Below are positions 1 to 50,434 of a stretch of DNA of 50,434 nt, in pieces. Under the pieces are notes generated by a model. That model saw nothing but the letters and a program-made list of their open reading frames with translations. It was not told where the DNA came from and did not search any database. The first letter of the stretch is position 1. The number at the start of each line of letters is the position of its first letter. Location of the stretch: the NCBI GenBank assembly GCA_019638575.1, contig JAHBTN010000011.1, positions 71,180 through 121,613 of the forward strand. Direction: 5' to 3'. The position numbers and the translations under genes were made by a program. This stretch comes from Ferruginibacter sp. (GTDB taxonomy: Bacteria; Bacteroidota; Bacteroidia; Chitinophagales; Chitinophagaceae).

Positions 1-671
1 GAAGCAACTTGAGTAGGCACAGGCCTTGGTTTTCCAAAACCGGTATAAAAATTAAATCCGTCTAAAAAAAAGAAAGCGCCGTTGTGATGAAAGTCATCAC
101 CCATGAACCAATCTGTTACCGGTGCCTGCGGACTTACAGCTTTTAAAGCCGGGTGGCCGCTAAGCGCTGCCATGGTAGAATAAAAGCCGGGATAAGATAT
201 TCCAAATACACCTACACGCTGGTTGTTACCAGGTATGTTTTTAATCATCCAATCAATGGCATCATACGTATCACTTGCTTCATCAATCTCTTTACCTTTT
301 TTATTAGGATTAAAAGGGCGCACATCTACAAAATCTCCTTCACTCATCCACCGGCCACGTACATCCTGTATGGCAATGATATAACCCTCTTTAAGGTAAT
401 TGATCCAGTAAGTAGAATATAAACGAGGATTAAAATTATCCTCGCCATAAGGCCTGCAGCTATAGGGTGTACGGTTTAGTAGTATGGGATGTTTTTCGGA
501 ATTGTTTTTGGGAATATAAAAAGCGGTAAACAGGCTGATACCATCACGCATGGGAACCATCTTTTCTATTTTATAATAGTTATCTCTTACCCAGGCCGAA
601 TCGGCATCCTGTGCCCACAGGCTTGTTAATGAAAACAGGGTAGTTATAAGCAACAGGAAATATTTTTTCAT
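1..671 (-). CDS. CocE/NonD family hydrolase (X-Pro dipeptidyl-peptidase S15-like), C-terminus cut off by window edge
   Basis: The minus strand reads open from an ATG at 671 to base 1 with no stop, giving about 223 residues. The N-terminus MKKYFLLLITTLFSLTSLWA followed by Q is a signal peptide, so the product is probably periplasmic. The nucleophile elbow GISYPG (GxSYxG) and the following FMGDDFHHNGAFF and GFGKPRP segments match the alpha/beta-hydrolase core of the CocE/NonD family. These serine hydrolases act on acyl esters, amides or X-Pro peptides. The Asp and His of the triad would lie beyond the window edge. It is divergent from the next gene, with a 44-bp gap. The substrate cannot be told from this fragment. 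Confidence 0.82.
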   Translation of the reverse strand, partial: MKKYFLLLITTLFSLTSLWAQDADSAWVRDNYYKIEKMVPMRDGISLFTAFYIPKNNSEKHPILLNRTPYSCRPYGEDNFNPRLYSTYWINYLKEGYIIAIQDVRGRWMSEGDFVDVRPFNPNKKGKEIDEASDTYDAIDWMIKNIPGNNQRVGVFGISYPGFYSTMAALSGHPALKAVSPQAPVTDWFMGDDFHHNGAFFFLDGFNFYTGFGKPRPVPTQVA

Positions 672-688
672 TTCATATTTTTTTGAGT

Positions 689-700
689 GTTAAATTTAAC
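689..700. promoter_or_regulatory. 12-bp perfect palindrome in the divergent hydrolase/NTF2 spacer
   Basis: GTTAAATTTAAC is a perfect palindrome midway in the 44-bp gap between two divergent start codons. It could be a small operator. It could also be chance in AT-rich DNA, so support is weak. Confidence 0.2.
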
Positions 701-715
701 GAAACTAAATTGTAT

Positions 716-1195
716 ATGGCCGGTAATAATGAAGATCTCATCAACAAATTTTATTCATCTTTTCAAAAGCTGGATTATAATGGCATGAATGCCTGTTACA
801 GCGATGATATAGTTTTTTTTGACCCTGTTTTTGGTTTATTAAGGGGCGATGAAGTGAGGGCTATGTGGGAAATGCTTTGTAAGAATGCAAAAGATTTTTC
901 ATTAACCTATTCCAATATCACCCATCTTGATGAAGAATACAGTACCTGCGAATGGGTGGCCAGTTATACTTTTTCCAAAACAGGTAAAAAAGTGGTGAAC
1001 AGGATAAAGGCCAATATGCGTTTTGCTGATGGAAAAATTGCAGAACACAGCGATGCATTTAGTTTACATAAATGGAGCAAGCAGGCAATGGGATTTTTGG
1101 GCTGGCTATTAGGCTGGAACCGTTTTTTTCAAAAGAAAATACAGAATGGAGCCCGGAAGAATTTGAAGAAGTTTATAGAGAGAAAAATGGGATGA
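716..1195 (+). CDS. NTF2-like / SnoaL-like domain protein
   Basis: This 159-residue protein starts at the ATG at 716 (MAGNNEDLINKFYSSF). An in-frame TTG at 683 is possible but less likely. The early pattern DLINKFYSSFQKLDYNGMNA followed by FFDPVFGLLRGDEVRAMWEM is the classic alpha-helix/strand opening of the NTF2/SnoaL cone fold, seen in ketosteroid-isomerase-like proteins. The C-terminal tail (WLLGWNRFFQKKIQNGARK) is basic and amphipathic. There is no signal peptide, so it is probably cytosolic. Members of the fold range from isomerases to simple binding proteins, and no catalytic assignment is possible here. It stands alone: divergent from the hydrolase and followed by a repeat. Confidence 0.72.
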   Translation: MAGNNEDLINKFYSSFQKLDYNGMNACYSDDIVFFDPVFGLLRGDEVRAMWEMLCKNAKDFSLTYSNITHLDEEYSTCEWVASYTFSKTGKKVVNRIKANMRFADGKIAEHSDAFSLHKWSKQAMGFLGWLLGWNRFFQKKIQNGARKNLKKFIERKMG

Positions 1196-1207
1196 AACGA
1201 TATAATT

Positions 1208-1268
1208 GTTGTTAGTCAGGCGACCAACAACGGCTGCGGTCAGGCGACCAACAACGGCGGCGTTGTAC
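1208..1268. repeat. REP-like palindromic repeat, copy 1 (degenerate), in a 368-bp gene-free stretch
   Basis: The hairpin has left arm GTTGTTAGTC (1208-1217), loop AGGC and right arm GACCAACAAC (1222-1231), with one mismatch to the better copies further right. A truncated second head, GGTCAGGCGACC, follows at once and leads into ACAACGGCGGCG. The rest of the 1196-1563 spacer is AT-rich and must carry the promoter of the propeller gene. I see no further gene or clear promoter box in it. Confidence 0.75.
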
Positions 1269-1563
1269 GGCTTTATCCAAAATTATTCAAAATAAAATTT
1301 CGTATTTCTTGATATACCTGTTAAGTAAACAACAAGATATTCTTTTGAGTTTTTACTTTATCCAATACGCAATATCCCTGGCTTGCACACTATCTCATAA
1401 GGAATAGTTGCTGGGAAGAATACAATAATTTCTCTTTAACAATTATTATCCATTTGGATTATTTGATACAATATCCAGTTTCTATTATTTTGATACATAG
1501 TAAAAGAAATATAACCTTAATCGGTAAACTAAAGTTGCTTTTTCATCTAATAAAACTTTTGCA

Positions 1564-4140
1564 ATGAAAAATTATTCTATTAAGGGGCTAACAAAGCTGC
1601 TCATGTTAGTTACGATGTTAGTGCCATTCCATTACAATAGTAGTGCCCAGATCGTTCATGAAAATATGCCCATCACCAATGGGCAAGTGTATTCGATAGT
1701 TCATAGTGGAAACACTGTTTACCTGGGTGGCAGTTTTTGGGGACTTGGCCCTAATGTTCCCAATGGCTCATCTATCAGTACTACCTCAGGGCTTCCCGAT
1801 TTAAATTATGCCAAACCGAATGGTGCCGTAAATACTGTGGTACCGGATGGTGCAGGCGGCTGGTATATTGGCGGCGAATTTACACAAGTAGGTGGAATTG
1901 CAAGAAACAATATTGCTCGTATTAATGCCGATGGTACTGTGAACAGTTGGAACCCCGGGGCCGATAACTATGTAAGAACACTTACCATCAATGGAAATAT
2001 TATGTATGTAGGTGGAGATTTTGGAAATATTGGCGGACAGCCGAGGGATTATTTAGCAGCATTTGATTTAACTACAGGAAATGTTAGTACATGGATAGCT
2101 AATACTGACGGGGCAGTAAATACAATAGCAGTAAGCGCAGGAATCGTATATGTGGGAGGCGAATTCAGTGAAATTAATTCGGAAATCAGGTATAATGTTG
2201 GCGCAGTTACGGAGGCTTCAGGCATTGTTACGGGATGGGTACCGGATGCAGATGATTATGTTCATTCAATTGTTGTGAATGGTACTACTATCTATATTGG
2301 AGGCGTCTTCACCCTGCTGGGTGGGCAATCAAGAGAATATCTTGGTGCTGTTAATTCAACCAATGGAAATGCACTAGCCTGGAATCCGGGTGTAGATGAT
2401 GTTGTGTTGGATTTGGAGCTTTCAGGAAATACGCTTTATGTTGCCGGTGAATTTACAGAACTCGGTGGGGCAACAAGAAATTATCTTGGTGCTGTGAATG
2501 CTACCACTGGAAATGTGCTGACATGGAATCCAGGCTCGGGCGACATTGTAGAAACCGTATCAGTTAATAATGGATTATTGTATGCAGGAGGATATTTTAA
2601 CTTTATTGGAGGCCAGTATCGCAATTCCATTGCTGCCCTGGATCTTACTACTGCACAATCTACATCCTGGAACCCAAGTATATACCAGGGTGTATTAGCA
2701 ATGGCTTATAGTGGAAGTAATATATATGCAGGTGGTGATTTTATTTCGGTAGGATGGAGCGATAGAAGATTTGCGGCAGCAGTAGATGTAACTACCGGGA
2801 GTGTAACCTCATGGGCACCCTATCCAAATAATATTGTAACCGATTTAGTAATAAAGGGAAACACCATCTATGCAGCAGGAAATTTTTCTACTATTGGCGG
2901 GCAATCCAGGAGATACATTGCAGGATTAAATAACACGAATGGAAATGCAACCTCTTTTAACCCAAATCCGAATAATAATACCGGGGTTACTTCAATAGCT
3001 GCCGGAGCCAGTTATATTTATGCAGGTGGCAGCTTTACAAATATTGGTGGGCAGGCAAGAAACAGTCTCGCTCAATTGGATCCCACAACAGGTAATGCCA
3101 CTTCATGGAATCCGAATGTAAATGTGCAGGTGGATGCAATCGTAGAAGGTGATAATGCAGTTTATATCGGTGGATATTTTACAACCATTTCAGGACAATC
3201 AAGATATCATATTGGGGCAGTGGACCTGGCAAGTGGATTAGTTAATAGTTGGAACCCGGGTATGAATACCAATGAATATATTTATGACCTGGATTTTAAA
3301 GATAATACAGTTTATGTGGCAGGAAACTTCAATACTATTGGAGGGCAAACAAGAAATAATATCGCCGCCATTGATGCCAGCACCGGATTAACCACAGCCT
3401 GGAATCCCAATGCCAGTAATTCTGTTAATACAATTTCAATAAATGGAAATAATCTATATGCCGGTGGGCACTTTCTATCAATTGGTGGCGCATCCCGAAC
3501 TTACTTAGCAAGCCTGAGCCTTGCTACAGGGATTGCTACTCAATGGAATCCTATTTTGAACGAATCGGTGTGGGGTACAGATGTGGATGGCAGTAAAGTG
3601 TTTGCCGGTGGAAATTTCACGACCGTATTTGGGCAAACCCGAAATTATTTTGCTTTAATTGAAGATAATAATGTTGTGCCGATAACTATGAATAACATAG
3701 AAGCCTATGTTCGCAACAATCAGTTGTTTGTTTCGTGGATTACAAATACCGAAAGTAATAATGATTATTTTGACATTCAGGTATCTGCCGACGGTAAGGA
3801 TTTTAAAAGTGTTGGAACGGTAAAGTCCAAGGCAATAGATGGCAATTCTGATAAACCTTTACAGTATTCATTTAGTTCTTCATTAGAAAAAATACTGATG
3901 CTCGGTTTTGCTGGTTCACTTTCACTTTTGTTTTTGCCTTTGTTTAGTAACAAAAAACATAAGTATTTATTTGGATTGGGGGCAATTTTTTTAGCGATAA
4001 TTTTATTGAACGCAAGTTGCAAGAAAGTTGATACATTGAATGATGATAAAGGGAAAACAGTATTTGTACGTATTGTTCAGGTTGATAAAGATGGAAGCAA
4101 ATCCGTTTCAAAAGTAGTAGCGGCGAGAGTGACGGAGTAA
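1564..4140 (+). CDS. Secreted 14-repeat beta-propeller protein (delta-60/DUF5122-like) with a split, membrane-hairpin C-terminus
   Basis: This 858-residue protein has an N-terminal signal peptide (LLMLVTMLVPFHYNSSAQ). Fourteen copies of a unit of about 45 residues follow, each built on Y-x-G-G-x-F, then GGQxRN, an alanine-rich strand, TTGN and WNP. This matches delta-60-like propeller repeats. From about residue 700 comes an FN3-like module of the kind found near the end of T9SS cargo (NNQLFVSWITNTESNNDYFD, then a DGKDFKSVG strand). That module is broken by two hydrophobic segments (about 777-792 and 800-817, separated by SNKKHK), then NASCKK, and it resumes as VRIVQVDKDGSKSVSKVV. There is no standard T9SS sorting domain. 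The function is unknown; a surface-exposed or membrane-tethered binding protein is the best guess. Confidence 0.8.
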   Translation: MKNYSIKGLTKLLMLVTMLVPFHYNSSAQIVHENMPITNGQVYSIVHSGNTVYLGGSFWGLGPNVPNGSSISTTSGLPDLNYAKPNGAVNTVVPDGAGGWYIGGEFTQVGGIARNNIARINADGTVNSWNPGADNYVRTLTINGNIMYVGGDFGNIGGQPRDYLAAFDLTTGNVSTWIANTDGAVNTIAVSAGIVYVGGEFSEINSEIRYNVGAVTEASGIVTGWVPDADDYVHSIVVNGTTIYIGGVFTLLGGQSREYLGAVNSTNGNALAWNPGVDDVVLDLELSGNTLYVAGEFTELGGATRNYLGAVNATTGNVLTWNPGSGDIVETVSVNNGLLYAGGYFNFIGGQYRNSIAALDLTTAQSTSWNPSIYQGVLAMAYSGSNIYAGGDFISVGWSDRRFAAAVDVTTGSVTSWAPYPNNIVTDLVIKGNTIYAAGNFSTIGGQSRRYIAGLNNTNGNATSFNPNPNNNTGVTSIAAGASYIYAGGSFTNIGGQARNSLAQLDPTTGNATSWNPNVNVQVDAIVEGDNAVYIGGYFTTISGQSRYHIGAVDLASGLVNSWNPGMNTNEYIYDLDFKDNTVYVAGNFNTIGGQTRNNIAAIDASTGLTTAWNPNASNSVNTISINGNNLYAGGHFLSIGGASRTYLASLSLATGIATQWNPILNESVWGTDVDGSKVFAGGNFTTVFGQTRNYFALIEDNNVVPITMNNIEAYVRNNQLFVSWITNTESNNDYFDIQVSADGKDFKSVGTVKSKAIDGNSDKPLQYSFSSSLEKILMLGFAGSLSLLFLPLFSNKKHKYLFGLGAIFLAIILLNASCKKVDTLNDDKGKTVFVRIVQVDKDGSKSVSKVVAARVTE

Positions 4141-4238
4141 TAATAAATATGTGTCAATCTTTTTCTTTCTTCATGTAACGTCATTCTTCCAGGATTTTTT
4201 ATGGCGAGGATGTTGCGACAAATGAAATAAAAAAATAT

Positions 4239-4348
4239 GTTGTTGGTCAGGCGACCAACAACGGCTGCGACCAACAACGGAAGCGGCCAACAATGGCTGC
4301 GACCAACAACGGAAGCGGCCAACAATGGCTGCGACCAAGAACTGCTAC
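4239..4348. repeat. REP-like palindrome, copy 2, with a 16-bp tandem tail
   Basis: The perfect hairpin has arms GTTGTTGGTC (4239-4248) and GACCAACAAC (4253-4262) around AGGC. From 4253 the right arm is the first of six tandem 16-bp units (GACCAACAACGGCTGC, GACCAACAACGGAAGC, GGCCAACAATGGCTGC and so on). Units 2-3 and 4-5 are identical pairs, giving a higher-order 32-bp period. The block lies between convergent genes (propeller end 4140, oxidoreductase end 4401). Apparent open frames through it reflect the repeat and do not look like genes. Confidence 0.85.
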
Positions 4349-4400
4349 AAAAAAATGAATGCCAAAGAACAACAATAAGATTAAAGATTGTATTGCCCTT

Positions 4401-5774
4401 TTATAAAGATTGTATAAATGTAAGCAGTTTTGTTCTATCGGTTTTGCTTAACTGCATAAATTTTTGTTTTGATTGCTGGGCTTCACCAGCATGCCAAAGA
4501 ATGGCTTCTTCAATTGTTCTTGCCCTTCCATCGTGTAAATAAAATGGTGTGCCATTGGTTTTTGCAAATAAACCAATTCCCCAAAGTGGGGCTGTTCTCC
4601 ATTCTTTACTGGTGGCTAAAAAATCGGGGCGGTTATCTGCCAAATCATCACCCATATCGTGCAAAAGCAAATCGGTAAAGGGTTGTATGCGCTGGTTATT
4701 TATTGCACTAAGGTTTAGGTCAACCCCGGTTTGTATAACCGGTTTATGGCAACCACTGCAATTAAGTTGCGTAAACAATTGTTTGCCTGCTTGTACATCG
4801 GCATCGGTGGTATTGCGCCTTGCAGGCACTGCCAATGTCTTTATATAAAACACAACATGATTTAATAAACTATCAGCTAATTCGGGGTCATCATTCAATG
4901 CATCTATTTGAGATTGCCCGTAACTACTTTCAAATGGGAAAACATAATTGGTTATACCCATATCCTGGTGGTAGGCGCCTGCTACCTGCATTAATAAATT
5001 TGGAACATTTGCTTTTAAACCAAACCTGCCTAATTCTCTTTGATGTGTGTATGAATTATACACATAGTTTGGTTTACCACTAATGCCATCAGCATCAGCA
5101 TCAAACTCATCTGCAAACGAAAGGATTGTTGCTTCGGGTATGTTTTGCAATAAACCTAAACCAAAAACAGGCGGAGCAAGGCGTGGCGATATAAGATAAT
5201 TTGATGGCAAAGCCTGATAGGCATTGGTTACCGTATATGTTGGTTTACGAAGTGTAACTATTTCTCCATCAGGATAAGTAACATTTACATTACTGTAACT
5301 GATATTTACATTTGCTTCGGGTTGCTTACCAAAAATGGCAACATCCTGTAACTGTCCGCCAAAACCGGGTATAGGCAAGGGGCCTCCATTTGCATCGGTA
5401 CCCGGAATACTTAACCTGAACAATAAAGAAGAATTTACAAAACCTGCTGTTGGTGTACCTTTTCCATCATTATGATGGCAACTGATACAGCTTACATTAT
5501 TAAATATAGGCCCCAAGCCACTGTTAACAGGGGCCGGCGCCGATACAAAAGTTTGTTCAAAAGCTGCATCTCCTATTTCATGAACAGCTAAATCCCTTTC
5601 ATTTAATAAAGGGATTTCGTGTCCAAAAGATTTTGATGTTTCATCAAATACAGTTGCCATACCGCCACTTAATCTTTCATCGTAACCCGATTCATTAAAA
5701 ATGCCGGCTTTATTGCACATTGTAAACAGTAAAACAACTGATACAATTATAGATATGACATATAGTTTTTTCAA
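4401..5774 (-). CDS. Di-haem cytochrome c oxidoreductase (DHOR/thiol-oxidoreductase-like) lipoprotein
   Basis: This 457-residue protein carries two c-type haem motifs, C96-I-S-C99-H100 and C339-S-G-C342-H343. That is the layout of the putative di-haem peroxidase/oxidoreductase (DHOR) family, related to MauG-type enzymes. The N-terminus ends in a hydrophobic stretch and a cysteine (LLFTMC20NK), so it is probably a lipoprotein facing the periplasm. A histidine-bearing block near the end (GIGLFAKTNGTPFYLHDGRA) is characteristic of the family. It is the last gene of the porin-Rieske-imelysin-DHOR operon, 15 bp after the imelysin gene. The family's electron donors and substrates are poorly defined; the neighbours suggest redox handling of a metal. 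Confidence 0.85.
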   Translation of the reverse strand: MKKLYVISIIVSVVLLFTMCNKAGIFNESGYDERLSGGMATVFDETSKSFGHEIPLLNERDLAVHEIGDAAFEQTFVSAPAPVNSGLGPIFNNVSCISCHHNDGKGTPTAGFVNSSLLFRLSIPGTDANGGPLPIPGFGGQLQDVAIFGKQPEANVNISYSNVNVTYPDGEIVTLRKPTYTVTNAYQALPSNYLISPRLAPPVFGLGLLQNIPEATILSFADEFDADADGISGKPNYVYNSYTHQRELGRFGLKANVPNLLMQVAGAYHQDMGITNYVFPFESSYGQSQIDALNDDPELADSLLNHVVFYIKTLAVPARRNTTDADVQAGKQLFTQLNCSGCHKPVIQTGVDLNLSAINNQRIQPFTDLLLHDMGDDLADNRPDFLATSKEWRTAPLWGIGLFAKTNGTPFYLHDGRARTIEEAILWHAGEAQQSKQKFMQLSKTDRTKLLTFIQSL

Positions 5775-5789
5775 AGTAACTTATAAAAT

Positions 5790-6860
5790 TTAATCCTGTA
5801 TGTTTTGAATGATGAAAGGCTTTAATTCATCTTCCAAAGTTGATTTTAATGTAGCCAGTGCAGCCATGGTTTGCTGGCATTGTATCCTTTGAGAAATGAT
5901 GGCCTCTTCATAAAAAACAGTAATGTTGTTAAATGAGTTGATGGCTGCTGAAATTTGGTTTTGTATTTTGTTATCAAGAGAAATATTTTTTGCGGCAACT
6001 AAATCATTTATTCCTTTACCGTTTGCTGCACCTAAATTTCCCAGGTAAACATTTTGTAACCCTATAATATTATCCCTAAAATCGCTAACAGAATTTCCGC
6101 TATAAGGCGATTCTACTATTGATGGATCCATTGCTACATACGGTTCTTTCATTTTACCTTCACCCACTTCTTCGCAAATGCCAATCATTGCTTCTACAAT
6201 TGCCAGGTAGGCTTCTTGCTTTTTTGCATATACTGCACTGCCATTTCCGGCATTAATAACCTGCTGTGCAAAATTGGTTGGTGCGGCTGTCCAGCTTAAA
6301 TATAATTCGTGGCAGGTATTTTTTAAATCGGTTGATAAGCTAACCATGTATGCTTTTTGCCTGGCAGTAATGTTTGCAGCAGTTCTGCTTCCGTGGTCGC
6401 CAAATATGATGTATTCAATAGGGTGGTATCCACGCAGTGATAAAGTAATATTTTGAATATCGGCTACTGTAAGCGGATTGCTGCTTGCAAGTAAAGAGTC
6501 CATCTGTACATAATCTGTTGGCCATGTATCCATATTTGGGTCGTAGTCATTATCTTCTACAGGGCCAAATAAATAGCCTTCGCATTTTTCCCAAACACTA
6601 CGCATGTTTTTCCAGGCATTTTTTGCTTCGGTTAAATTTGCTTCGGTAGCATTTGTATTTAAATTTTGAATGGCAGTATTTAATGCAGTGGCAGCATTAT
6701 CTAAATCGGCATATCCCTTTACAGCTACCACATTGGTAAAATCTGCAAGAACTTCAGTTTTTAAGGTTTCAAAATTATCTGTAACAGTATCATTGTTTTT
6801 ATTGCAGGCTGCAAGGCTAACAAATAAAATTATAAAAGATAATAACGAGATTTTTTTCAT
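5790..6860 (-). CDS. Imelysin family lipoprotein (peptidase M75-like metal-binding protein)
   Basis: This 356-residue lipoprotein (SLAAC19NKNND) carries the imelysin signature GxHxxE as G144-Y-H146-P-I-E149, followed by YIIFGDHG. The protein is otherwise alpha-helical with two repeated halves (residues about 30-200 and 210-350), as expected for the imelysin fold. Imelysin-like proteins are linked to periplasmic iron uptake, as in the EfeO M75 domain and IrpA, and most are probably not peptidases. It sits between Rieske and di-haem genes, 10 bp after the former. That pairing supports a metal-binding role with a redox step. Confidence 0.9.
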   Translation of the reverse strand: MKKISLLSFIILFVSLAACNKNNDTVTDNFETLKTEVLADFTNVVAVKGYADLDNAATALNTAIQNLNTNATEANLTEAKNAWKNMRSVWEKCEGYLFGPVEDNDYDPNMDTWPTDYVQMDSLLASSNPLTVADIQNITLSLRGYHPIEYIIFGDHGSRTAANITARQKAYMVSLSTDLKNTCHELYLSWTAAPTNFAQQVINAGNGSAVYAKKQEAYLAIVEAMIGICEEVGEGKMKEPYVAMDPSIVESPYSGNSVSDFRDNIIGLQNVYLGNLGAANGKGINDLVAAKNISLDNKIQNQISAAINSFNNITVFYEEAIISQRIQCQQTMAALATLKSTLEDELKPFIIQNIQD

Positions 6861-6870
6861 TGAGTAATTT

Positions 6871-7293
6871 TTAAATTGAGATGATTAAGTTGTGGTTGTT
6901 TATTGTTGTTGTATATTTTTTTAAATTGGTTTCTGCCGGGCCTTTTAATACTTCGCCCTGGCTGTTAAACCGGCTGCCATGCAAACTGCATAAGTATCCA
7001 TTTTGTGAAGGGGTAAGTTGGTTATCCATGTGGGTGCATTGCAGCAGTAATGCCAGGTATTGGCCATCTTCATTTTTATGTACGGCAATATCATATTGCC
7101 ATCCTTTGGGCCTTACAAAAAGGGTATTTGTTTTTTCAAACATGGTTAACGGAACATTAAGTTGGTTATCATGTGCCTCTGTTTTAAACACTGAGTAAGC
7201 AGGGCTGCATCCGGGCAAAGCCGGAGCCAACATTGCCAATGCTCCCATCAAACAAGTATTGCATCCGTATCTTAAAAATTCTTTCCTGTTCAT
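6871..7293 (-). CDS. Rieske [2Fe-2S] domain lipoprotein
   Basis: This is a 140-residue single-domain Rieske protein. The cluster ligands are visible as C86-T-H88 and C102-S-L-H105-G-S, at the expected spacing. The N-terminus (MNRKEFLRYGCNTCLMGALA, then LAPALPGC29) is a signal sequence with a lipobox-like end. No twin-arginine pair is present, which is notable for a Rieske protein that normally folds before export. It is too small to be a dioxygenase subunit and lacks the neighbours of a bc complex. It probably passes electrons to or from the di-haem protein two genes downstream. It begins 2 bp after the porin gene ends, so the genes are surely co-transcribed. Confidence 0.88.
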   Translation of the reverse strand: MNRKEFLRYGCNTCLMGALAMLAPALPGCSPAYSVFKTEAHDNQLNVPLTMFEKTNTLFVRPKGWQYDIAVHKNEDGQYLALLLQCTHMDNQLTPSQNGYLCSLHGSRFNSQGEVLKGPAETNLKKYTTTINNHNLIISI

Positions 7294-7295
7294 AA

Positions 7296-8537
7296 TTAAA
7301 ATGAATACCCGATACCAATATTTAAAAACGAATTATTTTGTTTGTAAGGCAGTGCATTGGGCGGAGGGTTGATGATGAGATTGGGATTTTGTTTACCAGT
7401 ATGCAACAACCGAACATCTGCTTTTATAACTACATTTTTTATTGGTAAATAACTAATGCCTGCAATGATATGGTGCTGTTTTAAAGTGCCATCATAAATA
7501 GCTTTTGGTGGAGCCGGTATGGAGGCATTAAGGTCCAGCATTTCATAACGGGCAAAAGTTGTGAGGTTGGATTGTTTTTGTTTTTTATATAACCAGTCAT
7601 AAGCTAACTCTACATAGCCACCATACATATCTGTTGCTATATTTTTTGCATAAGCTGTATTTATTTTAGCAGCCTCAGGATAACTGATGTTTACAAAAAG
7701 CGCTTTTGCAGAGAATGCATTTTTATTGTATTGTACATTAGCTTCTGCCAGGTAAACAGGAGTGCCAAATGCGCCGCTGCTTAAATGCAGGCTGTCGGCA
7801 CCACGCTTGTTAAGGCCAACCGTACCGCCTGTATATCCCGATACCTGGAATTTAAAATCTTTCCAGTTGTATTGTAAAGAAGCGGTAACAGCCAAATTAT
7901 TTGCAAATGCATTGCTTCCTTCGGCCCTGCCTTCTTTTATACCACTGCCATGTTCAAAATCTGCACTATTTAATCCATTAAGCAGGGCAATGCTGTAATT
8001 TAATGGCAGGTTATTGGTTCTGCCATAAAAGCCAATACCCAATTCACGCCAGGTAGCAGGAATTACAAATTGTTCAACCATGGGCCTTTCTACACCATTA
8101 AAATTTACCGGTAAATGATTTTCATTTAATATTCCAATCCTTGGTACAAATAACCCTGCAATCAGGTATTGCCTGGGATTGATGTTGAACTTTAAAAAAG
8201 CCTGCTCCATTGCTATCTCACCTTTTTCCTTACCGCCAACTACAACGGCATTCTCCAGTTCCATTTCTGTAAACAATGAAATCTTGGAATTAAACTGATG
8301 CCCTACAAACAAAACAATCCTTTCTAAAGTAGCTTTGGATTGTTGGGCTACAAAATCTCTTTGATAAAAAGCAGATCCATAGCCCGAAATAACCGTCTTT
8401 TGTTTGGACAGGCCCTGGTGTAAAGAATCTTCGTTAGTAAATATTAATTGTTGAGCGTTGGTTCTTGTTTGTGCTTGCGAACTTAAAGCAGTTAATATTA
8501 TAGCCACATTAACTATGGCATACTTAATTTTCATCAT
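7296..8537 (-). CDS. Outer-membrane porin/beta-barrel protein
   Basis: This 413-residue protein has a signal peptide (AIVNVAIILTALSSQAQ) and alternating aromatic/polar strands. It ends in FLNIGIGYSF, the terminal aromatic typical of an outer-membrane barrel. Segments such as ERIVLFVGHQFNSKISLFTE, FVPRIGILNENHLPVNFNGV and WRELGIGFYG resemble porins in the OprP/OprO-like and DUF3570-like group of Bacteroidota. A second ATG lies one codon downstream. It is first in the operon and has a perfect TAnnTTTG box 15 bp upstream. It probably admits the substrate, perhaps a metal complex, handled by the next three proteins. Confidence 0.75.
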   Translation of the reverse strand: MMKIKYAIVNVAIILTALSSQAQTRTNAQQLIFTNEDSLHQGLSKQKTVISGYGSAFYQRDFVAQQSKATLERIVLFVGHQFNSKISLFTEMELENAVVVGGKEKGEIAMEQAFLKFNINPRQYLIAGLFVPRIGILNENHLPVNFNGVERPMVEQFVIPATWRELGIGFYGRTNNLPLNYSIALLNGLNSADFEHGSGIKEGRAEGSNAFANNLAVTASLQYNWKDFKFQVSGYTGGTVGLNKRGADSLHLSSGAFGTPVYLAEANVQYNKNAFSAKALFVNISYPEAAKINTAYAKNIATDMYGGYVELAYDWLYKKQKQSNLTTFARYEMLDLNASIPAPPKAIYDGTLKQHHIIAGISYLPIKNVVIKADVRLLHTGKQNPNLIINPPPNALPYKQNNSFLNIGIGYSF

Positions 8538-8551
8538 AAATAAATTATCGG

Positions 8552-8559
8552 CAAAAGTA
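8552..8559 (-). promoter_or_regulatory. -7 promoter element of the porin/Rieske/imelysin operon
   Basis: TACTTTTG on the minus strand is an exact TAnnTTTG match, placed 14 bp before the porin ATG at 8537. No clear TTG -33 box is visible. The short spacing implies a very short leader. Confidence 0.5.
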
Positions 8560-8858
8560 TTTTTATATAGCTGTTATCTATTTCCGCAATGAGAAAAAAT
8601 GTTTTCGTAAATAGGAAATGAATATGTTTAAGTATAAAAATAAAATTAATGACGGGGCATGTTTTACAAAGAAATACTTGGGTTGTATTGTTGTTGATGA
8701 AGTTACCAATAATGGCAGTAGCTGAGAGCTAATCTGTATTGGATATTTGCCTTAGGTTTTGTTGCCAATAGATAAACTCATTAATAATTTTCATTTTATA
8801 CTATTTGGTTGGATAGGCATGTTTAAATGCCGTATTCAAAAATTATTTTATGCTTCAT

Positions 8859-8888
8859 TTTGTAAAATAGAATGGGGTATTATCTTTA
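8859..8888 (+). promoter_or_regulatory. Promoter of the AraC-type regulator
   Basis: TTTG (8859-8862), an 18-bp spacer and TATCTTTA (8881-8888) closely match the Bacteroidota pattern TTTG-N19-TAnnTTTG. Transcription would start near 8894. This rules out the longer open frame upstream and supports translation from 8927. Confidence 0.5.
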
Positions 8889-8926
8889 CAGTTGTCCAAA
8901 AAAAGATAGCGACCTTTACCTGCATA

Positions 8927-9310
8927 ATGAGTACCAGGATTAATAAACCGGAGAAAAGAAGTAAGGAAATTACTAAGGCCTACTTTGCTTTTTTGGACAA
9001 TCATCTCAATGATATTGTAACGGGCAGGGAAACAGTAATGATGGAGTTGAATGAAATTGCTGCTGCATTGTTTATGTCGCATACGCATCTTACCGATACC
9101 ATTCAGCAAACGATGGGGCATCATCCCTGCCATTTTTATGATTTAAAAATAATTGAACAGGCAAAAAGATTGCTGCTGACTACTTCTCGTTCCATTGCAG
9201 ATATTGCCCTCACCCTTACTTACGACCCTTCTAACTTTTCAAAGTTTTTTAAAAAGTTTACCGGGCAAACACCGGGAGCGTTTCGCAGGCAGCATCATAA
9301 ACAGAGTTGA
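8927..9310 (+). CDS. AraC-family HTH regulator, short form
   Basis: From the ATG at 8927 (MSTRINKPEKRSKEITKAYF) the product is 127 residues, essentially only the DNA-binding part. The first helix-turn-helix (MELNEIAAALFMSHTHLTDT) and the second (SIADIALTLTYDPSNFSKFF), ending in FTGQTPGAFRRQH, are standard for AraC/XylS proteins. The open frame extends upstream to 8759, but a promoter at 8859-8888 lies inside that extension. No ligand-binding domain is present, so it may respond through another protein. Its likely targets are the divergent porin operon or the DoxX gene 96 bp downstream. Confidence 0.82.
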   Translation: MSTRINKPEKRSKEITKAYFAFLDNHLNDIVTGRETVMMELNEIAAALFMSHTHLTDTIQQTMGHHPCHFYDLKIIEQAKRLLLTTSRSIADIALTLTYDPSNFSKFFKKFTGQTPGAFRRQHHKQS

Positions 9311-9406
9311 AAAAATCCGTAAAGTTCACCATGATAAATAGGTAGGAATTGTAGATTTTTGATGGTGGTAGTTTAAATTATAGAAATAAAATAAAAACCA
9401 GTTACT

Positions 9407-9754
9407 ATGATTCTAAAAATTCTCAATGGCATTTTGATGCTCGTAGCCGTATATATGGGATTGAAGCAAGGCTATGCCATGTTTTCGGGCAAGGCCGAAA
9501 TGGTCGAAATGTTTAGCAAATGGAATTTTAACAAAACCGGATTGATGATAACCGGTGCGGTTACCATGTTAAGTGCTGTGCTCATTTTGTTTCCCAAAAC
9601 ATTTGTGTGGGGCAACTTTTTGATGGCTGCCGGTATTTTGATGATTATATGTTTTCATCTTTTGGATAAGGATTTGAAAGGAGTGGCCATAGAACTTCCG
9701 TTTTTATTGCTCAACCTGCTAATCATTTATCTGCAACATCCATTGAAAAAATAA
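9407..9754 (+). CDS. DoxX-like small membrane protein
   Basis: This 115-residue protein has four hydrophobic segments (about 3-20, 45-62, 67-84 and 93-110). The opening ILNGILMLVAVYMGLKQGYA and the middle GAVTMLSAVLILFP are in the style of DoxX/SURF4-like four-helix membrane proteins. It has no catalytic motif. It follows the AraC-type gene and precedes a small lipoprotein gene by 44 bp, so a shared transcript is possible. The function is unknown. Confidence 0.6.
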   Translation: MILKILNGILMLVAVYMGLKQGYAMFSGKAEMVEMFSKWNFNKTGLMITGAVTMLSAVLILFPKTFVWGNFLMAAGILMIICFHLLDKDLKGVAIELPFLLLNLLIIYLQHPLKK

Positions 9755-9798
9755 GGATGCAGGTGGAATGAATTTATTAACGTAAACCTCCACTAAAT

Positions 9799-10245
9799 AT
9801 GAAAAAGGTTATATTACCTGTGTTGCTATGCAGTGCTATGATAGCTTGCGGACAAAATAAAAAGACTTCGGAATCTTCGCCATCTAAAAGCAAAACTAAT
9901 TCTACCCAAACTAAAAAATCTGACAAAATGGATTTATCAAAAATTACAAACGAAACCGTAAGAAAAGCTATTGAAGCCTTGCAGACCGGCGACCAGAGCT
10001 GGTACAGTTTTTTTACCCCAAATCCTGCCATGACTGATGATGGCAATAAAGTGGATTTCAAAAATTTCTTCGCCAAAGCCCTGGGGGAGGAAAAATTTCT
10101 TTCGATAGATAAGGTAGAAAACGAGGGTAAAGATGTGTATGGAAATTTTAAAGCCGGGCAATGGGGTACTTTCAAAGTATATTTTAAATTTCATCAAAAC
10201 GCAGAAGGGAAGTTTGACCGGTTGGACATTGGGCAGGCAAAATAA
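9799..10245 (+). CDS. Small lipoprotein with NTF2-like domain
   Basis: This 148-residue protein has a signal sequence and lipobox ending at AMIAC17GQNKK. A lysine/serine-rich linker follows (about 22-45). The C-terminal 100 residues (VRKAIEALQTGDQSWYSFFT, then FFAKALGEEKFLSIDKVENE and GTFKVYFKF) look like an NTF2/SnoaL fold with its initial helices and curved sheet. It is probably anchored in the inner or outer membrane. A methyltransferase gene begins 35 bp downstream. The function is not recognisable. Confidence 0.6.
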   Translation: MKKVILPVLLCSAMIACGQNKKTSESSPSKSKTNSTQTKKSDKMDLSKITNETVRKAIEALQTGDQSWYSFFTPNPAMTDDGNKVDFKNFFAKALGEEKFLSIDKVENEGKDVYGNFKAGQWGTFKVYFKFHQNAEGKFDRLDIGQAK

Positions 10246-10280
10246 TCCAGCGCCAAATAACCGGCAGGTTTTATTTCAGC

Positions 10281-10802
10281 ATGAATAAATACAAAACATT
10301 ATTAGAAGGCTTTACTGCATTTCATCATCCAAATCATGCTGAACAATGGGCTGACCTGGGTTGTGGATCAGGTGTATTTACTGAAGTGCTGGCAAATGTA
10401 TTACCCGCAAAAAGCAACATTGTGGCCATTGATTCTAAAACACAATATCTTCCCCATGCAATGGGTAATGCTGTATCAGTTCGTTTTCAGAAGAATAATT
10501 TTGAAACAGATGATTTGAATTTACCGGCACTGGATGGCATTATGATGGCAAATGCTTTGCATTATATATCATCAAAGGAATCTTTAATTTTAAAACTGGA
10601 AAGATGTTTTCAGGATAATCCATTGTTTGTGATGGTGGAGTACGAAAAGTCACAGCCCAATGCCTGGGTGCCTTTTCCTATTCCATATGCAAATATGAAA
10701 GCGTTGTTTCAGCAATTAGGCTACAAAACCATAAAAAAATTGGGTGAGCAAAAATCGGTTTATGGTGAGATGATGTACGCTTGTCTGATATCTAAAAACT
10801 AA
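10281..10802 (+). CDS. SAM-dependent class I methyltransferase
   Basis: This 173-residue protein carries motif I (WADLGCGSGVFTEVLAN, residues about 23-39), the acidic end of strand 2 (IVAID) and motif IV (DGIMMANALHY). The Rossmann-fold methyltransferase core is complete but short, with a late segment MVEYEKSQPNAWVPFPIPYA. The UbiE/Methyltransf_11-like pattern suggests a small-molecule acceptor, which cannot be named. It ends 17 bp before the antiporter gene, so it may be the first gene of the antiporter-bestrophin transcript. Confidence 0.82.
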   Translation: MNKYKTLLEGFTAFHHPNHAEQWADLGCGSGVFTEVLANVLPAKSNIVAIDSKTQYLPHAMGNAVSVRFQKNNFETDDLNLPALDGIMMANALHYISSKESLILKLERCFQDNPLFVMVEYEKSQPNAWVPFPIPYANMKALFQQLGYKTIKKLGEQKSVYGEMMYACLISKN

Positions 10803-10819
10803 ACGTATAATTTTCAAAT

Positions 10820-12427
10820 ATGCATCATACTTTACTTTATATTTTAGTTTTACTTTTTGCAGTTTTCCTCCTGGTGATGCTGGCTAAAAGGATACGGGTT
10901 GCTTATCCTGTTTTTTTAGTAATTGCAGGATTAGTCATTAGCATTATACCTGGAGTTCCACAGTTGCATCTGGATCCGGAGCTCATCTTTTTAATTTTTC
11001 TGCCACCACTTTTATATGAAGCGGCCTGGTACACTTCATGGAATGATTTCTGGAAATGGAAACGACCAATTGCCTTGCTGGCTTTTGGTTTAGTATTTTT
11101 TACATCCACCATAGTTGCTTATGCTTCCTCTTCAATTATTCCGGGGTTTACACTTGCTCTGGGTTTTTTATTGGGTGGCATTATTTCGCCACCCGATGCA
11201 GTAGCTGCGGCAACAGTGTTGAAAGGTATGGGGGTTCCAAAAAGGCTGATGACGATACTTGAGGGTGAAAGTTTAGTGAATGATGCATCATCATTGATTG
11301 TTTTCAAATTTGCATTGGCTGCTGTGTTAACCGGGGCTTTTTCTATGCAGGAGGCTACGGGTCAGTTTTTTCTTGTGGCTGGAATGGGGATTGTAATTGG
11401 ATTGGCAGGAGCTCATGTTATGTATGTCATTCATCGGTTTTTACCAACCACACCGCCCATTGATGCTGCGCTTACCGTAATGACGCCTTATATCCTATTC
11501 CTTTTAGCAGAGCAGTTTCACTTTTCGGGAGTGATGGCAGTGGTGAGTGGTGGTTTGTTTATGTCGTACCGCTCACATGAAGTATTTCAAACCGGAAGCA
11601 CCCGATTGAATATGTTAGGTGTTTGGACTACTATGATATTTGTGATGAATGCACTGGTGTTTGTATTGATTGGTTTGTCCCTTCCTGAAATTGTTGCCGG
11701 CCTGGGCGAGTATTCTGTTATGGATGGTATTAAATATGGATTAATCATTAGTACCATCACTATTGTATTGCGTTTTCTGTGGGTGTATCCTTCTGCATTT
11801 GTGCCCCGGTGGCTAAGTGCTAAAGCAAGGCAGGATCCTTCGCCGGGTTGGAAAGGCCCTTTGGTGATCAGTTGGGCAGGGATGCGTGGTGTAGTATCAT
11901 TGGCTACAGCGCTTTCCATTCCTTTGCTGATGACAGATGGCACAGCTTTTCCTCATCGAAACCTGATTATATTCATCACATTTGTTGTCATATTTGTTAC
12001 ACTGGTTTTCCAGGGATTGACGCTTCCCTTTATCATCAGGCTTATTAAGCTAAAAGAGATTGATAATATTATTCCTGAGGACGAACAGGAGGCAGGTATT
12101 CAGTTACGCCTGAATCAACTAGCGTTAAATATCATTAATGAAAGATATACCAATGAGGCTAAAGAAAATGAGTTGGTAGGTTTTTACAAAACCAATTTGG
12201 AAGAAACGATAATCAACACCAGTCAGCGATTGGAATCTTTAGAATGCGACGAAACCGAACAATATGAAATAGAACTGTATCATCATGTATTGCTGGATAT
12301 TTATGCACAACAACGCAAAGAACTTTTCAAACTTCGCAAAGAAAAATATTTCAGTGATGAAGAAATCAGAAAGGCAGAACTGCAATTGGATTTAAATGAA
12401 TTGAAAATTACAGGTGCAGGTCACTAA
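10820..12427 (+). CDS. CPA1-family monovalent cation:proton antiporter, copy A
   Basis: This 535-residue protein has about 12 hydrophobic segments in residues 1-410 and a charged cytosolic tail (411-535) rich in Glu, Lys and Gln. The core motifs PPDAVAAATVLKGMGVPKRL and EGESLVNDASSLIVFKFA, with the ion-binding Asn-Asp pair, and SWAGMRGVVSLATALSIPLL, are diagnostic for CPA1 (NhaP/NHE-like) Na+(K+)/H+ antiporters. A second, clearly homologous antiporter is at 15678. Its place 12 bp before a bestrophin channel gene suggests joint control of pH and anions. Confidence 0.92.
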   Translation: MHHTLLYILVLLFAVFLLVMLAKRIRVAYPVFLVIAGLVISIIPGVPQLHLDPELIFLIFLPPLLYEAAWYTSWNDFWKWKRPIALLAFGLVFFTSTIVAYASSSIIPGFTLALGFLLGGIISPPDAVAAATVLKGMGVPKRLMTILEGESLVNDASSLIVFKFALAAVLTGAFSMQEATGQFFLVAGMGIVIGLAGAHVMYVIHRFLPTTPPIDAALTVMTPYILFLLAEQFHFSGVMAVVSGGLFMSYRSHEVFQTGSTRLNMLGVWTTMIFVMNALVFVLIGLSLPEIVAGLGEYSVMDGIKYGLIISTITIVLRFLWVYPSAFVPRWLSAKARQDPSPGWKGPLVISWAGMRGVVSLATALSIPLLMTDGTAFPHRNLIIFITFVVIFVTLVFQGLTLPFIIRLIKLKEIDNIIPEDEQEAGIQLRLNQLALNIINERYTNEAKENELVGFYKTNLEETIINTSQRLESLECDETEQYEIELYHHVLLDIYAQQRKELFKLRKEKYFSDEEIRKAELQLDLNELKITGAGH

Positions 12428-12439
12428 ACACTTTATCAA

Positions 12440-13450
12440 ATGAATACTTCTTCTCATTATAAACTACAACACTTCATTCCCTGGACAAGGCAAAAGATTT
12501 TCAAAATGCTTTTATTAAGCCTTGTACCTACTGTTTTGTTTTATTACTTAGATTGGAAATGGATTGCAATTCCGTGGGTTCCTGTAGCATTAATCGGTAC
12601 TGCAACAGCCTTTATTTCCGGATTTAAAAATACTCAAACCTATAACCGAATGTGGGAAGCCAGAACTATTTATGGTGCGATTATTAACAGCAGTCGTGCA
12701 TTTGGGATGATGGTAAAAGACTTTATTCGAACCGATGTGAACGAAAGAGATTTGCACAAAGAAGTAATCTATCGTCATTTTGCATGGCTCACCGCATTGC
12801 GTTTTCAGCTTCGTGAGACCAAAAGCTGGGAAAATGTCAAAACCAAAAGTTACAACAAAGAATATTTAAAATATTACCAGGTTCCGGAATGGGAAAGTAG
12901 TTTAGATGATGAACTAAAAGCTTTTCTATCGGAAAAAGAAAGACAATATATTTTGTCCACAAAAAACAGAGCTACTCAATTGTTGGCACTACAATCGGCG
13001 CAACTCAAAGAACTCAACAAGCAGGGTTTCATTTTGGATTATAATTATGTTGCTTTGGAAAATCAGTTAAAAGATTTATTTGACCAGCAAGGGAAAGCAG
13101 AGCGAATTAAAAACTTTCCGTATCCCCGGCAATTTTCCAGCATCAATTTATATTTTACCAATCTGTTATGCTTTCTTATTCCTTTGGGATTTATTGGTGA
13201 ATTATCCAAATTGATGGCAAATATGGGTGACTGGGTGATTTGGTTAACTATTCCATTAAGTGTTTTAGTGGGTTGGGTTTTTTTGGTTTTGGAACAAATT
13301 GGCGAAAGCACTGAAAACCCATTCGAAGGCAGTGCCAACGATATTCCCATTACCCAGATCAGCAGGAATATAGAAATTGATTTAAGGGAGATGCTGGGTG
13401 AAAAAGATTTACCACCGGCTATTCAGCCACAGAATAATATCATTATGTAA
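12440..13450 (+). CDS. Bestrophin-family anion channel
   Basis: This 336-residue protein begins HFIPWTRQKIFKMLLLSLVP and continues with IPWVPVALIGTATAFISGFK then TQTYNRMWEARTIYGAIINS, the hallmark N-terminal half of bacterial bestrophins (RFP-TM/UPF0187). Two hydrophobic segments lie near residues 22-55 and two near 233-285, matching the four-helix bestrophin topology. The C-terminal ENPFEGSANDIPI with its following residues also fits the family. Bestrophins conduct chloride and, in several cases, bicarbonate, while some bacterial members prefer cations. Here the LCIB-type carbonic-anhydrase homologue at 14377 makes bicarbonate a plausible cargo. Confidence 0.88.
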   Translation: MNTSSHYKLQHFIPWTRQKIFKMLLLSLVPTVLFYYLDWKWIAIPWVPVALIGTATAFISGFKNTQTYNRMWEARTIYGAIINSSRAFGMMVKDFIRTDVNERDLHKEVIYRHFAWLTALRFQLRETKSWENVKTKSYNKEYLKYYQVPEWESSLDDELKAFLSEKERQYILSTKNRATQLLALQSAQLKELNKQGFILDYNYVALENQLKDLFDQQGKAERIKNFPYPRQFSSINLYFTNLLCFLIPLGFIGELSKLMANMGDWVIWLTIPLSVLVGWVFLVLEQIGESTENPFEGSANDIPITQISRNIEIDLREMLGEKDLPPAIQPQNNIIM

Positions 13451-13652
13451 CAGATAAATGTTGCAGTCCTTGATTGCTATTGATAAGGTATTGCCACAGA
13501 TGCACAGATGGACTGGTGAGAATTAGTAGATCAATTATTTACTCGTGTGTCAGATATAATCAAAGTATAATAGTGTATCAGTAGATAAAGCCTTTATTCA
13601 TTGTAGAAGTTTATAGCAAATGAATTTCGTTGCTTTGTATTAATAATCGATT

Positions 13653-13872
13653 ATCTGTGTATCTGTGGCAACAGCAACTCATCTGTGCATCTGTGGCGAC
13701 AGTAACTCATCCGTGCATCTGTGGCAACAACAATTAATCAGTGCATCTGTGGCAATAACAACTCATCCGTGCATCTGTGGCAACAACAACTGATCCGTGC
13801 ATCCGTGGCAACAGCAACTCATCTGTGCATCTGTGGCAAAAAAGAAAAACTTATCTGTTCATCTATGGCAAT
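13653..13872 (+). repeat. 28-bp tandem repeat array, about 8 units
   Basis: Units start at 13653, 13681, 13709, 13737, 13765, 13793 and 13821, with an exact 28-bp step through 13820. A 32-bp unit and a decayed unit from 13853 follow. The core ATCYGTGCATCTGTGG is itself a doubled ATCTGTG, and each unit ends in roughly CAACARCAACTC. There are no unique spacers, so it is not a CRISPR array. Since 28 is not a multiple of 3, it does not encode a repeated peptide. The remaining bases of the 13451-13902 spacer show no gene. Confidence 0.9.
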
Positions 13873-13902
13873 TTTTATTTTGTGGAAACTAAAATATGAG
13901 CC

Positions 13903-14277
13903 ATGAATTACTTTCCCTTAAAAGAAGAGACCTATCAAATCATTGGTGCCTGTATGGAAGTTCACAACACACTTGGCGCAGGTTTTTTAGAAGTTATTTA
14001 TAAAGATGCATTAGAGTTAGAATTTCTTAAGGCCGGTATTCCTTTTGAAAGGGAAAAAGAGTACATCGTTAATTACAAAGGAACCATCCTGCCACATCAT
14101 TTTATTGCAGACTTTGTAGTATTTGATCAGATAATATTAGAAGTAAAAGGAGTAAAAAGCATAGCTGAAGAGCACATAGCCCAAACCCTTAATTACTTAA
14201 AAGTATCGGGGAATGAGATTGCTCTTTTGGTAAATTTTGGAGAAATAAAATTGAATTATAAAAGATTAATATTATAG
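13903..14277 (+). CDS. GxxExxY family protein (predicted PDDEXK-like nuclease)
   Basis: This 124-residue protein has the family motif GAGFLEVIY (GxxExxY, residues about 25-33), preceded by the conserved helix TYQIIGACMEVHNTLG. Downstream, FIADFVVFDQIILEVKGVK gives an Asp, then Glu-x-Lys, the spacing of a PDDEXK nuclease core, followed by AQTLNYLKVSGNEIALLVNF. The family is widespread and often present in many copies per genome. Its nuclease role is predicted from the fold pattern. Here it lies inside a block bounded by inverted copies of a 19-bp motif and directly follows a 28-bp tandem array, which suggests that the gene and repeats act or move together. Confidence 0.88.
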   Translation: MNYFPLKEETYQIIGACMEVHNTLGAGFLEVIYKDALELEFLKAGIPFEREKEYIVNYKGTILPHHFIADFVVFDQIILEVKGVKSIAEEHIAQTLNYLKVSGNEIALLVNFGEIKLNYKRLIL

Positions 14278-14376
14278 CATCAATTCATATGTGTATCTCG
14301 GTATTTAATTTGAACATAAACTCCTCTGTGCATCTGTGGCATTTAATAAAATCATCAAAAAATTATACCTAAATAT

Positions 14377-15120
14377 ATGAGCAACCAACATTTAGCATCC
14401 GTAAGAAAATGGTATCCCAAAGCATTAACATCTATTGATACTGTTAACCGCCTTTTAGACACGATTGAAAGAGAATTAGGTTTAAAACCACATCAATTGA
14501 TGCACGCAGACAGTATGTGTTGCGACGATGTTAATGCCATACAATACCCACCAAGAGCCTATGAAATGTTAGGGCCATTTCATTTAGGTGGTTTAGACGG
14601 TTTTCCATTTGCAGGAATTACCGGCATGAACGCCTTTGCACATCACGTACCAGAGGATGGTGCAGTGCTTGTGTTTTATGCACCTCATATTGGAGTAACC
14701 AAAGATGGTACAATTGGAGAAATTCACCGGTTCGGACAGTCTAAAAACTCCGGTTGCTGTGGAGCAGCATCTGCAGCAGTTGGAAAATTGCTAAAGAATG
14801 AAATTATTGCCGGTGCTGTCACCGATTTAGATTATCAGCAAAACACCATTGAACAAATATTCCTACAACAAGCCGAAAGAATTAAAGCAGCATCCAATAA
14901 AATATTTGAAGCCACCGAAGTAATGTACGAGGCAATTGATAACCGCATTGAGGCTCTGGTAAAAGAAACAAATTATCCATGTAAGTATGTGTTGTTGGTA
15001 GGTGCTGTCTTCATTAATGGAGATAAGGATATGGGATCATTCTGCCAGTATAAAAAATTTGATTGCCTGAACCTTGAAACAGGGGAAAGAAAAAATATGC
15101 TTAATGAATACTACCTGTAA
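14377..15120 (+). CDS. LCIB-type (limiting-CO2-inducible protein B) beta-carbonic-anhydrase family homologue
   Basis: This 247-residue protein lines up with the conserved core of the algal LCIB/LCIC family. The aligned blocks are SMCCDDVNA (C48, C49, D50, D51), GGLDGFPFAGITGMNAFAHH (residues 71-90, H89/H90), VFYAPHIGVTKDGTIGEI and GQSKNSGCCGAA (C127, C128). In LCIB proteins, Cys and His residues in these blocks hold zinc and an Asp sits at the active site of a beta-carbonic-anhydrase fold. Some members are active enzymes and others are not. There is no signal peptide, so it is cytosolic. It lies between the GxxExxY cassette and a pseudogene scar, within an antiporter/bestrophin neighbourhood. 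The match was made from memory of the family's motifs; activity is unproven. Confidence 0.82.
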   Translation: MSNQHLASVRKWYPKALTSIDTVNRLLDTIERELGLKPHQLMHADSMCCDDVNAIQYPPRAYEMLGPFHLGGLDGFPFAGITGMNAFAHHVPEDGAVLVFYAPHIGVTKDGTIGEIHRFGQSKNSGCCGAASAAVGKLLKNEIIAGAVTDLDYQQNTIEQIFLQQAERIKAASNKIFEATEVMYEAIDNRIEALVKETNYPCKYVLLVGAVFINGDKDMGSFCQYKKFDCLNLETGERKNMLNEYYL

Positions 15121-15148
15121 ATTAAAAAATTATTTCCCTGAGTATAAG

Positions 15149-15376
15149 TTAACTGATTGCGTTGTACACTTCATCATCCACCTGCTCTAACCATTCCGCT
15201 TTGCCTGCGGTAATGGCGATATGTGCAAACCAACTGTCTTTGGTGGCGCCATGCCAGTGTTTTACGCCATCATGTGTATCTACCACATCACCGGCTTTTA
15301 AAATTGGGCAGGTTTTCCTGCTTCCTGGTACCAGCCTTCGCCACCGGTTACCAAAAATATCTGAAAGCCACGTGTG
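15149..15376 (-). pseudogene. Cupin-domain protein fragment, 5'-truncated and frameshifted
   Basis: Read on the minus strand, one frame gives FQIFLVTGGEGWYQEAGKPA and the next frame continues LKAGDVVDTHDGVKHWHG, then a segment ending VYNAIS and a TAA at 15149. Together these are the second half of a small cupin with the GDVV and HWHGA metal-site motifs. The frame change near 15303 fits loss of one A in an A/T run. The 5' half is missing: similarity stops near 15376, where a plus-strand AraC fragment begins. The gene is dead. Confidence 0.8.
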
Positions 15377-15538
15377 ATAATTATTATCAACAAAGCCAAA
15401 AGCGAATTAATTGCCAACAATTCAGTAAGCGAAACTGCTTTTAACCTGGGTTTTGCTTCGCTGCAGGGCTTAAGTCACTTTTTTAAATTACATACAAATA
15501 AGACACCAGTGGAATATGTGAAATCAAAAAAACGGTGA
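15377..15538 (+). pseudogene. AraC-family regulator fragment, only the C-terminal HTH left
   Basis: The plus strand from 15386 reads INKAKSELIANNSVSETAFN then LGFASLQGLSHFFKLHTNKT, PVEYVKSKKR and TGA at 15536. This is the last helix-turn-helix of an AraC/XylS protein. No start codon or first HTH exists upstream, because the neighbouring bases belong to the opposite-strand cupin fragment. The remaining bases to 15677 are AT-rich and hold the upstream region of the second antiporter. Confidence 0.8.
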
Positions 15539-15677
15539 AGTGCTTATAATAATGGATTATTTGAAAATTATCATTCCTTCAAGTTTGAATTTTATTTTCA
15601 CCAACCTTTTTAGGCATTAAAAAATGGTGATTTATCGTACATTAGTTAAATCAACTTTAAAAAATTAATCAACCTGA

Positions 15678-17252
15678 ATGATTGAACAATTCTCTTTTTT
15701 TCTTGTACTTGTTATTGCTATGATTTTGTTGATCATCCTGGCCAACAAAATAAAAGTTGCATATCCTATACTGCTTGTTGTTGCCGGTTTGCTTATTAGT
15801 TTCCTGCCGGGCATTCCGGTTATGCATATTAATCCCGAATTGATATTGATTATTTTTCTTCCGCCACTGTTATATGAAGCAGCCTGGGCTATCTCCTGGA
15901 AAGAGCTTTGGTTTTGGCGGCGTGTAATCAGTAGCTTTGCTTTCCCGGTTGTATTTCTTACTGCTTTATCTGTTGCATTTGTTGCCAATGCATTTATTCC
16001 TGGCTTCTCGCTTGCATTGGGTTTTTTATTGGGCGGCATTGTTTCGCCACCTGATGCGGTAAGTGCAGGAGCCATTTTGAAATTTGTAAAGCTTCCTAAG
16101 TCAATGGCATCTATGCTGGAAGGCGAAAGCCTGTTGAATGATGCTTCTTCATTAATAATATTTCGCTTTGCAGTACTTGCAGTAACAACCGGTCAGTTTA
16201 TTTGGTATCGGGCGGCTCTCAGTTTTGGGTGGATGGTTTTGGGTGGAATTGCTATCGGGTTAATTGTTGGATGGCTGTTTATGAAAGCACATAAATTTCT
16301 CCCAACCGATTCCAGGATGGATGTAGTACTAACTTTTGTTACACCTTATGTAATGTACCTGGCAGCGGAAGAAGTGCATAGCTCAGGTATTATGGCAGTG
16401 GTAAGCGGAGGGTTGTTACTCTCTGCTAAACGCAATGTTTTTTTGAGTAGCACATCCAGGCTACGGGGATTTTCTGTTTGGGAAAGCCTGGTATTTGTTT
16501 TAAACGGGTTGATATTTTTGATGATTGGTTTAGATCTACCAGAAATTACTTCCGGCTTGCAGGGAGTTAGTCTTTCATCGGCGATTGGTTATGGCCTCTT
16601 AATCTCTGCTGTGTTAATTGTGGGCAGAATATTGACTGCTTACGGCGCTGTTATATTTACCATGATTGCAAAAAATTTTATTACAGTAGCAGATACCCGA
16701 AACCCCGGACTAAAACCTCCCTTTATTTTGGGATGGGCCGGCATGAGAGGTGTGGTGTCGTTGGCTGCCGCTTTTTCCATTCCATTATATATGGATGACG
16801 GAACTGCATTTCCACAGCGCAATCTTATTTTGTTCATCACTTTTATTGTGATACTCACAACGCTTTTGGTACAGGGTTTAACACTGCCATTTATAATTAA
16901 AGCGTTTAATATTGGCGACCGGCATCAATCAATGAGTGAGGAAGAAATAAATAATATGATTAAAAAAGAATTGGCAAGCTATACTTATCAGTATATGACA
17001 AACAATTATGCGGAAGAGTTGAACAAAAGTATTTTCTTCCGGCAGTTAGCAGATAAACTAAAAAATAAAAGTCATCCTGATGCTGATCCTACCATGCCAG
17101 CCTCTGATAAAGCCATTTACCTTGATATTTTAAATAAGCAAAGAGAATGGCTGATTAAAAAAAATCAATCCGATGTGCATCTTGATGAAGAAATCATCCG
17201 CAAACATTTGTATCAACTTGATATGGAAGAAGAAAAATTGCAAGTGATTTGA
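15678..17252 (+). CDS. CPA1-family monovalent cation:proton antiporter, copy B
   Basis: This 524-residue protein is homologous to the antiporter at 10820 throughout. Shared blocks include the N-terminal half (ILANKIKVAYPILLVVAGLL), PPDAVSAGAILKFVKLPKSM, EGESLLNDASSLIIFRFAVL with the Asn-Asp pair, and GWAGMRGVVSLAAAFSIPLY. Hydrophobic segments fill residues 1-410 and a charged cytosolic tail follows. It is a diverged paralogue, not a recent duplicate. It has its own upstream region after the pseudogene scar. The pair brackets the bestrophin, GxxExxY and LCIB-like genes, which fits an island for ion and inorganic-carbon balance. Confidence 0.92.
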   Translation: MIEQFSFFLVLVIAMILLIILANKIKVAYPILLVVAGLLISFLPGIPVMHINPELILIIFLPPLLYEAAWAISWKELWFWRRVISSFAFPVVFLTALSVAFVANAFIPGFSLALGFLLGGIVSPPDAVSAGAILKFVKLPKSMASMLEGESLLNDASSLIIFRFAVLAVTTGQFIWYRAALSFGWMVLGGIAIGLIVGWLFMKAHKFLPTDSRMDVVLTFVTPYVMYLAAEEVHSSGIMAVVSGGLLLSAKRNVFLSSTSRLRGFSVWESLVFVLNGLIFLMIGLDLPEITSGLQGVSLSSAIGYGLLISAVLIVGRILTAYGAVIFTMIAKNFITVADTRNPGLKPPFILGWAGMRGVVSLAAAFSIPLYMDDGTAFPQRNLILFITFIVILTTLLVQGLTLPFIIKAFNIGDRHQSMSEEEINNMIKKELASYTYQYMTNNYAEELNKSIFFRQLADKLKNKSHPDADPTMPASDKAIYLDILNKQREWLIKKNQSDVHLDEEIIRKHLYQLDMEEEKLQVI

Positions 17253-17273
17253 TTTGGCGGGATTAATTTTTCT

Positions 17274-17297
17274 GTTGTTGGTCAGGCGACCAACAAC
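17274..17297. repeat. REP-like palindrome, copy 3
   Basis: The perfect hairpin has arms GTTGTTGGTC and GACCAACAAC around AGGC. It begins 22 bp after the antiporter stop and sits between convergent genes. A low-complexity CAACAA-rich tail follows to about 17335. It has no T-run, so it is not a canonical terminator, although the hairpin could protect a 3' end. Confidence 0.85.
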
Positions 17298-17351
17298 TGC
17301 AGCAACAAACAATCAACAACCAACAACAGCCAATGAATACTAACTTCAAAA

Positions 17352-19520
17352 TCAAAGATGCCATTTTACAGATAAGTTTATCACCCTGCCATCTATAGGC
17401 GCCCACAACGGATTGAAAACGGGATTGGTAATTGTGCCCGAATAAAGTGCTTCTGTTTTGCTTTGCCGATAATCCAAGATATTCTCGCCATTCAATACCA
17501 CACTAAAATGATTACCCAATTCTTTTTCTATCATGGCTGCCATAAATAAATAGCCGGGAGTTTGGGTGTAATCGTCCCTGTATTGATGCCCTGTGTACGA
17601 ACCTTCTATACCAAACCGCAGACCGGGTTTTTCAAAATCTTTTACAATGGTAAATGCAAAACGATGTTTGGGCGTAAGTGGCACAAATTGGTTTTGTGCC
17701 AAGTATTTTCTTTCGGCAATGGTAAAAGTATAACCAACATATAATTCCCAGTTGTTGATGACTGTGCGTATGTATGTGTCGGAACCTTTTGTAATGACAG
17801 GTTTTGCCTGGTTGCTGAATGTTACATCATCATTTGGTAATACGGTTGCAATGATTGGGCGGTTTAATTGCGTTAAGAAAAATGCCTGGTTAATGAACAA
17901 TTCGTTGCCATCGCCCCAGGTAGTTTTGTAATTCAGTTCTGCATTATAGCCAATAGATTTTTCGGCTTTAATATTTGTGGGTAGCGATTGTATTTTTTGT
18001 ATGGCAAAATCAGTGTTTTGTGGCGATAAGGCATTAGGTGTTTTGTACCCAAAGCCCACACCAAATCTTGTTGCCCAATGCTCGCTCAATCGATGAAACA
18101 ATGCTACACGAGGTAACAGGAAATTGCCATAAGTAAATTGATAATCGTTTCGTAAACCCGCTTCAATGGTTGTATGCTCTTTTATGTTCCAGGTATTTTG
18201 AACAAAGAAACCAATTGTGTTATTATTGAAATTGTTTAGCTGAATGTTTTGGGTAATCTTTTTAAATTGATCGCCTGTAAAATTTATGCCTGCTACTAAG
18301 CTGTTTTCTTTATAGGGCACTAATAAAGACAGTTCGGAATAATAATTCAATTGCCTACCGGTAAAATCTATTTCGTTGCTGTTTATTCTTCTGTTGAAGG
18401 AGCTTAAACTGCTTTTAAATTCAAACTTTTTTTGATTTGCCAAAAATCTTTGGGCGGTTAGTTCAAAACTATGTCTTGCTATATGGTTATTTTCAAAATA
18501 TTGGTGAGTGGCATCTGTTTTTCCATCAAGCACCTGCATATCACCGCCATCTCTTTTTTCATAAGTGCCGGTATAGCCTGCAACGATTGTAGTTTTTTCA
18601 TCAGGATAAAAAAATAACCTGGGGTGCAGCACCAACCCATTCAAATCGCTCACATCAGAAAAGCCATCTTTATTTACATCAACCGCTTTTTGATAATTGT
18701 ATCCTCCAAAAAAAGTGTATCCCGCTTTTTTGTAACGTTTAGAAACAAAAGTATTGAGGTTTGTTTCCTTCAATGTGGTTTGATTAATACACACTACAGC
18801 TTGTTGTTTTGTAGTTGGGTTTCGTGAAATAATATTTACCAGTCCGCCAATAGCGCCGCCGCCATATAAAGTAGAGGCCGAGCCTTTAATCAACTCCACT
18901 TGTTTTAAATCCAACGGAGGGATACTCAAAATTCCAAAACCACCGCTAAAGCCGTCGTACAAAGGCATTCCATCTTTTAGTATTTGTGTGTACCTGCCAT
19001 CAAGCCCCTGTATTCTTATGTTTGCGTTTCCGCTAATGGCGCTGCTTTGCTGTATTTGTACCCCACTAACATCGCCCAGTATACTTGCTATGCCTGCAGG
19101 TTTAATGGCGCTTTCTTCATCCATCTCTTCATGGCCAAGTACTTCAACTTTCAATGGCGAATTTTCAATCCGCTGATTGTTTCTTGTTGATGAAACAACA
19201 ATCACTTCATCCATTTCTTTCTGTAATGCAGTAAGCATTACAATTAAAGTATCATGATAGGGGATAGTTATTGTTGTATCGGCAGCTTCAAAACCCACTG
19301 AAGAAAAATGCAACTTCAAATTACCGGTTTCCAATTGCAATGGAGCTATTCCGTTTTTATCTGTAGTGGCAATTGGTTTGTTATTGATTGAAATGCTAAC
19401 AGCTTCCAGGGGTTTGTTACCGGCAGCATTCACTACTTTTATGTTTAACTTATTTTGTGCTGCAGCAGTAATTGAATATAATGCTATGCAAACGATGAGT
19501 ATAATCTTTTTTAAAATCAT
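17352..19520 (-). CDS. TonB-dependent outer-membrane receptor
   Basis: This 722-residue protein has a signal peptide (IILIVCIALYSITAAAQ). Its N-terminal carboxypeptidase-regulatory-like domain spans about residues 23-105 (NKPLEAVSISINNKPIATTD and on). The plug domain spans about 110-225 and holds DVSGVQIQQSSAISGNANIR, LDGRYTQILKDGMPLYDG and GSASTLYGGGAIGGLVNIIS. The 22-stranded barrel fills the rest, ending VINLSVKWHL. It lacks SusC features and has no SusD partner, so it fits a siderophore, metal or cofactor receptor. The substrate is not determinable. It is transcribed alone from a perfect TAnnTTTG box about 97 bp upstream. Confidence 0.9.
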   Translation of the reverse strand: MILKKIILIVCIALYSITAAAQNKLNIKVVNAAGNKPLEAVSISINNKPIATTDKNGIAPLQLETGNLKLHFSSVGFEAADTTITIPYHDTLIVMLTALQKEMDEVIVVSSTRNNQRIENSPLKVEVLGHEEMDEESAIKPAGIASILGDVSGVQIQQSSAISGNANIRIQGLDGRYTQILKDGMPLYDGFSGGFGILSIPPLDLKQVELIKGSASTLYGGGAIGGLVNIISRNPTTKQQAVVCINQTTLKETNLNTFVSKRYKKAGYTFFGGYNYQKAVDVNKDGFSDVSDLNGLVLHPRLFFYPDEKTTIVAGYTGTYEKRDGGDMQVLDGKTDATHQYFENNHIARHSFELTAQRFLANQKKFEFKSSLSSFNRRINSNEIDFTGRQLNYYSELSLLVPYKENSLVAGINFTGDQFKKITQNIQLNNFNNNTIGFFVQNTWNIKEHTTIEAGLRNDYQFTYGNFLLPRVALFHRLSEHWATRFGVGFGYKTPNALSPQNTDFAIQKIQSLPTNIKAEKSIGYNAELNYKTTWGDGNELFINQAFFLTQLNRPIIATVLPNDDVTFSNQAKPVITKGSDTYIRTVINNWELYVGYTFTIAERKYLAQNQFVPLTPKHRFAFTIVKDFEKPGLRFGIEGSYTGHQYRDDYTQTPGYLFMAAMIEKELGNHFSVVLNGENILDYRQSKTEALYSGTITNPVFNPLWAPIDGRVINLSVKWHL

Positions 19521-19616
19521 AGCCTTTAATAAAACTGGTTTTAATTTTTAATGTAACTGGAATACTCTGTATATTTTTAGGTATTATGGATAAGCCATTT
19601 GAAAATGAACTGAAGG

Positions 19617-19624
19617 CAAATATA
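19617..19624 (-). promoter_or_regulatory. -7 promoter element of the TonB-dependent receptor gene
   Basis: TATATTTG on the minus strand is an exact TAnnTTTG match, 97 bp before the receptor's start at 19520. The implied leader of about 90 nt shows no riboswitch fold that I recognise. Confidence 0.45.
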
Positions 19625-19744
19625 TTGTTACAATATTTTCTAAAAGCAGGATAGGATGATGTTAACCATAAAATAAGGAATTATTTAATTGCATTTTATG
19701 GATGCTTGGCTAAAAGTAAAATAACAAAATAGTTGGGTAAAAAT

Positions 19745-19875
19745 GTTGTTGGTCAGGTTATCAAATTTGTTGTTGGTCAGGCGACCAACAACGGCAACGA
19801 TTAAATTTTTGTTGTTGGTCAGGCGACCAACAACGGCTGCGACCAACAACGGCGGCGTATAACAACGGCGGCATC
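19745..19875. repeat. REP-like palindrome block, copy 4 (three heads)
   Basis: A half-decayed head starts at 19745 (GTTGTTGGTCAGGTTATC). Two perfect hairpins follow at 19769-19792 and 19811-19834, each with arms GTTGTTGGTC and GACCAACAAC around AGGC. A tail of AACAACGGCGGC-like units runs to about 19875 and a CAACAA-rich stretch to 19918. The block lies between the receptor gene's upstream region and the 3' end of the thioredoxin-like gene. It fills most of the second half of the 19521-19918 spacer; the rest is promoter DNA. Confidence 0.87.
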
Positions 19876-19918
19876 CAACAACCGCCAAGGAACAACCAAC
19901 AACCAACATCATCAAGCA

Positions 19919-20467
19919 TTAAAACTCTTTAATTATTCTTGGATAAATTTTTGACATTACATCTTTAGTGGATAATTCAATATCTGTAACGCCCCCAATT
20001 TTTGCAAATTTCACCACCCCATTCCTGTCAAGTATAAAACTTGCCGGGAAACCGGTATTGAAATTAAGCCTGTAACACTCATCACGGTCTATATGGAATA
20101 CTTGATATTGAATATTGTATTTCGTTTTTAAATTCTGTATTGTAGAGTCAGGGTCATATGTAAAAGAAACAAAAATGAAGTTCTTGTTGTATTTCAAAGT
20201 ATCAAACAGTTTATTAAAACCTTCAAGCTCTGCGATGCAGGGAGGACAAGTTTCAAACCAAAAATTTACAAAAGCAATTTTCCCTTTTAGGTTTGTGTTT
20301 GAGAAATCAGTAAATCCCGGAGTTTTTACATTGAATTGGTTAAACTGTTTTCCAATGATTTTGTTAGTATGCATTTCTATGTCATAGTCTTTAATCTTTT
20401 TATTTGATTCTTGTCCGAATAAAAATAAACTTTGATAAAGTAGTATGATTGCGATAAAATATTTCAT
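19919..20467 (-). CDS. TlpA-like thioredoxin-fold protein
   Basis: This 182-residue protein has a signal peptide (MKYFIAIILLYQSLFLFGQE), so it is exported. The redox motif is C74-P-P-C77 within FVNFWFETCPPCIAELEG, the TlpA/ResA-type arrangement. The cis-proline region reads NTGFPASFILDRNGVVKF. Such proteins reduce disulphides for cytochrome c maturation or respond to oxidative stress in the periplasm. It is a lone gene with no partner cytochrome gene next to it, bracketed on both sides by REP-like repeat blocks in the same orientation. Confidence 0.87.
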   Translation of the reverse strand: MKYFIAIILLYQSLFLFGQESNKKIKDYDIEMHTNKIIGKQFNQFNVKTPGFTDFSNTNLKGKIAFVNFWFETCPPCIAELEGFNKLFDTLKYNKNFIFVSFTYDPDSTIQNLKTKYNIQYQVFHIDRDECYRLNFNTGFPASFILDRNGVVKFAKIGGVTDIELSTKDVMSKIYPRIIKEF

Positions 20468-20556
20468 AACCAGGATATTTATATTTTAAATAATGTTGTA
20501 AGTTAAAGTATTTGTTTATTTATGATATTCATTTTAACAGGTGATGAAATTAATTT

Positions 20557-20690
20557 GTTGTTGGCCAGGTGACCAAATTTGTTGTTGGTCAGGTTATCAA
20601 ATATGTTGTTGGTCAGGCGACCAACAACGGCGACATCCAACAACCGCCAACCCCAACGAACAACCAACAACCCTCAACCCCCAACCCCCA
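20557..20690. repeat. REP-like palindrome block, copy 5 (three 24-bp heads plus CAACAA tail)
   Basis: Three successive heads start at 20557 (GTTGTTGGCCAGGTGACC), 20581 (GTTGTTGGTCAGGTTATC) and 20605, each 24 bp apart. Only the last, 20605-20628, is the perfect hairpin. A low-complexity CCAACAACC/CCCAACCC tail runs to about 20695. The block fills the middle of the 308-bp spacer between the divergent thioredoxin-like and DUF1761 genes. The bases on either side must carry both promoters, which I cannot place with confidence. Confidence 0.87.
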
Positions 20691-20775
20691 ACACTCAATA
20701 TAATTCCTTCCCTTTACTTGCAACAGCAAAAAACAGTTTGTATATTTCATTTTCATTCAACAAAACTGTTCAATC

Positions 20776-21201
20776 ATGAGTACATTGTTTGATTACTTAA
20801 ACTGGCCGGCTATTGGAGTAGCGGCCATTGCTTATTGGGTATTAGGATCGCTTTGGTATTCGCCTGCAGTGTTTGCAAAAAAATGGATTGCTTATTTAAA
20901 GATTGATGTGAATGCGCCTGGCGCTAAAAAAGGCATGGGCCTGATGCTAGGTGGATCATTAGTTTTATTATTCATCCAGGCACTAGCCATTGCCATCATT
21001 GCTGAGCGATTGCATATACGAGGGGCAGGATGGATGGGTGGCCTAAAACTTGGCGCACTTACTGGTGTATGCTTTTGCTCCACCACCATTGGCATTAATT
21101 ACTTGTACCAAAAATCGCCCATGGGCCTGTTCCTTATTAATGCAGGTTATTCTATTGTTGGCAATATTATTGCAGGCATCATCATTTGTATGTGGGATTG
21201 A
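20776..21201 (+). CDS. DUF1761 family membrane protein
   Basis: This 141-residue protein has four hydrophobic segments (about 8-30, 54-75, 86-106 and 116-138). The start LNWPAIGVAAIAYWVLGSLW followed by YSPAVFAKKWIAYL is diagnostic of DUF1761. The function of the family is unknown. It stands alone, convergent with the pyruvate kinase gene 76 bp away. Confidence 0.85.
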   Translation: MSTLFDYLNWPAIGVAAIAYWVLGSLWYSPAVFAKKWIAYLKIDVNAPGAKKGMGLMLGGSLVLLFIQALAIAIIAERLHIRGAGWMGGLKLGALTGVCFCSTTIGINYLYQKSPMGLFLINAGYSIVGNIIAGIIICMWD

Positions 21202-21277
21202 TGAGGTTGAACAGGTGATGCTACTTCATTCTGAATTGCAAAACTTTTATATCGCAGTGTTTGTAAACACAATTGTT

Positions 21278-22768
21278 TTACTCCACTGTTGATACTTTTA
21301 CAATATTGGTAGGCAGGTGCGATTCTACGGGAGTGCTTCCTGTGTTAACCACCACATCGCCACTGTTTAAAAAACCACGCTCTTTTAAAATATTTATCTG
21401 GTCAAAAATAATATCATCAAGGCTTTCTTCTTCGGCATAATAAAATGCACGTACGCCCCAACTTAAACTCAGTTGTGCAATCAGGCTTTTTTCTTTACTA
21501 AAAATATACAATGGAGATTTTGGCCGGTAACTGCTCAACATAAATGCAGTGTAACCGCTTTGTGTCATACCAATCAATGCACGTGCATTAGTGTCGTTGG
21601 CAAGTTTGCATGCCGTGTAACAAATGGCATCACTTAAAAAAGAAGGGGAGTGGGGTTGTGGCGACAGGATATCATCCCGGTTATAATCATACAAAGATTT
21701 TTCCACTTCCATAATTATCCTGCACATGGTTTCCACCACCTGTACCGGGTATTCGCCCATAGCGGTTTCGCCACTCAACATCACTGCATCAGCGCCTTCC
21801 ATTACTGCATTAGCCACATCTGTTACCTCGCTGCGGTTAGGTTGTATGCGATCCATCATACTTTCCATCATCTGCGTAGCCACAATCACCGGTTTGGCAC
21901 GGTGCATACATTTTCTAATTAGTTCTTTTTGTATCACGGGTACTTTTTCTACCGGGAGTTCAACACCCAAATCGCCACGGGCCACCATGATACCATCGCT
22001 TTCTACAATTATATCCCTTATATTTTTTAATGCCTCCGGCATTTCAATTTTTGCAATTACTTTAAGCTTGCTTTTCTTTTCAGCAATTTTTGCTTTTAAA
22101 GCGGTAATGTCTGATGCTTTACGTACAAACGACAAAGCCACCCAATCCAGGTCGTTTTCGATAATGAAGTCAAGATCGGAAAAATCCTTTTCCGTCATGG
22201 ATGGCATCGTTAATTCAGAGTCGGGCAGGTTTACACCTTTTTTGGGTAACAACACTCCACCAACAGTTATGCTTACACTAATTTCGGTATCGCTTAGTAT
22301 TTCTTTAACCTTTACTTCCATCTTTCCATCATCCAAAAAAATTCGTTCTCCTATTTTTACATCAGTGGTTAATTGCGGATAGGAAACATAGATTTTTTTT
22401 GATGTACCAACTTGTTTTACTGTGCTGAAAATAATTTCAGCGCCTTCAACAAGTTCTATCTGCCCGTTTTCAAGATCGCCAACCCTTAATTTAGGGCCTT
22501 GCAAATCGCCTAGTATAGCAATATTCACCGGCTCCAACTTATTGATCGACCTTATATGATTGATAATCGTCTTTTTGTTTTCGTAAGTGCCGTGAGAAAA
22601 ATTTAGCCTGAATACATTTACGCCTGCTTTGGTGAGTTCTAAAAGTTTTTCGGGTGATTCGGAGGCCGGGCCTACTGTGGCGATTATTTTTGTTTTTTTC
22701 TGTGAGTGCGAAAGACCTGCTTCTTTGTCCATTTGTTTATGCAGGTACTTGCTTATGTGTTTACTCAT
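21278..22768 (-). CDS. pyk: Pyruvate kinase
   Basis: This 496-residue protein has the full family pattern. The N-terminal KTKIIATVGPASESPEKL and FRLNFSHGT come first, then a B-domain loop, IAKIEMPEAL with the active-site lysine, the IMVARGDLGVELP signature and DAVMLSGETAMGEYPVQVV. It makes pyruvate and ATP from phosphoenolpyruvate and ADP in the cytosol. A 20-residue extension precedes the core. It lies 113 bp downstream of pfkA on the same strand, pairing two key control steps of glycolysis at the end of a starch locus. Confidence 0.97.
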   Translation of the reverse strand: MSKHISKYLHKQMDKEAGLSHSQKKTKIIATVGPASESPEKLLELTKAGVNVFRLNFSHGTYENKKTIINHIRSINKLEPVNIAILGDLQGPKLRVGDLENGQIELVEGAEIIFSTVKQVGTSKKIYVSYPQLTTDVKIGERIFLDDGKMEVKVKEILSDTEISVSITVGGVLLPKKGVNLPDSELTMPSMTEKDFSDLDFIIENDLDWVALSFVRKASDITALKAKIAEKKSKLKVIAKIEMPEALKNIRDIIVESDGIMVARGDLGVELPVEKVPVIQKELIRKCMHRAKPVIVATQMMESMMDRIQPNRSEVTDVANAVMEGADAVMLSGETAMGEYPVQVVETMCRIIMEVEKSLYDYNRDDILSPQPHSPSFLSDAICYTACKLANDTNARALIGMTQSGYTAFMLSSYRPKSPLYIFSKEKSLIAQLSLSWGVRAFYYAEEESLDDIIFDQINILKERGFLNSGDVVVNTGSTPVESHLPTNIVKVSTVE

Positions 22769-22881
22769 TTAGTTTATTGTTGATTATTTTTATTTTGATG
22801 TAGCAGTGTGCGGCAGGCGATTGCTTTTTTTACAAACGGCAGGATGTAAATATATACTGCAATCTTTATCCGCTTCAATCT

Positions 22882-23862
22882 TTATGTTGCCAGTATTTTT
22901 ACAATCTTCAACCATTCTTCGCTTATATGTTGTTTCTTTTTTACTGCTTCATCAAGCGGTATGTAGTGCATCTTGTTATTAAGTATGCCCACAAAAATAT
23001 TGTGCCTGCCTTCTATAAGGCTTTCTACGGCTGAGTAGCCCATACGGCTTGCTATCAGTCTGTCGAAACAGGTTGGCGAGCCGCCTCTTTGTATATGCCC
23101 CAATATGCAAACCCTTGTTTCTAAAAGCGGCATCCGCTCTTTAATCATCTTTTCCAACTCTACGCCGCCAAATTTTTCGCCTTCGGCTACCACAATCAGG
23201 TTTACAAGTTTCTGCCGCTTCTCTTTTTCCTGTAGCGATTTGATGATGCTGTCTATATCTGTTTTCTTTTCGGGGATAAGAATGTTTTCGGCGCCGGTTG
23301 CAATGCCGCTGTGCAAGGCTATGTAACCTGCATCCCGGCCCATCACCTCTATGATGAATAAACGGTCGTGTGCATCGGCGGTATCTCTTATCTTATCAAT
23401 TGCTTCTACAGCCGTATTAACTGCCGTATCAAAACCGATGGTAAAATCTGTACCGGCAATATCCTTATCAATAGTGCCGGGCAAACCAATGCAGGGTATA
23501 TCAAATTCATTGCTGAATATTTGTGCGCCCCTGAAACTGCCATCGCCACCAATAATAACCAGCCCATTGATACCAAGTTTTTTCAGGTTGTTATATGCTT
23601 GCTGCCTTCCTTCGGGGGTATAAAATTCTTTACAGCGTGATGTTTTTAAAATAGTGCCCCCACGCTGTATGATGTTGGCTACACTGCGGCTTTCCATTTT
23701 AATAATATCATTTTCTACCATGCCACTGTATCCCCGCATGATTCCATACACTTCCAGATTATAATAAAGCCCCGAACGAACCACGGCCCGTATGCAGGCA
23801 TTCATTCCCGGGCTGTCGCCACCGGAAGTTAATACCCCAATTTTAGTTACTTCTTTTTTCAT
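22882..23862 (-). CDS. pfkA: ATP-dependent 6-phosphofructokinase
   Basis: This 326-residue protein has the usual PFK-A size. It shows GVLTSGGDSPGMNACIRAVV, the ATP-type GGDGS at 105-109 (PPi-type enzymes have GGDD), the catalytic PGTIDKDIAGTDFTIGFDTA with D132 as base, EVMGRDAGYIAL and GHIQRGGSPTCFDR. The residue between the two aspartates is Lys, where E. coli PFK has Asn (TIDND). It phosphorylates fructose 6-phosphate. A perfect TAnnTTTG box ends 4 bp before the ATG, so the mRNA is probably leaderless or nearly so. Confidence 0.97.
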   Translation of the reverse strand: MKKEVTKIGVLTSGGDSPGMNACIRAVVRSGLYYNLEVYGIMRGYSGMVENDIIKMESRSVANIIQRGGTILKTSRCKEFYTPEGRQQAYNNLKKLGINGLVIIGGDGSFRGAQIFSNEFDIPCIGLPGTIDKDIAGTDFTIGFDTAVNTAVEAIDKIRDTADAHDRLFIIEVMGRDAGYIALHSGIATGAENILIPEKKTDIDSIIKSLQEKEKRQKLVNLIVVAEGEKFGGVELEKMIKERMPLLETRVCILGHIQRGGSPTCFDRLIASRMGYSAVESLIEGRHNIFVGILNNKMHYIPLDEAVKKKQHISEEWLKIVKILAT

Positions 23863-23866
23863 GGCG

Positions 23867-23874
23867 CAAATATA
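23867..23874 (-). promoter_or_regulatory. -7 promoter element of pfkA, abutting the start codon
   Basis: TATATTTG on the minus strand is followed by CGCC and the ATG. With initiation usually 5-8 bp past this box, the transcript would begin at or next to the start codon. The same TTTGCGCCATG string occurs before argS. Confidence 0.6.
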
Positions 23875-23954
23875 CTTTAATGGTTTTAGTTTTGTTTACT
23901 TACTTGTTTGGCATCTTTTGAAGTACCGTTTTTTTAAAATTTTTATTCCGCATA

Positions 23955-26435
23955 TCAGAAAGATATCCTTATTTGTTCATCTTCATTTTTTATAACAACA
24001 TTAAAGGTATTGGCAGCATCGGCTTGCTGCTGTTGCCCAATAGGATCAAATGAAGATACCTGCGTTATGAAGGTATTTACATACGGTTGTAATGACACCT
24101 GTTTACCATTTACAGTTATATTTTTTGCATCTTTAAATCCATGTAATACCAACATGATGTTTTTGAATTTTGAATGAAAACTTCCTTCAGGTTTTTGTAA
24201 TATCAACTCATTTTGCTGTGCGTTATAATCCATTGTACGTTTATAAAAAACACCTTTTTCATAGTCGTAAGTTTTACCGTCATCTTCATAATATACATAA
24301 CTGTTTTGCATATTACCTTTATAAATATGCAGCATCAGCGTATCGGAAGGCATAAATGCAGTTGATTGCACCAGCGATTGCATGGGCAGGATGCTGCTTT
24401 CTTTTATATAAACCGGTAATTTATGTGTGCTTAACTCAATTATTTTTTCAGATGCTCCCGTTTGTGGTTTATCGTTGTACATATCATACCAGTTGCCGGG
24501 TGGAAAATATGCTTTTATAAAATTTTTATTACTTTCTACCGGTATTACCAATAATGAATGACCCAGCAAAAACTGGTTTTGAAATGCAGGATCATAAATT
24601 TTTGGGTTGAAAGTATTTTCTATTGCAAGCGATCTTACTACCGGCATACCGGTTTGTGCTGCTTCGTAAAATGTACTGTACAGGTAGGGCAATAATTTAT
24701 AACGAAGGCTGATATAATTGCGTGAAATTTCCGTCACTTCTTCGCCATAGGCCCAGGGTTCCGATGATTTTGTATTGATAGCAGTATGGTTGCGAAAATA
24801 AGGCATGAATGCGCCTAACTGTATCCATCTTGCATACAGGCCGGTTGACGGGTTGCCTGTAAACCCACCGATATCCATACCGGTGAATGCCACGCCGCTA
24901 AGGCCCAGGCTGTTTATTAACCGTACTCCCAGCAGCATGTGATCATCTTCCGATCGGTTATCACCCGTCCAAATTGCAGTGTAGCGTTGCAAACCTGCAT
25001 AGCCTGCACGGGTAAGTACAAAGGGCCGTTCGTTCGAAAACATCCTTGCTCCTTCATAACTGCTGCGTGTCATTTCAAGTGCATAAACATTACGTCCTTC
25101 CAAAAGAGATGTTTTTCTTCCTTCAAAATCAAAAATGATATTGCTGGGCATTTTTTGTCCCCAGGTGGCTATTTCGTTCATATCATTCCATATTCCCTTC
25201 ACTCCATTATCATTAAAAAATTTCATTTCGTTTTTCCAAAAGCTGCGTCCTTTTTCTGAAGTAAAATCAGGAAAGTAGCACCAGCCGGGCCATACCTGCC
25301 CGCTGTAATATTTACCATCGGGGTATTTTAAATATCCATCGGCTTTCAACCCTCTTTCAAATGCAGGCGCCCCGGGTTCAATCTTTATCCCCGGATCTAC
25401 TATCACTGTTGTTTCAAAACCCATTTCTTTAAGTTTGCCGGTAAGTTGTACAGGATTGGGGAAACGTTCTTTATCCCAGGTAAACAACTGGTATTTATCC
25501 ATGTAATGTATATCAAGGGTGATACCATCTGCAGGAATTTTTTTCTCCCTTAATGTTTGTGCAATGCGTAGCACTTCTGTATCGGGATAATAACTGTACC
25601 TGTTTTGCTGGTAACCCAAACTCCACAGGGGCGGCATTTTCATGCGGCCGGTTAATGAAGTGTATGCAGAGATGATACCTGCAATGCTTGTATCGTACAT
25701 GAAATAATAATTCATTTCGCCTCCACGTGCGCCAAAAGAAGAGAAGCGGTTGTTGCTGGCGCCAAAATTAAAATCGGTTTGATATGAGTTGTCTAAAAAA
25801 ATACCATAACTGATGTGATGATGAATGCCGATGTAAAACGGGATGCTGGAATAGATGGGGTCTTGCCCGGTACTGTAACCAAATGCATCTGTGTTCCAGT
25901 TGGTATAACCATTTCCCCGCCTGTCTAAATTGCCTGTTTTTTCGCCCAGGCCAATAAACCTTTCAGCATCCTGCATAGTTTTATATGTAGTAACTTCTTC
26001 GCTAACCCATGATGTATTTAATCCTTCTTCATCTTTATTTATTAAATCGCCGGCTGCTGTATAAAAGCTGATGTTGAATGGCTCTTTTAATATTTTTACT
26101 TTGATTGCATTGGTGCTGATGTTCACCTGGTTTTTATCTTCAGTAATTTTTGCATCAGTTGTTTGCGGCTGCATGATGACGGCATAAGACTGATCGGGTT
26201 TTAATTTTTGCTTATCAATACGCACCCTGATGATATGGGGAGAATAAACTGTAATGAGTGCATGTGCATTTTGAGTAGTGATGTTTACCTGTTGCCCTTT
26301 TATTTGAACCGACGTGATGTTACCAATTTCCTTAACCGGGTTTTGAGCCAAAGATTTTTCACTTATAAAGAAAACGAAGGCAAGCAATATAATAATAACT
26401 GATGTTTTGCTACTGCAGATATTTTTAAGTTGCAT
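23955..26435 (-). CDS. GH31 alpha-glucosidase, exported
   Basis: This 826-residue protein has a signal peptide (VIIILLAFVFFISEKSLAQ). The N-terminal beta-sandwich contains WNTDAFGYSTGQDPIYSSIP. The catalytic barrel holds the nucleophile in KGIWNDMNEIATWG (D418) and the acid/base in WTGDNRSEDDHMLL (D492). A C-terminal beta domain has YYEDDGKTYDYEKGVF. This is the layout of GH31 alpha-glucosidases, which release glucose from the non-reducing ends of malto-oligosaccharides; alpha-xylosidase is the main alternative. It lies between the Sus genes and pfkA on the same strand and fits a SusB-like step, though SusB itself is GH97. Confidence 0.93.
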   Translation of the reverse strand: MQLKNICSSKTSVIIILLAFVFFISEKSLAQNPVKEIGNITSVQIKGQQVNITTQNAHALITVYSPHIIRVRIDKQKLKPDQSYAVIMQPQTTDAKITEDKNQVNISTNAIKVKILKEPFNISFYTAAGDLINKDEEGLNTSWVSEEVTTYKTMQDAERFIGLGEKTGNLDRRGNGYTNWNTDAFGYSTGQDPIYSSIPFYIGIHHHISYGIFLDNSYQTDFNFGASNNRFSSFGARGGEMNYYFMYDTSIAGIISAYTSLTGRMKMPPLWSLGYQQNRYSYYPDTEVLRIAQTLREKKIPADGITLDIHYMDKYQLFTWDKERFPNPVQLTGKLKEMGFETTVIVDPGIKIEPGAPAFERGLKADGYLKYPDGKYYSGQVWPGWCYFPDFTSEKGRSFWKNEMKFFNDNGVKGIWNDMNEIATWGQKMPSNIIFDFEGRKTSLLEGRNVYALEMTRSSYEGARMFSNERPFVLTRAGYAGLQRYTAIWTGDNRSEDDHMLLGVRLINSLGLSGVAFTGMDIGGFTGNPSTGLYARWIQLGAFMPYFRNHTAINTKSSEPWAYGEEVTEISRNYISLRYKLLPYLYSTFYEAAQTGMPVVRSLAIENTFNPKIYDPAFQNQFLLGHSLLVIPVESNKNFIKAYFPPGNWYDMYNDKPQTGASEKIIELSTHKLPVYIKESSILPMQSLVQSTAFMPSDTLMLHIYKGNMQNSYVYYEDDGKTYDYEKGVFYKRTMDYNAQQNELILQKPEGSFHSKFKNIMLVLHGFKDAKNITVNGKQVSLQPYVNTFITQVSSFDPIGQQQQADAANTFNVVIKNEDEQIRISF

Positions 26436-26491
26436 GTTGTATTAATTTTTAAAATTTTCTTTTCAATCCTGCATCCAATAACACTAAATTT

Positions 26492-26521
26492 AAAAGGGCT
26501 GACAAACCTGTCAACCCTTTT
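26492..26521. terminator. Strong bidirectional hairpin between the sus operon and the GH31 gene
   Basis: Arms AAAAGGGCTGACA (26492-26504) and TGTCAACCCTTTT (26509-26521) pair with a single mismatch around AACC. The A-rich start gives a T-run for minus-strand transcripts leaving the SusE/F-like gene, which ends at 26592. A weaker second stem (CTATTT/AAATAG, 26542-26557) lies in between. Some termination before the GH31 gene is likely. Confidence 0.6.
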
Positions 26522-26591
26522 AAAAATACCGATGCAAAACTCTATTTAGCCAAATAGTTTTTTACGGCTTTACAGGTTTTTCAATGGTTAA

Positions 26592-28373
26592 TTAGTTAAT
26601 GGTTACTGTTTGTAAATTTTCATTTAAAGTAATTGTGTATGTACCGGCTGTTGCAGGTGTTTTAAAGTTAGCGCCACCTTCCCATTTAATAGCTCTTGGC
26701 GTACCAACCGATTGGCTGCCGCCACTATTATCTTCATAATCAAATGCACCCCAATCGGCTCCTGCTAAAAATTTAATATCCTTATTAGCTTCTAAGTCGA
26801 GTGTTTTAGTCCAGATACCATTACCCATATAAGTCATTTGTGGTGATGCGCCTGGGTTCCATGCAGGAACGCCTGTTATGCCATCACCAACAATTCTCAT
26901 TTCGGTGCCGGGGCTTGTAAAATATTTTACATTATCCCTGTCACGTCCATCCCAAATAACACGGTAACGGCCTGCTGTAGCATAATCATTAAAGTTTGTA
27001 CCGTTAACTTCCAAAGTGCTTCCATCGCCACCGGTAGATCCATAGCTTCTTGTTTCGTCAACTGTATTGCTGCCATTATTCCATTGGTCATTATCTATCA
27101 GTTTCCATCCACCCGATGTAAAATCGGTAAGACCAACAAATAAGTTGGTGCCTGCATTGCCTAAAGCATAATTAGGAAACACACCCGGAGGGTTCCATCC
27201 TGCACCTGTTGCACCACCTACAAAACCCATCCTGCCTTGCATAATGTTATATGTTAAATTACTTACGTTAACCGATACCCTATAGTAACCAGAAGATGCT
27301 ACTGAAAAGTTTGCACCATTTTGAGATAACACACCACCGCTTCCGCCATAGTTTACATCCCAGCTACGGCCTGCAGTAACCTTAAATTCAGAGCCGGCAG
27401 GTAAATAAATATAGATGTAATACATTTTATTGAAAACAGCCGAACGCAGGTCTCTTATAAGTTCGGGTGCTGTTCCGGGATCCCAGTTATTACCATTGCC
27501 TGTAGCAGCCTGGTAGCCGCCCGGTAAATACAAACGTAAAATAGGAACATAACTTTGTATGGTAACATTTACAACATTTGAGTATAATGTAGTTCCGTTT
27601 GCTGTTACTCCTTTAACCCTGAATTCAACTTTACCACTATTACCATACGGAATACCAGAGGCAAAAGAGATATCATTCATCTCACCTTGCGTAAATGTTT
27701 TTGATAAATCCGAATTAATATTAACTTCCTGTGGTGCCACAAAGTTTTTGCCGGCAGAATCGTATTGCAAAGTATAATTTACAACGCCGGTAAAACCTTT
27801 AAATGTGGGTGTCCACGAAAAAGTGTTGGAAGGGGATGAAGCTGTTGCCAACTGGCATGTTACAGATGTATTTTGAGTGAAAAGTACTGATGGATCAGCA
27901 AATGGTTTTACTTTAACAGTAATAACATTCGACAGGTAACGCTGGTTATTATTGGCATAAGATGAGGTAAGTATAAGATCGATACTTTGCTCTACACCAA
28001 CTTTAAAACCAATGTTTAGCAGGTAGGCATTTAATTCACGCCCTGTCATGGTTGTAGATAAAGCACCTACTACTGTTTTAGTGTTATTGATTGCACCAAA
28101 AGATTTATTGGTTGAATCAATTGTAAGGATATATTTTGTATGCGATAAGTCGGTTGCATATTTTGGATCGGTCCAGGAAAATGTAATTACAACATTGTTA
28201 GAATCGGCAAGGGTAGGGGCTACACTTGCAACCGAACTGCTAAGCACAGGAGAAATACCATCGGCATAAACCGGTAAGGATTCCACCTTTTTCAGGTTAT
28301 CGGTTTTATTACATGCAGCAAAGAATACAATCGTGATAAACGAAGCTGCAAGAAGTTTTAAAATATTTTTCAT
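26592..28373 (-). CDS. SusE/SusF-like starch-binding outer-membrane lipoprotein
   Basis: This 593-residue protein starts with a signal and lipobox (FITIVFFAAC21NKTDN). Two SusE-type Ig-like domains follow (about 35-150 and 160-275). Two or more C-terminal carbohydrate-binding sandwiches come next: the first around LRLYLPGGYQAATGNGNNWD, a middle one around GRMGFVGGATGAGWNPPGVF, and the last with MRIVGDGITGVPAWNPGASP and IKFLAGADWGAFDYEDN. Aromatic residues in the W-x-P segments would contact starch. It is surface-anchored and should hold substrate near SusC/SusD. It is the last gene of the susCDE run, 36 bp after the shorter SusE-like gene. Confidence 0.9.
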   Translation of the reverse strand: MKNILKLLAASFITIVFFAACNKTDNLKKVESLPVYADGISPVLSSSVASVAPTLADSNNVVITFSWTDPKYATDLSHTKYILTIDSTNKSFGAINNTKTVVGALSTTMTGRELNAYLLNIGFKVGVEQSIDLILTSSYANNNQRYLSNVITVKVKPFADPSVLFTQNTSVTCQLATASSPSNTFSWTPTFKGFTGVVNYTLQYDSAGKNFVAPQEVNINSDLSKTFTQGEMNDISFASGIPYGNSGKVEFRVKGVTANGTTLYSNVVNVTIQSYVPILRLYLPGGYQAATGNGNNWDPGTAPELIRDLRSAVFNKMYYIYIYLPAGSEFKVTAGRSWDVNYGGSGGVLSQNGANFSVASSGYYRVSVNVSNLTYNIMQGRMGFVGGATGAGWNPPGVFPNYALGNAGTNLFVGLTDFTSGGWKLIDNDQWNNGSNTVDETRSYGSTGGDGSTLEVNGTNFNDYATAGRYRVIWDGRDRDNVKYFTSPGTEMRIVGDGITGVPAWNPGASPQMTYMGNGIWTKTLDLEANKDIKFLAGADWGAFDYEDNSGGSQSVGTPRAIKWEGGANFKTPATAGTYTITLNENLQTVTIN

Positions 28374-28409
28374 AAAAAATTATTTAACGTTTAAGGCAAT
28401 CGTGTTTAC

Positions 28410-29267
28410 TTATAATTTGGTTAATGTATAAGTACCTGCTTGAAAATTCACTTCTATCTTATAGTTACCGGCACCGGGTGATGGGAATTGAGGGTCTGAA
28501 TCTTTTTTCTCAAAATCGCCAAAAAGTTTTGCTGTACCGTCTAATGCATGGTATTGCGAAGACCAAACGCCTTGTTCCTGTATGAGTTTATAACCACCGG
28601 TAGCATTGAAAGTAATGGTACCTACATAATGCAATACATCGGTAGGTGAAGCTCTTCCAATTTTTTGTGTTACATCATAAGGAGGTGGTAAAGGATTGGT
28701 CCAGCCAGAAGCAACTGCATCGCCTACAACCCATAAATTACCATCAAGATATAAGTTAGCTTCGGTGCCTGGTGGCTCTACAACAAAATCAAGATAGTTG
28801 GTGATTGTAATGGTAAGTACATTTGAGTATAAAGGCACGCTACCATTACCCAATGTTGATTTTATTCTGAACTGCATTTGGTGTGGTTGGTTGTATTGCA
28901 GTTCCATCTTCGTTAAAAAGATGTTTATTTCTTTTACTGTAAGTGTAACAGATAAATTTGCACTGATGGCTTTTTCCTGTAATCTTGGATTGCTGAAATT
29001 AGAACCAGCAGTATCTACCTGTAAGATATACGAAACAGTTTGAGAACTGGCACCTGTGTTAAATTCATAATCGGGGTTTGTCCAATTGAATGTAATGGCA
29101 GGGTTATCTTTATTTATTTTTAATAACACTTGCGGATCTGTAGAAGTTGCAGAAAGATGAGGATTGGTACCTCCTAAGAAATACACCCTGTTCTCATCTT
29201 TTTTACAAGATAGCATAATAGCAGTTATTGCTATAACGCCCGATAATAGTTTGATAATATTTTTCAT
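28410..29267 (-). CDS. SusE-domain outer-membrane lipoprotein (short)
   Basis: This protein is about 285 residues from the ATG at 29267; a TTG nine bases upstream is less likely. The signal ends in a lipobox (AITAIMLSC20KKDEN). One SusE-type Ig domain (about 30-155) has the same pattern as its larger neighbour: an NPAITFNWTNPDYEF strand, then the LTVKEINIFLTKM helix. One C-terminal binding domain (about 175-285) contains LYLDGNLWVVGDAVASGWTN. It is co-transcribed, 16 bp after SusD. It looks like a shortened version of the next gene with fewer starch-binding domains. Confidence 0.87.
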   Translation of the reverse strand: MKNIIKLLSGVIAITAIMLSCKKDENRVYFLGGTNPHLSATSTDPQVLLKINKDNPAITFNWTNPDYEFNTGASSQTVSYILQVDTAGSNFSNPRLQEKAISANLSVTLTVKEINIFLTKMELQYNQPHQMQFRIKSTLGNGSVPLYSNVLTITITNYLDFVVEPPGTEANLYLDGNLWVVGDAVASGWTNPLPPPYDVTQKIGRASPTDVLHYVGTITFNATGGYKLIQEQGVWSSQYHALDGTAKLFGDFEKKDSDPQFPSPGAGNYKIEVNFQAGTYTLTKL

Positions 29268-29292
29268 AAAAAACAATTTTTATTTTTTCTGA

Positions 29293-30903
29293 TTAATAGC
29301 CTGGGTTTTGTGTAAGGTTGGGGTTAGCAACTAAATTAGAAGCCGGGATGGGGAACAGGTTGTATTTAGAATCTACTGCTGTTCCGCTTGAAACACCGCC
29401 TTTCCATGGCCATAAATAAGCGCCTGTTGTAAGTAAGCCATAGCGTATTAAGTCTGTACGGCGATGCCCTTCCCAATATAATTCCCTTCCTCTTTCATCA
29501 AGTATATATTGTAAGGTTAACTGGCCGGTAGAAATATTACCGGATGTATTGCCATAAGCTCTTTCCCTAATCAGGTTCATGTAAGAAAGCGCTGTGGCAA
29601 CATCACCACCTGTGCCACCACGTAAAACAGCTTCGGCATAAATCAGGTACATTTCCGGTAAACGGAACACGGGAAAATCAACATCGGCAAAATCTTTTTT
29701 AGAATCAGAAACCGGCCCGCCATCTGAACGGATGTTTACATATTTTTTTACATGCGGCCCTTGTTCAAAATTACTTACATCGTTTATTACAAGCTGTGCC
29801 GGGCCTGTACCATATTTAGATGTGGTGAACATGGCACGCTGATCGGTTGCGCCGGTAAGGTCAGTAAAGAGGCTAACATGTGCCGCTGTAGATCGGTAAC
29901 CAAACCAACCGCCACCTACACCATATTCTGCATTATCGTTACCACAAGCTGCATGTACAAAGAATGTAGTATTACCATAAGCCTGTGTTTTGACTCCATC
30001 ACAATTAATGGCAAACATAAACTCGTTTTTAGCTTTATCATTATCTGCCATAAACACTCTTGCATAGCCAGGGTATAAAGTATAACCAGCATCAATCACT
30101 TTTTTTGCATAGGTAATAGCATCGGTATATCTTGTAGTACCTGTGTAAACGCCAGCATTTAAATACATGCGGGCTAACAATGCCCAGGCAGCACCCTGGT
30201 CAACACGGCCATATTCAATAGTACGTGCAGGGGCCAGGTCGCCATCAATAGCTTTCAGTTCGGTTTCAATATATGCAAACAGGTCATTACGGCTTATTTC
30301 TCTTGGTAAATTGGCTCCCACCTTATCATCTTCTGTAATAAAAGTTGATTTACCAAAAAGGTCCATCATTACCCAATAATTAAAGGCACGCAAAAACCTT
30401 ACTTCGGCAACCGAATTTTTTATATCAGCAGCATCGGAACCTGATATACCACGTTCGGCCAATTTAGCATCGGTGCTTTCACGCAAGTATTCATTTATCA
30501 AAGTGATATTGTATATCGGCCTAGCGTAAATTCCTTTTAAGAATGGATCGGCACTGGTGAATTTAAGGTTATGAAAATCATGGATGGTTTGATCGTTCCA
30601 AGATACTACAGCTTCATCTGTTGGTAACTCTTCGCAATTGAATAACATCCTAATGAATGCCACTTGCGAACCTTCATCTAGCCCGCCGCTTATATCAGGG
30701 TTGCCTGCAGGGCCGGCATTACCGGTAATACTTAGTGTGCCATAAATTTTTGCCAGCACACTCTTATAACCTGCGGCCGTAGCGTAGGCTTTTTCCGGCG
30801 TAAGGTCATTAGTAGGGTATAGATCCAGTTTTTTAGCACATGAACTAACAGCCATGGCCATCACCAGCAAACCTGCTACATATTTAATTAGTTTATTTTT
30901 CAT
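29293..30903 (-). CDS. SusD/RagB family nutrient-binding lipoprotein
   Basis: This 536-residue lipoprotein (MAMAVSSC22AKKLDLYPTN) begins the mature part with the LDLYPTNDLTPEKAYAT pattern of SusD proteins. It carries the tetratricopeptide-like helices (EVRFLRAFNYWVMMDLFGKS, then QGAAWALLARMYLNAGVYTG). The conserved end is FRLPEMYLIYAEAVLRGG, followed by a RGRELYWEGHRRTDLIRYG block. It caps SusC and hands glycans to it. It lies 20 bp after susC, and the neighbours point to starch or maltodextrin as ligand. Confidence 0.96.
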   Translation of the reverse strand: MKNKLIKYVAGLLVMAMAVSSCAKKLDLYPTNDLTPEKAYATAAGYKSVLAKIYGTLSITGNAGPAGNPDISGGLDEGSQVAFIRMLFNCEELPTDEAVVSWNDQTIHDFHNLKFTSADPFLKGIYARPIYNITLINEYLRESTDAKLAERGISGSDAADIKNSVAEVRFLRAFNYWVMMDLFGKSTFITEDDKVGANLPREISRNDLFAYIETELKAIDGDLAPARTIEYGRVDQGAAWALLARMYLNAGVYTGTTRYTDAITYAKKVIDAGYTLYPGYARVFMADNDKAKNEFMFAINCDGVKTQAYGNTTFFVHAACGNDNAEYGVGGGWFGYRSTAAHVSLFTDLTGATDQRAMFTTSKYGTGPAQLVINDVSNFEQGPHVKKYVNIRSDGGPVSDSKKDFADVDFPVFRLPEMYLIYAEAVLRGGTGGDVATALSYMNLIRERAYGNTSGNISTGQLTLQYILDERGRELYWEGHRRTDLIRYGLLTTGAYLWPWKGGVSSGTAVDSKYNLFPIPASNLVANPNLTQNPGY

Positions 30904-30923
30904 ATCAATCGTTATTTAATTTT

Positions 30924-33900
30924 TTAAAAATCTAAATTTAAGCCCAGTGAAAATGTACGTGGCCTTGGGTAAATATTGTTATCTACACCACTGTCATTTG
31001 CATTTTCGGGATCAAGGCCTTTGTAATTTGATATTACAAATACATTTTGTATGCTTGCTGATATACGTAAGCTGGCTTTGTTGTTTAATATCTTGCCCAC
31101 ATTGTAACCCAGGTTAATATTATCTAACCTGAAGAAAGAGGCGTTCTCGATATAATAATCACTTAGGTATTGATTATTTGAAAAACCTGTTACTAAGTAA
31201 TTGGCTGAAGCATTACCAACAAATGCAATTGGATTTTTAATTTGACGTAATACACCGTTATTAGAATTGAAGTTATTATACAGGTATGCTCCCAAAGCGC
31301 CATGCCCTGTTAAGCCCAGCGAGAATTTTTTAAATGTAACCTGTGTGTTTACACCAAAAAATACATCAGCCGCAGGTTTTTTATAATAATAACGGTCGTT
31401 TTCATCTATGCTTCCATCTCGGTTTAAATCTTCATAAAGTCCTTCAATAGGCTTACCGGTTGATGGATCATATACTTGCTTATATACATAATAAGTATAA
31501 GGGCTATATCCAATATTAAACCTTCCTATATTATTTCCGGTACCACCGGCAATACCGCTTACTTCAATTCCTTTAAAATTTGGATCATCTTGTTTAAGCA
31601 AGTTGGTAATTTTTCTTGTGTTATAGGTTACATTAAAACCAAAGTCCCATGTTAAGTTATTCTTTTTAACAGGAGTTGTATTAAGAGTAAATTCAACACC
31701 TTTATTTTCCATATTACCTACGTTAGTAAGTAATTGAATATCGAAATTAGCACCGGGAGCAACCGGTACAACGCTTAACAGGTCTTTTGTTTTTTTGTAG
31801 TAATAATCAAATGAGCCTGAAATTCTGTTATTGGCAAAACCAAAGTCAATACCAAAGTTGGTTGTTGTAGTGGTTTCCCATTTCCTGTCGGGGTCATAAG
31901 CCGAAGGCCTTAAGAAACTATAATAAGTATTTCCAAATTGATATTGGGCTGATGCAGTACTATAAGAATAGTAAGGTAAGTATGAATAGTAAGGTATTCC
32001 ATCCTGCTGCCCTGTAGAACCCCAGCCAAACCTGAATTTAAGGTCGCTGATAGCATTAGACGATTTAAAGAACTCCTGTTTAAGCCTCCATGCTACTGCT
32101 ACAGCAGGGAAATAACCTACCCTGTTATCTTTCGAAAATTTAGAACTTGCATCCCTTCTTAATGATGCTGTGATAAGGTATTTATCAGCAATGGTCAGGT
32201 TTATCCTGCCAAGATAAGATTCTAGCCTGTATTCTGGCTTATCTGTTAAAAATGTAGGTTGCGAATTTTCAATGGTGTCTTTTAACTGAGGTTTGGTAGG
32301 ATCTGAAATTGCCCTATAGCTAAATGCAGCATAATTCTTAACATTAGTAATAAAATCCTGGTAGCTATGGCCTACTAAAACATCAAACTTTGTTTTTAAT
32401 TTTTTAATATCTTTTGTATAGAAAAGCTGTACATCGGCAATGGTATTTTTCTTTCCTTGCTCGTAGTGAACTTTGCGGCCACCAGTTTTATAATTTGTAG
32501 CTAACAACGAATCGGTGTTATCATCACCTTTTCCGTATGCATTATCTATACCCAGGTTTACGAGTACATGTAAATCGGGTAACCAATGCAGTTTATAATC
32601 TAACTGTACATTTCCAATAAGGCGGTTTACGTTTGACCGGTTATTCCTTAAATCTAACAAGGCTACCGGGTTACGTGTTGCAAGATCCATAAGCGTCCCA
32701 TTACCATCCAGCCATTCGTAATATCCACCAAATTTGCCAGAAGCGCTGTTAATATCTTGAGTTGGATCAAACGCAATGGCAGAGCCTATTGCACCACCAT
32801 CGGCAAACCTGTTTTTGGTATTGCTTACTTTTAAAGAAAGGTTTACACTTAAGTGGTCATCAAAAAATTTAGGGCTTAAATTTAAAGAACCGCTTAATCG
32901 TTTAAAATTATCTGTCTTTAAAATACCGTCTTGTGTTAAGAACCCGGCCGAAATCCTGAATGGGATATTTTTTAATGCTCCACTTGCACTAATATTATTG
33001 TCCCAGCCAAAAGCAGGCCTGTAAATTTCTTTTTGCCAGTCGGTATTGGCCGTGCCCAGTAAAGTTTGATATGTAGTGTTTCCTGTTAAAGCAGCATCTT
33101 TATTTATGATATCCCTCACTTCATCGCCCGAAAGCACTTTAACTGTTTTACCAACAATACCGGTTGATAATTGAGTATTGAAGTTAAATCTTACTTTTCC
33201 CTTGTTGCCTTTTTTAGTGGTGATGATGAGTACACCGTTTGATGCTCTTGAACCATACAATGCTGTTGCAGATGCATCTTTTAAAACACTCATGCTTTCA
33301 ATATCGTTAGGGTTAATAGTATTTAACAGGTTTCCTGAACCTGATATACCATTACCTTCTACAGGTACACCATCAATAACCAGCAATGGGCTGTTACTTG
33401 CATTTAATGAAGCACCGCCCCTGATGCGGATACGGCTTCCGCCACCCGGCGAACCGCCACCGGTGGTAACTTCCAGGCCGGCAACTTTACCCTGCAATAA
33501 TTGCTCAGATGAGTTTACTACGCCTTTTTGAAAATCTTTTGCCGATACAGATGTAACAGAACCTGTAAGGTCGCCTTTGCGCCTTGTGCCGTAAGCAACC
33601 ACTACCAGTTCATCTAACTGTTGGTTGGCTTTTACAAAAGTTACATTTACTACTGTATTGCCACCAATACTTATTTCCTGGCGGCTATAGCCTACCGACG
33701 TAAATACTAAAGTGGCAGTAGGTACGGTATTTATCGAATAATTACCGTTGCCATCTGTTTGTGTGGCTGTTTTTGTACCTTTTACTGTAACGGTAACACC
33801 GGCCACTGGTGTCCCATCTTTCGAATCAGTTACTTTACCAGTTACCTTGTTCTGAGATGATGCTGCAAAAGAAAATAGCAGCATAGAAAAAGAAAGCAGC

Positions 33901-33935
33901 AAAAACTGAAAAATTTTAATAGGAATTTTTCTCAT
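30924..33935 (-). CDS. SusC/RagA family TonB-linked outer-membrane transporter
   Basis: From the ATG at 33935 (MRKIPIKIFQFLLLSFSMLL) this protein is 1003 residues; an upstream TTG at 33965 is in frame but less likely. A carboxypeptidase-regulatory-like domain (about 30-110) is followed by the SusC plug motifs DELVVVAYGTRRKGDLTGSV, INPNDIESMSVLKDASATAL and YGSRASNGVLIITTKKG. The long barrel ends FSLGLNLDF. It imports oligosaccharides with SusD using TonB energy. It is first in a susC-susD-susE-susE/F operon. A palindrome with a GTGTA half-site overlaps its expected transcription start. Confidence 0.96.
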   Translation of the reverse strand: MRKIPIKIFQFLLLSFSMLLFSFAASSQNKVTGKVTDSKDGTPVAGVTVTVKGTKTATQTDGNGNYSINTVPTATLVFTSVGYSRQEISIGGNTVVNVTFVKANQQLDELVVVAYGTRRKGDLTGSVTSVSAKDFQKGVVNSSEQLLQGKVAGLEVTTGGGSPGGGSRIRIRGGASLNASNSPLLVIDGVPVEGNGISGSGNLLNTINPNDIESMSVLKDASATALYGSRASNGVLIITTKKGNKGKVRFNFNTQLSTGIVGKTVKVLSGDEVRDIINKDAALTGNTTYQTLLGTANTDWQKEIYRPAFGWDNNISASGALKNIPFRISAGFLTQDGILKTDNFKRLSGSLNLSPKFFDDHLSVNLSLKVSNTKNRFADGGAIGSAIAFDPTQDINSASGKFGGYYEWLDGNGTLMDLATRNPVALLDLRNNRSNVNRLIGNVQLDYKLHWLPDLHVLVNLGIDNAYGKGDDNTDSLLATNYKTGGRKVHYEQGKKNTIADVQLFYTKDIKKLKTKFDVLVGHSYQDFITNVKNYAAFSYRAISDPTKPQLKDTIENSQPTFLTDKPEYRLESYLGRINLTIADKYLITASLRRDASSKFSKDNRVGYFPAVAVAWRLKQEFFKSSNAISDLKFRFGWGSTGQQDGIPYYSYLPYYSYSTASAQYQFGNTYYSFLRPSAYDPDRKWETTTTTNFGIDFGFANNRISGSFDYYYKKTKDLLSVVPVAPGANFDIQLLTNVGNMENKGVEFTLNTTPVKKNNLTWDFGFNVTYNTRKITNLLKQDDPNFKGIEVSGIAGGTGNNIGRFNIGYSPYTYYVYKQVYDPSTGKPIEGLYEDLNRDGSIDENDRYYYKKPAADVFFGVNTQVTFKKFSLGLTGHGALGAYLYNNFNSNNGVLRQIKNPIAFVGNASANYLVTGFSNNQYLSDYYIENASFFRLDNINLGYNVGKILNNKASLRISASIQNVFVISNYKGLDPENANDSGVDNNIYPRPRTFSLGLNLDF

Positions 33936-33983
33936 AATACAAGCTTTTGTTTTTAAAGTATGCAATCAAGTTTTTATATTATC

Positions 33984-33998
33984 GTGTAAAACTTACGC
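33984..33998 (-). promoter_or_regulatory. Candidate operator at the susC promoter
   Basis: GTGTAA and TTACGC flank AAC: a palindrome with one mismatch. On the minus strand it lies immediately after a TACTTTACTTTG stretch that serves as a plausible -7 region, so it covers the transcription start. Two related palindromes lie at 39261-39281 and 39359-39373. Confidence 0.4.
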
Positions 33999-34089
33999 AA
34001 AGTAAAGTATTTTCCGATAATATCATTTTTTTGTTAAATTTTTTTATTAAGATAAAGGCTAATAATTTGTACAAATGCAGAAAAGTTAT

Positions 34090-34836
34090 CTAAAAATCTA
34101 TCCCAATCCACTTTTTCTTCTTTTTGGCATATTTGTCAAAATTAAATTTGTATAACTTTCCGGGCCTGTGCGGTACATCTTTTTCCATCTCATTCATATC
34201 AATTAAAAAATCCATAGCAAAAAACTTTTTACGGAAGTTGCGCCGGTCCATTTTGGTATTTAATATAGCTTCGTATAAATTTTGAAGTTCACGTAACGAA
34301 AATTTTTTGGGTAACAGGTTAAAACCTAAAGGATGTTCCTGTATTCTTTTCTGCAACCATTTATAACAGGTATCAAAAATCGACTGGTGATCAAAAGCCA
34401 GGTCGGTAACACTTTGTACATCATGCCAGTGCAGTTCATTATCCAGTATGTTTAACTTATAATGCTGTACATTAATGAGCGAACAATAGGCTGCAGTAAC
34501 TACCCGCCCGGCAGGATGCCTGTTTACAGCGCCAAAAGTATGTACCTGTTCTAAATAAACATCGTTTAGGCCAGTACGTTCTTTTAATATACGGTAAGCG
34601 GCATTGTCAAGGTCTTCTTTTATCCCAACCAAATCGCCTAATAACGACCATTTGCTTTGAAATTTTTTCAAGTCGCTGCGAATAAGTAATACTTTCAGTT
34701 TGTTTTCATCGAAACCGAAAATGACGCAATCAACTGACAAGGCAATGCCCGTGCTGCTTTCTACTTCGGTTTGTATGGTTTGAAAAGTTTTTATAGTGGA
34801 AGCTTTTTTTCCATTTGCTGATAGTTTTATATCCAT
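34090..34836 (-). CDS. Nudix-fold transcriptional regulator (NrtR/AraR-like)
   Basis: This 248-residue protein has an N-terminal Nudix-like domain (about 25-150: VDCVIFGFDENKLKVLLIRS, then KWSLLGDLVGIKEDLDNAAY) and a C-terminal winged-helix domain (about 170-245: FSLRELQNLYEAILNTKMDR, then RRNFRKKFFAMDFL). That is the architecture of NrtR-type regulators. The Nudix box is degraded (ILKERTGL in place of REUxEExGU), so it should bind a ligand, not hydrolyse one. Relatives in Bacteroidota control sugar use. It sits between the susC promoter and the amylase gene and is the natural candidate for control of this locus. Confidence 0.88.
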   Translation of the reverse strand: MDIKLSANGKKASTIKTFQTIQTEVESSTGIALSVDCVIFGFDENKLKVLLIRSDLKKFQSKWSLLGDLVGIKEDLDNAAYRILKERTGLNDVYLEQVHTFGAVNRHPAGRVVTAAYCSLINVQHYKLNILDNELHWHDVQSVTDLAFDHQSIFDTCYKWLQKRIQEHPLGFNLLPKKFSLRELQNLYEAILNTKMDRRNFRKKFFAMDFLIDMNEMEKDVPHRPGKLYKFNFDKYAKKKKKWIGIDF

Positions 34837-34908
34837 GTTGTTTTGGTTTATCAGTTAGGGTTTTATTTAATTTTTATATGCAGGAATAATTATTTTTTAT
34901 TCCCGGTA

Positions 34909-37900
34909 TTACATTTTAATAAACTTAACAAAGTAACCTTTACCATTTTGCTGAAGGCGTAAAAAGTAACATCCTTTTGCAAGACCGCTTAACTGGCTTG
35001 TTAATGCAAGCGTGTACTGCCCGTTTAATTGCATAGTATTGTAAAGTACCAGCATTTTTTGTCCGTATGCATTTAACACGGTAATGTTTACTGTTCCATT
35101 ACCCGGAACTATATAATCTATGATAGCACTACTATTTACAGGGTTTGGTGAAATTTTAATTCCAAAACCATTCTTAATATGGGTTATTTGGTTATTGTGT
35201 GTGCTTGTTGTAAAATGTGCAACTGAATAATTGTTGATGATGGTTTGAGAGCAATTAGCTGTTACACGCCAATCATAATCAGTACCCGGTTCAAGATTAT
35301 TTAAAGATGCTGTAGCGGTTGTTATTGATGTTGCAAGATTTATCCAGTTGGATGAACTTGATTTTTTATAATCAACTGTGTAGTATAGTCCTGGTACCAA
35401 ATCCCAATTTAATACTGCAGCATTTAATGTTATTGACGATGCCTGTAATGCTGATGGTGGCGCAGGCGTAGCTGTTACCACCACATTTATTAAAGCTCTT
35501 GGGCTTTCGCCGCAGGCTTGTGTTTGGCTAACATAGTATGCAGTGGTGCCGGCTGTTGTTGTTACAGGTATGGGGGCTACCGTACTGCCTGTACCGCCTG
35601 TAGCAGTGCTGTACCAAAGCAGGTTAGTGCCGGTTGCAGTAAGTGCTGTGGCAATTGCATTTTGGCAATAAGTAACAGGACTGTTAACCACCGGCGCTGC
35701 TGTGGCAGCTAAAACATTTACAGTAATTACAGCTCTTTGACTTTCGCAACCGTTTACTGTTTGGGTAACATAATAATTGGTACTTCCTGCAGTATTGGTG
35801 GATGGAGTAGGTGCTGTTGTATTTCCCGTTCCACCTGTTGCAGAACTGTACCACAATAAGCCTGTTCCTGTAGCAGTTAATTGAGTAGCATTGGCATTAA
35901 TACAATAACTAACCGGGCTGTTAACTGATGGTGCCGGTGGTGCGGCATTAACCGTTACCGTTATTGCAGCTCTTGGGCTTTCACATCCTCCGTTTGACTG
36001 GCTTACATAATAAACAGTATTGCCTGCATTAGCTGTTGACGGAACCGGGGCTGTACTGCTACCTGTTCCACCGGTAGCAGTAGTGTACCATAAAAGATTG
36101 GTACCTGTTGCAGTTAATGCTGTTGCAGTTACATTTTGGCAATAAACAACCGGTGATGAAACTACAGGCGCTGCAGGTACTGCACTCACAATAACAACAA
36201 TCTCGGCCCTTGGGCTTTCGCCACAACTTTGAGTTTGGCTAACATAATAAGATGTGCTGCCAACCGTAGCTGTTGAAGGAACAGGAGCTGTGCTGCTTCC
36301 TGTACCACCGGTAGCTGTAGTGTACCATAAAAGATTGGTACCTGTTGCGGTTAATGCAGTTGCTGTTGCATTCTGGCAATAATTAACCGGGCTTGTAACG
36401 GTAGGTGCAGGTGTGTTTGCAGTAACATTAACCACAATTGGCAAACGTGGGCTTTCGCAGCCGATAGTTTGCGTAACATAATAGGTAGTACTGCCTATTG
36501 TTGTGGTAGATGGTGTTGGAGCCGTTGGGCTACCAGTACCACCAGTGGCAGTAGTGTACCATAATAAATTTGTACCATTGGCTTGCAAGGGAACAGCCGT
36601 TGCATTCTGGCAATAATTAACCGGGCTTGTAGCGGTAGGCATTGGTGTTGTACATACCGGCACCGATATATAAATATGGTATTCGCCCGGTTGTAAAGTA
36701 ATAGTTTGAGAAGCAGATGTTAAATTAAAATTACTTCCGGTTGCACCGTTAACGCCACTGCCCGTACCATTACTGATATAGTTTGTCCAATCGCCGGTTG
36801 ATTGAAAGGTTATGGTTTTTGTTTTAACATCCACATCCATATTGGCAACAACTGTTATTTTTTTACCGGCGCTGTTTGGGTCGGCTATTTGAAAAACTTT
36901 TACAAGGCCGCTGTTAAAATCATACGTAAAGTTTGTGTTATTAAAAATAGCCGTGTTGTTAAGCCTTAATTGAATGATGCTTTTATAAGTATTATAAAGA
37001 TGAACTCTTTCCGGTACGGTCATATATTCCCAATGCGGAGGTTTGTTAGCAACATTCGATCCACCATAATTCAATGGTATGTCGTATCCCCGTTCTTCAA
37101 ACTGCCAAATCATTTTGGGCCCCGGTACGGTGAAGAAAACAGTAGCTGCTGATTCTTCCCTAGCAAGTGCCGTATTTAAGTTCTTTACATTGTACGAACC
37201 TGAAGAGTTTCCGTAAGTAAGGTTTTTATACATGGTACGTTCTTCATCATGGCTTTCCATATATCCTACTTCGGCAGGGTTGTTATAACCTTTTTGCGCA
37301 CTGCTGTAAACAATAGGTGTAATATCAGAATTAGATACATAACCCATAGTACATTGGTTATAAGTTGCATTATTATTTCCCCAAAGCATAAATCCATGAG
37401 CAGCGTATTCCTGTTCTTCTTGGCAAGGTAAAGTGCCTAAAAATTCCAAAATCATGTAGCTATTTGGATGACTCGGCACAACCCCGTCATAATATCTTTT
37501 TAAATTGGCAACACGGCTTGCATCATAATTTTCAACTGTAGTGGTATTGCTTACTGTTTGTGTAAATCCTTTTGCCAGGTCAAACCTGTATCCATCAATC
37601 TTATATTCATCCAGCCAAAAATTAAGCGAACGCAGTACAAGGTATTGTGTGGCAGTAGATGTATGGTTAAAATCATTAAACACACTATAAGGATGTGGTG
37701 CCGTTACATTTAACCAGGGATTATTGGCAGCAGGCCTGTTATTGGCCGCATCCCAATATAATTTTGCCTGAGGTGCGTTACCGGTACAATGATTATAAAC
37801 TACATCCAGTATTACCGCAATACCGTTAAGATGGCATTTATCAATAAACTCTTTCAGCTTATTTTTTGTACCATAATATTTATCGGGCGCAAAATAAAAC

Positions 37901-39246
37901 GAAGGATTATAACCCCAGCTTTCGTTGCCGTCAAACTCATTGATGGGCATTAGTTCAATGGCATTGATGCCGATGTTTTTTAAATATTGCAGCGAATCTA
38001 TCAACGACTGGTAACTGTGTTCGGCTGTAAAGTCTCTTATCAGCAATTCGTATACTATTAAGTTTCTTTTATCAGGCTTTGTAAAATTATTTACCTGCCA
38101 GGTGTATGCAGGTTCAGCAGTTTGCAGTATACCAACCAGTCCGGTTGTTAACCCTGTTGGATATGGTTTAAGGTTAGGGTAGGTGGTTGAGTTAATATAC
38201 TGGTCGTTATCGGGATCTAATATTTTTTGAGAATAAGGATCGGCAATTTTAATACTGTTATCAACCAGGTACTGGTACCCATATTCGGTGCCGGGTGTAA
38301 GCCCACTGATGGTTAGCCAGTAATAATTTCCATCCGGTGTTCTCTTCATCTGGTAGGCACAATCGGCAGTCCAGTTTGTAAAATCACCAATTACCTGTAC
38401 ATTGTTTTTATTGGGGGCAAACAGTACCAATGTTACAGTGGTATTATTGGCATCATAATTTATTCCTTCCTGTACTCCTGCCGGTAAAGCTGCAACAGTT
38501 ACGGTAGGAGCAATGTAAAAACTAAAAGAATCTTTTACTGTAACCGACCCATTATTGCCTTCAAGAAAAACCTGGTGTGCGCAGGCTGTACTGATTGTGG
38601 GATTTGCAGAAATGGTAGTTGCATTAGATGCTGTGTTTATACTACTGCCATCTAATTTTAATGTAAGGTTACTGTTGGCAGATGCAACACCTGTGATATT
38701 AATACTGCCGCCAACGGTTATATTTATCGGCTCTATCCAGGGTATATACCTGGGTTCAAAAGGAGGCAGGTTAAGGCGTACGGCATATTCTGCATTTGCA
38801 TATACAGGTATATACATATCACTTACATCAGAGTTAACCTGTTTAAGATTACCCGATGCATTTCGGAAAATAATAGCAACTTTTTTTATAGTTTCACCGG
38901 CAGGCACGCCAAAAAATGTACGGATATTGCTGATTGAATATTGATACTTGTTGCTGCCCAGTGCAGTAGCATGTGCTGCGGGGTCGGTAGAGCCCCAGGT
39001 GAACTTAACATATTTCCAATCGTTGGGGCCGGTACTTAAATTGGTGATTACGCCTACATGTACATAAACATTATTTGAATTACCGCCTTCAAAATTTAAT
39101 AAACCCTGGTTGCCTTTTGTACAGTCAACAGTAATGTTTAGTGATGTATTGTCAGTTGCAAACTCGGGTAGCCAGCTTAGCAAACGCTGTGCATTTGCAG
39201 TGAATCCACAAAAAAATACCAGGCAGAAAAATACGAGTCTTCTCAT
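34909..39246 (-). CDS. Large secreted GH13 alpha-amylase with five CHU_C-type Ig repeats and a T9SS sorting domain
   Basis: This 1445-residue protein has, in order: a signal peptide (VFFCLVFFCGFTANAQ); N-terminal starch-binding/Ig-like domains; a CBM48-like module (about 270-350, VIGDFTNWTADCAYQMKRTP); and a GH13 barrel (about 385-800) with DVVYNHCTG, the nucleophile in DGYRFDLAKGF (D556), the acid in MILEFLG (E601) and ESHDEER (Asp near 667). Five Ig-like repeats of about 80 residues follow (C-Q-N-A ... LLWYTTATGGTGS ... YYVSQT ... ESPRA), then an FN3 domain. The end is a type A sorting domain (KISPNPVNSSAIIDYIVPGN ... GCYFLRLQQNGKGYFVKF). It is exported by T9SS to the surface or medium to cut starch. 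Repeats 2 and 3 are nearly identical, a sign of recent duplication. Confidence 0.94.
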   Translation of the reverse strand: MRRLVFFCLVFFCGFTANAQRLLSWLPEFATDNTSLNITVDCTKGNQGLLNFEGGNSNNVYVHVGVITNLSTGPNDWKYVKFTWGSTDPAAHATALGSNKYQYSISNIRTFFGVPAGETIKKVAIIFRNASGNLKQVNSDVSDMYIPVYANAEYAVRLNLPPFEPRYIPWIEPINITVGGSINITGVASANSNLTLKLDGSSINTASNATTISANPTISTACAHQVFLEGNNGSVTVKDSFSFYIAPTVTVAALPAGVQEGINYDANNTTVTLVLFAPNKNNVQVIGDFTNWTADCAYQMKRTPDGNYYWLTISGLTPGTEYGYQYLVDNSIKIADPYSQKILDPDNDQYINSTTYPNLKPYPTGLTTGLVGILQTAEPAYTWQVNNFTKPDKRNLIVYELLIRDFTAEHSYQSLIDSLQYLKNIGINAIELMPINEFDGNESWGYNPSFYFAPDKYYGTKNKLKEFIDKCHLNGIAVILDVVYNHCTGNAPQAKLYWDAANNRPAANNPWLNVTAPHPYSVFNDFNHTSTATQYLVLRSLNFWLDEYKIDGYRFDLAKGFTQTVSNTTTVENYDASRVANLKRYYDGVVPSHPNSYMILEFLGTLPCQEEQEYAAHGFMLWGNNNATYNQCTMGYVSNSDITPIVYSSAQKGYNNPAEVGYMESHDEERTMYKNLTYGNSSGSYNVKNLNTALAREESAATVFFTVPGPKMIWQFEERGYDIPLNYGGSNVANKPPHWEYMTVPERVHLYNTYKSIIQLRLNNTAIFNNTNFTYDFNSGLVKVFQIADPNSAGKKITVVANMDVDVKTKTITFQSTGDWTNYISNGTGSGVNGATGSNFNLTSASQTITLQPGEYHIYISVPVCTTPMPTATSPVNYCQNATAVPLQANGTNLLWYTTATGGTGSPTAPTPSTTTIGSTTYYVTQTIGCESPRLPIVVNVTANTPAPTVTSPVNYCQNATATALTATGTNLLWYTTATGGTGSSTAPVPSTATVGSTSYYVSQTQSCGESPRAEIVVIVSAVPAAPVVSSPVVYCQNVTATALTATGTNLLWYTTATGGTGSSTAPVPSTANAGNTVYYVSQSNGGCESPRAAITVTVNAAPPAPSVNSPVSYCINANATQLTATGTGLLWYSSATGGTGNTTAPTPSTNTAGSTNYYVTQTVNGCESQRAVITVNVLAATAAPVVNSPVTYCQNAIATALTATGTNLLWYSTATGGTGSTVAPIPVTTTAGTTAYYVSQTQACGESPRALINVVVTATPAPPSALQASSITLNAAVLNWDLVPGLYYTVDYKKSSSSNWINLATSITTATASLNNLEPGTDYDWRVTANCSQTIINNYSVAHFTTSTHNNQITHIKNGFGIKISPNPVNSSAIIDYIVPGNGTVNITVLNAYGQKMLVLYNTMQLNGQYTLALTSQLSGLAKGCYFLRLQQNGKGYFVKFIKM

Positions 39247-39260
39247 GTAGCATGCAATTT

Positions 39261-39281
39261 AATGTGTAAATTAAACACATT
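39261..39281 (-). promoter_or_regulatory. Candidate operator upstream of the large amylase
   Basis: Perfect 7-bp arms AATGTGT and ACACATT are separated by 7 bp. The site lies 15 bp upstream of the amylase ATG and so falls in its leader or promoter. It shares the GTGTAAA half-site with the site near susC. Confidence 0.45.
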
Positions 39282-39324
39282 ATATAATTAAATCCAAAAA
39301 ATACACAATAGAATTTTCAAAATT

Positions 39325-39373
39325 TTGTCAACAGATAATTTATTGTATTTTTAGCAGCGTGTATTTTTTACAC
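39325..39373 (+). promoter_or_regulatory. Promoter and overlapping candidate operator of the sugar transporter operon
   Basis: TTG (39325-39327), an 18-bp spacer and TATTTTTA (39346-39353) resemble a Bacteroidota promoter. Just downstream, GTGTA and TACAC flank TTTTT (39359-39373), covering the expected transcription start. That position suits a repressor. The ATG is at 39403. Confidence 0.42.
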
Positions 39374-39402
39374 AAAAAATAATTGATAATTAAACGATTG
39401 CT

Positions 39403-40725
39403 ATGACAAACATACAGGCCACAGCAAAACCAAGGCTAAGTTTATCGCAAATCATAAATATGAGTGTTGGCTTTTTCGGCATCCAGTTTGGGTGGGATTT
39501 GCAGCGTGCCAACATGGGGCCCATCTATGAACATTTACATGCTCATGCAGATGACATACCCCTTTTATTTTTAGCTGCTCCTTTAACCGGGTTAATTGTG
39601 CAACCCATTATTGGTTATATGAGCGACCGTACCTGGCACCCTACTTTTGGAAGAAGACGGCCATATTTTTTAATTGGCGCTATCTTAAGTGCCATTGCCC
39701 TGGTGTTTATGCCGCATAGCAGTGTATTATGGATGGCTGCCGGTTTGCTTTGGGTGATGGATGTTTTTGGCAATGTAGCCATGGAACCCTTTCGGGCTTT
39801 TGTAGCCGATAAATTAAATGAAGAACAACGAACACAAGGTTTTGTTATGCAAAGCCTGATGATAGGTTTGGGTGGCAGCATTGCATCGGCCTTGCCCTGG
39901 ATGATGACTAACTGGTTTGAATTAAGCAATACGGCAGCAAGTGGTATTATTCCTGATAATGTTAAATGGAGTTTTTATATTGGTGCTTTTTTCTTTTTCA
40001 CAGCAGTTTTATACACTGTTATTACTTCTAAAGAATATCCGCCAGAAGACATCGGCTTTAAAGAAAAAATAAAAGAATCAAACAAAGGATTTGGTGGTGG
40101 CATAAAAGAAATATATGAAGCCATTACCAACATGCCTAAAAAAATGAAAGTGCTTTCGTTAGTACAATTCTTCACCTGGCCGGGATTGTTCCTGATGTGG
40201 TTTTATTATAATACCGCTGTAGCCCGTAATGTTTTTCATGCAACAAGCGAAACAGATCCATTGTACGGGCAGGGTACCAATTTTGGCGGCCTCACACTTT
40301 CATTTTATAATGTAGTAACTTTTTTATTTGCATTCATTCTCCCTTTCATTGCAAAAAAACTGGGCAACAAATTAACCCATAGTGTTTGCCTGTTGGCAGG
40401 TGCCATCGGGTTGATAAGTGTGGCTTTTGTACAAAATAAATATATGCTGTTTGTAAGTATGACGGGTGTTGGTATTGCATGGGCAAGTATCCTTTCATTA
40501 CCATATGCAATGCTTAGTGGCGTGTTACCGCAAAACAAGATAGGAGTGTATATGGGTATCTTTAATTTTTTTATTGTATTGCCCGAAATTATTGCATCGC
40601 TTGGTTTTGGATGGATAATGAAAAATGTTTTAAACAACGACAGGCTTGCTGCCGTGCAAATTGGCGGTGTGCTGATGATTATTGCTGCACTGATTTGCTT
40701 TTTTCTTATTAGGGATAAAGATTAA
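39403..40725 (+). CDS. MFS sugar transporter, SLC45-like
   Basis: This 440-residue protein has 12 hydrophobic segments. The start SVGFFGIQFGWDLQRANMGP and the first cytosolic loop IGYMSDRTWHPTFGRRRPYF, with the D-R-T and GRRRP motifs, are typical of the SLC45/GPH-like branch of the major facilitator family that carries disaccharides. It should take maltose or maltodextrin across the inner membrane by proton symport. It is divergent from the amylase and is followed 4 bp later by a GH13 gene, so it leads a transporter-GH13-GH13 operon. Confidence 0.88.
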   Translation: MTNIQATAKPRLSLSQIINMSVGFFGIQFGWDLQRANMGPIYEHLHAHADDIPLLFLAAPLTGLIVQPIIGYMSDRTWHPTFGRRRPYFLIGAILSAIALVFMPHSSVLWMAAGLLWVMDVFGNVAMEPFRAFVADKLNEEQRTQGFVMQSLMIGLGGSIASALPWMMTNWFELSNTAASGIIPDNVKWSFYIGAFFFFTAVLYTVITSKEYPPEDIGFKEKIKESNKGFGGGIKEIYEAITNMPKKMKVLSLVQFFTWPGLFLMWFYYNTAVARNVFHATSETDPLYGQGTNFGGLTLSFYNVVTFLFAFILPFIAKKLGNKLTHSVCLLAGAIGLISVAFVQNKYMLFVSMTGVGIAWASILSLPYAMLSGVLPQNKIGVYMGIFNFFIVLPEIIASLGFGWIMKNVLNNDRLAAVQIGGVLMIIAALICFFLIRDKD

Positions 40726-40729
40726 AAAA

Positions 40730-42607
40730 ATGATTATGAAAAAAAACTTTCTTTTTGTAGCCTGCTTTTTGTTTTTTGTTGTAACATCATTTGCACAAAC
40801 AGGCGATTATAAATGTTATCCTACCAACTGGTGGGTGGGTATGAAATGGAATAAACTGCAGTTAATGGTTCATGGCCAAAACGGCAAACATGTTTGGGCC
40901 GATAAATCTACCGTACAAATTAAATATCCCGGCGTAAAAATTGTAAATATTCACAAGCCTGAAAATAGAAATTATATTTTTATTGACCTTGAAATTGCTG
41001 CCAATACAAAACCCGGTACATTTAAAATTGATTTTGTTTTTATTGATTTAAAAGATTGCTTCTCTCTGAATTACGAATTAAAACCACGCCGTTCCGGCAA
41101 TGGAACTTTATTTGCACAGGGCGTAACGGCTAAAGATTTTATTTACCTGATAATGCCCGACAGGTTTAGTAATGGCGATGAAAGCAACGACCGTGTAGCC
41201 GACATGCGAGACCAGTCGCTAAACAGGGATACCGTTTTTAACCGCCATGGCGGCGATTTACTGGGTGTTCAAAATCATCTTGATTATTTATATAAGTTGG
41301 GTGTTACAACTATTTGGCTTAACCCGGTTATTGAAAACGATATGCCTAACCGTACCGAACACGGCTATGCATTTACCGATCATTATAAAGTAGATGCCAG
41401 GCTTGGCGGCGATAAAGCCTACCAGCAATTAATTGATGCAACCCATGCAAAAGGTATGAAGATGATTCAGGATGCTGTATACAATCATGTAGGCCTGTAT
41501 CATTTTACCGTGCAGGATATGCCCATGAAAGACTGGCTGCACCAATGGCCTGCTTATACCAACACTACTTACAAAGACCAGGTTTTGTTTGACCCCTATG
41601 CAAGTAAAAAAGATGTGAAGCAAATGGAAGCAGGTTGGTTTACACCTCAAATGCCCGACCTTAACCAGGAAAATCCATTTGTGGCAAATTTTTTAATACA
41701 ACATGCTTTGTGGACGGTTGAAAATTTTGGAATAGATGGCTGGCGCATTGATACCTATGCATACAACGACCTTGCATTTATGAACCGCTGCAACAAAGCG
41801 CTGATGGATGAATATCCTAAGCTAACTATGTTTGGCGAAACTTGGGTTCATGGCGTTCCCAACCAATCTTATTTTGTACAGAACAATTACGATATCCCCT
41901 TTAAAAGCAACTTGCAGGCAGCAACCGATTTTCAAACTTTGTGGGGTATAACTGATGCTATGACAAAAGATTTTGGATGGACCGATGGTGTAAACAGGCT
42001 ATATACAACACTTGCACAGGATTTTGTTTATAAAGATGCCACTCGTAATGTTATTTTTCTTGATAACCATGATATGTCCCGTTTTTATAGTGTGGTAAAC
42101 CAAAACATGGATAAATACAAATCGGCATTAAGCTGGTTGCTTACCTGCAGGGGCATTCCGCAAATGTATTATGGCGATGAACTGGCCACCACCGGCACCA
42201 CCAGCCCCAATGATGGATATGTACGGTTAGATTTTCCGGGCGGATGGAAAAATGATTCACTAAATAAATTTACTATAGAAGGAAGAACACAAACCGACCA
42301 GGAAATTTTTCAACACCTGGCCACGCTGGCTAATTTCAGAAAAAGCTCATCGGCATTAACAACCGGAAAAATGATGCAATATTTACCAGATGATGGTTTG
42401 TATGTTTATTTCAGGTACGATAATGAGCAAACAATTATGGTGGCAATGAATACCGCCAAAGTTGATAAGAAAGTGAGTATTGATAATTATAAAGAAAGAA
42501 CCGATGGATTTACAACTTTTAAAAATGTAATCACTAAAGAAACAGGTGCGCTTGCAGATTTTAATATTGGCTCTTATAAAACTGTAGTGTACCAATTGAT
42601 GAAATAA
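40730..42607 (+). CDS. GH13 neopullulanase/cyclomaltodextrinase-like enzyme (SusA-type)
   Basis: This 625-residue protein has a signal peptide (FLFVACFLFFVVTSFAQ); a second ATG two codons in is equally likely as start. The N-terminal immunoglobulin-like domain (about 25-125, CYPTNWWVGMKWNKLQLMVH) is that of cyclomaltodextrinases. The barrel shows DAVYNHVG, GWRIDTYAYND (nucleophile D341), MFGETWVHG (acid E370) and LDNHDMSRF (D448). It cuts malto-oligosaccharides, pullulan or cyclodextrins in the periplasm. It sits 4 bp after the transporter gene, and a second GH13 gene follows 12 bp later. Confidence 0.93.
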   Translation: MIMKKNFLFVACFLFFVVTSFAQTGDYKCYPTNWWVGMKWNKLQLMVHGQNGKHVWADKSTVQIKYPGVKIVNIHKPENRNYIFIDLEIAANTKPGTFKIDFVFIDLKDCFSLNYELKPRRSGNGTLFAQGVTAKDFIYLIMPDRFSNGDESNDRVADMRDQSLNRDTVFNRHGGDLLGVQNHLDYLYKLGVTTIWLNPVIENDMPNRTEHGYAFTDHYKVDARLGGDKAYQQLIDATHAKGMKMIQDAVYNHVGLYHFTVQDMPMKDWLHQWPAYTNTTYKDQVLFDPYASKKDVKQMEAGWFTPQMPDLNQENPFVANFLIQHALWTVENFGIDGWRIDTYAYNDLAFMNRCNKALMDEYPKLTMFGETWVHGVPNQSYFVQNNYDIPFKSNLQAATDFQTLWGITDAMTKDFGWTDGVNRLYTTLAQDFVYKDATRNVIFLDNHDMSRFYSVVNQNMDKYKSALSWLLTCRGIPQMYYGDELATTGTTSPNDGYVRLDFPGGWKNDSLNKFTIEGRTQTDQEIFQHLATLANFRKSSSALTTGKMMQYLPDDGLYVYFRYDNEQTIMVAMNTAKVDKKVSIDNYKERTDGFTTFKNVITKETGALADFNIGSYKTVVYQLMK

Positions 42608-42619
42608 AAATATTGGCAG

Positions 42620-43972
42620 ATGTTTAATAAACGAATTCCTTTTTTTACAGTGCTACTGCTTTTTGTAATGCAGGCGTGTAATGCGCCAATAAAAAACAAT
42701 ACAAAAGATGAAACTACCTGGAGCAAGCAAACCAATATTTATGAAGTTAACCTTCGCCAATATACTGCTTCGGGCTCGTTTGCAGATTTTGCAAAAAGCC
42801 TTCCTCGATTAAAAGATATGGGTGTAGAAATTTTATGGTTCATGCCCATTACACCTATCGGCATCGAAGGCCGTAAAATGACTGCATCAAATTTGGGAAG
42901 TTATTATGCTGTTAGAAATTATAAAGCAGTGAATGAAGAGTTTGGTACGATGGATGAATGGAAGGCGCTTGTGAAAACTGCACAGGGTATGGGTTTTAAA
43001 GTGATAACCGACTGGGTGGCTAACCATACTTCATTGGATAACCCCTGGGTAAAAACGCATCCCGATTTTTATGTAAAAGATTCTACCGGTAAATTGCTTT
43101 CGCCATTCGATTGGACTGATGTATATAAACTTGATTACAAAAACAATGAAATGCGTGACAGTATGATTGCTGCCATGAAATATTGGATTAACGAAACCGG
43201 TATAGATGGTTTCCGATGCGATGTGGCTGAAGAAGTACCGCAAGATTTTTGGAAACAATGCATCGACTCGTTGCGTAAAATAAAAAATGTTTTTATGCTG
43301 GCCGAAGGCGAAAAACCCTGGCTGCACGAAGCAGGTTTTAATGAAACCTATACCTGGCAGAATATGCATTTGATGAAAGAACTGTATGAAGGCAAAAAAT
43401 CATTATCGTATTTCGATTCGGTGCTTGCACATAATATTTCCATCTATCCTAAAAATGCAGCCCGTTTGTATTTTACAAGTAATCATGATGAAAATAGCTG
43501 GAACGGAACAGAATATGAAAAGTACGGCGATGCGGCAAAAGCATTTGCTGTGTTTACGCAAACAATTTATCAAAGCATTCCACTTATTTACAGTGGCCAG
43601 GAAGAACCCAATAAGAAACGCTTGAAATTTTTTGTGAAAGATACCATTGAATGGAAGCAGTATGCTATGGCGCCTTTTTACAAAACACTTTTGCACTTAC
43701 GAAAATCAAACCCGGCGCTGGCCTATGATGCAGCGTATAAAAAACTAAGCACCAGCAGCGATACAGCAGTGTTTGCATACCTGCGGCAAAGCGGCAACCA
43801 CAAAGTATTGGTTGCTTTAAACTTTAGCAGCAAGCCACAAAAATTTTATATAAACGATGCTGCCATAAACGGTGAGCCGGAAAATATTTTCCTGGGTAAG
43901 TCGGAAAAACTTTCTGATAAAGAGGCTTTTTCATTAGCGCCCTGGGATTATCTTGTGTACGATTATAAGTAA
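42620..43972 (+). CDS. GH13 alpha-amylase-family lipoprotein
   Basis: This 450-residue protein begins with a lipoprotein signal (FTVLLLFVMQAC20NAPIK). The GH13 regions are VITDWVANHTS (D131-H136), DGFRCDVAEEV (nucleophile D201), FMLAEGEKPW (acid E229) and FTSNHDENSW (D290). It is short for an amylase and lacks N-terminal or starch-binding domains, so it is probably membrane-bound and active on small maltodextrins. It ends the transporter operon and converges with argS, with only 3 bp between the two stop codons. Confidence 0.92.
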   Translation: MFNKRIPFFTVLLLFVMQACNAPIKNNTKDETTWSKQTNIYEVNLRQYTASGSFADFAKSLPRLKDMGVEILWFMPITPIGIEGRKMTASNLGSYYAVRNYKAVNEEFGTMDEWKALVKTAQGMGFKVITDWVANHTSLDNPWVKTHPDFYVKDSTGKLLSPFDWTDVYKLDYKNNEMRDSMIAAMKYWINETGIDGFRCDVAEEVPQDFWKQCIDSLRKIKNVFMLAEGEKPWLHEAGFNETYTWQNMHLMKELYEGKKSLSYFDSVLAHNISIYPKNAARLYFTSNHDENSWNGTEYEKYGDAAKAFAVFTQTIYQSIPLIYSGQEEPNKKRLKFFVKDTIEWKQYAMAPFYKTLLHLRKSNPALAYDAAYKKLSTSSDTAVFAYLRQSGNHKVLVALNFSSKPQKFYINDAAINGEPENIFLGKSEKLSDKEAFSLAPWDYLVYDYK

Positions 43973-43975
43973 CCG

Positions 43976-45766
43976 TTACATTCTTTCGGGCACAGCAATA
44001 CCTAACAACTGCATACTGCTTTTAATAATATTGGCAGTAAACAAAGCAAGTTTTATACGTACATATTTTTTCTCCTCTGTTTCGGCTTTTGCAATTGAAT
44101 GCTCGTTGTAAAACGAATTGAAAGTTTTAGCCAGGTTAAAAATATAATTGGCAATTAAAGAAGGGTTATGCTCGGTGCAAGCCTGTTCTAAAACTGCAGG
44201 ATATTGTTCGGCAGTAATGATAAGGTCTTTTTCAAGTTTTAATAAACCATTGTTTGTTGTATGAAGTTCGTTGGTTATGGCACCATCTGCTTCAAGTTTT
44301 CTTAAAATACTTTTTATTCTTGCATAAGTGTATTGTACAAAAGGGCCTGTAAACCCATGAAAGTCGATACTCTCGGCCGGGTTAAAAACCATTGTTTTCT
44401 TTGGGTCAACTCGTAACAAATAAAATTTCATGGCGCCCATACCAATGGTTTTGTAAAGTGCTTCCAGTTCATCTCCTGTAAAATCCTGCACTTTACCCAA
44501 TGCTTCAGTATGTTGTTTTGCAGTACCTATCATTTCATCAACAATATCATCGGCATCCACCACTGTACCTTCACGGCTTTTCATTTTACCGGTAGTAAGC
44601 TCTACCATGCCATAACTTAAATGGTATATGTTTTCGGCATTAGGCAAACCCAGCTTTTTGCTAATAAGCTGCAGCACTTTCATGTGGTAGTTTTGCTCGT
44701 TGCCTATCACATAAATACTTTGGTCTATTTTGTATTGTTCATATTTTTGAACAGCAAGGCCAATATCCTGTGTAATATACACCGATGTGCCATCGCTGCG
44801 CTGTACAATCTTTTCATCAAGCCCATCGGCTTCCAGGTTAATCCAAATACTGCCATCATCTTTTTTATAAAAAACATTTTTTTCCAGTCCCTGCTTCACA
44901 ATATCTTTTCCTAAAAGATAAGTGTCGCTTTCGTAATACACTTTATCAAAATCGGCTCCAATATTTTTGTAAGTAAAATCAAAGCCTTCGTACACCCAAC
45001 TGTTCATTTTTTTCCAAAGCTCCATCACTTCCGGTTTCCCGTTTTCCCAATCAAGCAGCATTTGTTGTGTAGCCTTCATTATGGGAGCTTCTTTTTCTGC
45101 CTGTTCTTTTGTTTTGCCGGCGGCTATCAGTTGGGCCACTTCTGCTTTATAAGCATCATTAAACTTTACATAATAATCGCCAACAAAATGATCGCCTTTT
45201 ATACCGGTGCTTTGTGGTGTAGCGCCGTTTGCAAATTTTTGCCAGGCTATCATGCTTTTGCAAATATGAATACCACGGTCGTTTACTATACAGCTTTTAA
45301 TAACCTGGTAACCGTTGGCTTTTAAAATTTCGGCATAGCTCCAACCTAAAAAAATATTACGTAAATGGCCAAGATGCAGCGGTTTGTTGGTATTGGGCGA
45401 TGAATACTCTACCATCACCTTTTTGCTGTTCATTTCTTTTTTACCGTAACAATTATCGTTGTAATTTTTATCAAGCAAGGCAAGCCAATAATCATCGGCA
45501 ACAGAAAGGTTTAAAAATCCTTTTATGATATTGTACCCGGTATAAATTTCAGGATAAGTTTTTATTAAATGATTGCCCAACCGGTTGCCAATAACATCGG
45601 GCGATAATTGTAAAGCTTTCAGCAGCGAAAACATCACCACGGTATAATCGCCTTCAAATTCAGGTTTGGTTTGGTTAACCTGGAAATCTTTTTCTGAAAA
45701 CGACTGGTTAAATAAAGCCGATAAACTATCGATTGTATTCTTTTGTATGATGCTTGTTATTGACAT
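43976..45766 (-). CDS. argS: Arginyl-tRNA synthetase
   Basis: This 596-residue class I synthetase has an N-terminal additional domain (about 1-95). The HIGH motif is H131-L-G-H134 in NKPLHLGHLRNIFL, a KMSKS-like segment is TGKMKSREGTVV, and the C-terminal anticodon-binding helical domain ends LLGIAVPERM. It charges tRNA-Arg. The C-terminal PERM is typical of ArgS. A perfect TAnnTTTG box ends 4 bp before the ATG, as at pfkA, implying a leaderless or nearly leaderless mRNA. Confidence 0.97.
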   Translation of the reverse strand: MSITSIIQKNTIDSLSALFNQSFSEKDFQVNQTKPEFEGDYTVVMFSLLKALQLSPDVIGNRLGNHLIKTYPEIYTGYNIIKGFLNLSVADDYWLALLDKNYNDNCYGKKEMNSKKVMVEYSSPNTNKPLHLGHLRNIFLGWSYAEILKANGYQVIKSCIVNDRGIHICKSMIAWQKFANGATPQSTGIKGDHFVGDYYVKFNDAYKAEVAQLIAAGKTKEQAEKEAPIMKATQQMLLDWENGKPEVMELWKKMNSWVYEGFDFTYKNIGADFDKVYYESDTYLLGKDIVKQGLEKNVFYKKDDGSIWINLEADGLDEKIVQRSDGTSVYITQDIGLAVQKYEQYKIDQSIYVIGNEQNYHMKVLQLISKKLGLPNAENIYHLSYGMVELTTGKMKSREGTVVDADDIVDEMIGTAKQHTEALGKVQDFTGDELEALYKTIGMGAMKFYLLRVDPKKTMVFNPAESIDFHGFTGPFVQYTYARIKSILRKLEADGAITNELHTTNNGLLKLEKDLIITAEQYPAVLEQACTEHNPSLIANYIFNLAKTFNSFYNEHSIAKAETEEKKYVRIKLALFTANIIKSSMQLLGIAVPERM

Positions 45767-45770
45767 GGCG

Positions 45771-45778
45771 CAAAGATA
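45771..45778 (-). promoter_or_regulatory. -7 promoter element of argS, abutting the start codon
   Basis: TATCTTTG on the minus strand, followed by CGCC and the ATG, is an exact TAnnTTTG match. Initiation at the usual distance gives little or no 5' leader. Confidence 0.6.
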
Positions 45779-45779
45779 A

Positions 45780-47645
<1,866 letters not shown>

Positions 47646-47670
47646 CAAAAATCAAAAGGTAAAAATTTAC

Positions 47671-47789
47671 CATTCATAATTCATAATTCAGCATTCAACA
47701 TTCAACATTCAACATTCAACATCCAACATTCATAATTCATCATTCACAATTAACCATTCACCATTAACAATTCACAATTAACCATTAAT
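47671..47789. repeat. Heptad microsatellite, right block (CATTCAA-like units)
   Basis: About 16 tandem 7-bp units, such as CATTCAA, AATTCAT, AATTAAC and CATTAAC, share the NNAATKK shape of the left block when read on the other strand. The two blocks are therefore inverted relatives separated by about 25 bp. The GtrA gene starts 6 bp after this block. Confidence 0.8.
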
Positions 47790-47795
47790 AAAAAA

Positions 47796-48272
47796 TTGCC
47801 CAAAAACATCATCATATCATTCATCGATTTTTTTTACCCGCCGTTTAGGAAGCTGATGCCGGAGCAAACATTCCGTTATGCCGCCTGTGGCGGGGCCAAT
47901 ACGTTGCTGGGCCTGGCGCTTTTTAAAATCCTGCTTGAGTATGTTTTTAAAAATCAAAATGTAGAACTTGGTTTCTATACTTTAAAACCACATAATGCGG
48001 CCCTGTTCATTTCATTTATTGTAAACTTTTTGGTGGGGTTTATCCTGATGAAGTATGTTGTGTTTGTAGATTCGAACCTTAAAGGAAGGATACAGTTGTT
48101 TCGCTATGGGCTAGCCTTTGTATTTAACCTTACGCTCAACTATTTCCTTTTAAAAATATTTATAGAAGTATTTGGCTGGAAAGCATTTTTAAGTCAGTGC
48201 ATTACCACCTGTATCATTATCACCATCAGTTATTTAAGCCAAAAGCATTTCAGCTTTAAAGTAAAGAAATAA
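47796..48272 (+). CDS. GtrA-family membrane protein
   Basis: From a TTG at 47796 this protein is 158 residues; the first in-frame ATG (47856) would remove the conserved FIDFFYPPFRKLM lead-in, so the TTG is preferred. Four hydrophobic segments lie near residues 30-48, 68-86, 101-119 and 133-150. FRYAACGGANTLLGLALFKI at the first and YLSQKHFSFK at the end are GtrA hallmarks. The family helps move lipid-linked sugars across the inner membrane for cell-envelope glycans. No glycosyltransferase gene is adjacent. The start follows directly on a microsatellite. Confidence 0.85.
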   Translation: MPKNIIISFIDFFYPPFRKLMPEQTFRYAACGGANTLLGLALFKILLEYVFKNQNVELGFYTLKPHNAALFISFIVNFLVGFILMKYVVFVDSNLKGRIQLFRYGLAFVFNLTLNYFLLKIFIEVFGWKAFLSQCITTCIIITISYLSQKHFSFKVKK

Positions 48273-48366
48273 ATAAGCCGGCTATAGGCTACTGCCAAAA
48301 TTTCACCTACCACTCCATTGGCATAATCATTGCCATTTCAACATCAAACATTAAAAATTTTAATTT

Positions 48367-50280
48367 ATGGGAAAGATAATAGGAATTGATTTAGGAACCA
48401 CCAACAGTTGCGTTTCTGTAATGGAGGGCAACGAGCCGGTGGTTATTGCCAATGAAGAAGGCCGCCGTACAACCCCGTCGGTGGTGGCTTTTCTTAAAAA
48501 TGGCGAGCGTAAAGTAGGCGATCCTGCCAAGCGCCAGGCCATTACCAATTCGCAAAATACCATCAGCAGCGTTAAGCGTTTTATGGGCCGCCGTTTTGAT
48601 GAAGTAACCGAAGAGATTAGCCATTGGAGTTATAAAGTAGTTAAGGGTGACAATAATACGGTTCGTATTGACATAGATGGCAGGCAATATACGCCACAGG
48701 AAATCAGCGCCATGGTACTGCAAAAAATGAAAAAAACTGCCGAAGATTACCTTGGCCAGGAAGTAACAGATGCGGTGATAACCGTACCTGCTTATTTTAA
48801 CGATAGTCAGCGCCAGGCTACCAAAGAGGCAGGCGAAATTGCCGGCCTTAATGTACGTCGTATTGTAAACGAACCTACAGCCGCAGCTTTGGCTTACGGA
48901 CTTGATAAAGGAGGCAAAGACCATAAGATTGCCGTATTCGATTTGGGTGGCGGTACTTTCGATATATCTGTTTTGGAACTGGGAGATGGTGTGTTTGAAG
49001 TAAAAAGCACCAATGGTGATACACACCTTGGCGGTGATGATTTTGATAAAGTTATTATGGACTGGCTGGCCGATGAATTTAAAAACGATGAAGGTATCGA
49101 CCTGCGTAAAGATCCACTGGCGCTGCAACGTTTAAAAGAAGCATCAGAGAAAGCAAAAGTTGAACTGTCATCTTCAAGCGAAACAGAAATTAACCTGCCT
49201 TACGTTACTGCAGTGGATGGTGTGCCCAAGCACTTAGTAAAAAAATTAAGCCGTGCAAAATTTGAATCGCTGGCCGATAAATTGTTCGACCGTTGTTTAA
49301 AACCATGCGAACAGGCATTAAAAGATGCCGGCATGAGCACATCGGATATTGATGAAGTGATAATGGTAGGCGGTAGCACCAGGATACCTAAAGTGCAGGA
49401 GATAGTGGAGAAATTTTTTGGAAAAAAATTACACAAAGGTGTTAACCCCGATGAAGTGGTGGCCGTAGGTGCAGCCATACAGGGTGCAGTATTAAGTGGC
49501 GATATAAAAGATGTATTGTTGCTGGATGTTACCCCGCTAAGCCTGGGTATTGAAACCATGGGTGGCGTAATGACAAGGCTGATTGACAGCAACACCACTA
49601 TACCAACAAAAAAATCGGAAGTGTTTTCAACAGCCAGCGATAACCAGCCCGGCGTGCAAATACATGTGTTGCAGGGCGAGCGGCCAATGAGCAGTCAAAA
49701 CAAAAGCCTGGGTACTTTTAACCTTGATGGCATACCACCGGCACCACGTGGCGTACCGCAAATTGAAGTAACATTTGATATTGATGCCAACGGTATTTTA
49801 CATGTAACTGCAAAAGATAAAGGCACCGGCAAAGAACAAAAAATACGTATTGAAGCAGGCAGCGGTTTAAGCAAAGAAGAAATTGAAAAGATGAAGAACG
49901 ATGCCAAAGCCAATGAAGAAGCCGATAAAAAAGAAAGAGAAAAAGTAGATAAAGTGAATGCAGCCGACAGTCTAATTTTTCAAACAGAAAAACAACTGAA
50001 GGAATATGCCGATAAAATACCGGCCGATAAAAAAACAATTATTGAAGCTGCATTAACCAAATTAAAAGATGCACACAAAACACAAGACCTTGCAGCCATT
50101 GATACAGCCATGACTGAATTAAATGCAGCCTGGACAGCAGCCAGCGAAGACATGTACAAGGCTACACAGCAGCAGGCCGGAGCACAACAACCCGGCGCCG
50201 ATGCCGCAGGCAATGGCCCTGCCCCCGATGCAAACGGCGAAAGCAAAGTAGAAGATGTGCCTTTTGAGGAAGTGAAATAA
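48367..50280 (+). CDS. dnaK: Chaperone DnaK (Hsp70)
   Basis: This 637-residue protein starts [20 protein letters not shown]. It carries [20 protein letters not shown], the phosphate-loop [34 protein letters not shown], the linker [20 protein letters not shown], a substrate-binding domain and a helical lid. An Ala/Gly/Gln-rich tail ends EDVPFEEVK, the typical DnaK terminus. It binds and refolds client proteins with DnaJ and GrpE, whose genes are not in the window. No CIRCE element is present upstream. It is followed by a good terminator. Confidence 0.98.
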
Positions 50281-50318
50281 AAGTGTTTTCTTTTAAGAAA
50301 TACAAAAATCTAAATAAC

Positions 50319-50353
50319 AAATCCTGTCAATAATTTTTGGCAGGATTTTTTTT
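50319..50353 (+). terminator. Rho-independent terminator of dnaK
   Basis: The stem AAATCCTGTCA (50319-50329) pairs with TGGCAGGATTT (50338-50348), with one G-T pair, around an 8-nt AT-rich loop. It ends in eight T residues (50346-50353), 39 bp after the dnaK stop. The remaining bases to 50434 show no gene. Confidence 0.85.
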
Positions 50354-50434
50354 GGATAGTAAATGAATGTAAATTGTAGTTAACGAGTAAGATTCATTTA
50401 GTAATTAAAAAGTAGAAGTTGCGGCAATCTGAGA

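Follow-up and report, generated by a model that had tools for sequence, protein, structure and literature searches.

A conserved gene module of LCIB-family and bestrophin proteins, usually with a cation carrier, in Bacteroidia

The window analyzed here, a 50,434-nucleotide stretch of a Ferruginibacter sp. genome (contig JAHBTN010000011.1, positions 71,180 to 121,613), contains a same-strand run of genes opened by an AraC-family regulator (Table 1), whose reading frame was called from TTG and may in reality start further in. The run continues, all on the forward strand, with methyltransferase, CPA1 antiporter, bestrophin, GxxExxY protein, LCIB-family protein and second CPA1 antiporter. The methyltransferase and first CPA1 genes are separated by 17 bp, and the latter and the bestrophin gene by 12 bp. 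This order from antiporter to antiporter and the 12-17 bp gaps had been noted in a preliminary description of the DNA; the coordinates were right and profile searches confirmed the families. The upstream part of the run (regulator, DoxX-like protein and lipoprotein) was absent from that description. The exact 28-bp pattern of the repeat insert has 7 matches in the whole genome, all inside this insert, and the 926-bp gap formed by the repeats and the GxxExxY gene may uncouple LCIB transcription in the window. A scan gave 25 promoter-like sites versus 31.4 in shuffled sequences, i.e., no excess, and 13 terminator-like sites versus 6.8; none of these sites was used as evidence.

Table 1. Genes and repeats of the same-strand run, with positions in the window
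Feature	Position	Strand	Evidence
AraC-family regulator, opens the run	8759..9310	+	PF12833, E 3.7e-18
DoxX-like small membrane protein	9407..9754	+	PF13564, E 1.3e-7
"sm", small putative lipoprotein with NTF2/SnoaL-like domain	9799..10245	+	family profile matches, model
Class I SAM methyltransferase	10281..10802	+	PF13649, E 9e-9
CPA1 Na+/H+ antiporter, cation carrier of the module	10820..12427	+	PF00999; TIGR00831, 351.7 bits (cut-off 279.6)
Bestrophin (Bestrophin_2), presumed anion channel	12440..13450	+	PF25539, E 1.2e-44, 153.5 bits (cut-off 27)
Repeat insert outside the module: inverted copy (13489-13510) and about 8 copies of a 28-bp tandem repeat	13489..13880	+	repeat search
GxxExxY protein (PD-(D/E)XK-like), probable insertion	13903..14277	+	PF13366; TIGR04256, 138 bits
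Extra, less exact 28-bp repeat copy, 3' of GxxExxY	14313..14351	+	repeat search
LCIB-family (beta-carbonic-anhydrase-like) protein, 247 aa	14377..15120	+	PF18599, E 8.2e-69, 231.7 bits (cut-off 25)
Second CPA1 antiporter, place not conserved	15678..17252	+	PF00999; TIGR00831, 336.7 bits (cut-off 279.6)

The assignment of the LCIB homologue, first made from its CCDDV, TGMNAF-HH, APHIGV and GCCGA blocks, all of which are present, was borne out by the profile match. Its nearest PDB sequence is 6kfs (E 4e-31). An AlphaFold model (pLDDT 85, with the active-site loop 49-54 under pLDDT 50) matched the diatom protein PtLCIB4 best (PDB 5b5y, 5b5z and 5b60; TM 0.79-0.82), with 5b5y at the top of the Foldseek results and ranks 1-8 all taken by PtLCIB4, 6kfs, LCIB or LCIC. 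The bacterial protein is nearer to PtLCIB4, with which it shares 27% identity over the fold, than to Chlamydomonas LCIB/LCIC. Residues C48, D50, H90, H104, R118 and C128 are kept in every LCIB sequence that reaches each position (82 loci), and we take them, by alignment and general knowledge of the family, to form a Cys/His/Cys zinc site together with Asp/Arg and His residues. The check suggested beforehand, whether the Cys/His/Asp site is complete on an LCIB fold, came out positive for the presumed residues. In a numbering derived by hand from mutant names, PtLCIB4 H88 aligns with H90, and opposite S47 stands C49 rather than Arg. None of the 81 loci that reach the position has the Arg of the SDEVTR stretch of PtLCIB4; the window protein has A there (position 54). 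The window protein belongs to the LCIB family and has a complete presumed active site, and may be catalytic. According to a review, none of three structurally studied homologues had carbonic anhydrase activity in vitro, and a catalytic role of the algal LCIB proteins is itself in question (PMC5876011).

In searches for other carbonic anhydrases with PF00484 and PF00194, canonical beta-type enzymes (PF00484) were found in 44 of 45 genomes. The Ferruginibacter genome has three such matches, and the idea that LCIB is its sole carbonic anhydrase was rejected; its PF00194 match scores below the cut-off.

A search of LCIB neighbourhoods, which covered Bacteroidota, revealed that the LCIB gene is conserved next to bestrophin. 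In 45 of 53 deduplicated Bacteroidia loci (L043-L047 and L051 dropped as duplicates, and L001-L038 left uncounted as short versions of other loci), a bestrophin gene lies at most 3 ORFs upstream of LCIB, directly adjoining it in 41. The two genes share the strand in all 45 linked loci and lie no more than 30 bp apart in 29 of these and within 100 bp in 39. Among the 51 loci evaluable by having at least 1.5 kb of upstream DNA (L117 and L121 were too short), 6 lack bestrophin. The order is conserved, with very short gaps, over several taxonomic orders. In a survey of the family, 10 of 294 genomes carry LCIB: bestrophin adjoins it in 8 (directly in 7, and with GxxExxY in between in the window's own genome), one locus is cut by a contig end and retains a bestrophin fragment, and one has no bestrophin. 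Both an LCIB profile match and conserved linkage, the absence of either having been named beforehand as counting against the proposal, were found. The linkage stood for bestrophin and, in part, for CPA1 (11 of 45 linked loci), but did not extend to a second, distant LCIB type, where 0 of 29 loci show it. The GxxExxY protein and the downstream CPA1 antiporter, initially counted as members, dropped out: the former occurs within 10 ORFs in 2 of the 53 loci (the window and L100) and the latter in the window alone. No other carbonic anhydrase was seen by eye in the place of LCIB among the 16 recurrent neighbour clusters listed for 40 non-LCIB bestrophin loci. These 40, the best remaining matches, one per genome, have no adjoining LCIB, although one genome (G239) carries it elsewhere. 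We found no description of the operon in the literature searched, which was largely free of subscription papers.

The position 5' of bestrophin is occupied by a K+-channel-like protein in 27 of the 45 linked loci, by CPA1 in 11 and by both in none; in 7 loci neither of these two queries had a match. The two carriers are unrelated to each other. All 27 K+-channel-like copies have the filter T-S/T-I-G-F/Y-G-D. On a tree of LCIB and bestrophin with several long branches and 13 open forks among 42 inner branches, the slot switched at least 4 times. Among the 40 bestrophin loci without adjoining LCIB, the K+-channel-like protein was found in 0 and CPA1 in 5, once on the opposite strand. LCIB and bestrophin form a conserved gene module, usually accompanied by a cation carrier. 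Further carriers include TMEM175 in L100 and a CPA2-like Na_H_Exchanger/TrkA_N protein 3' of LCIB in L120, the sole locus seen with such a neighbour. The upstream CPA1 of the window is 92% identical to the L081 copy and 65-85% identical to the remaining upstream copies; the second window CPA1 is 46% identical to the first and 42-53% identical to the upstream copies. In L082 and L083, two adjoining CPA1 pieces resemble one split gene.

To our knowledge, the function of bacterial bestrophins is poorly known. The window protein shares the family and the presumed pore with KpBest and other bacterial bestrophins, and its neck residues, by alignment to KpBest, are T-F-F, as in all 45 LCIB-linked bestrophins, with F at the KpBest I66 position. 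KpBest itself has an I-I-F neck and is described as Na+-selective; I66F shifts it towards Cl-, and the first neck residue is I in eukaryotic bestrophins versus T here (PMC8496536). The T-F-F neck was considered as a signature of LCIB linkage and rejected, since 37 of 40 close relatives without adjoining LCIB also have it; it is a trait of this bestrophin clade not tied to the linkage. F was in the middle neck position in 0 of 30 unlinked bestrophins taken from the best scorers among the matches listed. The protein is presumably an anion channel and may be permeable to HCO3-. In 54 of the 294 genomes of the family a bestrophin gene is present with an E value of 1e-102 or thereabouts, or better, and no less than 47% identity, versus 10 genomes for LCIB; because it is far commoner, bestrophin evidently works without LCIB as well.

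Over 27 genomes, the distances between LCIB proteins correlate closely with those between bestrophins (Mantel r 0.83, p 1e-4), and rpoB distances correlate weakly with either (r 0.16, p 0.015 for LCIB; r 0.19, p 0.007 for bestrophin). The pair therefore moves as a cassette and has been co-transferred horizontally. Searches for carriers gave no plasmid match to LCIB at 1e-5 and no confirmed viral locus. Co-transfer alone could be compatible with linkage without joint function.

With a probability of roughly one half, we read the locus as a mobile operon module, presumably expressed as one transcript, in which a carbonic anhydrase of the LCIB type, a bestrophin that conducts anions and a route for cations serve acid loading and CO2 export. 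Cytosolic LCIB would hydrate CO2 to HCO3- and H+ close to the channel, and HCO3- would exit through bestrophin, pushed by the inside-negative membrane potential. Through the cation path (CPA1 or K+ channel), K+ would follow for charge balance, or H+ would enter against Na+ or K+. In both versions, a cation would be lost and H+ gained, the cytoplasm would be acid-loaded and respiratory CO2 would leave as bicarbonate, which may be of benefit under alkaline, osmotic or perhaps electrophile stress. Kef-type K+ efflux systems move K+ out and H+ in; the net effect would equal that of the module, but the proteins differ.

Of the two directions first envisaged, bicarbonate capture or a pH module, we prefer the latter. 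A module that supplies HCO3- to carboxylases, with bestrophin importing it and LCIB trapping CO2 as HCO3-, is rather unlikely, even though the algal CO2-concentrating mechanism uses the same pair and such roles, HCO3- carriage by bestrophin-like proteins and CO2 recapture by LCIB, have been proposed there (PMC6708349). With the cell interior negative, HCO3- would be expected to leak out through a passive channel, and the near-universal beta-type enzymes mean that the need is probably met already. Rubisco (PF00016) had no match in 13 of 14 LCIB genomes, the window's own included (G213 being the one with a match), which fits the non-photosynthetic setting. Capture is less likely here because the genome has three beta-type enzymes and no Rubisco match. 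MpsAB/DAB and beta-type carbonic anhydrases, an inorganic-carbon supply of heterotrophs, likewise handle CO2/HCO3- in bacteria (PMC8552792). Among the genes of the module, none was seen to encode an MpsAB-type protein.

An osmotic or volume valve, in which K+ and anion channels release KHCO3 or KCl on hypo-osmotic shock and LCIB merely refills HCO3-, would suit the prevalence of the K+-channel-like protein and the TMEM175 of L100, but it would need no carbonic anhydrase by itself and would leave the CPA1 version unexplained, and we consider it improbable. Equally improbable is hitchhiking, i.e., that LCIB, bestrophin and their neighbours are stress genes sharing a cassette without joint biochemistry: transfer is strong, and bestrophin as well as an AraC-SDR-DoxX-lipoprotein block occur without LCIB, but the conserved order, the very short gaps across several orders and a slot taken by unrelated cation carriers, never both together, argue against it.

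Acid loading and CO2 export by the module would employ the two protein families found in the CO2-concentrating mechanism of Chlamydomonas (LCIB/LCIC and BST1-3). There, an interaction of LCIB/LCIC with bestrophin-like proteins has been reported, and the proposed role of the pair is to convert CO2 to HCO3- and carry it across a membrane (PMC6708349). The bacterial module differs in its extra cation carrier, operon organisation and horizontal spread, and its pair is known here from gene linkage, in contrast to the interaction reported for the alga. Our findings suggest that the algal partnership is also present in non-photosynthetic bacteria; because of the algal interaction, a conserved physical LCIB-bestrophin pair becomes testable. 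More tentatively, and with some doubt, the module may be a portable CO2-driven cation/proton exchanger built on such a physical pair, one that predates the algal mechanism or stands apart from it. A small operon in culturable bacteria such as Chitinophaga ginsengisegetis (locus L087), whose parts have been exchanged by evolution, makes LCIB catalysis, bestrophin binding and HCO3- passage testable without photosynthesis, and compact prokaryotic pairs offer parts for rebuilding the algal mechanism.

Other neighbours recur as well. The methyltransferase is present in 5 of 53 LCIB loci and also in 5 of the 40 bestrophin loci without adjoining LCIB. The "sm" lipoprotein, found in 23 of 53 loci, has no Pfam match at 0.1 in the window copy; of 17 members in the alignment, 11 hit SnoaL_2, the strongest at 3e-4, and NTF2-like folds are among the best 50 of 1032 Foldseek matches to its model (pLDDT 84). 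It was rejected as an iota-type carbonic anhydrase: the His-His-Ser-Ser motif given for these enzymes (PMC8132391) is in 0 of 24 copies. Weak signs towards the iota type were SgcJ at E 1 in a PDB search and DUF4440 in 2 of 17 members (best 0.018). An AraC-type cluster accompanies 22 of 53 LCIB loci, with 19 of 25 genes on the same strand, and DoxX-like genes occur in 30 of 53, always upstream and on the same strand.

The LCIB gene, which encodes a beta-carbonic-anhydrase-like protein (PF18599, E 8.2e-69), belongs to a run of genes on one strand. The preliminary description had named six of these genes and proposed a bicarbonate-capture or pH island in the order antiporter, bestrophin, GxxExxY protein, LCIB, antiporter. 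All six lie where described, on the plus strand, and profiles upheld their families (TIGR00831 for CPA1, PF25539 for bestrophin, TIGR04256 for GxxExxY). The same-strand run begins further upstream, with an AraC-type regulator. Across the window, every RNA family stayed below its gathering score, and a tRNA search found none.

Upstream genes of the run
Feature	Position	Strand	Followed by
AraC-type regulator	8759-9310	+	
DoxX	9407-9754	+	
Small putative lipoprotein	9799-10245	+	
Methyltransferase	10281-10802	+	CPA1, bestrophin, insert, LCIB

Neighbor clustering of 53 deduplicated Bacteroidia LCIB loci placed a bestrophin gene upstream of LCIB in 45 (directly in 41), with the strand shared in 45/45; the gap does not exceed 30 bp in 29 of the 45 and 100 bp in 39. 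Leaving aside two loci truncated by contig ends, the linkage is 45/51; the stretches fetched for the six other evaluable loci (L048, L049, L050, L085, L122, and L123) contain no bestrophin. GxxExxY, present in 2/53 loci, and the second CPA1, found in the window alone and 46% identical to the first, drop out as members. The module of LCIB, bestrophin and a preceding cation carrier is very probably real and conserved. Its parts are known families; the portions of the full-text literature that our searches reached contained no description of the operon, the swappable cation slot or the mobility.

The slot before bestrophin is occupied by CPA1 in 11 loci and by a protein of ~225 residues in 27. 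The latter carries a K+-channel-like filter in 27/27 cases, has profile matches to K+ channels in PDB (best 6.9e-7) and, in a scan of one member, contains an Ion_trans_2 domain. The slot gene directly adjoins bestrophin in 33/38 loci, with one extra ORF between them in 5, and the gap is at most 30 bp in 32/38. The two carriers co-occur in 0 loci, and neither is present in 7 (Fisher 3e-6, uncorrected for kinship). On a combined LCIB and bestrophin tree, in which 13 of 42 inner branches are open forks and some branches are long, the 38 labeled loci imply a minimum of 4 switches in slot content. Around 40 related bestrophins without adjoining LCIB, the channel has no copy and CPA1 is found at 5 loci, once on the opposite strand; cation carriers thus accompany the LCIB-linked form of bestrophin. 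Additional carriers are a TMEM175 protein in locus L100 and, behind LCIB in L120, a Na_H_Exchanger protein with TrkA_N.

The module bestrophin is likely an anion channel, judging from its sequence, because its neck reads T-F-F where the bacterial KpBest has I-I-F, the I66F replacement in KpBest favors Cl-, and eukaryotic anion-channel bestrophins have I-F-F (the latter two points from PMC8496536). Permeability to HCO3- is possible. T-F-F is a mark of the bestrophin clade: it occurs in 37/40 bestrophins without adjoining LCIB, and the other 3 have T-L-F.

In LCIB, residues C48, D50, H90, H104, R118, and C128 are conserved in every locus reaching the position (82 loci in total); C127 is less conserved (52/53 Bacteroidia and 22/29 distant-type loci). 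H90 aligns with H88 of the diatom homologue PtLCIB4, and C49 with its S47, whose Arg mutant was crystallized. The zinc ligands are putative and were assigned by alignment. A structural model (pLDDT 85, weak at residues 49-54) matched, in order, PtLCIB4 and 6kfs, LCIB and LCIC, and ordinary beta-carbonic anhydrases (E 0.02 and above). According to a review, none of three structurally studied LCIB homologues was active in vitro (PMC5876011). LCIB would be an extra enzyme, as canonical beta-carbonic anhydrase occurs in 44/45 genomes tested, with three matches in the window's own genome. Rubisco was found in 1/14 LCIB genomes, and this one is not the own genome. One of the three matches in the own genome, on contig C36 (82293-82748), is a beta-carbonic anhydrase domain within an open frame of 733 aa that may encode a fusion of a transporter with a carbonic anhydrase.

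We favor, with a probability of about one half, HCO3- efflux with cation/H+ exchange as the mechanism. Through a passive channel and with an inside-negative potential, HCO3- would exit the cell; for a monovalent anion at an assumed -120 mV, the Nernst equilibrium inside/outside ratio is ~0.01. Were CO2 hydrated inside, H+ would stay in the cytoplasm after HCO3- exit, K+ following HCO3- would give net K+ out and H+ in, and the CPA1 version would likewise swap a cation for H+. As both paths would trade a cation for H+, unrelated carriers could be interchangeable in one slot. Bicarbonate supply is an unlikely role for the module, an osmotic valve is rather improbable, and mere hitchhiking of the genes deserves equally little credence. 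For Chlamydomonas, PMC6708349 reports that LCIB/LCIC interact with bestrophin-like proteins and proposes a two-step recapture, in which HCO3- is made by LCIB and carried by bestrophin; the chemical order is identical to that of the efflux mechanism.

Comparison with rpoB from 30 LCIB genomes points to horizontal transfer of LCIB and bestrophin. The L081 genome shares with the window 72% identity in rpoB, 88% in LCIB and 85% in bestrophin; Chryseobacterium and Epilithonimonas genomes share 69% in rpoB and 74-81% in LCIB. Among 310 genome pairs below 75% rpoB identity, LCIB was closer than rpoB in 224 and bestrophin in 149 (pairs lacking bestrophin scored as not closer). The nearest genomes (L085, L087, and L102) keep the usual order, with rpoB at 86-88% and LCIB at 77-80%. 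In Mantel tests on 27 genomes, LCIB and bestrophin correlated at 0.83 (p 1e-4), rpoB and LCIB at 0.16 (p 0.015), and rpoB and bestrophin at 0.19 (p 0.007); without outliers L116 and L120, LCIB-bestrophin was 0.72 and rpoB-LCIB 0.21. Starred tree branches combine orders, e.g., Chitinophaga polysaccharea with Chryseobacterium and Sphingobacterium. A search for a plasmid or viral carrier of LCIB found none.

PF18599 is rare and patchy, occurring in 10/294 genomes of the window's family, 0/5 other genomes of its genus and 35/395 genomes across the phylum, 27 of these 35 in the distant family f24 and 2 in f47. A survey of named genomes, queried with the window LCIB and reaching close relatives only, gave 45 loci (40 at 71-87% identity, the remainder at 43-63%) in Chitinophaga, Sphingobacterium, Chryseobacterium, Epilithonimonas, Runella, Dyadobacter, Siphonobacter, and others. 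A second type of LCIB, represented by loci L052-L080, occurs with a single match per genome in 27 and 2 genomes of two distant Bacteroidota families; the recurrent neighbors of these loci are housekeeping-like, judged by eye, and bestrophin is present in 0/29 within the stretches fetched.

The AraC-SDR-DoxX-lipoprotein block is separable from LCIB: the lipoprotein occurs in 17/294 family genomes, of which 3 also carry LCIB, and is adjoined by SDR, DoxX or AraC in several genomes without LCIB. In L085 (Terrimonas sp. NS-102), LCIB directly follows this block without bestrophin or cation carrier, and the genome encodes, at another place, a bestrophin with 53% identity to the one in the window. 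Loci L259 and L186 (genome G103) hold the cassette without LCIB; methyltransferase, CPA1 and bestrophin are still there, the lipoprotein frame has two stops and DoxX is in two pieces, which looks like decay following LCIB loss. Aldehyde dehydrogenase lies near 12/53 LCIB loci, only a hint of an aldehyde or redox stress context.

In the window, GxxExxY occupies a 926-bp gap that also contains a 28-bp tandem array and additional repeat copies on both sides; at 13489-14351, the copy before the array is inverted and the copy behind the gene direct. The 28-bp pattern has 7 exact matches genome-wide, all in this interval (reversed control, 0). Eight loci of the GxxExxY family are present in the own genome, with 9 matches because one gene is in two pieces; an array of about three or more copies adjoins the gene in L275 and L276 (the latter in the window), and L280 and L281 have two-copy repeats. 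In L082, a 23S_rRNA_IVP gene lies between 7-bp-based tandem arrays in the bestrophin-LCIB gap (8991-9990). The gap looks like a landing site for various small elements of a "protein plus repeat" kind. L100 also has GxxExxY there, accompanied by just a short AT-rich repeat, and inserts between CPA1 and bestrophin occur in L118 (IVP) and L096 (Fic).
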